This document shows positions 1-40,963 of a DNA stretch of 40,963 nucleotides, piece by piece; the first letter of the stretch is position 1, and every line of letters begins with the position of its first letter. A program made the translations under genes and the position numbers. The notes beneath the pieces were generated by a model. It made no database searches, had not been told where the DNA came from, and worked only from the letters and a program-made list of their open reading frames with translations. This DNA is from an uncultured Clostridia bacterium (GTDB lineage: Bacteria > Bacillota > Clostridia > Christensenellales > Borkfalkiaceae): positions 1-40,963 of the forward strand of contig CALVLT010000019.1 in NCBI GenBank assembly GCA_944340905.1, given 5' to 3'.

Positions 1-131
1 GTGTCCGCAAGGACCTCATAGCCCTGCTTCATCGCAGCTTTTGCCGTAAGTTGGTACCGCATGCCCGCCTGACACTCTCCCGCAAATCCTCTTGCAAGAT
101 TGTGAAAGGTCTGCGTCTTGGTAAAGTCCAT
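1..131 (-). CDS. Rubrerythrin-family ferritin-like protein (N-terminal part, cut by window edge)
   Basis: Only the first 43 codons are inside the window; the gene continues past base 1. The translation begins MDFTKTQTFHNLARGFAGEC and continues through AGMRYQLTAKAAMKQGYE, which is the usual opening of clostridial rubrerythrin/ferritin-like di-iron proteins. The Glu in AGECQAGMRYQ sits where the first helix supplies an iron ligand. Such proteins detoxify peroxide or handle iron in anaerobes. The ATG at 131 is preceded by GGGAGG about eight bases upstream, a strong ribosome binding site that fixes the start. The C-terminal rubredoxin-like domain, if there is one, cannot be seen, so the exact subtype is open. 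Confidence 0.8.
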   Translation of the reverse strand, partial: MDFTKTQTFHNLARGFAGECQAGMRYQLTAKAAMKQGYEVLAD

Positions 132-183
132 GCTCTATCCTCCCTTACACAACGTCATTATGGGCAGGGAGAGCGCGCTTTAT

Positions 184-217
184 ACACAAAAACCCGCACA
201 CGTCGGCGGGTTTTTGT
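184..217 (-). terminator. Intrinsic terminator after the ClC gene
   Basis: The arms ACCCGC and GCGGGT close a short loop and are flanked by A-runs and T-runs on both sides, so the hairpin can act in either direction. It lies directly downstream of the minus-strand ClC gene and upstream of the rubrerythrin start. Confidence 0.75.
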
Positions 218-218
218 T

Positions 219-1820
219 CTATTCGGGGAGCGGAGCGCCGAGGATGCGCTCGAGTACGGCGGGAGCGTCGCTGCCCGTGAGCAGCTCCCCCTCGGCGGTG
301 AGCACGTCGCCCGCCATCAGCTGCGTATTGCCGTCGGGGATGAACGCCGCGCCGCCGCGCTCGACGCGCGTGATGCGCACGTCCGCGGGAAACAGGACGT
401 CGCGCAGCGTTCTGCCCGCGCAGGCGCTGTGCGCCGAAACGAGGTAGCGCGCCGCAAACCTGCCGACGCGCTCTGCCCCGCCCTCTTCGAGCATCTCGTC
501 GAGCAGCCTGTCATACACGGGCCGCACGCGCAGCACGTCCCCGATCAGATACCCCGCCGCCACGCCGATGAGCGCGGGCAGCAGGAACATAAAGTTCCAG
601 GTCAGTTCGAGCGTCATCAGAACGCCCGTGATGGGCGCGCGCACGACGGTGGTGAAGAACACCGCCATGCAGATGACGGTGAGCGCGTCCGCATACGCCG
701 CGTCCATGCCCATCGTCTGCATGAGCAGGGACATGAGCGCCCCCAGCCCCGCCCCGACGGCGAGCATGGGAATGAACGCGCCGCAGGGCACCCCCGCGCC
801 CATGTTGACGACGGTGACGAGCAGTCTGAGCAGCACGACGATGAGCAGCGTCGCCCACAGCGGCGAGGAAAAGACGCCCTCCACCCCCTGCGCCCCGCTG
901 CCGAGGGAGGAGATGAAGGCGTGCCCGCCGCCCATGACGTCCGCGCTCACAAGCCCCGCCGCCCCCGCGAGCAAAAAGGGAATGACGAATTTGCCCAGTC
1001 CCTTCCAGAATGTCACTTTTTTGAAGAGACGTCTTGCAAAAAACAGTGCAAAGTAGAACGCGGCGCCGACGAGGGAAACGAGCACGGCGGCAAACAGCAC
1101 CCATACATAGAACATGGGCGCGAGCATGTCCGCCTGTGCAAAGGAGAAGGTAGAAAAGTAGGCTCCCACGGGCAGGCCGAACGCCGCATACAGCGCATTG
1201 CGCACGAGCACGGCGACGGCGACCGAGGAAAAGGAGCAGACGAACACCTCGGGCGTGAAGCGCTTGAGCCCTTCCTCGAAGGCGAACGCCATGCCCGTGA
1301 GCGGCGCGTTGAAGGCGACGGCAAGCCCCGCGCACGCCCCGCCCGCGACCTGATAGCGGCGGATGAGCGCGTTGCGGCGCAGCGTCTCGCTCACCCCCGC
1401 GCCCGTCGAACCGCCGATGAGAATGGACGGGCCTTCCGCGCCCGCGGAGAGGCCCAAAACAATGCAAAGTAAGCTGGCGGCAAACATGCCCGTGAGCGCC
1501 CTGTACCACGAAAAGCGCATCAGCCCGCGCATCGCCCCCTCCGTCTGCGGGATGCCGCTGCCGCGGATGTAGGGCAGGGCGCGCACGATGCCGCCCACGA
1601 CGACCGAACCGAGAAAGAGCGCCGCAAACAGCAGCGACACGAAGGCGGGGTTTTCACGAAACCATGCGTAGTATCCGCGGGAAAAGTCCTCCGCCATGGA
1701 GGCGAGCACGCCGTAGAGCGTGACGATGACGCCCACAAACGCTCCCGTGAGCGCCCCGACGAGGGCGATCTGCAATCCGTCGCCCAGGCGCCGCCTGAAA
1801 TGTTTTTTCCTATCTCTCAT
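219..1820 (-). CDS. ClC-family H+/Cl- exchange transporter with C-terminal TrkA-C-like domain
   Basis: A 533-residue polytopic membrane protein of the ClC family, which exchanges chloride for protons (or conducts chloride) across the cytoplasmic membrane. The three anion-pathway motifs are present in order: GSGIP (87-91), GAEGP (127-131, gating Glu129; the usual Arg of GREGP is Ala here) and GAFIP (347-351). The Glu pair 182-183 matches the proton-glutamate region of antiporter members, which favours exchange over a channel. After about residue 455 a soluble tail resembles a TrkA-C (RCK_C) ligand-binding domain. The ATG at 1820 is chosen because a promoter-like -10 box ends only seven bases upstream; a longer reading frame extends to 1901 but has no support. 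It is transcribed alone. Confidence 0.9.
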   Translation of the reverse strand: MRDRKKHFRRRLGDGLQIALVGALTGAFVGVIVTLYGVLASMAEDFSRGYYAWFRENPAFVSLLFAALFLGSVVVGGIVRALPYIRGSGIPQTEGAMRGLMRFSWYRALTGMFAASLLCIVLGLSAGAEGPSILIGGSTGAGVSETLRRNALIRRYQVAGGACAGLAVAFNAPLTGMAFAFEEGLKRFTPEVFVCSFSSVAVAVLVRNALYAAFGLPVGAYFSTFSFAQADMLAPMFYVWVLFAAVLVSLVGAAFYFALFFARRLFKKVTFWKGLGKFVIPFLLAGAAGLVSADVMGGGHAFISSLGSGAQGVEGVFSSPLWATLLIVVLLRLLVTVVNMGAGVPCGAFIPMLAVGAGLGALMSLLMQTMGMDAAYADALTVICMAVFFTTVVRAPITGVLMTLELTWNFMFLLPALIGVAAGYLIGDVLRVRPVYDRLLDEMLEEGGAERVGRFAARYLVSAHSACAGRTLRDVLFPADVRITRVERGGAAFIPDGNTQLMAGDVLTAEGELLTGSDAPAVLERILGAPLPE

Positions 1821-1827
1821 GGCAGAA

Positions 1828-1856
1828 ATTGTATCATACTCCACAGGAAAAGTAAA
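1828..1856 (-). promoter_or_regulatory. Promoter of the ClC gene (predicted leaderless start)
   Basis: TTTACT and TACAAT are separated by 17 bases, with TG one base before the -10 (extended -10). Only seven bases separate the -10 from the ATG and no Shine-Dalgarno sequence fits in between. Confidence 0.6.
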
Positions 1857-1884
1857 GCAACGAACCGGAGAAATCTTTGTAATG

Positions 1885-2096
1885 TGCAATCCCCCCGTCA
1901 CTTCGTGACACCCCCCTTAAAGCCCTGCGGGCGTTAAGGGAGGCAAGGGGTAGGCACATTCTGCGAGGGGGCTTCGTCGCGGCTGCGCCGCTCCTCGGAA
2001 TGACGCGGTGCAGGGGAATGCCCCGTTTCCGTCATTCAGAGCGGAACGAAGTGCAGCGAAAAACCCCTTACGTTGTCTTACGAACATGAAACCGCG
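1885..2096. repeat. Intergenic palindromic repeat cluster, copy 1
   Basis: The ClC-ABC gap has no convincing gene. It holds GTCACTTCGTGAC (1897-1909), a CTTAA/TTAAG palindrome (about 1916-1938), and two oppositely oriented copies of a GTCATTC-type element (about 1960-2005 and 2030-2070). The same modules recur near 21.85, 30.7 and 34.8 kb. Confidence 0.6.
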
Positions 2097-2127
2097 AAAA
2101 AAGCCCTCCCGAAGAGGGAAGGCTTGC
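2097..2127 (-). terminator. Terminator of the ABC exporter operon
   Basis: Read on the minus strand, a stem of AAGCC/GGCTT and TCCC/GGGA with one mismatch is followed by a run of six T. It lies 65 bases beyond the last stop codon of the ABC pair. Confidence 0.65.
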
Positions 2128-2191
2128 GCGCACACATTCTATCTTTACACGGGCGGGGCAAGGCACAGAGCAGGGCAAGCCCGCGGCGATC

Positions 2192-3931
2192 CTAAAACTG
2201 TGCGTTGTACAGTTGTGCGTAGAACCCGCCGCGGGCAAGCAGTTCCTCGTGCGTGCCCTGTTCCACGATGTGCCCCGCGTTCATCACCAGAATGAGGTCG
2301 GCGTTCTTGATGGTGGAGAGGCGGTGCGCGACGATAAAGCACGTTCTGCCCTCCATCAGCTGCGCGAATGCGTCCTGCACGAGGCGTTCGGTGCGCGTAT
2401 CGATGTTGCTCGTCGCCTCGTCCAGAATGAGCATGGGCGGGCGGCAGAGCATGACGCGCGCCACGCACAGGAGCTGTTTCTGCCCCTCGGAGAGCGACCC
2501 CTCGCCGCCGATGACGGTATCGTACCCCTTGGGAAGGCGGCGGATAAAGCCGTGCGCGTGCACCGCCTTGGCGGCGGCGACCATCTCCTCGTCGGAACAG
2601 TCCGGCATGCCCATGCACAGATTTTCGCGCACGGTGGCGTGCTTGAGCCACGTCTCCTGCAGCACCATGCCGTAATTTTTGCGCAGCGACGCGCGCGTCA
2701 TGTCACGCACGTCCACGCCGTCCACGCGGATGCTGCCGCCGTCCACATCGTAAAAGCGCATCAGAAGGTTGATGACCGTCGTCTTGCCGCAGCCCGTGGG
2801 ACCGACGATGGCGACCCGCCTGCCCGCGCCGACGTTGACGCTCAGCCCTTCGATGAGCGGCTGCTCGGGGCGGTAGGAGAAGGACACCTGCGAGAGCGAG
2901 ACCTCCACCTTTGCCCTGCCGATGTCTGCAAGCCCCTCGTCCGACGGCTGCTCCTCCTCCCGCTGCAGCGCAAAGATGCGCCCCGCGCAGGCGAGCGCGT
3001 TCTGGAATTCGGCGAGCACTTCGGTGATCTCGTTGAAGGGCTTGGTATACTGGTTGCAGTAGGAGAGACAGGTGGTGAGCGCGCCCACCGTGAACGCCGC
3101 CGCCGTGCCTGCGGTGGAGATGGCGAGGATGGCGCCCGTCAGCGCGACGCCCGCATACACGAGGGAGTTGACGAACCGCGTGACGGGGTTGGGCATGGAG
3201 GAGTAAAAGAGGGCGCGCAGCGAGCACTTGCGGTATTCCTCGTTCTGCCGCGCGAAGAACGCCGCGTTCTCGTCCTCGTGCGTGTACGCCTTGACCACCT
3301 TCAGGTTGCCGATCGCCTCGTCGATGAACGCCGTCTGTTCGGCGCGCACCTGCGCCTGCCGTTTGAACGTCTTGTAGGTATGCGACGAGATAAAGCGCGC
3401 CGCGAACAGCGAGAGGGGCGTGACGAGCACGACCACGAGCGCCACCTCCCAGCGCAGCACAAATAAGATGACGAGCACGCCGAGAATGGTGACGACGCCC
3501 GTGAACAGCTGGGTAAAGCCGAGGAGCAGCCCGTCGGCAAACTGTTCGGCGTCCGTCAGGACGATGCCCGAAACTTCGCCGTAGGGATGGCTGTCGAGAA
3601 ACTTCAGGGGCAGCCGCTGCAGCTTGGAAAAGGCATCCGTGCGCACCTTGAAGAGCAGGTGATAGACGACGCGGTTGTTGACCAGGCTCATGGCGTACTG
3701 CGCGGCAAACGCCGCCGCGATGCATGCGCCGATGACGATAAAGATGCGGAAGATGGCGGGAAAGTCCACCGCGCCCGCGCCGACGGCGAAGTCGATCGCC
3801 CGCCCGACGAAGAAGGGAACGGCGAGCTGCGCCGCAACGCTGACGAGCGCGCACAGCACGGTGATGCAGAGCAGCGGAACGTAGGGTCTGAGCTCGCGCA
3901 CAATGGCGCGCATGGTTTCACGCTTGTTCAC
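2192..3931 (-). CDS. Heterodimeric ABC exporter, subunit with intact catalytic site
   Basis: A 579-residue half-transporter: an exporter-type transmembrane domain (about 1-320, six helices) followed by a nucleotide-binding domain. Walker A GPTGCGKT is at 377-384, the signature LSEGQ at 480-484, Walker B LILDE at 501-505 with catalytic Glu505, and the switch histidine at 536. It should pair with the product of the overlapping upstream gene to form a multidrug or lipid/peptide exporter of the LmrCD/BmrCD/TM287-288 type. The start is the GTG at 3931, overlapping the upstream stop in a GTGA, with GGAGGG seven bases before it. The substrate cannot be read from sequence, and no adjacent regulator is visible. 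Confidence 0.9.
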   Translation of the reverse strand: MNKRETMRAIVRELRPYVPLLCITVLCALVSVAAQLAVPFFVGRAIDFAVGAGAVDFPAIFRIFIVIGACIAAAFAAQYAMSLVNNRVVYHLLFKVRTDAFSKLQRLPLKFLDSHPYGEVSGIVLTDAEQFADGLLLGFTQLFTGVVTILGVLVILFVLRWEVALVVVLVTPLSLFAARFISSHTYKTFKRQAQVRAEQTAFIDEAIGNLKVVKAYTHEDENAAFFARQNEEYRKCSLRALFYSSMPNPVTRFVNSLVYAGVALTGAILAISTAGTAAAFTVGALTTCLSYCNQYTKPFNEITEVLAEFQNALACAGRIFALQREEEQPSDEGLADIGRAKVEVSLSQVSFSYRPEQPLIEGLSVNVGAGRRVAIVGPTGCGKTTVINLLMRFYDVDGGSIRVDGVDVRDMTRASLRKNYGMVLQETWLKHATVRENLCMGMPDCSDEEMVAAAKAVHAHGFIRRLPKGYDTVIGGEGSLSEGQKQLLCVARVMLCRPPMLILDEATSNIDTRTERLVQDAFAQLMEGRTCFIVAHRLSTIKNADLILVMNAGHIVEQGTHEELLARGGFYAQLYNAQF

Positions 3932-5649
3932 AGCGAACCCTCCTTTTCCTGCGAGGCGGCGATCTCGCGGTACACCTCGCAGCGCTCCATCAGCTCCTCG
4001 TGCGTGCCGATGCCCGCAACGCCGCCGTCGTCGAGCACGACGATCTTGTCGGCATGGCGCACCGACGCGATGCGCTGGGACACGACGATGACGGTGGTGT
4101 CCAGCGCCGCAAGCGCCTTGCGCAGGCGCGCGTCCGTGGCGTAGTCGAGCGCGGAGGAGCTGTCGTCGAGGATGAGCACCTCGGGACGGCGCACGAGCGC
4201 GCGGGCGATGGTCAGCCGCTGGCGCTGCCCGCCCGAGAGGTTTTTGCCCTCCTGCTCGATCTCCCCGTCCAGGCCGCCCTTGGCGGCGACGACGTCCTCC
4301 GCCTGCGCGATGCGCGCGGCGCGCATGAGGTCCTCGTCCGAGGCGTCCCCCTTCCCCCACAGCAGGTTGGAGCGCACCGTCCCCTTGAAGAGCACCGCCT
4401 TCTGCGGCACGACGCCCACGCGCTCGCGCAGCTGCTGCGCGGGAATGGTGTTCACGTCCTGCCCCGCAAGGCGCACGGTGCCGCGGCTGGCGGGATAGAA
4501 GCGCGGCAGAAGGTTGACGAGCGTCGTCTTGCCCGAGCCCGTTCCACCCAGGACGCCGACCGTTTCCCCCCGCTGCGCGAAGAAGGTGACGCCGTGCAGC
4601 GCGGGCGCTCCGCCGCCGTGATAGGCAAAGGAGACGTCCTCGAAGGAGAAGGCGGGCGCATCCTGCGGCGGGGCCTGTTCGGGCGCGGGCGCGAGCACGG
4701 AGGGTTCGCCCTCCTGCTCCAGCACCGCCTCGATGCGCTTTTCGCAGCCGATCGCCTTGGACGCCGTGAAGATGAGATTGGCAAATTTGACAAGCTCCAC
4801 TAAAATGATGGAGAGGTAACTGTACAGCGCGACCACGTCGCCCTGCAACAGAATATCCGCGTCCACGCGCGCCGCCCCCACCCACACGAGCGCGATGGCG
4901 GCGATGCTGACGAGCGCATAGGTCAGCGGATTGGTGAGCGCGGAGATGCGCCCCGCGCGCTTTTGTTCGCGCCGGAGCGCCGCATTGCGCGCGGCAAATT
5001 CGCGCTCCTCGTCCTCCTCCTTGCAAAAGGCGCGGATGACGCGCACGCCCGCAAGATTTTCGCGCGTGGCGAGGTACACGCCGTCCATCTTCCCCTGCAC
5101 CTGCCTGTACATGGGCACCGTCGCGCACATGATGCCGACGACCGCCGCCGCCAGCAGGGGCGTGACCGACACGAACACGAGCGCCGCCGCCCAATCCACG
5201 ACGAACGCCATGACGGTGGCGCCCAGCACGACGATGGGAGAGCGTAGCAACAGGCGCAGCGTCATGTTCACGCCCGCCTGCACCTGATTGACGTCGCTCG
5301 TCATGCGCGTGATCATGGTCGCCGTGCCCATCTCGTCGATCTGCGTATAGGAAAGGGACTGCAGCTTGTCGAACAGCCTACGGCGCAGTTCGGCGCACGC
5401 CCCCACCGCCGCCTTGGCGGCAAAGAACTGTGCCGTGAGCGCAAAGGCAAGCCCCGCCACCCCGAAAGCGGCGAGGATGAGACAGCGCGTGACGATATAG
5501 CCCACGTCCCCCGTCGCAATGCCGGTATCCACAATGGCGGCAACGACCAGGGGGACGAGCAGCTCCATACATGCCTCACAGAGCTTGAAGAGGGGCGAGA
5601 GGATCGCCTCGGCGCGGTACGCCTTCATGCAGGAAAATAAGTGTTTCAC
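3928..5649 (-). CDS. Heterodimeric ABC exporter, subunit with degenerate ATP site
   Basis: A 573-residue half-transporter: transmembrane domain about 1-310, nucleotide-binding domain about 335-573. Walker A GGTGSGKT is at 368-375 and the signature LSGGQ at 471-475. The Walker B end is LILDD, so Asp496 replaces the catalytic Glu, and the switch histidine is Gln525. These are the two changes that define the non-hydrolysing site of heterodimeric type IV exporters such as TM287/288. It is translationally coupled to its partner by a 4-base GTGA overlap. The GTG at 5649 is preceded by GGGAG six bases away; an ATG eight codons in is a weaker alternative start. Confidence 0.9.
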   Translation of the reverse strand: MKHLFSCMKAYRAEAILSPLFKLCEACMELLVPLVVAAIVDTGIATGDVGYIVTRCLILAAFGVAGLAFALTAQFFAAKAAVGACAELRRRLFDKLQSLSYTQIDEMGTATMITRMTSDVNQVQAGVNMTLRLLLRSPIVVLGATVMAFVVDWAAALVFVSVTPLLAAAVVGIMCATVPMYRQVQGKMDGVYLATRENLAGVRVIRAFCKEEDEEREFAARNAALRREQKRAGRISALTNPLTYALVSIAAIALVWVGAARVDADILLQGDVVALYSYLSIILVELVKFANLIFTASKAIGCEKRIEAVLEQEGEPSVLAPAPEQAPPQDAPAFSFEDVSFAYHGGGAPALHGVTFFAQRGETVGVLGGTGSGKTTLVNLLPRFYPASRGTVRLAGQDVNTIPAQQLRERVGVVPQKAVLFKGTVRSNLLWGKGDASDEDLMRAARIAQAEDVVAAKGGLDGEIEQEGKNLSGGQRQRLTIARALVRRPEVLILDDSSSALDYATDARLRKALAALDTTVIVVSQRIASVRHADKIVVLDDGGVAGIGTHEELMERCEVYREIAASQEKEGSL

Positions 5650-5717
5650 AAAAAACTCCCGATCGGATAATATCTTTTAATTAGGAAACGACATCGCGGC
5701 ATTCCTGCGGCAGACGC

Positions 5718-6695
5718 TCACGCGGGGAGGAACAGATAGACGTAGTACGCGGCGTAGCCCAGGAGGAACACGATGCCCGCCGCCCTGCCGAGGCGGTGCC
5801 CGTCAAACATGGCGAGCAGGTACAAGAGCAGCGCCGAGGCGAGCGCGACGAGCGCGTCGATCAGATTGTCCGTCAGGCGGAATTCCAGAGGGGCGACGAG
5901 CGACGAGATGCCCGCAATGAACAGGATGTTGAAGATGTTGCTGCCGATGATGTTCCCCACGGCAATGTCCGTCTGTTTCTTTGCCGCCGCCACGACGGAA
6001 GTGACCAGTTCGGGCAGGGAGGTGCCCACCGCCACGACGGTCAGCCCGATGACGCGCTCGGACATGCCTGCCGCGCGCGCCACGTATTTTGCTCCCTCCA
6101 CGAGCAGCTGACCGCCGCCCACGACCATACCAAGCCCGAGGACGGTGACAAGCACCAGGAACCATGTCCGCTGTTTGCACTGTGCATACCATATCCCCAG
6201 GCGGGAGCGGGGCGTCTTTTCCTCGGAAGGCTGCTGCTCCCCCTTGCGCGCGCCGCGCAGAAGAAAGACCATGTAGACGGCGAACACGGCAAGAAAGATC
6301 AGCCCGTCCCACCATTCGAGCGCGCCGCCCCAGACGCCGAGCACGACGAGCAGCAGGCTTGCGAGCAATAGCACGGGAATGTCCAGTACGAGCGAAACGC
6401 GGCGCACGGGCAGCTTGCAGATGAGCGCGGAAAAGCCGAGGATGAGCAGGATGTTGGCAATGTTGCTGCCCACAACGTTGCCGATGGAAAGATCGGCGGA
6501 GCCGGTCGCCGCAGACGTCACCGAGACGGCAAGTTCGGGCATGGAAGTGCCGAACGCAACGACGGTCAGCCCGATGACCAGGGGGGAAATGCGGCACTTG
6601 GCGGCGATGCCCGCCGCGCCGTCCACAAAAAAATCCGCCCCCTTGACGAGCAGAACAAGCCCGACAGCGATGAGAAATATCCAAAGATACAGCAT
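5718..6695 (-). CDS. CaCA-family cation exchanger (YrbG-like Na+/Ca2+ antiporter)
   Basis: A 325-residue membrane protein with the internal duplication of the calcium/cation antiporter superfamily. Alpha-1 repeat (about 42-85) contains GTSMPEL and GNVVGSNIANI; alpha-2 (about 217-260) contains GTSLPEL and GNIIGSNIFNI. The acidic and polar residues of these repeats bind the transported ions in known members. It likely exports Ca2+ (or another cation) against Na+ or H+ at the cytoplasmic membrane; the ion itself is not certain. A cytoplasmic loop (about 150-170) separates the halves. The ATG at 6695 is preceded by AAGAGGTG; a longer frame to 6812 lacks a ribosome binding site. Single gene. Confidence 0.88.
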   Translation of the reverse strand: MLYLWIFLIAVGLVLLVKGADFFVDGAAGIAAKCRISPLVIGLTVVAFGTSMPELAVSVTSAATGSADLSIGNVVGSNIANILLILGFSALICKLPVRRVSLVLDIPVLLLASLLLVVLGVWGGALEWWDGLIFLAVFAVYMVFLLRGARKGEQQPSEEKTPRSRLGIWYAQCKQRTWFLVLVTVLGLGMVVGGGQLLVEGAKYVARAAGMSERVIGLTVVAVGTSLPELVTSVVAAAKKQTDIAVGNIIGSNIFNILFIAGISSLVAPLEFRLTDNLIDALVALASALLLYLLAMFDGHRLGRAAGIVFLLGYAAYYVYLFLPA

Positions 6696-6902
6696 GGGCG
6701 GCACCTCTTCTTGCGTATTTTGCGCACGCGCGGCATACACCTTCACAAATGTATCACGTTTCCGCGAAAAAGTCAAGCGGCGGCGCCCGTCCGCACGGCA
6801 GCGTGCCCTCATAATGCCGTTTTTGATACAGGAAGCGCGGAACGCCGCCTGCGCGAATTTTGCGAATGTGTGAGAAATGTGGAAATTTATGCGAAAAAGG
6901 GC

Positions 6903-6931
6903 TTGTCAATCCCGTCGGAAGGTAGTATAAT
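6903..6931 (+). promoter_or_regulatory. Sigma-A promoter with predicted leaderless start
   Basis: TTGTCA and TATAAT are separated by exactly 17 bases. TATAAT ends six bases before the ATG at 6938, so transcription should begin at or beside the start codon. No Shine-Dalgarno sequence is present. Confidence 0.75.
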
Positions 6932-6937
6932 AAACGC

Positions 6938-8389
6938 ATGCTTACAGAAGCGTTTCCCAAACTGAATGATTCGCGCGCCGTACAACAACTGCGCGCGTTT
7001 TTGCGTTCGGGGTGGTTCATCGGCATAATCGTTGCGCTGATGGCGTGCTCCGAACTTTTTTCTTTGGAACTGTACGTCATCTATGCGTTCGTCATCTTCG
7101 GGCTTGCGATCGTGCTCGTGAGCGAGGACACCCTTCCCCTCGTGCCGATGGTCGTGTGCGGCTATATGCTCTTTTCCGCAAAGAACAACCCCGGCATGCA
7201 CCCGGACGGGCTGTTCTCCCATGCCTATGCGCAGTATGCGCTGGTGTTTGCGATCCTTGTCATTGCGGTGCTGCTCATCGGCAGGCTGATCTCCAAACTG
7301 GCGCAACGCAGAAAGCAGGGCGTGCCCAAGCTGCTCGTCGGCTTTGCCCTGCTCGGGATCGCCTACCTTTTGTGCGGCCTGTTCACCGAAGGATTCGACG
7401 CAAGATCGGTGTTCTTCGGCTTTGTGCAGGTCGCGGCGCTGAGCGGCTTTTATTTCTACTTTTACTTCACGATCGATTGGGACAAGGTCCCCGAGGACTA
7501 CATCGCCCTGCTCTTTACCATCGTCGGCGTCGGGCTGCTGGCGCAGATCATCGGAACGTACTTCAACCCCGGCGCGCCCGGGCTGGACGGAGAGGGCGAC
7601 CGCGGCAAGCTGTACACGGGCTGGGGCGTGTGGAACTGCACGGGCTGCGTAATGGCGATGTGCATGCCCGCCCCCGTCTACTTTGCGGTGAAAAAGAAAC
7701 ACGGCTGGCTGTTTACCCTCATTTCCTGCGTCTACTTCCTCGGCGTCTTTCTGACGCAGAGCCGCGGAGCCATTCTCTTTTCCGCCGTCGTGTTCCTCGC
7801 CTGCATCGTATACAACCTCGTCGTCTCCAAGGGGCGGGAGAGACTGTATAACGCCATCGTCTACGGCGCGCTCGTGCTGGGCGCAGTGCTTGCCCTGCTC
7901 ATCTTTTCCGACCAGCTCGCCGCGATGTTCCGTTCCCTGCTTGAGGACGGACTGGAAAGTCAGCCCCGCCTGAACTTATACCAGCAGTGCTGGCAGGCAT
8001 TCCTCGAATCCCCTGCCTTCGGCAAGGGATGGTACAGTTCTCCGGGAGAACAGTTTGTAAACGGTAACATCGCCGCCAACGGCGATCCGGCACTGGCGAA
8101 CTACTTCATCCCCGGCTTTGCGCACAACACCTTCTTCCAGCTCATCGCCTGCGGCGGCATTCTCGCGTTCGTCGCCTACCTCATCCACCGCACGCAGACC
8201 ATCCTGATGGTCGTGCGCGATCCCTCGCCCCTGAAGATCGTGGCGTTTTTGTGCATCAGCTCCATGCTGTTCACCAGCCTTGTGGACAACCACGTGTTCA
8301 ACTTAGGTCCGGGCATCCTGTATTCCGTGCTGCTCATCTTTTCTGAACGGGTGCCGACCAAAAAAGCGCCCTTTCCCAAACGGGCATGA
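6938..8389 (+). CDS. O-antigen ligase/polymerase (Wzy/WaaL)-like membrane protein
   Basis: A 483-residue protein with about eleven hydrophobic segments. It has hallmarks of the O-antigen ligase (Wzy_C) family: a TQSRGA motif starting the conserved cytoplasmic region (about residue 271), and a large external loop (about 330-410) containing GKGWYSS and then FAHNTFFQL. In known members this loop carries the catalytic Arg and His for joining glycans to a lipid or peptidoglycan carrier. No glycan biosynthesis genes are adjacent, so the acceptor is unknown; it may act on teichoic-acid-like or capsular polymer. The ATG at 6938 is supported by a promoter only six bases upstream. A shared bidirectional terminator follows. 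Confidence 0.8.
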   Translation: MLTEAFPKLNDSRAVQQLRAFLRSGWFIGIIVALMACSELFSLELYVIYAFVIFGLAIVLVSEDTLPLVPMVVCGYMLFSAKNNPGMHPDGLFSHAYAQYALVFAILVIAVLLIGRLISKLAQRRKQGVPKLLVGFALLGIAYLLCGLFTEGFDARSVFFGFVQVAALSGFYFYFYFTIDWDKVPEDYIALLFTIVGVGLLAQIIGTYFNPGAPGLDGEGDRGKLYTGWGVWNCTGCVMAMCMPAPVYFAVKKKHGWLFTLISCVYFLGVFLTQSRGAILFSAVVFLACIVYNLVVSKGRERLYNAIVYGALVLGAVLALLIFSDQLAAMFRSLLEDGLESQPRLNLYQQCWQAFLESPAFGKGWYSSPGEQFVNGNIAANGDPALANYFIPGFAHNTFFQLIACGGILAFVAYLIHRTQTILMVVRDPSPLKIVAFLCISSMLFTSLVDNHVFNLGPGILYSVLLIFSERVPTKKAPFPKRA

Positions 8390-8404
8390 CACATTCCAAA
8401 AATA

Positions 8405-8430
8405 ACGCCCCGCTGCCAAGCGGGGCTTTG
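8405..8430 (+). terminator. Bidirectional terminator between the ligase-like gene and rsmI
   Basis: GCCCCGCT, a GCCA loop and AGCGGGGC (8407-8426) are followed by TTTGTTG on the plus strand and preceded by AAAAATAA, so it can end the convergent rsmI transcript too. Confidence 0.75.
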
Positions 8431-8434
8431 TTGT

Positions 8435-9241
8435 TTAATGAAGATCGATGGTTTCGCGGTACACCTCGCTCTTGGAGATGCCCCTGTCGCGGGCGGTGCG
8501 TTTGAGCGCCTCCTTCTTGTCCAGTCCCTGTCCCATATAGGCAAGCACGTGTTCCTTGACGGAGAGGGCGTTGAGCGGATTTTCCGCGCGCCTTGCCCCC
8601 TCGACGACGAGCACGTACTCCCCGCGCTTTTCGCCCGCCAGACCTTCGGAGAGCAGAAACTGCGTGCTCTCCTCGTGCAGCTTGGTGATCTCGCGGACGG
8701 CGCAGGCGCGCCGCTCGCCGAACGCCTCGTACATGGCAGCCACGGCGCCGTCCACATCCTGCGGCGCGCAGTGAAAGAGCAGCGTCTCCCGCGCAGCGGC
8801 ATACTCTGCGAGCAGCTCCCTGCGCGCGCTCTTTTTTTCGGGCAGAAAGCCGACGAAGGTGAACCGTTCGGCGGGAAAGGCGGACAGCACGAGCGCACAC
8901 AGCGCGGCGTTCGCCCCCGGGAGAACGGTGTACGGCTCCCCCGCCTCCTTCAGGATGCGGCAGACCTCCCACCCCGGATCGGAGAGCACGGGCATGCCCG
9001 CATCCGAGACGATGCACACGTTCTTCCCCTGACGCGAGAGCTCCAGAATGTGCGCCGCCGCCTCCCGTTCATTGAACTTGTGACAGGAGAAGAGCGGCTT
9101 TCTGATCTCATACGCGTTGAGCAGCCCCAGCGTGCGGCGGGTGTCCTCGCAGAACACGGCGTCCGCCGCCTTCAGCGCCTCGAGCGCGCGCAGCGTAATG
9201 TCCTTCAGGTTGCCGATGGGCGTTGCGACGAATGCGATCAT
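8435..9241 (-). CDS. rsmI: 16S rRNA (cytidine-1402-2'-O)-methyltransferase RsmI
   Basis: A 268-residue SAM-dependent methyltransferase of the tetrapyrrole-methylase fold that 2'-O-methylates C1402 in the ribosomal P site. The N-terminus carries VATPIGNLKDITLRAL, then CEDTRRT, then VSDAGMPVLSDPG and PGANAALCALVLS, the family's characteristic series. The C-terminal helix-turn-helix-like tail ends about KKEALKRTARDRGISKSEVY. The ATG overlaps the trmN6 stop in an ATGA, so the two are translationally coupled. In Bacillus the same pair (yabB, yabC) follows ricT. Confidence 0.96.
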   Translation of the reverse strand: MIAFVATPIGNLKDITLRALEALKAADAVFCEDTRRTLGLLNAYEIRKPLFSCHKFNEREAAAHILELSRQGKNVCIVSDAGMPVLSDPGWEVCRILKEAGEPYTVLPGANAALCALVLSAFPAERFTFVGFLPEKKSARRELLAEYAAARETLLFHCAPQDVDGAVAAMYEAFGERRACAVREITKLHEESTQFLLSEGLAGEKRGEYVLVVEGARRAENPLNALSVKEHVLAYMGQGLDKKEALKRTARDRGISKSEVYRETIDLH

Positions 9242-9912
9242 GTCCCCTCCTTCCCGTTGACGAGCACGGGCGCAAGCTCGGTGCCGGGCCTGCCGCCCTT
9301 GACGGCAGCGACGAGCACCGCATACGGTTTTGCGCCCGTTTTTCCCGCAACGGGTTGAATTTTTTTGACCTCGAGCGCGTGGGCGTGCAGGGTATAGACC
9401 AGCTCCGCCAGCCTGTCGGCACGCTGCACAAGGGCGAACCTGCCCCCGAACTTCAGACAGCGCGCCGCCGCCGCGCACAGTTCGCCGAGCGTGAGGGTCA
9501 GCTCCCTGCGGCAGGGCGCCTTGCCCGCATCCGCATTTGAAAACCCGCCGCGCTCGTAGGGCGGATTGCACAGGATGAGCGAGAACGCCTCGGTATAGCG
9601 CGCGGGGATGTCCTGCAGGCGCATGTTCTCGACGGTGAACGCGCCCTCCAGGGCGTTGAGCGCAACGGTGCGCGCGCTCATTGCGGCGAGGGCGGGCTGC
9701 ATCTCGAAGAGGGTGACGTGCTCCACGCCAACGTTTTCGGCGTAGAAGTGCAGCCCCACGATGCCGCTGCCCGAACAGAAATCCGCCACGCGCTCGGCGC
9801 GCTTGGCCTTGAGAAAACGCGCCAAAAGCACCGCGTCCGACGTGAACCGGTAGAGCGCGGTGTCTTGCAGGATGCGGTAATTGCCGATGAGCAGTTCTTC
9901 CTCGACTTCCAT
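9238..9912 (-). CDS. tRNA1(Val) (adenine37-N6)-methyltransferase-like protein (TrmN6/YfiC family)
   Basis: A 224-residue class I SAM-dependent methyltransferase. The SAM-binding motif DFCSGSGIVGL is at 44-54 and the N6-adenine catalytic motif NPPY at 116-119, inside LILCNPPYERGG. It opens LLIGNYRILQDTALYRFTSDA, typical of the YabB/TrmN6 group. GGAGG lies nine bases before the ATG at 9912. It sits between a terminator that follows the ferredoxin gene and rsmI, which it overlaps by four bases. The exact modified base is inferred from family. Confidence 0.9.
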   Translation of the reverse strand: MEVEEELLIGNYRILQDTALYRFTSDAVLLARFLKAKRAERVADFCSGSGIVGLHFYAENVGVEHVTLFEMQPALAAMSARTVALNALEGAFTVENMRLQDIPARYTEAFSLILCNPPYERGGFSNADAGKAPCRRELTLTLGELCAAAARCLKFGGRFALVQRADRLAELVYTLHAHALEVKKIQPVAGKTGAKPYAVLVAAVKGGRPGTELAPVLVNGKEGT

Positions 9913-9927
9913 GGCGTCCTCCGTTGC

Positions 9928-9965
9928 AAAAAAAGGTCCGCTGCGCAGGCAGCGGACCTTTTGTG
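9928..9965 (-). terminator. Intrinsic terminator after the ferredoxin gene
   Basis: Fourteen-base arms (9931-9944 and 9949-9962) enclose a four-base loop; on the minus strand the stem ends in a run of seven T. It separates the ferredoxin from trmN6, so trmN6-rsmI must be read through or start from a promoter hidden in the hairpin. Confidence 0.8.
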
Positions 9966-9972
9966 GATTGTG

Positions 9973-10143
9973 TTACTCCGCCTTGATCGCGCCGACGGGG
10001 CAGCCGTCCTCGCAGGCGCCGCAATCGATGCAGGCATCGGCGTCAACGACATACTTCGTATCGCCGGGAGCGATCGCATTGACGGGACAGGTGTCCGCGC
10101 ATGCGCCGCAGGAGATGCAATCATCTGAAATCACGTGTGCCAT
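9973..10143 (-). CDS. 2[4Fe-4S] ferredoxin
   Basis: A 56-residue clostridial-type ferredoxin carrying two [4Fe-4S] clusters for low-potential electron transfer in the cytoplasm. Both binding motifs are complete: CISCGACADTCP and CIDCGACEDGCP, each with the fourth Cys followed by Pro. The ATG at 10143 is preceded by GGAGG; an upstream in-frame codon at 10158 would overlap the ribosome binding site. It has its own promoter and terminator inside a cluster that in Bacillus contains yabA here; the ferredoxin lies directly after ricT, whose product belongs to an Fe-S cluster protein complex. Confidence 0.95.
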   Translation of the reverse strand: MAHVISDDCISCGACADTCPVNAIAPGDTKYVVDADACIDCGACEDGCPVGAIKAE

Positions 10144-10175
10144 TTCGATAACCTCCACTATGATCTTGTACCTAT

Positions 10176-10204
10176 ATTATAACACAACTTTTTGCCCGCG
10201 TAAA
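10176..10204 (-). promoter_or_regulatory. Promoter of the ferredoxin gene
   Basis: On the minus strand TTTACG and TATAAT are separated by 17 bases. The leader to the ATG is about 26 bases and includes GGAGG. Confidence 0.65.
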
Positions 10205-10232
10205 GTCTTTTGCCCGAATTGCCCGCGCTTTT

Positions 10233-11291
10233 TCATGAATTTTTCTCGGGATCGTCCGGCTGCGGACGGGCGGCGCCCTGCGTGCGCTCCGGCTTGCCGC
10301 GGCGGCGCTGCCTGCCCTGCCGCTCCTGCCTGTTTGCGCCCTGCTGCTGCGCAGACATATTTGGCTTTTCGCCGCGCTCTCCCTGCGCCCCCGCGCCCCG
10401 CTTGTCCCTGCGCCGCTCCTGCACGTTCTGCGCATGCGCAGGCTCTTTGGCGCCCTCGCCCCCTGCGGGGGCGGGTTGTTCCCGCTCGGCGCGCTGCAAC
10501 TGGTCGGCGGGAAAATCGCGGTAGACGAGCGCACCGTCCTTTTCGATCTTGACGCGCACCTCCAACTTGAGCATGTTGACGGAGACCACCGTTCCCCTGC
10601 CTTCGGGGGACATGACCGCCGCGCCGACGCGGGGCACCTTTTTGCAAGCGGCGGCATAGTATTCGTCCTCATAGGAGAGACAGCACATCAACCGCCCGCA
10701 CAACCCGCTGATCTTGCCCGGGTTGAGGGACAGCCCCTGGTTTTTCGCCATTTTGATGCTGACCTTTTTGAAATCGGGCATGCAGCCCGCGCAGCACACC
10801 TCCCTGCCGCAGGGCGCGATGCCGCCCAGGATGCGCGCCTCGTCGCGGATGCCCACCTGCCGCAGTTCGATGCGCATGTGGAACACGCTTGCAAGGTCGC
10901 GCACCAGTTCGCGGAAATCGACGCGCGTCTCCGCCGTGAAGGTGAACACCACCTTGCTGCCGTCGAAGGTGAATTCGCAGTCGATGAGTTTCATCGGAAG
11001 ATTGTGTGCGGCGATCTTTTCCTTACAGATGCGCATCGCCTCGCCGCGGCGCGCCTCGTGCTCCGCAACGGTCTGCTCGTCCCGCTCGGTCGCGGGGCGC
11101 AGAACGTTTTTCAGGGGCTGAACGAGCGCCTCGTCGGGCACCTCGCGCGCGGGATCGACGACCGTCGCATACTCGAGTCCGCGCGCCGTCTCCACGACGA
11201 CGCCCTGCCCCTTGGCGAGCGTGTTTCCGCCCGCTCCGAAATAGTAGGGCTTGCAGCCCTTTTTGAATCTGACTACGACAACTTCTGCCAT
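10233..11291 (-). CDS. ricT: PSP1-domain protein RicT (YaaT)
   Basis: A 352-residue protein of the PSP1/YaaT family. In Bacillus, RicT forms a complex with RicA and RicF that carries [4Fe-4S] clusters and controls RNase Y-dependent RNA maturation, sporulation and competence. The PSP1 domain covers about 1-215. The conserved cysteines are visible at 161, 166, 167, 170, 198, 203 and 204, in CGREVCCAGC and LCGRLMCCLSYEDEY. The C-terminal about 100 residues are low-complexity, rich in Arg, Gln and Gly, and probably disordered and RNA-binding. AGGAG precedes the ATG. It follows holB closely, the same order as in Bacillus. Confidence 0.93.
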   Translation of the reverse strand: MAEVVVVRFKKGCKPYYFGAGGNTLAKGQGVVVETARGLEYATVVDPAREVPDEALVQPLKNVLRPATERDEQTVAEHEARRGEAMRICKEKIAAHNLPMKLIDCEFTFDGSKVVFTFTAETRVDFRELVRDLASVFHMRIELRQVGIRDEARILGGIAPCGREVCCAGCMPDFKKVSIKMAKNQGLSLNPGKISGLCGRLMCCLSYEDEYYAAACKKVPRVGAAVMSPEGRGTVVSVNMLKLEVRVKIEKDGALVYRDFPADQLQRAEREQPAPAGGEGAKEPAHAQNVQERRRDKRGAGAQGERGEKPNMSAQQQGANRQERQGRQRRRGKPERTQGAARPQPDDPEKNS

Positions 11292-11330
11292 ACGTTTCTC
11301 CTGTTTGCTTTCGCCCGCAGTGCCGCCCGA

Positions 11331-12272
11331 TCAGCGGCGCTCCTGCGTTTCAAAAAGTTTTCTGCCGCGCTCCATGCGCAGAGCGAGCGCCAGCGCCGCC
11401 TGCGCGGGGTTGGAATTGAACAAAATTTCCCGCTCCGCCTGCGCGGCATCGCCGAGCGCGGCGACAAGCGCGCCTGCGGGATAGCGCTGTACAAGGTGCG
11501 CGGTCTGTGCGGCGGGCAGCACGGCGTAGCGCTCCTGCCCCGCTGCGCGCAGCAGCACGTCGCGCAGGACAAGGCGCAGCGCCGCAAAGAAGGTCTTGCC
11601 CCGCTCGCCCGCAGCGCGGCACACGGATGCCGCGTCCTCCCCTTCCAGAAAACGGACGGCGAGGCGGAAGTCCTCGCCCCCGCCCGCAAGCAGCGCCTCG
11701 CCGACGGAGAGCACGCCCCCGCTTGCGGCAGCCGCCGCGCGCACGCCCTCCGCATTCGGGTGCATGCGGCCGAGCGCCGCCTCGATCTCCTCTTCCCGAA
11801 AGGGCGCCACGCGCCGCACGTTGGCGCGGGAGAGGACGGTGGAGAGCACGGTGTGCTCCGCCGTTGCACCTGCCAGAAAGTACACGCCCGCGGGCGGTTC
11901 CTCGAGCAATTTCAAGAGCTTGTTCTGCACAAGGGGGGTGACAGTCTGAAAGGCGTCCAGCACGATCAGCTTTTTGTTCCCCTCGACGGGGCGCAGCAGG
12001 CTCTCGTCCAGGATCGCCCCCGCCAGCTCCGCCGTCAGCTTTCCGCCCGCGGCGGGATAGAACAGGCAGTCGGAAAAGCTCTGCGCATCGATGAGCCGCG
12101 CCGTGCGCGAGCCGTCCTCCGCCCCGAAAAATGCCTTGGCGCATTCGGTGAGCAGGGCGCGCAGGTACTTCTCGTCGGAAAAGAGGACGAGGGTGAAGTG
12201 CGCCGTCTCGCCGCGCGATGCACCCTCGGCGATGGCGCGGTATGCCGTTGTCGTGCGCAGCAGCTTGCGCAT
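11331..12272 (-). CDS. holB: DNA polymerase III delta-prime subunit (HolB)
   Basis: A 313-residue clamp-loader AAA+ subunit that helps load the sliding clamp. It has the delta-prime layout: LIVLDAFQTVTPLVQNKLLKLLEEPP in the Walker B/sensor region near residues 103-128 and a following STVLSRANVRRVAPF sensor 1 segment. No Walker A is present, as usual for delta-prime, and the zinc-binding cysteines of E. coli HolB are absent. GGAG lies before the ATG at 12272, overlapping the end of the preceding gene, whose stop is only three bases away. The order decarboxylase-holB-ricT matches the Bacillus yaaO-holB-yaaT region, but tmk, yaaQ and yaaR are missing here. Confidence 0.9.
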   Translation of the reverse strand: MRKLLRTTTAYRAIAEGASRGETAHFTLVLFSDEKYLRALLTECAKAFFGAEDGSRTARLIDAQSFSDCLFYPAAGGKLTAELAGAILDESLLRPVEGNKKLIVLDAFQTVTPLVQNKLLKLLEEPPAGVYFLAGATAEHTVLSTVLSRANVRRVAPFREEEIEAALGRMHPNAEGVRAAAAASGGVLSVGEALLAGGGEDFRLAVRFLEGEDAASVCRAAGERGKTFFAALRLVLRDVLLRAAGQERYAVLPAAQTAHLVQRYPAGALVAALGDAAQAEREILFNSNPAQAALALALRMERGRKLFETQERR

Positions 12273-12275
12273 CGC

Positions 12276-13496
12276 TCACTCCTCCTGTTCGTATACCATG
12301 ATTTTTCCATCCGTCAGGCCGAACGTGTGCGCCGCCTTCTTCAGCCGCGCCGCCGCCCCCGCCGTCACCACGCTGCCCGCGGCGACCAGGGGAACGCAGG
12401 GCGGCACGATGCCGCACGCGCGCGCACACACCCTGCCCACCGCCTCGCCGATGGGCAGGAGCATGGTTTTGAACCCCACCATGCCCGCGACCGGCGCCTC
12501 GCTTTTCACCTCGCCGCGCGGCATGCCACGCACGAGGCGCACGAGCTTTCGGATGTGGCGCACCTTTGTGGCGGGCGAGAGATAGAACATCAGATAGTTT
12601 CCGTCGTTGAACTCGGGATATACGCCGCGGCGCTCGAGAGATGCCTGCGCCCCGTCCGCACATTCCCCGAACGGGATGACGATCTTGGTCCAATCGTCGT
12701 TTGCGAGCGCCTGCAACTGCTCCTTCGCCCACGCCGCCGCCCGCTCGGCGCGCTCGCCTCGCGGGTACTTGAGGGCGCATTCCACGCTCGCGAGAATGGG
12801 ATAGGAGGGCGAGGAAGTGCGGAAATATTCCGCCCCCTCGGCGAGCGGCGCCGCCCACTCCCCCTTTGCCGAGACCACCGCCCCCTGCGTGAGCGCGGGG
12901 AGCGACTTGTGCACGCCGTCCACCCACATGTCGGCAAATGCCGACGCATGCGCGGGCATGCCGTGCAGGTGCGAGCCGTGCGCCCCGTCGATGACGAGGG
13001 GCTTGCCCGTCTGCGTGCACATGGCGCGCGCCTCGGCAAGGGGCGGAAAAAAGCCGTAGTAGTCGGGCGAGGTGAGCAGCATGGCGTCCGCGCGCGCGAG
13101 CGATTCGCGCATCTCCCGGAGGGAGGGCTGACGGGGAATGCCCGCCTCCACGCCCTGCGGGATCAAAAAGGGGATCAGCCCGAGCGCCTCGCAGGCGTGG
13201 AACACGCTCTTGTGCGCATAGGCGGGCAGGGCGAGCGTCCGCACGCCGCGCGTGCGCAGCGCATAGAGCATGGCATAGATGCCGCAGGTGGAGCCGTCCG
13301 TTAAAAGAAAGCTCGCGTCCGCGCCCAGAATGCGCGCCGCGTCCGCCTGCGCAAGTGCAAGAACGCCCGTAGGATCGGACAGGTCGTCCGAATAGTCCAG
13401 CTCCGTGATGTCCGCCCCGAAACGCTTGTGCCCGGGCGTGTGGAAAGAGATATGCCGCTTTTGCGCGCGCAGCATGCGGGCGATGTGACAGACCAT
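12276..13496 (-). CDS. Orn/Lys/Arg decarboxylase-family PLP enzyme (YaaO/SpeA-like)
   Basis: A 406-residue fold-type I PLP enzyme. It opens with HISFHTPGHKR, the signature of the family, has a cofactor-binding DGAHGSHL (170-177), and the Schiff-base lysine is Lys197 in WVDGVHKSLPALTQGA. Bacillus relatives are arginine or lysine decarboxylases of about 480 residues; this one is shorter at the C-terminus, so activity and substrate cannot be assigned. The start codon shares one base with the upstream stop (TGATG), suggesting coupled translation, because no good ribosome binding site is visible. An ATG seven codons later is an alternative. Confidence 0.85.
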   Translation of the reverse strand: MVCHIARMLRAQKRHISFHTPGHKRFGADITELDYSDDLSDPTGVLALAQADAARILGADASFLLTDGSTCGIYAMLYALRTRGVRTLALPAYAHKSVFHACEALGLIPFLIPQGVEAGIPRQPSLREMRESLARADAMLLTSPDYYGFFPPLAEARAMCTQTGKPLVIDGAHGSHLHGMPAHASAFADMWVDGVHKSLPALTQGAVVSAKGEWAAPLAEGAEYFRTSSPSYPILASVECALKYPRGERAERAAAWAKEQLQALANDDWTKIVIPFGECADGAQASLERRGVYPEFNDGNYLMFYLSPATKVRHIRKLVRLVRGMPRGEVKSEAPVAGMVGFKTMLLPIGEAVGRVCARACGIVPPCVPLVAAGSVVTAGAAARLKKAAHTFGLTDGKIMVYEQEE

Positions 13497-14455
13497 CACG
13501 AACCGTACGTATCCACGAGGTAGCGCAGGAAGGAGACCGTCTCGAAGTTGAGATCGCTCCCGTCGAGATAGTTGTTGTAGAGGATGACGAGATTGATATT
13601 CCTCGTCGTCTGCGACCCGTCGGAATCGGTGTAGTAGAGCAGATCGTTCAGATCGCTCAGCCCGCCCACGTTGATGCCGAGGGCGACGGTCCCGTCCGAG
13701 CCATCCACCTCGTACACCGTGTGCGAGAGCAGCCCTGCCCCGAACGCCGCCGAGACGGCGATATAGTCCTCGCGCAGCTTGCGCAGACGGGCGTATTCGT
13801 CCTCCAGCCCCTGCGCCTTCTGCTCCTGCGTCTTGTAGCGCTTGTCGCCGTCGTTGCGCGCAAAGCTCTGCTCGGGCGTGCGTTCGCCGTCGAAGGCGTC
13901 GCTCTCCGCCCAGTCGTCGCCGAAAAACGCTGTGAGGTATGCCTCGCACTGCTCCATGTAATAGACCGTATCGTAGGTCGTTGTTACCGTGCCCGCGCCG
14001 CTGTAGGCGGAGCCGCCCGTAAAGCTGTAGAGCTGGGACTCCGTCTTGATGACCGGCTCGCCGTCTTCGTCAAGGACCTGATCGCCGTTCTCGTCCGTCT
14101 CATAGACGCGGTTGTCCGTGATGAACATGACCGTCCCCTGCCCCGCGGCTCGGCGCGCGGAGTAGGTTGCGGAGGCATAGTTGTTGCCCGCAAAACTCTC
14201 CGCCGTGACCGAGAGGATGTCATAGGAAAAGACGTCCCCGTCCAGCAGCGTGTCCCCGAGGGAGGTGAACGACGACGTTGCCGTCAGATCGGTATAGCCG
14301 TAGATGCCGTATTCCTGCGTGTTCTTCGGGCGGGTCGCCGTCATCGTGAACAGAAGGACAAGCACGAGGATGAAGGCGAGAATGGTGACAAGCATCTTCA
14401 GCCAGTCATAGGAGATGAGGTTGCCGAGCCTCTGTTTTGTGATGCGTGCGTCCAA
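13496..14455 (-). CDS. Unknown membrane-anchored extracytoplasmic protein
   Basis: Not recognised. The 319-residue product has one strong hydrophobic segment at about 19-41 preceded by basic residues, so it is likely anchored with the bulk outside. The remainder is rich in Tyr, Asp, Ser and Thr, with a short acidic stretch TDENGDQVLDEDGEP (about 118-132) and a coiled-coil-prone part around RYKTQEQKAQGLEDEYARLR (about 207-226). The start is TTG at 14455, supported by AAGGAGG six bases upstream; that Shine-Dalgarno abuts the T-tract of the lysS terminator. It is coupled to the decarboxylase homologue downstream. Confidence 0.75.
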   Translation of the reverse strand: MDARITKQRLGNLISYDWLKMLVTILAFILVLVLLFTMTATRPKNTQEYGIYGYTDLTATSSFTSLGDTLLDGDVFSYDILSVTAESFAGNNYASATYSARRAAGQGTVMFITDNRVYETDENGDQVLDEDGEPVIKTESQLYSFTGGSAYSGAGTVTTTYDTVYYMEQCEAYLTAFFGDDWAESDAFDGERTPEQSFARNDGDKRYKTQEQKAQGLEDEYARLRKLREDYIAVSAAFGAGLLSHTVYEVDGSDGTVALGINVGGLSDLNDLLYYTDSDGSQTTRNINLVILYNNYLDGSDLNFETVSFLRYLVDTYGS

Positions 14456-14467
14456 AGCTTCCTCCTT

Positions 14468-14495
14468 AAAAAGGGCACGGAAAACCTCCGTGCCC
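14468..14495 (-). terminator. Terminator of greA-lysS
   Basis: GGGCACGG/CCGTGCCC arms with a seven-base loop and a T-run on the minus strand. The T-run merges with the ribosome binding site of the next gene, so the downstream cluster probably depends on read-through. Confidence 0.75.
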
Positions 14496-14501
14496 CGCGC
14501 G

Positions 14502-15992
14502 TTATTTCTTGGGTTTCATCGTGGGGAACAGCAGGACATCGCGGATGCTCGCGCTGTCCGTGAGCAGCATGACGAGCCTGTCCACGCCCATTCCCAGCCC
14601 GCCCGTGGGCGGCATGCCGTATTCGAGCGCGTTCAGAAAGTCCTCGTCCACCTCGGCATTGGCGCCCTGCGCGCGCTTTGCCGCCGCCTGCGCCTCCATG
14701 CGTGCACGCTGGTCGATGGGGTCGTTCAGCTCGGAGAAGGCGTTGCCCATCTCCATGCCGCTGATGAAATATTCAAAGCGCTCGGTCATGGAGGGATCCT
14801 CCGGCTTGCGCTTGGCAAGCGGGCTGATCTCCACAGGGTAGTCGTAGATAAAGGTGGGCTGGATGAGCTTGTCCTCGACAAAGGCGTCGAAGAACGCCGC
14901 GAGGATGTGCCCCTTGCTCTCCTTCCCCTCCTCCAGCTCCACGCCGTGCTCCCTGGCGGCGGCGCGCGCCTCCTCGTCCGAGGAGAGGGCGGCAAAGTCC
15001 ACGCCCGAATACTTCTTCACCGCCTCGGTCATGGTCATGCGCTCCCACCGGGAGAGGTCGATCGTGTTGCCGCGGAAGGGTACCTGCAGCGTGCCGCACA
15101 CATTCATGGCGACCTGCTTGTACAGCCCCTCGATGAAGTCCATCATGTACATGTAGTCCACATACGCCTGGTACATCTCGATGGTGGTGAACTCGGGGTT
15201 GTGCGAGGCGTCCATGCCCTCGTTGCGAAAGATCCGCCCCACCTCGTACACCTTTTCATATCCGCCCACGATGAGCCGCTTGAGGTACAGCTCCGTTTCG
15301 ATGCGCAGATACATGTCGATGTCAAGCGCGTTGTGGTGCGTCCTGAAAGGGCGCGCGTCCGCGCCGATCTCCAGCGTCAGCAGAACGGGCGTCTCCACCT
15401 CCATATAGCCGTGGCCGTCGAGGTACGCCCTGATCTCGCGCAGAATGGCGGCGCGGCGGGTGAACGTCTCCTTTACCTGCGCGTTCATGATGAGGTCGAC
15501 GTGACGAAGGCGGTACTTCATGTCCACATTGGTCAGGCCGTTGTACTTTTCGGGCAGGGGGAGCAGCGACTTGGTGAGCAGTTCGATGTGCGTCGCGTGG
15601 ACGGTCACTTCCCCCGTCTGCGTTCTGAACACGGTGCCCGCAATGCCCACGATGTCGCCGATGTCGAAGTCCTTTTTGTAGGACATGTACACGTCCTCAC
15701 CCACGTCCTGGCGGGTGACGTAGATCTGAATGTCGCCCTCGCCGTCGCGCACGTGCGAAAAGGACGCCTTGCCCATGATGCGGCGGGACATGAGCCGCCC
15801 GGCAATGCGTACCTCTTTCCCTTCCCATGCGGAAAAGTCACCCTTCACCTGCCCCGAGCGGGCAGTGACGGCGAACTTGGTCTTGCGATAGGGGTCGTTC
15901 CCCTCCTCGCGCAGTTTCTTGAGTTTTTCGCGGCGGATGCGCGCCTGCTCGATGAGCTCGCCGCCATCCGCGCCCAATGTATTCTCGTCCAT
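14502..15992 (-). CDS. lysS: Lysyl-tRNA synthetase (class II)
   Basis: A 496-residue class II lysyl-tRNA synthetase, which charges tRNA-Lys in the cytoplasm. The N-terminal OB-fold anticodon-binding domain covers about 55-150 (VRIAGRLMSRRIMGKASF). Motif 1 lies around EIRAYLDGHGYMEVETPVL, motif 2 around FRNEGMDASHNPEFTTIEMY, and motif 3 GMGVDRLVMLLTD near the C-terminus. Length is normal for the family. The ATG at 15992 is five bases after the greA stop and has no strong Shine-Dalgarno, consistent with coupling to greA; greA-lysS adjacency is common in Gram-positives. Confidence 0.97.
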   Translation of the reverse strand: MDENTLGADGGELIEQARIRREKLKKLREEGNDPYRKTKFAVTARSGQVKGDFSAWEGKEVRIAGRLMSRRIMGKASFSHVRDGEGDIQIYVTRQDVGEDVYMSYKKDFDIGDIVGIAGTVFRTQTGEVTVHATHIELLTKSLLPLPEKYNGLTNVDMKYRLRHVDLIMNAQVKETFTRRAAILREIRAYLDGHGYMEVETPVLLTLEIGADARPFRTHHNALDIDMYLRIETELYLKRLIVGGYEKVYEVGRIFRNEGMDASHNPEFTTIEMYQAYVDYMYMMDFIEGLYKQVAMNVCGTLQVPFRGNTIDLSRWERMTMTEAVKKYSGVDFAALSSDEEARAAAREHGVELEEGKESKGHILAAFFDAFVEDKLIQPTFIYDYPVEISPLAKRKPEDPSMTERFEYFISGMEMGNAFSELNDPIDQRARMEAQAAAKRAQGANAEVDEDFLNALEYGMPPTGGLGMGVDRLVMLLTDSASIRDVLLFPTMKPKK

Positions 15993-15997
15993 AGGTA

Positions 15998-16462
15998 TCA
16001 GCTGATCTTGAGGATCTTCAGGGTGTATTCGCCGTTGGGCGCCTGCACCGTGACGGTATCCCCCACCTTCCTGCCCATGAGCGCCGCGCCCACGGGGGAT
16101 TCGTTGGAGATGATATTTTTCATGGGATCGGCCTCCGTCGTGCCCATGATGGTGTACTCGACGTCCTCGTCGAAATCGGTATCGTGCACCGTGACCACCG
16201 AGCCGAAGTGCACGGCGGAATTGTCCGCGTTCTCTCCGATGACTTTCGCGTTCTTGATCTGGAAATCCAGCTCCTCGATCGCGAGTTCGTTCGCCGCCTG
16301 CTCGTTGCGCGCCGCGTCGTATTCCGCGTTCTCCGAAAGGTCGCCGTGGCTGCGCGCCTCGGCAATGCGCCGCACGATCTCTTCGCGCTTGACCTTGCGC
16401 AGATACTCGAGCTTTTTGACCGCCTCTTCGTACCCCTGCTGCGTCATGAGAAATTCTGCCAT
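15998..16462 (-). CDS. greA: Transcription elongation factor GreA
   Basis: A 154-residue Gre factor that rescues backtracked RNA polymerase by stimulating transcript cleavage. The N-terminal coiled coil (about 8-75) contains AEARSHGDLSENAEYDAA, whose acidic tip (Asp and Glu in GDLSENAEY) is the catalytic element. The C-terminal FKBP-like domain ends with GDTVTVQAPNGEYTLKILKI. The ATG at 16462 gives the usual N-terminus and has GAGGG upstream. An in-frame extension of 21 codons exists but does not match the family. The gene has a consensus promoter and a structured leader. Confidence 0.96.
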   Translation of the reverse strand: MAEFLMTQQGYEEAVKKLEYLRKVKREEIVRRIAEARSHGDLSENAEYDAARNEQAANELAIEELDFQIKNAKVIGENADNSAVHFGSVVTVHDTDFDEDVEYTIMGTTEADPMKNIISNESPVGAALMGRKVGDTVTVQAPNGEYTLKILKIS

Positions 16463-16592
16463 CTTTTTTCTTACCCTCACTTGTTCCGTGCATTTGCTCG
16501 GAAAATCTAAATTGACCCCCGCCATACCTGCTCTGCGGGAGTCTCCGAAAGACCCGTGACACCCTCTGCGGGCGTCACGGGCTCTCTCATTT
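16463..16592 (-). promoter_or_regulatory. Structured 5' leader of greA-lysS
   Basis: About 130 bases between the predicted start site and greA. Three successive hairpins are visible: CCCGTGAC/GTCACGGG (16553-16560 with 16574-16581), GTCT/AGAC (16541-16553), and CCCGC/GCGGG (16518-16522 with 16535-16539). None ends in a clear T-run. The first stem resembles the dispersed GTCAC...GTGAC intergenic repeat, so it may be a repeat insertion and not a riboregulator. Confidence 0.4.
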
Positions 16593-16599
16593 CTATCGT

Positions 16600-16628
16600 A
16601 TTATACGTCATCTGCGCCCGTTTGTCAA
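16600..16628 (-). promoter_or_regulatory. Consensus sigma-A promoter of greA-lysS
   Basis: TTGACA and TATAAT, both perfect, with a 17-base spacer on the minus strand. This is the best promoter in the window. Confidence 0.85.
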
Positions 16629-16644
16629 CCTGCTTTTGCCCGCG

Positions 16645-17823
16645 TCACGCATTTTTCCGCAATTTTTCCACAAAACGGGCGATGCGCTCCGCCGCCTCCT
16701 TGAGTTCGTCCATGCCCGTGGCATACGAACAGCGCACGTGATACCTGCCGCACGTGCCGAAGGCGTCCCCGGGCACCACGGCGACCTGCTCCTCCTTCAG
16801 AAGGCGCTCGGCGAACTGCTCGCCCGTCAGCCCCGTTGCCTGCACCGAGGGGAAGGCGTAGAACGCCCCGCGCGGCTCGAAACAGGAGAGCCCCATCGCA
16901 TTGAACGCACCCACAAGAAAGCGGCGGCGGCGGTCGTACTCCTCCCGCATCTTTGCAACGGAGGCAAAGCCGTCTGAAAAGCCGCCCGTGAGCGCCGCCA
17001 CGGCGGCGTGCTGGGCGATGCGCGGCGCGCAGAGCATGGTGTACTGGTGCACCTTGAGCATGGCGGCGTCGAGCGCCTTGGGCGCGCACGCATAGCCGAT
17101 GCGCCAGCCCGTCATGGCGAACGCCTTGGAAAAGCCCGAGAGCAGAACAGTGCGCTCCTTCATATCCTCAAGGGACGCCACGGAGCAGTGCTGACCGCCG
17201 TAGGTCAGTTCGGCGTAGATCTCGTCGGAGATGACGAGAAGGTCGTGTTTTTTGAGAACGGGCAGGATCTTTTCGAGCTGCTCCCGCGTCATGATGCCCC
17301 CTGTCGGGTTGTTGGGGTAGGCGAGGATGACCGACTTGGTGCGCGGCGTCACCGCCTCTTCGAGCGCCTCGGGCGTGAGGATGAACCCGTTCTCCGCGCT
17401 GCAGCGCACGGGAACGGGCACCCCGCCGCACAGGCTGACGATGGGCGCGTAGGAGACATAGGCGGGATCGGGCATGAGCACCTCGTCGCCCGCCTCGCAG
17501 GTGGTGCGCAGCGCCAGGTCGATGCCCTCGCTCGCCCCCACGGTGACGATGATCTCATCGGGCGCATACTGCGCGCCGAAACGCTCGGAAAGATAGCGCG
17601 AGATGAGTTCGCGCAGCTCGTAGAGCCCGCGGTTGCCCGTGTAGGAGGTGTACCCCTTCTGCAGGGAGCGGATTCCCGCGCTGCGGATGTCCCAGGGGGT
17701 GACAAAGTCCGGCTCGCCCACGCCGAGGGAGATGGCGTCGGGCAGCGTCTCGACGATGTCAAAATATTTGCGGATGCCGCTCGGTTTGAGCGCCTTGGCG
17801 CGCCCGGTGAGAAAGTCCCTCAT
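16645..17823 (-). CDS. Class I/II PLP-dependent aminotransferase
   Basis: A 392-residue fold-type I aminotransferase of the AspC/PatA group. The substrate-binding GVGEPDF is at 34-40, the PLP-contacting AYPNNPTGG at 168-176, SDEIYAELTY at 199-208, and the Schiff-base lysine is Lys233 in SGFSKAFAMTGWRIGY. Members transaminate aspartate, aromatic amino acids or N-acetyl-diaminopimelate; the amino donor here is not decidable. It overlaps the upstream Lrp-family gene by four bases (ATGA), a frequent clostridial pairing, which suggests the regulator controls amino-acid use through this enzyme. Confidence 0.92.
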   Translation of the reverse strand: MRDFLTGRAKALKPSGIRKYFDIVETLPDAISLGVGEPDFVTPWDIRSAGIRSLQKGYTSYTGNRGLYELRELISRYLSERFGAQYAPDEIIVTVGASEGIDLALRTTCEAGDEVLMPDPAYVSYAPIVSLCGGVPVPVRCSAENGFILTPEALEEAVTPRTKSVILAYPNNPTGGIMTREQLEKILPVLKKHDLLVISDEIYAELTYGGQHCSVASLEDMKERTVLLSGFSKAFAMTGWRIGYACAPKALDAAMLKVHQYTMLCAPRIAQHAAVAALTGGFSDGFASVAKMREEYDRRRRFLVGAFNAMGLSCFEPRGAFYAFPSVQATGLTGEQFAERLLKEEQVAVVPGDAFGTCGRYHVRCSYATGMDELKEAAERIARFVEKLRKNA

Positions 17824-18311
17824 GCCTGTACGGACAGCCTGCGTGTTTTGTCCCGCCCTGCGGTGAGCGCTCCCTCGATCTTGTACTTTTTGAGAATGAA
17901 GTGGGTGGCGGTGGAGAGCACGCTGTCAAAGGTGGAGATGCACTCTGAGACAAAGCGCGAGACAGACTTGATGGACCCCGCCTCCACGATGACCAGAAGG
18001 TCGTAGGCGCCGCTCATGAGATAGAGCGTCTTGACCTCCTCGTGCTGCGCAAGTTCCTGCGCGATGCCGTCAAACCCCGTGCCGCCGCGCGGGGCGATCT
18101 TGACCTCGATGAGCGCCTCGACGCACTCGTCCTCCTCCTCGTCGAGGTTGGCGATCGCCGTGTATTTGACAATGGTGCCCCGCTTTTCCATGGCGCGGAT
18201 CGCATCGCGCACCGCCTCTTCGCGCTCGCCGAGCATGACGGCGATCTGCGCGGCATCCGTGCGGCTGTCCTCCTGAAGAATGCCCAAAATGTCCCGTTCC
18301 AGCTTGTTCAT
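17820..18311 (-). CDS. Lrp/AsnC-family transcriptional regulator
   Basis: A 163-residue regulator. Residues about 1-60 form the AsnC-type winged helix-turn-helix (LERDILGILQEDSRTDAAQIAVMLG), and about 65-150 the amino-acid-binding RAM domain (ALIEVKIAP ... YLMSGAYDLLVIVEA). It probably senses an amino acid and controls its own operon with the aminotransferase, to which it is translationally coupled. GGAGGGG precedes the ATG at 18311. Its promoter is divergent from that of the small gene at 18431. Confidence 0.93.
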   Translation of the reverse strand: MNKLERDILGILQEDSRTDAAQIAVMLGEREEAVRDAIRAMEKRGTIVKYTAIANLDEEEDECVEALIEVKIAPRGGTGFDGIAQELAQHEEVKTLYLMSGAYDLLVIVEAGSIKSVSRFVSECISTFDSVLSTATHFILKKYKIEGALTAGRDKTRRLSVQA

Positions 18312-18358
18312 ACCTTCCCCTCCGCGGTCGGCTCCCGTTGTTCGGGATGATTTTGTTT

Positions 18359-18388
18359 ATTATACCGCAGTTTCCCCCCGCAAGTCAA
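18359..18388 (-). promoter_or_regulatory. Promoter of lrp-aminotransferase operon
   Basis: TTGACT and TATAAT with an 18-base spacer on the minus strand; the leader is about 40 bases. The -35 lies within ten bases of the divergent promoter's -35. Confidence 0.7.
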
Positions 18389-18395
18389 ATTATAT

Positions 18396-18424
18396 TTGCT
18401 TTTTTCGCGAAACTTTCGTATAAT
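18396..18424 (+). promoter_or_regulatory. Promoter with predicted leaderless start (small gene at 18431)
   Basis: TTGCTT and TATAAT with a 17-base spacer. TATAAT is followed by AGGAGC and then the ATG, so the AGGAG is one base from the start codon, too close for normal use as a ribosome binding site. Confidence 0.65.
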
Positions 18425-18430
18425 AGGAGC

Positions 18431-18688
18431 ATGTTCCGCATCTGGGCAAAGGTTTTCAAGGACGGCCATATCATAAAACAGACCACGTATGAGCGCGAGG
18501 AGAAGTTTTCCTATTCGCGCTTTTTCCGCTATCTCGCCGACATCTGCGACGAGCTGGACGTGCCCACGCCCGTGCTGCTCAAGACGAGCATTTTCAACTA
18601 CGCCAAGTTCAACCACGTCGTGTTCCGCCCCTCCGACTTCATGGAATCCGTTCCGTTCGACAGACTTGTGCTGGAAAATATTTTATAG
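18431..18688 (+). CDS. Small conserved-looking protein of unknown function
   Basis: An 85-residue soluble protein beginning MFRIWAKVFKDGHIIKQTTY. It is rich in aromatic residues (RFFRYLADICDELDVPTPVL) and has no transmembrane segment or metal motif. Similar short proteins occur in clostridia from memory, but I cannot name the family or a function. Coding is supported by the consensus promoter exactly upstream and by normal codon use. Promoter geometry suggests a leaderless transcript. It stands alone; a repeat-like stretch follows. Confidence 0.75.
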   Translation: MFRIWAKVFKDGHIIKQTTYEREEKFSYSRFFRYLADICDELDVPTPVLLKTSIFNYAKFNHVVFRPSDFMESVPFDRLVLENIL

Positions 18689-18860
18689 CGCTCTCCGCTA
18701 TTTCCCGAGGGGATTCTTACTGCGGCTGCGCCCTCCGCTCTGCTCGCCGCCAAAGGCGGCACACGAGGGCCATAGGGCCGAAGTATGACATAAGCCCAAA
18801 GAGTGCTCCTCCGACCGTTAATTTTGTGAAATTTTTCGTTTTGCTGCGCTGAAACCCGAA
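18689..18860. repeat. Degenerate intergenic repeat fragment
   Basis: The gap before the acyltransferase contains a GAGGGGATTCTTACTGCGGC-type fragment similar to the other intergenic clusters, and short GC-rich inverted repeats around GCCGCCAAAGGCGGC (about 18750-18764). No gene is seen. Confidence 0.45.
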
Positions 18861-18865
18861 CAGCG

Positions 18866-18894
18866 TTGACAAAACCTCCGCTTTTTGATAAGAT
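18866..18894 (+). promoter_or_regulatory. Promoter of plsC-like/gltS operon
   Basis: TTGACA is followed after 17 bases by TAAGAT (4 of 6 matches). A leader of about 30 bases precedes the ATG at 18932; it has no clear Shine-Dalgarno sequence. Confidence 0.55.
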
Positions 18895-18931
18895 ATATTC
18901 TGTAAGAAATCCATTTTACGGCACAAAAGCA

Positions 18932-20152
18932 ATGAAAAACAAGAAAAAAACCAAACAGAACCCCAAGAAAAACCTGTGGGTCAAGAAACGCCACGCGCGC
19001 GTGTTCGCCTTTCTGCGCTTTGCCATGGCGGGCTTTATCCGCCTGAAGTACCATTACAAGGCGGAAAAAGCGCCCATCGAAAAGGGTCCCTGCCTCATTC
19101 TGCACAATCACCAGGCAACGATGGACCCTTTCTTCGTCTCCAAGGCGTTCCGTTTCCCCATCTACTTCATTACCTCGGACGATTTGTTCAACCTGAAGGT
19201 CTCCCCGCTCATCCGCTACCTGGCGGCGCCCATCCCCAAGTCCAAGTCGATGACCGACCTTGCCGCCGTCAAGAACGCGCTGCGCGTGCTGCGCGAGGGC
19301 GGCGCCGTGGGCGTTGCGCCCGAGGGCAACCGCACCTTCAGCGGCAGGCAATGGGAATTTTCCGACGCCATTGCCAAGCTCGTCAAGACGGCGAACGTGC
19401 CCGTCGTGCTGTTCAACCTGTGCGGCGGCTACGGCACCGATCCCCGCTGGGGGCACAGCGTGCGCAGGGGCACCAGATACACGGGGCGCGTCACGCGCAT
19501 CCTCTATCCCGACGACTACAAGGACATGTCCGCAGAGGAACTGTGCGACCTGATCAAGGCGGAGCTGAACGTGGTGGACGCCGATTCGGGCGAGCGCTAC
19601 AAGAGCCGCAAGCGCGCCGAATACATCGAGCGCGCCCTGTACATGTGCCCCGTCTGCGGCAAGATCGGCACGATCGCCTCCAAGGGCACGCACTTTGCCT
19701 GCTCGTCCTGCGGCACGGCGGCGGAGTACACCGAACAGCTCACCATCGACCCGCCCTACGGCGGCTTTACGAAAATTTACGAGTGGTACGATTGGGAGCG
19801 CGCCGCGCTCATCCCGCGCATGCTCGGGGGCGAAGTGCTCTCGGACAAGGACATTTTATTCATTGACAGCGTCAAGTGCAAGCGCAAGATTTTCCTGGAC
19901 GGCAACGCCGTCGCCATGGATGCGCGCGCGATCACGGTGACGGGACTGGGCGGAACATACGTGTTCCCCCTGGATGAGATCGACGCGATGGCCGCCGTGG
20001 GAAAGAAGAAGTTCAACTTCTATTTCCGCGGGAAAATATATCAGATCAAGGGAAACGTGCACTTTTGCGGCGTCAAGTACGTGCACGCCTTCAACGGTCT
20101 GCGCGCGGCACGCATGGCACAGAGCGCAGACAAACAAGGAGAGGACGCATGA
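18932..20152 (+). CDS. PlsC-like 1-acylglycerol-3-phosphate acyltransferase with C-terminal zinc ribbon
   Basis: A 406-residue protein. Residues about 45-215 form the acyltransferase domain, with the HxxxxD catalytic motif at His60-Asp65 (HQATMD) and the phosphate-binding EGNR at 131-134. In family members this transfers an acyl chain to lysophosphatidate in phospholipid synthesis at the membrane. The C-terminal extension is unusual: a four-Cys zinc ribbon (C239, C242, C257, C260) and then a beta-rich segment (about 310-395) that looks PH-like and may bind membrane. Simple PlsC enzymes are about 200-250 residues. Its stop overlaps the gltS start (ATGA). The ATG at 18932 is preferred because the longer frame begins inside the -35 box. 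Confidence 0.85.
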   Translation: MKNKKKTKQNPKKNLWVKKRHARVFAFLRFAMAGFIRLKYHYKAEKAPIEKGPCLILHNHQATMDPFFVSKAFRFPIYFITSDDLFNLKVSPLIRYLAAPIPKSKSMTDLAAVKNALRVLREGGAVGVAPEGNRTFSGRQWEFSDAIAKLVKTANVPVVLFNLCGGYGTDPRWGHSVRRGTRYTGRVTRILYPDDYKDMSAEELCDLIKAELNVVDADSGERYKSRKRAEYIERALYMCPVCGKIGTIASKGTHFACSSCGTAAEYTEQLTIDPPYGGFTKIYEWYDWERAALIPRMLGGEVLSDKDILFIDSVKCKRKIFLDGNAVAMDARAITVTGLGGTYVFPLDEIDAMAAVGKKKFNFYFRGKIYQIKGNVHFCGVKYVHAFNGLRAARMAQSADKQGEDA

Positions 20153-21699
20153 GTTTTGCCGAACTGAACATCTGGACCTTCATCATGATCTTTGCCACGC
20201 TGCTTGCGAGCATGCTGGTGGCGAGCATCCTCAAGCGGTTTATCCCCTTCCTGCAGAAGACGCTCATTCCCGTCTCCGTACTCGGGGGGATCATCCTGCT
20301 CATCATCTCCACCGTCGTCTACTTTACGGCGGGAGACTATCTGTTCAACCTGCCCGTGTACGGCGACGGTTCGGACGGCGCCAAGACGGGCATGGAAGTG
20401 CTGGAGATGATCACCTATCACTGCCTGGGCATCGGCTTTATCGCCTCGGGCATGCGCAGTTCCAAAAAGAAGTTTACCAAACAACGCGCGGGCGAGATCT
20501 TCGATTCGGGCGTGACCACCGTCAACGGATACCTCATCCAGGCGTTCGCCGGACTGATCATCACCATCATCGCGGTGTGGGCGATCGGCACGGACGGCAT
20601 GATCTCGGCGGCGGGCATCCTGCTCGCCTTCGGATTCGGCCAGGGCACGGGACAGGCGCTCAACTACGGAAAAATGTATGAGAACGACTATGGCTTTGTG
20701 GGCGGTTCCAACTTCGGGCTGACCATCGCCGCGCTCGGCTTTCTGGTCGCCTGCATCGGCGGCGTCATCTACATCAACGTGATGCGCAAGAAGGGTCAGA
20801 TCAAGATCGACACCTCGGTGCGCCGTTCCACCCTCGCCGATTACGAGGATGAAAACGAGATTCCCGCCGTCTCCTCCATGGATAAGATGACCATGCAGGT
20901 CGCCGTCGTGCTGGCGATCTATGCCATCTCCTTCGGCATCATGTACGGACTGGCCGCTCTCTTTGGCGACAGCCTTGCCGATACACTGTTCGGGTTCAAC
21001 TTCCTCATCGGCGTGCTGCTCACCGTTCCCGCCAAGGCGATCCTGAACAAGCTCTACGACAAGGGCGTCATCAAAAAGCGCGTCATCAACAACTACATGA
21101 TGGATCGCATCAGCGGGCTTGCCTTCGATCTGATGATCGTGGCGGGCGTTGCCGCCATTCAGCTGCCGCTGCTTGCCACCTACTGGGGCGTGCTCATTCT
21201 GCTTGCAGTGGCGGGCACGGTGCTCACCTTCCTGTACGTCAACTTCGTCTGCAAAAAGCTCTTCCCCGGCTACCGCCACGAGCAGTTCCTTGCCTTCTTC
21301 GGCATGCTGACGGGCACCGCCAGCACGGGCATGATCTTGCTGCGCGAGATCGACGGCAGCTACCGCACCCCCGCCAGCGAAAACCTTGTGTACCAGAGCC
21401 TGCCCGCCATCGTGTTCGGGTTCCCCCTCATGTTCCTTGCCCCGTGGGCGGCGGAGAGCAATATGGCGGCGCTCATCGTCTGTATCATCGTGGGCGTGTG
21501 TTTCGTCGTCCTGAACGTCGTGCTGTTCCGCAGGAGCATCTTCAAAAAGCAGTTTGCCAAAGCCGCTGCAAGGCATGCCGCCGCCGGAGAGGGCGCGGAC
21601 GGCACCGATACGCTACCCCTCCCCTCGGACGCAGATGCGTCCTCTGCGGACATGGGCGATTCGGACGGCTCCCCCTCGGACATGCCCCCGTCTGAATGA
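20149..21699 (+). CDS. Sodium/glutamate symporter (GltS family)
   Basis: A 516-residue polytopic protein of the glutamate:sodium symporter family, which takes up glutamate with Na+ at the cytoplasmic membrane. The two inverted halves each carry a pore-loop motif: FGFGQGTGQALNYG (about 163-176) in the first and LTGTASTGMILLREID (about 385-400) in the second. A charged cytoplasmic loop lies near residues 220-245. The last about 45 residues are acidic and rich in Ser, Asp and Pro, and are longer than in E. coli GltS (about 400 residues). It is coupled to the acyltransferase gene and ends in a strong terminator. Confidence 0.92.
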   Translation: MSFAELNIWTFIMIFATLLASMLVASILKRFIPFLQKTLIPVSVLGGIILLIISTVVYFTAGDYLFNLPVYGDGSDGAKTGMEVLEMITYHCLGIGFIASGMRSSKKKFTKQRAGEIFDSGVTTVNGYLIQAFAGLIITIIAVWAIGTDGMISAAGILLAFGFGQGTGQALNYGKMYENDYGFVGGSNFGLTIAALGFLVACIGGVIYINVMRKKGQIKIDTSVRRSTLADYEDENEIPAVSSMDKMTMQVAVVLAIYAISFGIMYGLAALFGDSLADTLFGFNFLIGVLLTVPAKAILNKLYDKGVIKKRVINNYMMDRISGLAFDLMIVAGVAAIQLPLLATYWGVLILLAVAGTVLTFLYVNFVCKKLFPGYRHEQFLAFFGMLTGTASTGMILLREIDGSYRTPASENLVYQSLPAIVFGFPLMFLAPWAAESNMAALIVCIIVGVCFVVLNVVLFRRSIFKKQFAKAAARHAAAGEGADGTDTLPLPSDADASSADMGDSDGSPSDMPPSE

Positions 21700-21760
21700 T
21701 TTACAAGTGTGCTTTTTCACGAACATGCAGACATGCCCTGTTTGAATGATTCAATGATCA

Positions 21761-21803
21761 ACCCCAGCCCGCCGTCCGATAGGACGGCGGGCTGGGGTTT
21801 TTG
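21761..21803 (+). terminator. Strong terminator after gltS
   Basis: Sixteen-base GC-rich arms (CCCCAGCCCGCCGTCC and its complement) enclose GATA and are followed by TTTTT. Confidence 0.9.
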
Positions 21804-21837
21804 TCGTCAGTTATAGCCGCGGCTTAGCGCCTCGATC

Positions 21838-22140
21838 AAACGTCATTCTGAAGAGCGCAGCCCCGTGAGAATCCCCCCTGTCCTTCGGATATCCCCCCTT
21901 AAAACAAAGTGTTAAGGGGGGCGAGAGACCACGTAGTCTTGCCCGTAAGACGACGTATGAGGGGACTCTTACAGCGGCACATGTATTCACATATGCCTTG
22001 TGCGCTGCGTCGTCAAAATACTTCCGCAGCCGTGGCGCACAAGAGCCAAAGGCTCGATGTAGACCCGAAGGGGCGAAGTTGTGACGGTTGGCGGGGATTA
22101 TTCGGCATGCGCGATGCTGCCCTGCGGCGGGAAACCGCGC
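21838..22140. repeat. Intergenic palindromic repeat cluster, copy 2
   Basis: No gene is seen here. The stretch contains a GTCATTCTGA module (from 21842), a CCCCCCTTA/TTAAGGGGGG palindrome (about 21893-21921), a TGCCCGTAAGACGACGTA module (about 21942-21959, seen again at about 30509) and shorter inverted repeats up to the DUF378-like gene. Confidence 0.6.
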
Positions 22141-22179
22141 TTGCGGAAAATTTTCCCGAAAAACACGCATACTGCGGGC

Positions 22180-22389
22180 ATGAAACTGACGACGATCTTG
22201 TGCTGTGGGGTGCTCATCGCGTTCGGGCTGGGCGCGTGCATCTTTGCCCTGACGGGCTTTGACGTACTTGCCTTTTTCACCTTGGGCAATGCCGCCGCCT
22301 ACCGCGCACTGCTCTCCCTGACGGGCGTGGCGGCGCTGTGGGTCACGTTCTGGCTGATCTTCTTCCGCCCGACGCGCCGTCTGCGCTGA
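22180..22389 (+). CDS. DUF378-like small membrane protein
   Basis: A 69-residue protein with two predicted transmembrane helices, at about 4-28 and 43-62. The layout, with a GFDVLAFFTLGN turn between the helices followed by AYRALLSLTGVAALW, resembles DUF378 proteins; the molecular role is unknown. The start is the ATG at 22180, with GCGGG as a weak ribosome binding site. Its stop is eight bases before the -35 of the queT promoter. Assignment rests on pattern similarity only. Confidence 0.6.
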   Translation: MKLTTILCCGVLIAFGLGACIFALTGFDVLAFFTLGNAAAYRALLSLTGVAALWVTFWLIFFRPTRRLR

Positions 22390-22396
22390 AAAACGC

Positions 22397-22425
22397 TTGA
22401 CGCGCCCTGCAAATTCTTCTATAAT
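22397..22425 (+). promoter_or_regulatory. Promoter of queT
   Basis: TTGACG and TATAAT with a 17-base spacer, placed so that the transcript begins just before the preQ1 aptamer. Confidence 0.8.
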
Positions 22426-22434
22426 AGATGGCAA

Positions 22435-22476
22435 CGGAAGGTTTTCGGTCAACACTTCCGAATAAAAAAACCGAGG
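22435..22476 (+). ncRNA. PreQ1-I riboswitch
   Basis: The stem P1 is CGGAAG (22435-22440) paired with CTTCCG (22455-22460). The 14-base loop contains CGGT (22446-22449), which can pair with ACCG (22470-22473) after an A-rich tail AATAAAAAAA, giving the H-type pseudoknot of preQ1 type I aptamers. GAGG at 22473-22476 is the ribosome binding site of queT and overlaps the pseudoknot strand, so preQ1 binding should hide it and reduce translation. The downstream gene belongs to the queuosine-precursor transporter family, matching known regulon members. Confidence 0.88.
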
Positions 22477-22483
22477 TTTTTTC

Positions 22484-23098
22484 ATGTTCCGGAACATTTT
22501 CACCACCAAGCGCATCTGCCGCGCGGGCATCATCGCCGCGCTGTACGTGGCGCTCACCTATGCCTTCGCACCCGTTGCGTTCGGCATCTTTCAGATCAGG
22601 CCTGGCGAGGCGCTCACCCTTCTGCCCCTTTTCTTCCCCGAGGCGATCCCCGCGCTGTACGTGGGGTGCCTGCTGGCGAACCTCGCCTCCCCCTTTCTGC
22701 TCTACGACCTGACGATCGGCCCGCTCGCCACCCTTGCCGCCGCCGTCTGCACCTATTTTATCGGCGTTGCCCTGCGCAAATATACGGGCAAGGGCGCCGC
22801 CGTGGCGAAGGTGGGGCTGGGCGGAATCTTCCCCATTCTGTTCAATGCGTTCGTCATTCCCGCCGTCATCGTGTTCCTGTGCAGCGAGGGCGCCGACGCC
22901 ACCATCGCCGCCTACTGGCTGACCTTCGCCTCCTTCCTGCTGACCGAAACGGTATGGGTGATCGGGCTGGGCACCCCCCTGTACGCCTTTGTTTCCAATA
23001 TGCGCAGGCGGGGCATTGCCGCCTTTACGGACGGCAAAAAGAAACCGCTGCCGCCTGCCGAGCCGCACGAACCGACCGCGCCCACCCCGCAGGCATAA
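22484..23098 (+). CDS. queT: QueT-family queuosine precursor (preQ1) transporter
   Basis: A 204-residue membrane protein with about five to six helices, of the QueT family of substrate-binding membrane components related to ECF transporters. Typical features are the start KRICRAGIIAALYVALTYAF, then FGIFQIRPGEALTLLPLFFPEAIPALYVGCLLANL, and DLTIGPLATLAAA. It should import preQ1 or another queuosine precursor. The assignment is strengthened by the preQ1-I riboswitch in its leader. The ATG at 22484 follows GAGG by seven bases. A short Pro-rich tail ends the protein. The energising ECF module is not in the window. Confidence 0.92.
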   Translation: MFRNIFTTKRICRAGIIAALYVALTYAFAPVAFGIFQIRPGEALTLLPLFFPEAIPALYVGCLLANLASPFLLYDLTIGPLATLAAAVCTYFIGVALRKYTGKGAAVAKVGLGGIFPILFNAFVIPAVIVFLCSEGADATIAAYWLTFASFLLTETVWVIGLGTPLYAFVSNMRRRGIAAFTDGKKKPLPPAEPHEPTAPTPQA

Positions 23099-23103
23099 CA
23101 TTC

Positions 23104-23141
23104 AAAACCCCGCGTTCCGACCGAAGAACGCGGGGTTTTTT
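23104..23141 (+). terminator. Bidirectional terminator between queT and cysK
   Basis: CCCCGCGTTC/GAACGCGGGG with an eight-base loop, flanked by AAAA and TTTTTT, serves both convergent genes. Confidence 0.85.
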
Positions 23142-23161
23142 GTTCGTGCGAACGGTTTTTT

Positions 23162-24088
23162 TCATGCAAACAGCGCGGTGGAGAGATACCTGTCCGCGCC
23201 GTCGGGGAAGATAACGGCGATGTTTTTGCCCGCAAACTGCGCGCGCCCTGCAAGCTGCACCGCGGCGCACAGCGCGGCGCCCGACGAGATGCCGACGAGA
23301 ACGCCCTCCCGCCCTCCCGCCTCGCGCGCAAAGGCGAATGCGTCCTCATCGGAGACGGCGAACACCTCGGAAATCAGCGACGTATCGAGAATTTCGGGCA
23401 CAAAGCCCGCGCCGATGCCCTGTATGGCGTGCGGCCCCGCCTTTCCGCCCGAGAGAACGGGGGAGCCGGCAGGTTCGACGGCGGCAATGTACACCCCGGG
23501 GTTGCGCTCGCACAAAAACCTGCCCGTGCCCGTGAGCGTGCCCCCCGTGCCGACGGCGCTGACGAGGGCGTCCACCCTGCCTTCGAGCGCCCGATCAATT
23601 TCCGGCCCCGTCGTCTCGTAGTGGGCGCGCGGGTTGGCGGGATTGGAGAACTGCCCCGGCAGATACGCCCCGGGCGTCTGCGCCGCAATGCGCTCCGCCT
23701 CCGCAATGGCGCCCGCCATGCCCTTCGCCCCGTCCGTGAGGACGACTTTTGCGCCGTATGCCTCGAGCAGCTTGATGCGCTCGCGGCTCATGGTGGAGGG
23801 CATGGTGAGTATGACGCCGTAGCCCTTTGCGCGCGCGATGGCGGCAAGCCCGATGCCCGTGTTGCCCGAGGTGGGTTCCACGATGACGCCGCCCGGGGCA
23901 AGCCTGCCCTCCTGCTCCGCCGCCGCGATCATGTATTTGGCGACCCTGTCCTTGACGGATCCTGCGGGATTGTTCTTTTCCAGCTTGGCGAAAATGCGGC
24001 CCTTCAGCGCACGCGCCGCACACAGACGGCGCATCTCGAGAAGGGGCGTTCCGCCGACCATGTCCGAAATATCCGAAAAATACGGCAT
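23162..24088 (-). CDS. cysK: Cysteine synthase (O-acetylserine sulfhydrylase)
   Basis: A 308-residue fold-type II PLP enzyme that makes cysteine from O-acetylserine and sulfide. The Schiff-base lysine is Lys46 in NPAGSVKDR, followed by the substrate loop TSGNTGIGLAAIA (about 73-85) and the phosphate-binding GTGGTLTGTGR (about 180-190). Length and motifs match CysK. GGAGGG lies before the ATG. It follows the EFR1 gene by 36 bases with no obvious terminator, so it is likely the last gene of the SDR-EFR1-cysK operon. Confidence 0.95.
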   Translation of the reverse strand: MPYFSDISDMVGGTPLLEMRRLCAARALKGRIFAKLEKNNPAGSVKDRVAKYMIAAAEQEGRLAPGGVIVEPTSGNTGIGLAAIARAKGYGVILTMPSTMSRERIKLLEAYGAKVVLTDGAKGMAGAIAEAERIAAQTPGAYLPGQFSNPANPRAHYETTGPEIDRALEGRVDALVSAVGTGGTLTGTGRFLCERNPGVYIAAVEPAGSPVLSGGKAGPHAIQGIGAGFVPEILDTSLISEVFAVSDEDAFAFAREAGGREGVLVGISSGAALCAAVQLAGRAQFAGKNIAVIFPDGADRYLSTALFA

Positions 24089-24125
24089 ACCGTGCCCTCC
24101 GCGTCTTTTCCTCTATTATACGCCC

Positions 24126-25001
24126 TCAGGCCCCGTCTGTCAACGATTCCGTGCGGCGCGTATCTTCCTCCGCGCGGTGATAATAGCGCAGATAGGACTG
24201 CCTGCAGTAGGCGCACACCTCCCGATCGGAGGCGGGCGGCGCGCCGAAATCGTAGCCGCCGTTGACCCGCCAGCCGTTGAGAATGCCCGTGCGCACGGCG
24301 TCCTTGGGGCAGCCGAAGGCGCACGCCATGCAGATGGCACAACTGCCGCCGAACACGGGCATGCCGCCCTCCATACGGATGTTGCCCTGCGGACAGCTGC
24401 GCGCGCACAGCCCGCAGCCGATGCACGCCTGCGTCACACGGAACCCCCTGCCGATCAGCGGGGCGGCGGGGTGCTCGATGCGGCAGACGGCGGAGACCGT
24501 TCTCCCCCACAGTCCCACGGCGGGAAGGGAACCTTCCCCCGCGGCGATGCACGCCGCGTCGCGCGCGATGCGCGCGAGCACCGCCCGCCACATGCGCGAC
24601 GCCATGCCGTCCGAATGGCGGAAGATGATGTTGTAGGGCATGACGTAGTGAAGATCGCCCGCCACGCGCCAGCCCTTTTTGCGCAGCATGCGCGCGGGCG
24701 CAAGAACTGCCGCATCGTTGAGGGAGAGCGGCTCGCCCGACGTGCGCAGAAGGTATGCGACGCCCCCGTCGGAAGCGGGGAGCGACTTCAGATAGCGAAG
24801 GACGGGCGCGGGCGCATTGAACCCGTGCACGGGAAAGGCGACGATAAGGCGGTCGGCGTCCGAAAGATCGGGCGCGGGACGGTCGGCGCGCAGCAGTTCG
24901 ATGCGCGCATCGCCGCCCTGTGCGCGGAACGCCTCCGCCGCCGCCTCGCACACCATCTTTGTGCTTCCGGTGCCCGTAAAACAGACAAATACCGCGTTCA
25001 T
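24126..25001 (-). CDS. EFR1-type flavodoxin-ferredoxin fusion protein
   Basis: A 291-residue redox protein. An N-terminal flavodoxin-like domain (about 1-150) begins AVFVCFTGTGSTKM, the FMN phosphate-binding loop. It is followed by a bacterial ferredoxin domain with two [4Fe-4S] sites: C193, C196, C199, C203 and C221, C224, C227, C231. NCBI calls this architecture EFR1 family ferrodoxin; the physiological partner is unknown. The ATG at 25001 overlaps the stop of the SDR gene upstream (ATGA), so the two are coupled and probably act together in one reductive pathway. Confidence 0.9.
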   Translation of the reverse strand: MNAVFVCFTGTGSTKMVCEAAAEAFRAQGGDARIELLRADRPAPDLSDADRLIVAFPVHGFNAPAPVLRYLKSLPASDGGVAYLLRTSGEPLSLNDAAVLAPARMLRKKGWRVAGDLHYVMPYNIIFRHSDGMASRMWRAVLARIARDAACIAAGEGSLPAVGLWGRTVSAVCRIEHPAAPLIGRGFRVTQACIGCGLCARSCPQGNIRMEGGMPVFGGSCAICMACAFGCPKDAVRTGILNGWRVNGGYDFGAPPASDREVCAYCRQSYLRYYHRAEEDTRRTESLTDGA

Positions 25002-26542
25002 GCTCCCTCCGTATGCCGCATGGACGGCCTGCCGTCCGCGTCCAAAAAGTAACACACGTCCTCGTCTTTCGCGTGCGTATCATACCACACCTGCGCGTAA
25101 TAGGGACTGTGCTTTGCCTGGCGGTCAAAGTCCCACGGCATGGGCGCGCAGTGCGGGCACCAGTGCCCCGCCCCCATCACCGTATAGGGCGACGCCGTAA
25201 AGACGTGCCCGTCGTGGCAGCGCCACTGCGCGGGCGCATAGGCGCCATCGTATGTCTCCGACAAAAAGGTTCCGCCGCGGAACTGCGCCGCCGAAACGCA
25301 GTCGGCGCGCGTCCACGCCTCGGGCGGCTTGGTATCGTCAAACCCGTGCGCGAGCAGCCTTCCCTCCGCCGCCGCGCGCCCCTCGTCGCGCAGTGCGTCG
25401 TAGTCGCCGAAATCCCCCTTCGCCATGAGCTTTACCTCCTCCCACGTGTCGGGAATGCGCCGCGCGGCCTCTTCCCCGCCGTAAAAGGCGAACACGCGCG
25501 CCGCGTCGCCCTCTTTGCGCCAGCGCATGGGCGCATTGGGATGGTCGAGCAGGCGGCGGAAGAAGGTGCCCGTGATGAGCGCGGGCGGCAGGAGCGATGC
25601 AAGGCGGAAGGCGCGGTGACGGCGGGCGATGTCCGCCCAGACCTCCTCCACGCCGTCGCGCTGATAGCCGAACAGGCCCTGCAGAACGTCCGCGTCCGCC
25701 AGCCATACGCCGTGGAAATTGCGCGCCGCCAGCCATGCGGGGCGGAAGAACTCCTCGGGACTGCCGCCCATGACGGCGAACCCGACGCGGAAGGTATCGT
25801 ACCCCGTCTGCCGTCCGTGTCTGCCGCCGCCGATGTTGTACACCCTGTTCCAGAACGCGCCCAGCTCCCCCGCCCCGTCGCGCTCGAGGATGCGGCGGAT
25901 GAGATAGCCCGAATCGCGCGCACTCACCCACTCGAGCGGGGAATTGAGGCAGGTGTGGAACATCAGCCCGTCGCTCATGTTGCTCTCGAGTATCTTCGGG
26001 TGCAGCATCGCCGTCTGGCGCAGGATCGTCCAATTCTCCAGCCCCGCTTCCAGCACGCTTCGCTCCGCCTGCAGCTTGTGCACGGAGTACATGTCGAAGG
26101 GGCTGATGAGCAGCGGATCGCCCACGCGGGCGAAGGGGTGTTCCTGGTTGCGGCAGCCGTAGAGGGCGATGGAGGAGATATGCACGAATTTTGCCTGTTT
26201 CGGCATGGCCTTCACGGCGCCTGCAAGCGCCGCCGCCCCGCGGGCGTTGCATGCCTCGCTTGCGGCAGGGTCGGCGTCCGAACGGGGCGGAATGACCGCC
26301 GCCATGTTGACAACGTAATCGCTCCCCTCCACCAGGTCCGCGCACGCGCGCGCATCCGCAACGTCTCCCCAGACCATCCGCACGCGGCTGCCGTATTCGC
26401 GCTGCAGCCCCGCCGCGAGCTGCCTGTTTTTCTTTCTGGGGGTGAGCAGCACGCACACCTGCCGCACGGCGGAAAGCGCAAGCGTCTGCCGGAGCGCCTC
26501 CGCGCCCATGTTGCCGCTCACGCCTGTCATGGCGATCTTCAT
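24998..26542 (-). CDS. Extended SDR (NAD-dependent epimerase/dehydratase) with C-terminal zinc-finger-like extension
   Basis: A 514-residue protein. The N-terminal about 300 residues are an extended short-chain dehydrogenase: NAD-binding TGVSGNMG at 6-13, a downstream AAVIPPRSDA, and the catalytic pair Tyr152-Lys156 in MYSVHK. Typical members act on nucleotide sugars or similar substrates. The remaining about 200 residues are not part of the SDR fold. They include W440, C442, H446, C462 and C465 in the pattern WRCxxGH...WCPHC, a treble-clef-like zinc site. GGAGAG precedes the ATG at 26542. It is the first gene of the SDR-EFR1-cysK operon; its substrate is unknown. Confidence 0.85.
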   Translation of the reverse strand: MKIAMTGVSGNMGAEALRQTLALSAVRQVCVLLTPRKKNRQLAAGLQREYGSRVRMVWGDVADARACADLVEGSDYVVNMAAVIPPRSDADPAASEACNARGAAALAGAVKAMPKQAKFVHISSIALYGCRNQEHPFARVGDPLLISPFDMYSVHKLQAERSVLEAGLENWTILRQTAMLHPKILESNMSDGLMFHTCLNSPLEWVSARDSGYLIRRILERDGAGELGAFWNRVYNIGGGRHGRQTGYDTFRVGFAVMGGSPEEFFRPAWLAARNFHGVWLADADVLQGLFGYQRDGVEEVWADIARRHRAFRLASLLPPALITGTFFRRLLDHPNAPMRWRKEGDAARVFAFYGGEEAARRIPDTWEEVKLMAKGDFGDYDALRDEGRAAAEGRLLAHGFDDTKPPEAWTRADCVSAAQFRGGTFLSETYDGAYAPAQWRCHDGHVFTASPYTVMGAGHWCPHCAPMPWDFDRQAKHSPYYAQVWYDTHAKDEDVCYFLDADGRPSMRHTEGA

Positions 26543-26565
26543 TTGTAAACTCTCCGAATATTTTT

Positions 26566-26796
26566 CTATAGCGTAAGGGAGCAATACGAATCCGATCAAA
26601 AGCGGCACGCTCATACTTTGTCTGAGACACACATCTTGCCGCTTTTGATTGCGCAGCACTTTTGGCGAGCACAGTTTCGTGTCAGATTTTTGCGAAGATG
26701 ACGCCGCAATACCCAAGTATTGCAAGGAAGATGAGCGAAAAGATGCCGAAAGAGCGCCGCCAAAAGCGTGGTTCGTATTTTTCCCTTATGCTATAG
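26566..26796. repeat. 231-bp element with 27-28 bp terminal inverted repeats (MITE-like)
   Basis: The ends, 26566-26593 and 26770-26796, are imperfect inverted repeats both reading CTATAGC(G/A)TAAGGGA inward, about 24 of 27 positions matching. Nested inside are GATCAAAAGCGGCA / TGCCGCTTTTGATT (about 26594-26607 and 26637-26650) and GCAATAC/GTATTGC (26706-26712 and 26717-26723). There is no transposase reading frame. The element occupies most of the leader between the SDR promoter and its ATG. Confidence 0.65.
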
Positions 26797-26823
26797 TATA
26801 CTCTTTTTATGACGAATTGTCAA
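26795..26823 (-). promoter_or_regulatory. Promoter of the SDR-EFR1-cysK operon
   Basis: TTGACA and TATACT with a 17-base spacer on the minus strand. The predicted transcript starts near 26788 and therefore includes almost the whole inverted-repeat element as a leader of about 245 bases. Confidence 0.7.
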
Positions 26824-26887
26824 TCGGTAATTTTTTTCTATGACATATTTTCCCTTTGCACCATACGGCATTCTGCCGTCCCTGAAA

Positions 26888-26922
26888 AATCCCGCCCGCC
26901 GCAAACTTGCGGCGGGCGGTGT
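26888..26922 (-). terminator. Terminator of the 59-residue gene
   Basis: CCGCCCGCCGC and GCGGCGGGCGG with a short loop. On the minus strand the stem is followed by GATTTTTC. Confidence 0.75.
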
Positions 26923-26923
26923 T

Positions 26924-27103
26924 TTATATTTCCTGCACCTTTAACACAAACTGTTGTCCGTTCGGGAGCCGACAAAGCAGTCCGCCCTCCCCCCGGGAAC
27001 ATTCTCCGACAAAGTACTCCTGCACGAGCGGCAGCAGCGATTCCAGAATATCCTCTGCCGTGACCGCTTTTTCGACCGATGTCGTCCGTTCGCTTTCCGA
27101 CAT
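26924..27103 (-). CDS. Unknown 59-residue protein
   Basis: Not recognised. The protein is acidic in its first half (TSVEKAVTAEDILESLLPLVQEYF) and ends GGLLCRLPNGQQFVLKVQEI, a short beta-rich tail with no transmembrane segment. AGAGGAGG lies before the ATG at 27103. A promoter and terminator bracket it, which supports a real gene. It is transcribed away from the double-HTH regulator; the two share an intergenic region with operator-like repeats, so it is probably controlled by that regulator. Confidence 0.7.
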   Translation of the reverse strand: MSESERTTSVEKAVTAEDILESLLPLVQEYFVGECSRGEGGLLCRLPNGQQFVLKVQEI

Positions 27104-27140
27104 GTTGTTCCTCCTCTTTTGTTTCAGATTTTCTGCCTCG

Positions 27141-27175
27141 TATAATATTATACCCCTGTGTCTGACAAAAATCAA
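27141..27175 (-). promoter_or_regulatory. Promoter of the 59-residue gene, with palindromic -10
   Basis: On the minus strand TTGATT (27170-27175) and TATAAT (27147-27152) are 17 bases apart. The -10 lies in TATAATATTATA (27141-27152), which also presents TATAAT on the plus strand, so initiation in both directions is possible. Confidence 0.55.
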
Positions 27176-27243
27176 ATTGTTTTTGTCGAACCGTAGGATA
27201 ATTTTTTGTCGAAGGAGGTCTATTTTATGGAGATTTTGTCGAA
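27164..27243. promoter_or_regulatory. Operator-like repeats before the double-HTH gene
   Basis: The inverted repeat GACAAAAA-N8-TTTTTGTC is at 27164-27187. The decamer TTTTGTCGAA occurs three times in direct orientation, at 27181-27190, 27204-27213 and 27234-27243; the last is inside the coding sequence. These are likely binding sites for the adjacent regulator. Confidence 0.5.
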
Positions 27244-27667
27244 ACTGTCCGGGCGGCTTGCGGAACTGATGAAGGAATCGGACTTGAGCACTCCGCTCCT
27301 GGCACGCCAGACGGGCATCGACCAATCGGTGATCGCGCGCATTCTGCACGCCGAACGCATGCCCTCGGCAAAGACGCTCTCCGCCCTTGCAGACTTCTTC
27401 GCCTGTTCGACTGACTATCTGCTCGGCAGAAAGGACCTCCCCGACGAGCGCACGTTCCTGCCGCGCCCGCCCTTTTGCGAGCGGCTGGGCGAGCTGCTCG
27501 CGCACTTTCAGGTCACGAAATACCGCCTGGAACAGGAAACGGGCCTGACGGAAGAGACCGTCAACCGCTGGCAGAAGGGCGCTTATGAGCCGAGCGTGGA
27601 GAGCCTGATCCGTCTTGCCGACCATTTCGGCTGCTCGGTCGACTTTATCCTCGGCCGCGAACGCTGA
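27227..27667 (+). CDS. Transcriptional regulator with two tandem XRE-type HTH domains
   Basis: A 146-residue protein made of two Cro/C1-type helix-turn-helix domains in a row, about 8-62 (STPLLARQTGIDQSVIARIL) and about 83-140 (TKYRLEQETGLTEETVNRWQ). Each ends in the same cap, CSTDYLLGRKD and CSVDFILGRER, so the gene arose by internal duplication. No ligand or dimerisation domain is attached. The ATG at 27227 has AAGGAGG upstream. It faces the 59-residue gene and precedes a second HTH gene and the RiPP locus; control of these neighbours is an inference. Confidence 0.85.
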   Translation: MEILSKLSGRLAELMKESDLSTPLLARQTGIDQSVIARILHAERMPSAKTLSALADFFACSTDYLLGRKDLPDERTFLPRPPFCERLGELLAHFQVTKYRLEQETGLTEETVNRWQKGAYEPSVESLIRLADHFGCSVDFILGRER

Positions 27668-27683
27668 CGCCCCGCCCGAAATC

Positions 27684-27760
27684 ATATCATGTATACATTA
27701 TATAATGCAAATGTCTATTTGTCAAGCGTCTGCATGCCCTATAATATATCATGTGTACAT
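27684..27760. promoter_or_regulatory. Paired operator-like repeats and promoter of the small HTH gene
   Basis: ATATCATGTATACAT (27684-27698) and ATATCATGTGTACAT (27746-27760) are direct copies with a 62-base offset, close to six helical turns. Each has a palindromic core. TATAAT at 27740-27745 touches the second copy, with TTGTCA 15 bases before it, so binding there would block transcription. Confidence 0.5.
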
Positions 27761-27780
27761 AAGATATGGAGGGACACGCC

Positions 27781-27987
27781 ATGCACCTTCGGATCGACGA
27801 AATCCTGCAAGAAAAGGGAAAGAGCAAGTACTGGCTGTACATGCAGCTGGGGTTGAGCTATCAGAACTTCAACCGCATCGTCAACAACCAGACGAGCGGC
27901 ATCAAGTTTGACAACCTGAAGGCTCTGTGCGACATTCTGGAGTGCACCCCGAACGATCTGTTCCGCGAATACCACAACAAATCATAA
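27781..27987 (+). CDS. Small XRE-family HTH regulator
   Basis: A 68-residue Cro/C1-type DNA-binding protein consisting of a single HTH domain: LRIDEILQEKGKSKYWLYMQ, then SYQNFNRIVNNQTSGIKFDNLKALC and a closing CTPNDLFREY. Proteins of this size often repress their own gene. GGAGGG lies nine bases before the ATG at 27781. It lies between the double-HTH gene and the RiPP locus and ends in its own terminator, so it is separately transcribed. Confidence 0.88.
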   Translation: MHLRIDEILQEKGKSKYWLYMQLGLSYQNFNRIVNNQTSGIKFDNLKALCDILECTPNDLFREYHNKS

Positions 27988-27995
27988 CCCCTTTT

Positions 27996-28031
27996 GCCGC
28001 CCGCGCACGCTGTGCGCGGGCGGCGTCTTTT
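27996..28031 (+). terminator. Terminator after the small HTH gene
   Basis: GCCGCCCGCGCAC and its complement (27996-28008, 28012-28024) enclose GCT and are followed by GTCTTTTC. Confidence 0.8.
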
Positions 28032-28094
28032 CTGCCTGATTACAAAAAATTCGGTAATTTCCAAAAAAAAATTGTTTTTTCACGCGAAAAATAT

Positions 28095-28134
28095 TTGCAT
28101 TTCAAAATAAATTGTGTTATTCTATTCATATAAT
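28095..28134 (+). promoter_or_regulatory. AT-rich promoter region of the RiPP operon
   Basis: TTGCAT (28095-28100) and TATTCT (28118-28123) are 17 bases apart, and a perfect TATAAT lies at 28129-28134 without a good -35. The region from 28045 to 28140 is far more AT-rich than its surroundings. Confidence 0.4.
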
Positions 28135-28156
28135 TTAGCAATCGGGGGACGGATGC

Positions 28157-29272
28157 GTGGAAACAGGACGATCGGCACAGACTGCCGACAATACGCGGAC
28201 GATCTCGCTGACGGTGACGCAGCGCTGCAACCTTGCCTGCATCTACTGCTACGAGCACAACAAATCCGCCGCGGACATGACCTTTGAGACGGCAAAGCGC
28301 ATCCTCGATGCCGAACTGCGCACAGGCGCCCCCAAAGAAAACACCTATCTGGAATTTTTCGGCGGGGAACCTTTCCTCAACTTTGCGCTCATGCGCGAAG
28401 TCTACGACTATGTGCGCTCCTTCTACCGCGGCAAACTGCGCTTTCACACCTGCACCAACGGCACGCTCGTGCACGGCGAGGTGCAGGCATGGCTGAAGGC
28501 GCACCCCGATTTTTCGGTGGGGCTGTCCGCCGACGGCACAAAATACGCGCACGACCTCAACCGCTCGGGCAGCTTCGACCAAATCGACTTCGATTTCTTT
28601 TTGCAAAACTACGCACATCAGCCCGTCAAGATGACGGTGTCCGCCCTCTCCCTGCCCTGTCTTGCCGAGAGCGTCATCTATCTTTCGGAGAAGGGCTTTG
28701 ACGTCTCGTGCAACCTTGCCTACGGCATCGACTGGTCGGCGGAAGAGAACAAGGCCGTTCTGGAGGAACAGCTCGAGGCGCTCATCGCTTACTACCTTGA
28801 ACGGCCGCAGGCAAAGCGCTGCAAGCTGCTCGATTTTTCTATCGGCGTCCTCGCCCGCCCCGCGGCGGAGGGCGGCACGGTGCGCAAATACTGCGGAACG
28901 GGCACGTCGATGGTATGCTATTCGGTGGAGGGCGAGGCGTACCCCTGCCAATTCTTCACCCCCCTCTCGGCGGGAGAGCGGGCGCTCCCCTTAAGCGAGG
29001 CGCATTTCACGCGCGACATTGACCGCGCACTGCTGCCCGAGGACTGCCGCAGCTGCTACTTTCTGCGCATCTGCCCGCGCTGCATGGGCAGCAACTATCT
29101 GGCGACGGGGGATCTTTACCGCCCCGACGGCAGCTACTGCGCGCTGCACAAGCTCATCTTCAAGGCGAACGCCAAGCTCAAGGCGCTCGAATGGGAACGG
29201 GGCATGCTCGCCCTCTCCCCCGACGAGGAACAGGCGTTGCTGCGCAGCATCGCAACCATTCAGACACTTTGA
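28157..29272 (+). CDS. Radical SAM/SPASM peptide maturase (CXXX-repeat peptide type)
   Basis: A 371-residue radical SAM enzyme. The cluster-binding CNLACIYC (C24, C28, C31) binds the SAM-cleaving [4Fe-4S] cluster and GGEP follows at about 69-72. The C-terminal SPASM part (about 255-345) has the pattern CxxCx5CxxC in DCRSCYFLRICPRCMGSNY, with further Cys in YCGTG, YPCQFF and YCALHK, fitting auxiliary clusters. Such enzymes install thioether or carbon crosslinks in ribosomal peptides. The next gene encodes a matching Cys-repeat peptide 14 bases downstream. The start is GTG at 28157 with GGGGGAC upstream. From memory, NCBI has a family 'radical SAM peptide maturase, CXXX-repeat target'; membership needs an HMM search. 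Confidence 0.88.
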   Translation: METGRSAQTADNTRTISLTVTQRCNLACIYCYEHNKSAADMTFETAKRILDAELRTGAPKENTYLEFFGGEPFLNFALMREVYDYVRSFYRGKLRFHTCTNGTLVHGEVQAWLKAHPDFSVGLSADGTKYAHDLNRSGSFDQIDFDFFLQNYAHQPVKMTVSALSLPCLAESVIYLSEKGFDVSCNLAYGIDWSAEENKAVLEEQLEALIAYYLERPQAKRCKLLDFSIGVLARPAAEGGTVRKYCGTGTSMVCYSVEGEAYPCQFFTPLSAGERALPLSEAHFTRDIDRALLPEDCRSCYFLRICPRCMGSNYLATGDLYRPDGSYCALHKLIFKANAKLKALEWERGMLALSPDEEQALLRSIATIQTL

Positions 29273-29286
29273 TCGAGGAGGAAGAT

Positions 29287-29496
29287 ATGTTTCAACTGAC
29301 GGAAGAACTCATTGCCAAAATCAGGGCGCGCATCACGGGCGAGGCGCTCGCGCCTGCGGGCGTGCTGGAGCGCTATGACTGCAGCGGCGCCTGCTCGAGC
29401 GACTGCTACCTTTCCTGCGGCGAATCGTGCACCTACAGCTGCGACGGCACCTGCGACGGCTCCAGCTCCGGCTCGGGCGGGGGCGGCGGTTGGTAA
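29287..29496 (+). CDS. RiPP precursor peptide with seven-fold CXXX repeat
   Basis: A 69-residue peptide. Residues 1-29 form a leader-like helix (MFQLTEELIAKIRARITGEA). The core has seven cysteines at 32, 36, 40, 44, 48, 52 and 56, exactly every fourth residue, separated by small or polar residues (SGA, SSD, YLS, GES, TYS, DGT). A Ser/Gly tail follows and ends GGGGGW. It directly follows the radical SAM gene and has GAGGAAG before its ATG. The pattern implies processing by the upstream enzyme into a multiply crosslinked product, but no peptidase or exporter is adjacent. This type of spacing also suits metal binding, the main alternative. Confidence 0.88.
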   Translation: MFQLTEELIAKIRARITGEALAPAGVLERYDCSGACSSDCYLSCGESCTYSCDGTCDGSSSGSGGGGGW

Positions 29497-30234
29497 ATGC
29501 TTGTCGACTGGCGGGCGCTGACGGACGGCGCGCTCCCCCTCGACTACTACGCCGTGACCGTGCGCGGCGGCGCCATCGCCGCGCAAAAGGTCTACTACCG
29601 GACGGACGCGGCGCGGACGGGGCTGCTCCTGTTCGACGGACTGTGCACGGCGGGGCTGCTGCGCCCCTTTTCCTTCGGCAGGGACGACGCGGCAAACGAG
29701 AAGTTCGATTTTGAACTGGTGCGCGAGTTCCGCGCGGTCTGCCATGCCGTCGCGCGGGAGTACCCCTTTTTCGACGCGGCGCGCGTGATCGCGCTGGACG
29801 CCCTGATGCAGCGCCTTGGCGCGGAAACGGGAAAAATCGCGGGGGTAAAAATGCAGGGCGGCGGCGTGAAGAGCGTGTGCCTGTACCTGCGCACCGCCCT
29901 GCCCTGCAGCGACAAACGCGCCGCCGACGCGGCGCAGCAGGCTGCCGCGTTCGCGCGGGTGCAGGCGCCCTCCTGCGATCTGCCCTCCGGCAAGGACGCG
30001 CTGCTCTATCTCGTGGCGCTCGACTTTGCACAGGCGGCGTGCAAACTCAAACTCTATTATAAATTTCTGGAAACGGCTGCCGCGGCACAGCTCGTTCCCC
30101 TGCTTGCGCGCAGCGGCTGTGCGGACATTGCCTCGCAGCTCTTGCAGGCGGGAGGCTTTTTGGAGGGCTTTCAGGTCGCCCTGTCCGAAGGGGGCGAGAG
30201 CTTCAACTTTTACCTGAAACCGCCCGCCGCATGA
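29497..30234 (+). CDS. Unknown RiPP-locus protein
   Basis: Not recognised. A 245-residue soluble protein whose ATG touches the precursor stop codon (TAAATG), so it is translationally coupled to the peptide. Three similar strand-like motifs recur: VKSVCLYLR (about 128-136), CKLKLYYKF (about 181-189) and SFNFYLKP (about 234-241). The repeating basic-x-Tyr pattern is reminiscent of the beta strands of ABBA-fold prenyltransferases, which also occur in cyanobactin clusters; this is a weak resemblance only. It has no transmembrane segment. It could be a second modifying enzyme, a leader-binding protein or an immunity factor. Confidence 0.8.
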   Translation: MLVDWRALTDGALPLDYYAVTVRGGAIAAQKVYYRTDAARTGLLLFDGLCTAGLLRPFSFGRDDAANEKFDFELVREFRAVCHAVAREYPFFDAARVIALDALMQRLGAETGKIAGVKMQGGGVKSVCLYLRTALPCSDKRAADAAQQAAAFARVQAPSCDLPSGKDALLYLVALDFAQAACKLKLYYKFLETAAAAQLVPLLARSGCADIASQLLQAGGFLEGFQVALSEGGESFNFYLKPPAA

Positions 30235-30259
30235 AAAAACTTGTTGGGAGGTAGGATAT

Positions 30260-30442
30260 ATGGGCTGTCTTTTGCGTGTTCTCTGGTGGATCTTCGTCGG
30301 CGTTCTGGCGTTCTGCGTGATCGGGGGGATCGTCTGTTCGATCACGGGCGAGACCGAACTGGCGCGCACCTGCTGGATCGTCTCCGCCGTCATGTTCGGC
30401 CTCGTGCTCATCGGCGCTTTCATCAAAAACAAATTTGACTGA
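30260..30442 (+). CDS. Small two-helix membrane protein of the RiPP operon
   Basis: A 60-residue protein with transmembrane helices at about 5-27 and 37-55, joined by a short ITGETELART loop and ending KNKFD. GGGAGG precedes the ATG. It is the last gene before the operon terminator, 25 bases after the unknown 245-residue gene. Small membrane proteins in such loci sometimes give immunity or help export; nothing in this sequence decides the role. Confidence 0.75.
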   Translation: MGCLLRVLWWIFVGVLAFCVIGGIVCSITGETELARTCWIVSAVMFGLVLIGAFIKNKFD

Positions 30443-30468
30443 ACCATGCACCGCAATGCGGGCAACGG

Positions 30469-30496
30469 GCGGCCGAGCTTTCGGCCGCTTTTTTTT
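30469..30496 (+). terminator. Terminator of the RiPP operon
   Basis: GCGGCCGA, loop GCTT, TCGGCCGC, then eight T. Confidence 0.9.
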
Positions 30497-30499
30497 GGA

Positions 30500-30830
30500 C
30501 GTTTCTCTTGCCTGTAAGACGACGTAAGGGGGATTCTGCGTCGCGGCAAGGCGCATTTTGCAGGTATTTGGCTGCGCCAAATACCTTGCCTGAAACGCCT
30601 GCCGCTCCTTTTCACAAAAAAGCTTTGCGAGCAAATCTTTTTTGTGAGTGCTGTGGATTTACATTTTTGCTACGCCCCCTCTGAATGACGCAAGCGAGCC
30701 AGAAGAACCGTCATTCAGAGGAGCGGCGCAGCCGCGACGAAGGAATCCCCTCGCAAGGAACAGCAAGCGCAATCCTCCCGTCACTTCGTGCCCCCCTTAA
30801 GACAAGTATTAAGGGGAGGCGGGAACCCGC
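30500..30830. repeat. Intergenic palindromic repeat cluster, copy 3
   Basis: No gene is seen. Palindromes include GGTATTTGG/CCAAATACC (about 30562-30582) and CACAAAAAAG/CTTTTTTGTG (about 30615-30647). These are followed by the shared GTCATTC module (about 30711), GTCACTTCGTG (about 30780) and CCCCCCTTAA/TTAAGGGG (about 30792-30817). Confidence 0.6.
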
Positions 30831-30836
30831 GCGTTT

Positions 30837-31520
30837 TTATATCTCCTCCTGCTGGCGGCGCTGCATGCGCATCCAGTTGAAAAAGCCGTACAGGTCGTTC
30901 ACAAAAAACACGACAAAGCAGATGACGACGGATAGATAAGACAGATCCTGCGCCGCCGCCAGCGACCAGAGCACGATGAGCACGACGTCGTTGGCGGCAT
31001 AGCCGAGCGCATAGAAGGGGCTGCGCCGCGCGGTGAGGTAGACGGCGACAAAGCTCGTCGTCACCGAAATGGTGCTCGGGATGAGGTTTGCGGTGTTCAG
31101 CGCCCGCAAAATGAAGTAAAAGGCTGCCGTCACGGCAGCGGCGAGCAGTGCCATGAGCAGGTACTCGCGCGCACGCAGGCGGTTGACTTTGACCTCCGCT
31201 CGCCTGCCCGCATAGGGATGGCGCAGCCACACGATGAGTGCCCAGACCGCCATGGGCGCCGTCATGCCGACATAGGTGATCATCTCGCCGTAATAGGCAC
31301 TCTCCCACGAGATGATGCCGTACAGCGCGGCAAAGACGATGATGAGCACCTGTCCCGCGGGATTGCCCTTGGCGCAGAAGATGAGGGACATCACCCCGAC
31401 GAGCGAGGCGGCGAGGGTGAGATAATTCATCCGATCCCAGATGCAGAACGCGGCGACGATCAGGACAAGGGAGCCAAGCCAGAGCGCAAGCTCTCCCTTG
31501 GTGAAATAAGCGTGTTTCAT
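30837..31520 (-). CDS. pnuC: PnuC-family nicotinamide riboside transporter
   Basis: A 227-residue membrane protein with about seven helices. The PnuC/SWEET-like pattern is visible: YGIISWESAYYGEMITYVGMTAPMAVWALIVWLRHPY near residues 68-104, and NDVVLIVLWSLAAAQDLSYLSVVICFVVFFVNDLYGFFNWMRM at the C-terminal end. Members facilitate uptake of nicotinamide riboside for NAD synthesis. The ATG at 31520 fits the family start (HAYFTKGELALW); only a weak AGGACGAAG lies upstream. It lies downstream of tex, separated by a terminator-like hairpin, so it is probably transcribed on its own or by read-through. Confidence 0.9.
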   Translation of the reverse strand: MKHAYFTKGELALWLGSLVLIVAAFCIWDRMNYLTLAASLVGVMSLIFCAKGNPAGQVLIIVFAALYGIISWESAYYGEMITYVGMTAPMAVWALIVWLRHPYAGRRAEVKVNRLRAREYLLMALLAAAVTAAFYFILRALNTANLIPSTISVTTSFVAVYLTARRSPFYALGYAANDVVLIVLWSLAAAQDLSYLSVVICFVVFFVNDLYGFFNWMRMQRRQQEEI

Positions 31521-31555
31521 GTAATACTTCGTCCTATATTTTGATATACGTACAT

Positions 31556-31616
31556 AAAAAAGCGTCCGCAACCCATTGCCTGCTAAGACCTGACGGCAAT
31601 GGCACGAACGCTTTTT
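31556..31616 (-). terminator. Bipartite hairpin between tex and pnuC
   Basis: Outer arms AAAAAAGCGT/ACGCTTTTT and inner arms CCATTGCC/GGCAATGG flank an asymmetric internal loop; the apical loop is 14 bases. Both outer ends are A/T runs, so it can terminate on either strand. It probably ends tex transcription, but it is more elaborate than the other terminators in the window. Confidence 0.65.
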
Positions 31617-31656
31617 GCGTTTCTCTACCCGGTGGCAGTATTTGGTTGTAAGCGCG

Positions 31657-33846
31657 CTATCTGCGCTTTCCCTCCCGCTTGGCGGCGGGGTTCTTCATGG
31701 TGAGCGAGATGCGCTTTTTGCCCTCGTCCACCTCCTTCACCCAGACGGTGACGACATCGCCCACCGAGAGCACCTCGGACGGGTGACGGATGAAGCGGTC
31801 GCAGATCTGCGAGATGTGCACGAGGCCGTCCTGATGCACGCCGATGTCCACGAACGCGCCGAAATCGATGACGTTGCGCACCGTGCCCTTGAGTTCCATG
31901 CCCGGCTTTAAGTCCTTGATCTCCATCACGTCCGTGCGCAGGATGGGCGCGGGCAGTTCGTCGCGGGGATCGCGCCCCGGCTTTAAGAGTTCCTGCGCGA
32001 CGTCGCGCAGCGTCGGCACGCCCACGCCGCATGCCGCCGCCATCTTCTCCTCGCCGTACGCCCTGATGCGGTTTTTCAGCTCGGAAAGCCTGCCCGCGCG
32101 CACGTCCTCCTCGGTGTAGCCGCACAGCTCGAGCAGTTTTTCCGCCGCCCCGTAGCTCTCGGGGTGCACGGCGGTGTTGTCGAGGATCTCCTCGCTCTCG
32201 GGCACGCGCAGAAATCCCGCGCACTGTTCGAACGCCTTGGCGCCCAGCTTGGGCACCTTCAACAGCTGCTGCCGCGACGTAAAGCTGCCGTTTTCCTCGC
32301 GGTACTTGACGACGTTCGCCGCCGTACCCGCATTCAGCCCTGACACGCGCGCCAGAAGGGGCGCGGACGCCGTGTTCACATCGACGCCCACCGCATTCAC
32401 GCAGTCCTCCACCACGCCGTCCAGCGCCTCGGTGAGCCGCTTTTCGGGCATGTCGTGCTGGTACTGCCCCACGCCGATGGACTTGGGGTCGATCTTGACC
32501 AGTTCGGCGAGCGGATCCTGCAGCCGCCTTGCGATGGAGACGGCGCTGCGCAGATTGACGTCGAAATCGGGAAATTCCGCCGCCGCCAGCGGGGAGGCGG
32601 AATACACCGACGCGCCCGCCTCGTTGACGATGGCGTAGGAGACGCCCGCGTTCGCACCCAGCCCCGCGATGAGTTCGACGGTCATCGCCTCCGTCTCGCG
32701 GCTCGCCGTGCCGTTGCCGATGGCAATGTGCTTTACGCCGTCCTTTCTGATGAGCGCCGTAAGCTTTTCAATGCAGTCGCGCTTTTGCTTTTCGCCGTGC
32801 GTGGGATAGACGACGGTGGTGTCGAGCACCTTGCCCGTGCCGTCCACGACGGCGACCTTGCAGCCCATGCGATAGCCCGGGTCCAGCCCCATCGTGACGA
32901 ACCCCTTGACGGGGGGCTGCATCAGGAGCGGCTTTAAGTTGAGCGCAAACTGTCCGATGGCGCCCTCGCTCGCCGTCTCGGTGAGGGCGGCACGCACCTC
33001 GCGCTCCATCGAGGGAGCGATCAGGCGGTCGTAGGCGTCCGCGGCGGCGTTCTCCACAAAGGCGGTGGAGGCGCACTTCTTCTTCAGCACGCGGCGGTAT
33101 ACGCCCGCGAGCGCCGCGTCGCGGCTGAGCACGACGGCGACTTTCAGGACGCCCTCCTTTTCGCCGCGGTTGACGGCGAGCACCTGGTGGCCCTGGATCT
33201 GGTTGACGGGCGCGGTGAAGGCGTAATAGTTGCGGTAGACGGTATCGGCGGGGTTCTTTTCCGCCGCGACGGACACGATGTCCGCCCACTCGTTATAGAG
33301 CGCGCGCAGGTCCTTTCTGACGTCCGCATCGTCCGAGATGGTCTCCGCCACGATGTCCGCCGCGCCCGCGAGCGCCTCTTCCACGGAGGCGACGCCCTTT
33401 TCCTCGTCCACATATTCCTTGGCGGCCTCTTCGGGAACGGGGCAGTCGGGCTGCTGTGCGTACAGCAGCTCGGCGAGCGGGGCAAGCCCCTTTTCGCGTG
33501 CGACGGTCGCGCGCGTGCGCCGCTTCTGCTTGTAGGGGCGGTAGATGTCCTCGACCTCGGCAAGCGTCTTTGCCTCGTCAACGGCGAGCGCCAGCTCGGG
33601 CGTGAGCTTGCCCTGATTTTCAATGGAATTTTTGACCTCCTGGCGGCGCGCCTCGAGGTTCCTCAGATATGTAAGGCGGTCGGCAAGGTTGCGGATGGTC
33701 TGATCGTCCATCGCGCCGTGCATCTCCTTGCGGTAGCGCGCAATGAAGGGAACGGTGTTCCCCTCATCCAGCAGCGTGACGACGTTCTCCACATAGTCCT
33801 TGCGCTGCCCGAGTTCTTCCGAAAGTATTTCGGTGATCGTCTGCAT
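31657..33846 (-). CDS. tex: Tex-family S1 RNA-binding transcription accessory protein
   Basis: A 729-residue protein. Domains in order: Tex N-terminal helical region (about 1-200), YqgF/RNase H-like domain (about 320-450, GLDPGYRMGCKVAVVDG), helix-hairpin-helix pair (about 490-560, VNTASAPLLARVSGLNAGTAANVV), and a C-terminal S1 domain (about 648-718, ELKGTVRNVIDFGAFVDIG). Tex homologues bind RNA and RNA polymerase and affect transcript elongation and termination. The ATG at 33846 has GGAGAG upstream; the longer frame runs into the promoter. Transcribed from its own consensus promoter. Confidence 0.95.
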   Translation of the reverse strand: MQTITEILSEELGQRKDYVENVVTLLDEGNTVPFIARYRKEMHGAMDDQTIRNLADRLTYLRNLEARRQEVKNSIENQGKLTPELALAVDEAKTLAEVEDIYRPYKQKRRTRATVAREKGLAPLAELLYAQQPDCPVPEEAAKEYVDEEKGVASVEEALAGAADIVAETISDDADVRKDLRALYNEWADIVSVAAEKNPADTVYRNYYAFTAPVNQIQGHQVLAVNRGEKEGVLKVAVVLSRDAALAGVYRRVLKKKCASTAFVENAAADAYDRLIAPSMEREVRAALTETASEGAIGQFALNLKPLLMQPPVKGFVTMGLDPGYRMGCKVAVVDGTGKVLDTTVVYPTHGEKQKRDCIEKLTALIRKDGVKHIAIGNGTASRETEAMTVELIAGLGANAGVSYAIVNEAGASVYSASPLAAAEFPDFDVNLRSAVSIARRLQDPLAELVKIDPKSIGVGQYQHDMPEKRLTEALDGVVEDCVNAVGVDVNTASAPLLARVSGLNAGTAANVVKYREENGSFTSRQQLLKVPKLGAKAFEQCAGFLRVPESEEILDNTAVHPESYGAAEKLLELCGYTEEDVRAGRLSELKNRIRAYGEEKMAAACGVGVPTLRDVAQELLKPGRDPRDELPAPILRTDVMEIKDLKPGMELKGTVRNVIDFGAFVDIGVHQDGLVHISQICDRFIRHPSEVLSVGDVVTVWVKEVDEGKKRISLTMKNPAAKREGKRR

Positions 33847-33888
33847 ATGCTCTCTCCTTTCTCCCGTGTCGGAACATGGTACCGTATG

Positions 33889-33917
33889 ATTATACCATGT
33901 CCGCGCGCGAATTTCAA
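33889..33917 (-). promoter_or_regulatory. Promoter of tex
   Basis: TTGAAA and TATAAT with a 17-base spacer on the minus strand, about 40 bases before the ATG. Confidence 0.75.
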
Positions 33918-33955
33918 TGCTTTTTTTACAAAAATCCGCGCACAAATTTGCGCCT

Positions 33956-34660
33956 TTACAGGAGCTGCTTAAGCTGCGCAAGCTGCGTGATGACCGCTTT
34001 CACCCGCACGCCCTGCGGCAGGGGCGCGCCGCGGCGGTTGAACCAGATGCAGTCCATGCCCGCGCCGTTTGCCCCCGCAATGTCGGAGGCGAGCGAATCA
34101 CCGATCATCAGGCATCTGTCCGCCGTCGTCCCCAGTGCGCGCAGCATGTGAGCAAAGAACGCCGCGTCCGGCTTGACCAGCCCCATCTCCTCCGAGACGA
34201 ACACCCGCTCGAAGATGGGGGCGAGCTGCGAGAGCCTGCCCGCCTGCATGGCGGCAAGCCCGTTGGTGGCAATGCACAGCCGGTAGCGCTGCGCAAGCGC
34301 CGTCAGCGTCTGCACGGCGCCCTCCACGGGATGCGCCGCAAGGGCGAGCGCCTCTTCAAACGCCCGTTCCGCCGCCTCCCTCTTTTCGCCCAGCCCGTAC
34401 ATGGTATCGGCAAAGCGCATGATCTCGCGGACATGGGTGTGGTATAATTCGTGATAGCGGCGGCGCAGTTCGGGCAGATGCACGTCGTTCAGCCCCAGCA
34501 TGCCCCAGTTCTTCGCGGAGAACGCCCAGCACGCCTCCACCATGTCCGCGCTCGCCTGCATGCCCGCCGCGGCAAACGCCGCGCGGAAGGCGCGCCGCTC
34601 GTCCGCGTCGAAGTCGATGACTGTATGGTCCGCATCAAAGATGAGATAGTCGTATTGCAT
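33956..34660 (-). CDS. HAD-superfamily hydrolase, YjjG-type (putative 5'-nucleotidase)
   Basis: A 234-residue HAD hydrolase with a helical cap. Motif I is FDADHTVIDFD with nucleophile Asp9 and acid/base Asp11, motif II IATNG, motif III the Lys in GLVKPD, and motif IV MIGDSLASDIAGA. The DADxT form of motif I and the cap size match YjjG, which dephosphorylates pyrimidine nucleotides including abnormal ones. The substrate here is inferred. GGAAGG lies before the ATG at 34660. Single gene; repeat material lies upstream. Confidence 0.88.
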   Translation of the reverse strand: MQYDYLIFDADHTVIDFDADERRAFRAAFAAAGMQASADMVEACWAFSAKNWGMLGLNDVHLPELRRRYHELYHTHVREIMRFADTMYGLGEKREAAERAFEEALALAAHPVEGAVQTLTALAQRYRLCIATNGLAAMQAGRLSQLAPIFERVFVSEEMGLVKPDAAFFAHMLRALGTTADRCLMIGDSLASDIAGANGAGMDCIWFNRRGAPLPQGVRVKAVITQLAQLKQLL

Positions 34661-34669
34661 CTGTATCCT

Positions 34670-34990
34670 TCCTGATTCAGAATTGGCAAACGGCGGGGTT
34701 CGATCCCCCCTGTCGCGCGGAGCGTACCCTCCCCCTTGAAACAAAGTGTTAAGGGGGGCGAAACCCCCTCATCACCGCCTACGGCGGAGCTTCCCCCCAA
34801 GGGGAAGCCTACTCCCTCAGTCACCTTCAGTGACCGAGGGAGTCCCTGCCCCCCTTAACGCCCGCAGGGCTTTAAGGGGGGTGTCACGAAGTGACGGGGG
34901 ATCGTTCCTTTTATTACCCCTCATCCGTCAGGCTCGCAAGCTCGCCTGACACCTTCCCCCCAAGGGGGAAGGCTACTAAGACAACGCACA
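34670..34990. repeat. Intergenic palindromic repeat cluster, copy 4
   Basis: The largest cluster, with no gene. It contains two TTAAGGGGGG-type palindromes (about 34731-34758 and 34851-34881), GTCACGAAGTGAC (34883-34895), the inverted repeat GTCACCTTCAGTGAC (about 34819-34833), and two CCCCCCAAGGGG units (about 34794 and 34956). Confidence 0.65.
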
Positions 34991-35002
34991 CACGGCAACG
35001 CG

Positions 35003-35206
35003 CTACCAGTCCTGCTTTTTCAGGCTCTTGTCCTTCACGTCGTCGTACTTTTCAAAATACGCCCGTTTCCATTCGGCGGGCGAGGGCGCATTCTCCTGCC
35101 CGCTGCAAAAGTCGAGGTATTCCTCCAGCTCCTCGGGCGTGAAATCCCCCTCGCACACCTCGCTGTCATAGCGAGAAAACAACTTCATCAGGTCGTACTG
35201 CGACAT
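35003..35206 (-). CDS. Unknown 67-residue acidic protein
   Basis: Not recognised. A small soluble protein, SQYDLMKLFSRYDSEVCEGD then FTPEELEEYLDFCSGQENAPSPAEWKRAYFEKYDDVKDKSLKKQDW, acidic in the middle and basic at the end, with two Cys. GGGAGGGG lies directly before the ATG at 35206, which supports translation; a longer frame to 35281 crosses a non-coding stretch. It follows the DUF4250 gene by about 60 bases and may be co-transcribed with it. Confidence 0.7.
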   Translation of the reverse strand: MSQYDLMKLFSRYDSEVCEGDFTPEELEEYLDFCSGQENAPSPAEWKRAYFEKYDDVKDKSLKKQDW

Positions 35207-35268
35207 AACCCCTCCCTTCCACACTGCACCCATGTTATCCACAACGCGGTTGTGGATAAGTGGATAAC

Positions 35269-35445
35269 TCACCGGAAACAATTGCCCGCCGCATCATAGC
35301 GGCAGCCGATGGCGGCAAGGCGCTCCTCCAGCTGCGCGCGGTCAAATTCCAGATCGTCGCACAGCGCGTCCAGCGAATCGTACGTATCGCGCAGTTTCAT
35401 GTTGACAAAACTCAGCAGCATCGCGCTGTCCTGCATCATTTCCAT
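35269..35445 (-). CDS. DUF4250 domain protein
   Basis: A 58-residue protein that matches the DUF4250 pattern through its length: QDSAMLLSFVNMKLRDTYDS, LDALCDDLEFDRAQLEERLAAIGCRYD, and a terminal NCFR. The family is small and widespread in clostridia; its function is unknown. The ATG at 35445 lies six bases after a TATAAT, so the mRNA is predicted to be leaderless; the intervening AGGGGC is too close to serve as a normal Shine-Dalgarno. It diverges from marR across about 130 bases. Confidence 0.85.
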   Translation of the reverse strand: MEMMQDSAMLLSFVNMKLRDTYDSLDALCDDLEFDRAQLEERLAAIGCRYDAAGNCFR

Positions 35446-35451
35446 GCCCCT

Positions 35452-35480
35452 ATTATAGCATACGCGGGGCGAAAAGGCAA
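35452..35480 (-). promoter_or_regulatory. Promoter of the DUF4250 gene (leaderless geometry)
   Basis: TTGCCT and TATAAT with a 17-base spacer on the minus strand; TATAAT is followed by AGGGGC and the ATG. Confidence 0.65.
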
Positions 35481-35501
35481 ACGGGCGTTCATGTGATTTG
35501 C

Positions 35502-35530
35502 TTGACATTTGCAAAAAGCGGGCGTATAAT
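35502..35530 (+). promoter_or_regulatory. Promoter of marR
   Basis: Perfect TTGACA and TATAAT with a 17-base spacer; the leader is about 42 bases and contains AGGGGAAA before the start. Confidence 0.85.
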
Positions 35531-35578
35531 CAACATGAACCGTTCGGCAGAACGCCGCAGCCGCGGCAGGGGAAAAAC

Positions 35579-36010
35579 ATGCAGCAATCACCGGAAGAAC
35601 AACTGATCACCGCCTGGGTGCGCCTGACGGGCATTTTCAAGAACACCCGCATCACAAAGGGCATGGTCTATAACGAGGCGATCGTCATGCTGGTCGCCTA
35701 CAACCGCTACCGCGAGGACGGCGTGGGCATGGTCTCGTTCAAGGAGATCGTCTCCGAGACGCGCATGCTCAAATCACTCGTCAACCGCACCATCGACTCG
35801 CTGGTCGCCAAGAACTTTTTAGAGCGCTGCGAAGGGAGGGACAAGCGCACCACCTTCGTGCGCATCCTGCCCGACAACATCGGCGCCTACCTTGCGGTGC
35901 ACGAACAGTCCCTTGCGCTTGCACGCAGCATGATCGACATCATCGGGGAAGAGGACACTGAGGCTTTCCTGCGCATCGCAGACAAGATCGCTGCGCACAG
36001 CAGGCATTGA
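35579..36010 (+). CDS. MarR-family transcriptional regulator
   Basis: A 143-residue winged-helix regulator. It begins QQSPEEQLITAWVRLTGIFK; the DNA-binding region (about 45-100) contains FKEIVSETRMLKSLVNRTIDSLVAKNFLERCEGRDKRTTFVRILP, with the basic wing RDKRTTFV. The C-terminal helix should complete the dimer interface. Targets are unknown; no transporter or enzyme gene is adjacent, and the divergent neighbour is DUF4250. The ATG at 35579 is chosen for AGGGG upstream and a consensus promoter; a longer frame starts before the promoter and is excluded. Confidence 0.88.
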   Translation: MQQSPEEQLITAWVRLTGIFKNTRITKGMVYNEAIVMLVAYNRYREDGVGMVSFKEIVSETRMLKSLVNRTIDSLVAKNFLERCEGRDKRTTFVRILPDNIGAYLAVHEQSLALARSMIDIIGEEDTEAFLRIADKIAAHSRH

Positions 36011-36020
36011 ATCGGAACGA

Positions 36021-36057
36021 ACGCGCGCCCGCGGCTTACAGCCGCGGGCGCGTTTTT
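36021..36057 (+). terminator. Terminator of marR
   Basis: CGCGCCCGCGGC, loop TTACA, GCCGCGGGCGCG, then TTTTT. Confidence 0.88.
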
Positions 36058-36068
36058 CTCTATACGTA

Positions 36069-36467
36069 TTAAGTTTTCAGGTTCTTTCCCATGCACACGG
36101 CGTCCATCTCGCAAAAACCGTGCGCGCGGTAGAAGGTGGACGCCTTCCCCTCGGCATGCAGCACGATGCGCACGTAGCCGCGGTAGCGCTCCAGCGCCGT
36201 GTACAACAGCGCCCTGCCCACGCCCTTCCCCTGCCAGGCGGGCGACACGAGCAGATAGTGGATGTAGGCGGTAATCTCGCCGTCGTCCATCGCCGCGAGC
36301 AGGCCGATGAGCTTTCCGCCGTCGCGCGCAGAGAGCACGGTCGGGAACCCCTGCATTGCCCGCACAAGGCGCTCGGGATACTTTGCCGATTCCCACCCGA
36401 CCGAGGAGAACAGCGCGCCCAGTTCCTCCGCCGTAAAATGTTTGTCGTCCGAATACGTCAGCATCAC
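36069..36467 (-). CDS. GNAT-family N-acetyltransferase
   Basis: A 132-residue acetyl-CoA-dependent acyltransferase. The acetyl-CoA-binding motif A is visible at about 72-90 as YLLVSPAWQGKGVGRALL (Q/RxxGxG/A). The preceding strand and the final segment FYRAHGFCEMDAVCMGKNL are typical of the fold. The substrate cannot be told. The start is taken as GTG at 36467, ten bases from AAAGGAG; the next codon is ATG and is nearly as likely. It follows the XRE-zinc-ribbon gene by 25 bases, so the two probably form an operon. Confidence 0.85.
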   Translation of the reverse strand: MMLTYSDDKHFTAEELGALFSSVGWESAKYPERLVRAMQGFPTVLSARDGGKLIGLLAAMDDGEITAYIHYLLVSPAWQGKGVGRALLYTALERYRGYVRIVLHAEGKASTFYRAHGFCEMDAVCMGKNLKT

Positions 36468-36492
36468 GTTCAGTATGCTCCTTTGCAGGCGA

Positions 36493-37125
36493 TCATATTC
36501 CGTCCGCGCCGCCCTGCTCTTCCTCCCGCAGGCGGCTCACGCACCAGCTCTTTCGGCCGCAGTACGGGCACTTCAGCCGCCGCTTTTTCGTCGTGTGCAG
36601 CGACCACAAAAAGGCGGAGAGCGTGGGCACGAAGGTCTTTTTGCACTTCGGGCAGGTGTACACCTCCGTGTTGACCGCCACGATCAGAATGGGCGCAAGC
36701 ACGGCAGAGATCCCCAAAAAAGCGCAGACGATAACGACAATGCGCGCCCATACGGGCAGATCGCAGAAGGCGGCGATGAAGATGAGGACAAGCCAGACGG
36801 CAACGCTCACCCAGCATGCCGCATTGCACACGATGACCTTTGTGCGCGGGTTCGTGCGGTCGCGGGCGAAATCCAGAAGCTGCTGCTCCGCCCGCCTGCG
36901 GTACTGCTCCCCCTCCAGCCGTTCGCCGCTGAGCAGCTCGTTGACGGTGATGCCCAACAGCTCGCACACGGGCAGCATCAGGCTGACTTCGGGCAGTCCC
37001 CGCCCCGTCTCCCACTTGGAGACCGTCTTTTCCGAAATGCCGAGCCGCTCGGCGAACGCGCTCTGCGTCCAGCCGCGCTCCGTGCGCAGCGCCTTGATGA
37101 ATTTCCCCGTCCGCACCTGATCCAT
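36493..37125 (-). CDS. Membrane-bound XRE regulator with C-terminal zinc ribbon
   Basis: A 210-residue protein with an unusual arrangement. An N-terminal Cro/C1 helix-turn-helix (about 5-65; WTQSAFAERLGISEKTVSKW) is followed by a linker and two transmembrane helices (about 104-121 and 128-151). A zinc ribbon closes the protein, with C158, C161, C186 and C189 (CPKC ... CPYC). It may therefore regulate transcription from the membrane and respond to a membrane or metal signal. GGGGAGG precedes the ATG at 37125. Located between a GNAT gene and the TIR-LRR gene, both on the same strand. Confidence 0.82.
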   Translation of the reverse strand: MDQVRTGKFIKALRTERGWTQSAFAERLGISEKTVSKWETGRGLPEVSLMLPVCELLGITVNELLSGERLEGEQYRRRAEQQLLDFARDRTNPRTKVIVCNAACWVSVAVWLVLIFIAAFCDLPVWARIVVIVCAFLGISAVLAPILIVAVNTEVYTCPKCKKTFVPTLSAFLWSLHTTKKRRLKCPYCGRKSWCVSRLREEEQGGADGI

Positions 37126-37266
37126 ACTGCCTCCCCGCGGTGGGCATGAACGCGCCCCGCACACCCCCATCCTATCATAAACGGCAGAAAAAATCCACCC
37201 ACGCTCCGTAGAGTGCCGTTCTTTTTGCAGAGCAGCCCCTGCGCCGCGGCGCAGTTTCTGCATGGC

Positions 37267-40200
37267 TCAATCGTCCCAGACGATCCTGTCTTTCAACGAT
37301 TCGTCCCAGCCCGCAGGCCACTCCTCCGGCTCTTTCGCATGACAGTAAATTTGCGCATTGTCGCAGCCATAGAATGCATCGCTCCCAATGCTCGTCACTG
37401 TGCTCGGAATGGTGATACTTATCAATCCCGCGCAACCCTCAAAAGCACTCCTTCCGATCCCTGTCACACTGTTTGGAATCGTGATGCTTGTCAATCCCGT
37501 GCAACCCGAGAAAGCATGCGACCCAATGCTCTTTACGCTGTTCGGAATCGTAATGCTTGTCAATCCTGTGCAATTCCAAAATGCGGACGATCCAATCTCC
37601 GTCATGCTGTCCGGAATTGTGATGTTTGTCAATCCCGTGCAACCATAGAATGCATACTCTCCAATGCTCGTCACGCTGTCCGGAATCGTGATGTCTTTCA
37701 ATCCCGTGCAATCCGAAAATGCCCAATCTCCAATGCCTGTCACGCTACCATCTGTTGGAATTACGCTTGTTTTGCAGCCTGCCACCAATACTTCTTCTTC
37801 CGTTTGGATCAGGCAATTCCCGTCGCTGTGACAAACTGGATTGTCGGGGTCTACAACAATGCTCGTCAATCCCGTGCAACCACCGAATGCCCCGCTCCCA
37901 ATGCTCGTTACACTGCTTGGAATCGTGATGCTTGTCAATCCCGTGCAACCATAGAATGCATACTCTCCAATGCTCGTCACGCTGTCCGGAATCGTGATGT
38001 CTTTCAATCCCGTGCAATCCGAAAATGCCCAATCTCCAATGCCTGTCACGCTACCATCTGTTGGAATTACGCTTGTTTTGCAGCCTGCCACCAATACTTC
38101 TTCTTCCGTTTGGATCAGGCAATTCCCGTCGCTGTGACAAACTGGATTGTCGGGGTCTACAACAATGCTCGTCAATCCCGTGCAACCACCGAATGCCGCA
38201 TACCCAATGCTCGTTACACTGCTTGGAATCGTAATACTTGTCAAGCCCCTGCATTCCACGAATGCATTATTTCCAATGCTCGTCACGCTGCTCGGAATGG
38301 AAATGCTTGTCAATCCCGTGCAACCATCGAATGCCCCGCTCCCAATCTCTGTTACGCTGTTCGGAATCGTGATGTCTTTCAATCCCGTGCAACCATTGAA
38401 TGCATAACCTTCAATGTTCCTCACGCTGTCCGGAATCGTGATGCTTGTCAATCCCGTGCACCACTGAAACGCACTATTCCCAATGCTCTTAACGCTGTTC
38501 GGAATTGTGATGCTTATCAAACCCTTGCACCCATCGAAGACACCATCTCTAATGTTCGTCATGCTGTCCGGAATCGTGATACTCGTCAATCCCGTGCAGC
38601 CACGGAATGCCTTGTCTCCAATCTCCGTTACACTATTTGGAATCGTTATGCTTGTCAGTCCCGAACATCCCTCGAATGCTCCCCCTTCAATGCTCGTTAT
38701 ACTGCTCGGAATTGTAATGCTTGTTAATCCCATGCAATAATTAAATGCTTTCTCCCCAATACTTGTCACGCTGTTCGGAATCGTGATGCTTATTAATCTC
38801 ATACTAAACTGAAACGCGCTATTCCCAATGCTCTTGACGTTGTTCGGAATGACGACATCGCCCCCCGTTCCCTTGTATTTTCTGAGAACGCCGTTTTCGA
38901 TCTCGAAATCACTCAACGGACTTGCCTTGGGCGCGGGTTTCGGCGCAGGGGTGGGCGCGAGAACGGGCTGTTCGGCAGGTTTTGCGGCTGCCGCTTGCGC
39001 CTGTTTCTTCAGCTTTTCCAGCTCGGCGCGCAGGGCGGCCGCCTCCTCCTCGGCTTGCCTCTTTTCCTCTTCCGCCCGCTTGCGTGCCTCCTCTGCCTTT
39101 TTCTTTTCTTCCTCAGCACGGCGCACTGCCTCCGCCTCGCGGCGTGCTTCCTCTGCCTTTTTACGTTTTATCTCTTCGTATTCCGCATACGTATCGACAA
39201 ATTCCCTGCCGCCGCATTCTGAACAGAACTTTGCCTTTTTTGCGTTCCCCGCACCGCAGGAGCGGCAGTATTTGACGTTGGCCGCAGGCGTTGCGGCAAG
39301 CAACTCCAAAATGCGTTTCGCAACAATATCCTTATCTTTGCAATATTCAAATCCAGCAAAAAATTCTTTTACAATGGCATCCGCTGCCGTGCCCGTATAT
39401 TTGTCGATAAGATACTCCACCCGCGGTCTCTTGACTTCCTTGGGCATTTTGGCATAGTTGCCGCGGTACTGCGGCGCCGCCTCAAAGTCACATTTCTGAA
39501 TATAAGAAAGTTCCTTCAAGGCATCGCAGTCGCGGCTGCGCGAGTTCTTTGACGATACAAACACAACCGTGCGACAACTGTCCATGGCGCTGCGCAGCTG
39601 CTCCTCGTAGTTCTGTATCGCACCGTGCTGCAGATTGCGCGCCGCCACAAAACAACTGATCTTCTGCGCCTCGAGCGCCTCCACCAGTTCCCCCACCTGC
39701 GCAATATCTTCATGGCTATAGGCAACAAACACGTCGCGCGGAATCGTCGCGTCATATATGCCCGCGTTCAGCTTTTCCGCCTCGCGCGCAAGTTGTTCGT
39801 TGCAGCGGCGGAACCCTTCCATATCCAGCCCCGCTGCTCCCGCGCGCGCCAGAAGATCGTTCACGGCAAGCAGCGTCTCCTCCCGCAGCGGGCGCAGCAG
39901 AAAGGCGAGCATATCCCAGATATACATGCTCTGCGCCTTGACGTCCGCGGCGTAGAGAAAGGCGTTCAGCCTGCGCGTATCCCTTCCCGTTGCCAGATCG
40001 CAGAACTGCGCAAAGAAGTCGTCGGGCAGATACGCCATGATGCCCTTGGCAAGGCGGGAAATTTCCGCACGGTCGTAAAATTCTTCATTGAATTCCACCC
40101 ACAACTGCTGACGAAGGTTGGCGACGCGCTCCTGTTTTTGCTCGTCCAGAAGGCGCGCCATCTCGTCCGCGACGCGGCGGGCATCTTCTGCCTGATACTC

Positions 40201-40281
40201 CGCCCCGCACCCGAGGCAGACATATTTATCCCCTCTCTGTTCCAACGCCAGCCCGCATTTTTTGCAACGCAATTCCTGCAT
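37267..40281 (-). CDS. TIR-domain protein with zinc ribbons, coiled coil and 19 BspA-type leucine-rich repeats
   Basis: A 1004-residue protein without signal peptide or transmembrane segment, so probably cytoplasmic. Order: zinc ribbon (C6, C9, C22, C25); helical region 35-175; TIR domain about 182-310, starting DVFVAYSHED, with Glu257 in DALKELSYI at the position of the NADase catalytic Glu; second zinc ribbon (C339, C342, C353, C356); Lys/Glu/Ala-rich coiled coil 366-432; Pro-rich linker 434-455; then 19 repeats of 23 residues with consensus IPxSVTSIGxxAFxGCTGLTSIT (LRR_5, BspA type). Two repeats contain an insert with VCHSDGNCLIQTEEE. Base composition of the repeat part is much less GC-rich than the neighbours. 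The ATG at 40281 has AGGAG upstream. The function is not known; TIR domains in bacteria signal by NAD cleavage in phage defence. Confidence 0.88.
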   Translation of the reverse strand: MQELRCKKCGLALEQRGDKYVCLGCGAEYQAEDARRVADEMARLLDEQKQERVANLRQQLWVEFNEEFYDRAEISRLAKGIMAYLPDDFFAQFCDLATGRDTRRLNAFLYAADVKAQSMYIWDMLAFLLRPLREETLLAVNDLLARAGAAGLDMEGFRRCNEQLAREAEKLNAGIYDATIPRDVFVAYSHEDIAQVGELVEALEAQKISCFVAARNLQHGAIQNYEEQLRSAMDSCRTVVFVSSKNSRSRDCDALKELSYIQKCDFEAAPQYRGNYAKMPKEVKRPRVEYLIDKYTGTAADAIVKEFFAGFEYCKDKDIVAKRILELLAATPAANVKYCRSCGAGNAKKAKFCSECGGREFVDTYAEYEEIKRKKAEEARREAEAVRRAEEEKKKAEEARKRAEEEKRQAEEEAAALRAELEKLKKQAQAAAAKPAEQPVLAPTPAPKPAPKASPLSDFEIENGVLRKYKGTGGDVVIPNNVKSIGNSAFQFSMRLISITIPNSVTSIGEKAFNYCMGLTSITIPSSITSIEGGAFEGCSGLTSITIPNSVTEIGDKAFRGCTGLTSITIPDSMTNIRDGVFDGCKGLISITIPNSVKSIGNSAFQWCTGLTSITIPDSVRNIEGYAFNGCTGLKDITIPNSVTEIGSGAFDGCTGLTSISIPSSVTSIGNNAFVECRGLTSITIPSSVTSIGYAAFGGCTGLTSIVVDPDNPVCHSDGNCLIQTEEEVLVAGCKTSVIPTDGSVTGIGDWAFSDCTGLKDITIPDSVTSIGEYAFYGCTGLTSITIPSSVTSIGSGAFGGCTGLTSIVVDPDNPVCHSDGNCLIQTEEEVLVAGCKTSVIPTDGSVTGIGDWAFSDCTGLKDITIPDSVTSIGEYAFYGCTGLTNITIPDSMTEIGSSAFWNCTGLTSITIPNSVKSIGSHAFSGCTGLTSITIPNSVTGIGRSAFEGCAGLISITIPSTVTSIGSDAFYGCDNAQIYCHAKEPEEWPAGWDESLKDRIVWDD
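37628..38203. repeat. Near-perfect 306-bp tandem duplication in the LRR region
   Basis: About 37628-37897 recurs with an offset of 306 bases at about 37934-38203, with essentially no differences by eye over about 265 bases. It encodes 102 residues, including the non-LRR insert. Further 69-base periodicity extends across 37380-38860. Confidence 0.8.
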
Positions 40282-40319
40282 GACCCGCTCTCCTTTTGTA
40301 CATTCTTTTACCATATAAC

Positions 40320-40348
40320 AGTATACCATGAATATATTCGTATGTCAA
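40320..40348 (-). promoter_or_regulatory. Promoter of the TIR-LRR gene
   Basis: TTGACA and TATACT with a 17-base spacer on the minus strand; the leader is about 33 bases. Confidence 0.75.
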
Positions 40349-40381
40349 GAGAAGTGTACTACTTTTTTTCATTTTTTACAA

Positions 40382-40803
40382 TGTAAAGGAAAGCATTGCC
40401 TTGTGTGCAAAGCCCTCCCTGTGTAAGGGGCGAATGTGTGCGTTATGCGCAGCACCACAGTGTGGTGTGCGCGCACGCATGAGCTGGCAATTTTGCATAT
40501 GCAAGCAAAATTGCTGACCGCCCGACGCGCAGCGGCGCACGAGCGCAGCCGAAGTTACGCAAGGTCTACTTGCGTGAGATGGTGCCGAGCTTGCGAGGCG
40601 GGAGGGTTGTTGTGCTTGTGCCGTTGCGAACTTTACAACCCTTTCGTCACGGCTTGCGCCGCGCCACCGTCTTGGCGGCGCCAAGGGAGAGCGACGCCTA
40701 CGGGCACGAAATCGCCTCTGATATGGCAATTTCTTGACCAAGGAGGCGCTTCTCCTTGGCGCCGACGAGACAGAGAGCGTAGCTCTCTTGAGCCCAAAGC
40801 GTT
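40382..40803. repeat. Repeat-rich gap between the TIR-LRR gene and 5S rRNA
   Basis: No convincing gene is present; a minus-strand frame of 143 codons across it has Arg/Ser/Ala-rich composition typical of non-coding GC-rich DNA. Inverted repeats seen include GCACCACA/TGTGGTGT (about 40450-40468), GCAATTTTGC/GCAAAATTGC (about 40489-40516), AAGGAG/CTCCTT (about 40740-40757) and AGAGAGC/GCTCTCT (about 40773-40790). Confidence 0.5.
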
Positions 40804-40843
40804 GCAAAAAGAAAAGAACGTCTGCGAAATATGCAGACGTTCC
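40804..40843 (-). terminator. Terminator of the rRNA operon
   Basis: GAACGTCTGC/GCAGACGTTC (40816-40825, 40833-40842) with a seven-base loop is followed on the minus strand by TTTTCTTTTT. Confidence 0.9.
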
Positions 40844-40853
40844 GTGTCTGGAA

Positions 40854-40963
40854 AGGCGGCAACGACCTATCCTCCCAGGCTGTTAAGCCAAGTACTTTGG
40901 GCGAAAGAGAGCTTAACTTCTGTGTTCGGGATGGGAACAGGTGGGTCCTCTCTTCTATGGTCA
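40854..40963 (-). rRNA. rrf: 5S ribosomal RNA (5' end cut by window edge)
   Basis: Read on the minus strand, the sequence contains the conserved 5S core CCTGTTCCCATCCCGAACAC followed by AGAAGTTAAGCTC, then GTACTTGG and GGGAGGATAGGTCGTTGCCG. The 3' strand of helix I, GCCGCC, marks the end near 40854-40856. A few 5' bases lie outside the window. It is followed by the operon terminator, so the 16S and 23S genes should lie to the right. Confidence 0.94.

Follow-up and report, generated by a model that had tools for sequence, protein, structure and literature searches.

The window analysed here is the whole 40,963-nucleotide stretch (positions 1-40,963 of contig CALVLT010000019.1, assembly GCA_944340905.1) from an uncultured Clostridia bacterium (Borkfalkiaceae, Christensenellales). 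It harbours four genes, all on the + strand and together covering less than 2.3 kb, which encode a radical SAM/SPASM enzyme, a 69-residue peptide, a 245-residue protein and a 60-residue hydrophobic peptide. The features are:

27995..28025, + strand: terminator-like hairpin separating an upstream HTH gene from the operon
28157..29272, + strand: predicted radical SAM/SPASM peptide maturase (371 residues, GTG start), from a Radical_SAM Pfam match (40.4 bits), a CxxxCxxC motif and further Cys residues
29287..29496, + strand: putative precursor peptide (69 residues), from its Cys pattern, the Cx3-array peptides adjacent to the enzyme in another 18 loci and a dN/dS of 0.15
29491..29493, + strand: codon of the C-terminal Trp69, the proposed prenyl acceptor (core Trp in 6/6 versus 2/12 peptides, see below)
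29497..30234, + strand: predicted ABBA-fold prenyltransferase-like protein (245 residues, initially called 'accessory'), from an AlphaFold model and Foldseek
30260..30442, + strand: 60-residue hydrophobic peptide, the final gene ahead of a terminator-like hairpin
30467..30490, + strand: terminator-like hairpin past the last gene

The ATG of the gene for the 245-residue protein immediately follows the TAA of the peptide gene. Positions 27650-30700 contain eight terminator-like hairpin sites on both strands versus 4.1 expected in shuffles, and the two that flank the operon are therefore suggestive only.

The peptide consists of a leader of ~31 residues, seven Cys residues at exactly 32, 36, 40, 44, 48, 52 and 56, and a Ser/Gly tail that ends in GGGGGW, with its single Trp at residue 69. 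The unbroken pitch of four and the position of the gene downstream of the radical SAM gene are as originally noted. For seven Cys residues placed at random among 69, the probability of a perfect period-4 run is ~4e-8, and comparison with the homologous L005 gene (dN/dS of 0.15) indicates purifying selection. In 18 family peptides, a set that omits the L019 peptide, 93 of the 109 Cys-Cys steps are exactly 4, and 49 of 93 repeats have Gly as the central one of the three spacer residues. Because of these Gly residues, the helical stacking of i,i+4 links that had been envisaged is doubtful. The leader pattern, MFxLxxEL..KI......LaPA, is conserved among the nearer family members. Judged by sequence, the locus agrees with the general definition of a RiPP system, a conserved leader and a variable core encoded beside a modifying enzyme.

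According to their labels, members of the enzyme family come from several bacterial phyla, with one from an archaeon. Duplicates of a locus (L001, L089; L096; L088, L012; L095; and later copies) were merged before counting, the weakly scoring L103/L104 were kept outside the family count, and L022-L087 were assigned as SCIFF-type or other by identity (30% or less; 46% over a short end stretch for L040), not individually. Peptides were sought as a five-Cys pattern on either strand up to 3 kb away, for ten loci as four or more Cys on the + strand up to 1.5 kb away, and over ~4 kb on each side of L102; several loci have flanks of only 1.5 kb. In 19 of the 24 family loci examined, a peptide with 3-12 Cys in register is encoded next to the enzyme, which upholds the view of a radical SAM/SPASM RiPP-like locus. 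The searched flanks of the other five (L014, L017, L020, which is interrupted, L021 and L102) show no Cx3 peptide; homologous loci lacking the peptide gene had been set beforehand as evidence against the prediction. A homologue of the 245-residue protein is seen in six of the 24 loci, and the 60-residue peptide has no convincing homologue among 183 loci compared, many with short flanks. Overall, the original prediction is partly supported.

The CxxxCxxC motif of the enzyme corresponds to C24, C28 and C31, and eight further Cys residues are invariant in a five-row alignment. The auxiliary-cluster residues among them, C246-x12-G-x4-C264, C297-x2-C300-x5-C306-x2-C309 (CX2CX5CX2C) and C328, are arranged in the manner of a SPASM domain. 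The motif and the C-terminal Cys residues, both of which had been recognized initially, fit a radical SAM/SPASM maturase. The enzyme nevertheless scores under every NCBIfam maturase cut-off listed: 146.6 bits for the best model, the PapB family NF047865 (cut-off 340), 123.2 for the CXXX-repeat maturase TIGR04115 (cut-off 350) and 90.6 for the SCIFF maturase TIGR03974 (cut-off 425). We discarded the PapB and CXXX-repeat maturase labels, the latter of which had been mentioned at the outset. The TIGR04115 cut-off is passed in none of eight family genomes and by none of the 10 further enzymes of the family that were scanned (L020 being partial), and the PapB model gives 277.8 bits to the SCIFF-type enzyme also encoded in this genome, versus 146.6 for ours. 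By these sequence scores, the enzyme belongs to a clade without a named family.

The NCBIfam CXXX-repeat system (TIGR04115, with targets TIGR04114, TIGR04117 and TIGR04118) likewise pairs a Cxxx-repeat peptide with an enzyme of the radical SAM type. The window peptide remains under the TIGR04114 cut-off (12.4 against 20 bits, and also 15 against 50), and two of eight relatives scanned, L008 (23.3) and L013 (25.4), pass the 20-bit value. The solved enzyme closest by sequence is the ranthipeptide maturase CteB (5wgg) of the SCIFF system (CteA/CteB). CteB has an N-terminal extension, unlike the window enzyme, whose radical SAM domain begins near residue 13. SCIFF-type enzymes form a separate clade (100/100), with CX2CX5CX3C in 7/7 rows versus CX2CX5CX2C in 20/24 rows of our family. 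The SCIFF-like core of L003, encoded in the same genome as the window, also has C-x3-C steps.

PapB and SCIFF maturases form thioether links in their substrates, and by analogy it is plausible that the radical SAM enzyme acts on the Cys residues of our peptide and forms thioethers. In PapA/PapB (ranthipeptide, NF047865) an Asp residue is found at i+4; here, the residue at Cys+4 within the array is mostly another Cys, so that Cys-to-Asp links of the PapB type, at i+4, cannot be general. In the available text, PapB is described as accepting Cys-Xn-Asp with n of 0-6 (PMC9413430), and spacing alone thus excludes little. It is somewhat unlikely that the enzyme installs another change, such as C-C bonds or epimerization, and leaves the Cys residues free or in disulfides. 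Such a course would suit an enzyme outside the named thioether families and a core whose seven Cys are accompanied, downstream of Cys32, by no more than four acidic residues (D39, E46, D53 and D57), but Cys is the most rigidly placed core residue, as the 93 regular steps indicate, and the nearest sequence relatives make thioethers.

The AlphaFold model of the 245-residue protein is a ten-strand barrel (pLDDT 88.4), as is that of a 26%-identical homologue (pLDDT 91.3); the two models are not independent, having one common set of six proteins behind them. In Foldseek searches of the PDB, the best 50 of 772 matches for the former and the best 50 of 728 for the latter (E up to 10) are all prenyltransferases, which we take to share the ABBA fold. 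The best E value for the 245-residue protein is 8.5e-6, and the matches listed for both models include KgpF, PirF and, among enzymes acting on Trp, CymD and DMATS1. The Foldseek TM-scores are modest (0.30-0.62, mostly ~0.5). In ABBA prenyltransferases, basic and Tyr residues line the lumen for the diphosphate. Even strands of the model carry the invariant K183-x-K185-x-Y187 and N237-x-Y239-x-K241 motifs; K69, K183, K185, Y187, Y239 and K241 are invariant there, Y239 and K241 in five rows as L005 is cut short. The predicted barrel conforms to the ABBA definition, ten strands in ββ-αα repeats, and the protein looks like an ABBA-fold prenyltransferase. The likeness to known ABBA enzymes (KgpF, PirF, AmbP1, AmbP3, FamD1, CymD) lies in the barrel, as seen by structure comparison; sequence similarity is not detectable by HMM search, and the partner here is a radical SAM enzyme. 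No prenyltransferase HMM matched the 245-residue protein (NCBIfam at E up to 10, Pfam at E up to 1) or three homologues (both at E up to 10), and no credible PDB sequence match was found for the protein. Its weak matches in G559 (L100; E 5.6e-4) and L053 were dropped as unrelated frames. Cyanobactin prenyltransferases are assigned the ABBA fold in the available text of PMC13290415. The prenyltransferase likeness of the 245-residue protein had been missed initially, as had the C-terminal Trp residue as the likely target.

The prenyltransferase-like gene is located beside the peptide gene in the six family loci mentioned above, from four lineages. Among 396 genomes of the order, it occurs in four (E up to 1e-4), all of which are among the eight that encode the radical SAM enzyme (E up to 1e-50), an overlap with a chance of 7e-8. 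The six linked peptides have 5 to 10 Cys in register and exactly one core Trp each, which is C-terminal in five and inside the array in L093. In associations noticed post hoc, a core Trp is present in 6/6 peptides with the gene versus 2/12 without (p 0.0015), or 4/4 versus 2/10 after dereplication (p 0.015). Including L019, which has no Trp, makes it 2/13 for unlinked peptides, and a leader Trp (L007) was not scored as core. A core Trp also occurs in L091 and, as the last residue, in L013, and no 245-residue homologue was found in either genome.

A type-1 IPP isomerase gene is found inside the operon in G348 and G161, i.e., in two of the four lineages, an association likewise noticed post hoc. 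Of 238 genomes sampled from the order, only four, one of them G161, have such an isomerase at E up to 1e-15. The G348 and G161 proteins fall under the cut-offs of NF002995 (114.3 and 97.5 bits; cut-off 127) and TIGR02150 (89.9 and 73.8 bits; cut-off 105.8), but type-1 IPP isomerase is still the best family for both (E 5e-33 and 1.6e-25). The window's own genome, 84% complete, yielded no type-1 isomerase match, and its prenyl donor would thus come from the ordinary isoprenoid pathway. G034, which lacks the gene for the 245-residue protein, has a weak isomerase match (29 bits) elsewhere in its genome.

We consider it unlikely that Cys or Tyr rather than Trp is the prenyl acceptor. Both residues are available in the core, Cys in abundance, and cyanobactin prenyltransferases act on several residue types, as stated in the available text of PMC12715784; however, every linked peptide has exactly one core Trp, C-terminal in five of the six. 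The 245-residue protein might instead be an ABBA-like barrel without prenyltransferase activity, e.g., one that serves the radical SAM enzyme as a scaffold or as a partner that binds the leader. This is very unlikely: a partner could be needed by an enzyme without the N-terminal extension of CteB, and no sequence match links the protein to any prenyltransferase family, but most family members seem to manage without it, given its presence in 6/24 loci only, a role in prenyl transfer simply explains the IPP isomerase in two operons, and the Lys and Tyr residues are conserved on alternate strands. It is scarcely credible that the peptide stays unmodified and binds metal through its many Cys residues while the neighbouring enzyme acts on another substrate, since, for all that a dense Cys array can bind metal and no exporter or peptidase was recognized nearby, the pairing across several phyla, the leader conserved in nearer members and a repeat number that varies from 4 to 12 Cys form the pattern of RiPP precursors, and prenyltransferase-like and isomerase genes are linked to it.

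We regard it as probable that the operon directs a RiPP modified twice, at Cys by the radical SAM enzyme and at Trp by prenylation. In such a pathway, the radical SAM/SPASM enzyme would recognize the short leader and connect the register Cys residues by thioethers to carbons of nearby spacer residues. The 245-residue barrel would then prenylate the lone core Trp (Trp69) on its indole, with a dimethylallyl group or a longer one, an activity and target suggested by the fold and by the linkages with the peptide and isomerase genes. Finally, at a guess, an unlinked protease might remove the leader, releasing a lipidated, cross-linked peptide. It is an evenly balanced question whether these operons represent a new RiPP class from Clostridia, with cysteine ladders of modular length cross-linked by radical SAM enzymes, a prenyl anchor added by an ABBA enzyme to a core Trp that is usually C-terminal and, in some operons, a dedicated IPP isomerase for the donor.

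The closest parallels combine some of these traits. PalQ prenylates the C-terminal Trp of a Paenibacillus RiPP and is helped by a preceding Gly, GW/GGW being more favourable (PMC13290415, PMC10853753); this motif resembles the GGGGGW end of our peptide, but PalQ is placed in the isoprene synthase superfamily, not ABBA, and the available text mentions no radical SAM partner. MppC geranylates a Trp of a thioether-bridged lanthipeptide in a leader-dependent manner (PMC12715784), the available text attributing the thioethers to the lanthionine synthetase MppM rather than to a radical SAM enzyme. The available text on PapA/PapB mentions no prenyltransferase, in contrast with the prenyltransferase-like gene here, and we found no description of a prenylated radical-SAM peptide in the open-licence papers searched. 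If correct, our reading would join radical SAM modification and peptide prenylation on one peptide, and would add a family of prenyltransferases, perhaps with selectivity for C-terminal Trp, that escapes HMM searches. The very regular substrates of the maturase make the number and direction of links testable rung by rung.

As for the genetic environment, a scan of seven neighbouring genes, a set without the one at ~25000-26600, detected neither an exporter nor a peptidase domain, consistent with the initial reading. The sole transporter among them is NMN-type, on the opposite strand, and is not a peptide transporter. For the 60-residue hydrophobic peptide, an immunity or anchoring role is a guess. 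Phage origin was rejected, with no close viral relative (27% identity for the best by E-value), as was plasmid origin, the 245-residue protein having no plasmid match. No known structured RNA reached the gathering threshold in 25000-33000, and repeats in 27700-30600 belong to weak families only. In a relative (G068, L175), genes for an ABC transporter ATPase and an ABC-2 permease come after the peptide-enzyme pair; this arrangement is not conserved, as the closely related L011 has, read by eye, a different ABC-type gene at that place.

The gene content of the locus is established as four consecutive genes, bracketed by terminator-like hairpins, one before and one after the set:

28157-29272, + strand, radical SAM/SPASM enzyme (371 residues)
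29287-29496, + strand, peptide (69 residues)
29497-30234, + strand, 245-residue protein
30260-30442, + strand, hydrophobic peptide (60 residues)

The ATG of the 245-residue protein gene directly follows the stop codon of the 69-residue peptide gene. The neighbouring genes that were scanned code for a PLP-dependent enzyme, a ferredoxin-domain protein, an NMN transporter, a Tex protein, a HAD hydrolase and two HTH proteins.

The 69-residue peptide was correctly described in the original prediction, with Cys residues at positions 32, 36, 40, 44, 48, 52 and 56; its sole Trp is the last residue. The chance of a perfect seven-Cys run at pitch 4 is ~4e-8, and a dN/dS of 0.15 against the related locus L005 indicates that the gene evolves as a protein. 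The pairing of peptide and enzyme is conserved in the clade of radical SAM/SPASM enzymes to which the window enzyme belongs (24 loci, hereafter the family), as 19 loci harbour a peptide with at least three Cys residues at pitch 4 beside the enzyme, 5' or 3' of it. Homologous loci without the peptide gene had been proposed to argue against such a system, and the array was not seen in the other five: L014 and L017 contain Cys-rich small ORFs of another kind, L020 is interrupted, and L021 and L102 showed no such array near the family enzyme. In the genome of the latter (G898; L102/L170), no Cx3 peptide is visible within ~4 kb of the family enzyme, and a protein-kinase-like frame overlaps the enzyme's end.

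The arrays are highly regular. In 18 family peptides, the step from one Cys to the next is exactly four residues in 93 of 109 cases, the longest in-register runs comprise 10 and 12 Cys residues, and the first Cys is residue 32 in 10 peptides. The preferred spacer over the 93 repeats is x-G-(S/T/G/N), with Gly in the middle position in 49 and Ser, Thr, Gly or Asn before the next Cys in 64. Such Gly-rich spacers disfavour the previously envisaged helix, in which the links would stack along one face. The L016 peptide (Odoribacter, 5681-5926) holds two copies of a C-x4-C-x3-C-x3-C block, which suggests that a core unit was duplicated.

The window enzyme scores below the cut-offs of its nearest NCBIfam models, with 147 bits against 340 for PapB, 129 against 519 for the nif11-type maturase and 123 against 350 for the CXXX-repeat maturase; the search proposed for this enzyme thus placed it below the CXXX-repeat threshold. 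Ten more family enzymes (L020 partial) are likewise under the PapB and CXXX cut-offs. Their records are labelled Clostridia, Pumilibacter, Anaerolineae, Thermodesulfovibrionales, Odoribacter, Bacteroidales, Prevotellaceae, Methanosarcina, Aminicenantes and Alistipes, most being metagenome bins whose taxon labels may err. CXXX-repeat radical SAM targets are, as anticipated, already a concept in NCBIfam, and the L008 and L013 peptides exceed the cut-off of its CXXX repeat model, so the system extends a known concept. Going by titles and abstract openings in the open-licence literature, we found no paper on this system, either among those on radical SAM peptides with prenylation or by the NCBIfam accessions.

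The 24 family rows and seven rows of the type maturing SCIFF, the six-cysteine ranthipeptide, split apart with support of 100/100 in a tree that includes neither a confirmed PapB nor a confirmed TIGR04115 enzyme. The Cys spacing is CX2CX5CX2C in 20 family rows (exceptions: L016, L017, L018 and the interrupted L020), whereas it is CX2CX5CX3C in all seven SCIFF-type rows. The N-terminal extension of the SCIFF maturase CteB carries its leader-binding domain. This extension is missing in the window enzyme, since its radical SAM domain begins at ~residue 13, whereas in CteB, a relative of solved structure (5wgg), the matching region begins at ~residue 94.

The enzyme would form thioethers on the cysteines, and the leader would subsequently be removed. 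Sequence alone does not show to what each Cys would be bonded. Links to Asp at i+4, of the PapB type, cannot be the general rule, since i+4 is mostly occupied by another Cys and the core of the window peptide offers four acidic residues to its seven Cys. PapB is, however, reported to tolerate spacings other than i+4 (PMC9413430).

Pfam, NCBIfam and PDB sequence searches returned nothing credible for the 245-residue protein. Homologues are encoded 3' of the peptide gene in L005 (81% identity), L008, L090, L092/L099 and L093 (24-26%). AlphaFold models of the window protein (pLDDT 88.4) and the L090 homologue (91.3) both comprise ten strands in bb-aa repeats; they are not fully independent, because the same six proteins, in different order, feed both alignments. 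In Foldseek searches of the PDB, the best 50 of 772 and the best 50 of 728 matches, respectively, are all prenyltransferases (best E 8.5e-6 and 1.1e-5), and the models thus show a predicted prenyltransferase-type fold. The matches listed include FamD1, AmbP1, AmbP3, EpzP, TleC, CymD, DMATS1, FgaPT2, CdpNPT, the CL190 Orf2 enzyme, KgpF, CloQ, PirF and FunA, with TM scores of 0.30-0.62, mostly ~0.5. Invariant residues alternate along the even strands (Y33; K69, D71; C128, Y130; K183, K185, Y187; N237, Y239, K241), which may resemble the diphosphate-binding pattern of this fold.

The radical SAM family is present in eight of 396 genomes of the order and the 245-residue family in four, all within those eight (chance 7e-8). 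Linkage to type-1 isopentenyl-diphosphate isomerase-like genes is established in two relatives' operons (L172:4339-4896 and L173:3323-3922): in genome G348 the isomerase gene separates the radical SAM gene from the peptide gene; in G161 it follows the 245-residue protein gene, overlapping its end. At E up to 1e-15, such a gene is rare, occurring in only 4 of 238 sampled genomes of the order, G161 included. The association (2/4 prenyltransferase lineages vs 3/237 other genomes, p 0.002) is rough, as lineages and genomes are mixed. Both linkages support prenyl transfer, and the modelled protein would thus transfer a prenyl group. Against the donor argument, however, the two isomerase-like proteins score under the NCBI cut-offs, the window's own genome yields no type-1 isomerase match, and G034, devoid of the 245-residue protein gene, has a weak, unlinked one.

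The likely prenyl acceptor is a Trp outside the leader. Exactly one such core Trp is found in all six peptides linked to a 245-residue protein gene, C-terminal in five and within CSWTC in L093; a core Trp is present in 2 of 12 peptides without that gene (L013, C-terminal; L091, inside the array), with no homologue found in the genomes of these two (p 0.0015, dereplicated 0.015; both post hoc). PalQ, a prenyltransferase of another fold, is reported to prefer a C-terminal Trp preceded by Gly (PMC13290415, PMC10853753), and MppC geranylates the Trp of a lanthipeptide (PMC12715784).

The window's own genome harbours a second enzyme/Cx3-peptide pair, L002 (contig C9; enzyme 1504-2598, 50% identical to the window enzyme; peptide 2654-2833, 59 residues, with a CC doublet within the array), with no 245-residue protein homologue beside it, and a SCIFF-like peptide with its maturase, L003 (contig C39). 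One small genome thus encodes three related radical SAM peptide systems. In G068, genes for an ABC transporter ATPase and an ABC-2 permease, a possible exporter, lie 3' of a peptide-enzyme pair (L175:5597-7473).

The second HTH gene (27766-27987) is directly upstream of the operon. Two exact copies of ATATCATGTRTACAT (27684-27698 and 27746-27760; none expected by chance) flank promoter-like hexamers upstream of this gene and are probably its own autoregulatory operator. The motif has no copy between that gene and the operon, and it is absent from the other loci compared, copies of the window locus excepted. A perfect 12/12 sigma-70 consensus (TTGACA-17-TATAAT) lies on the minus strand at 27697-27725, between the two HTH genes and antisense to the first.
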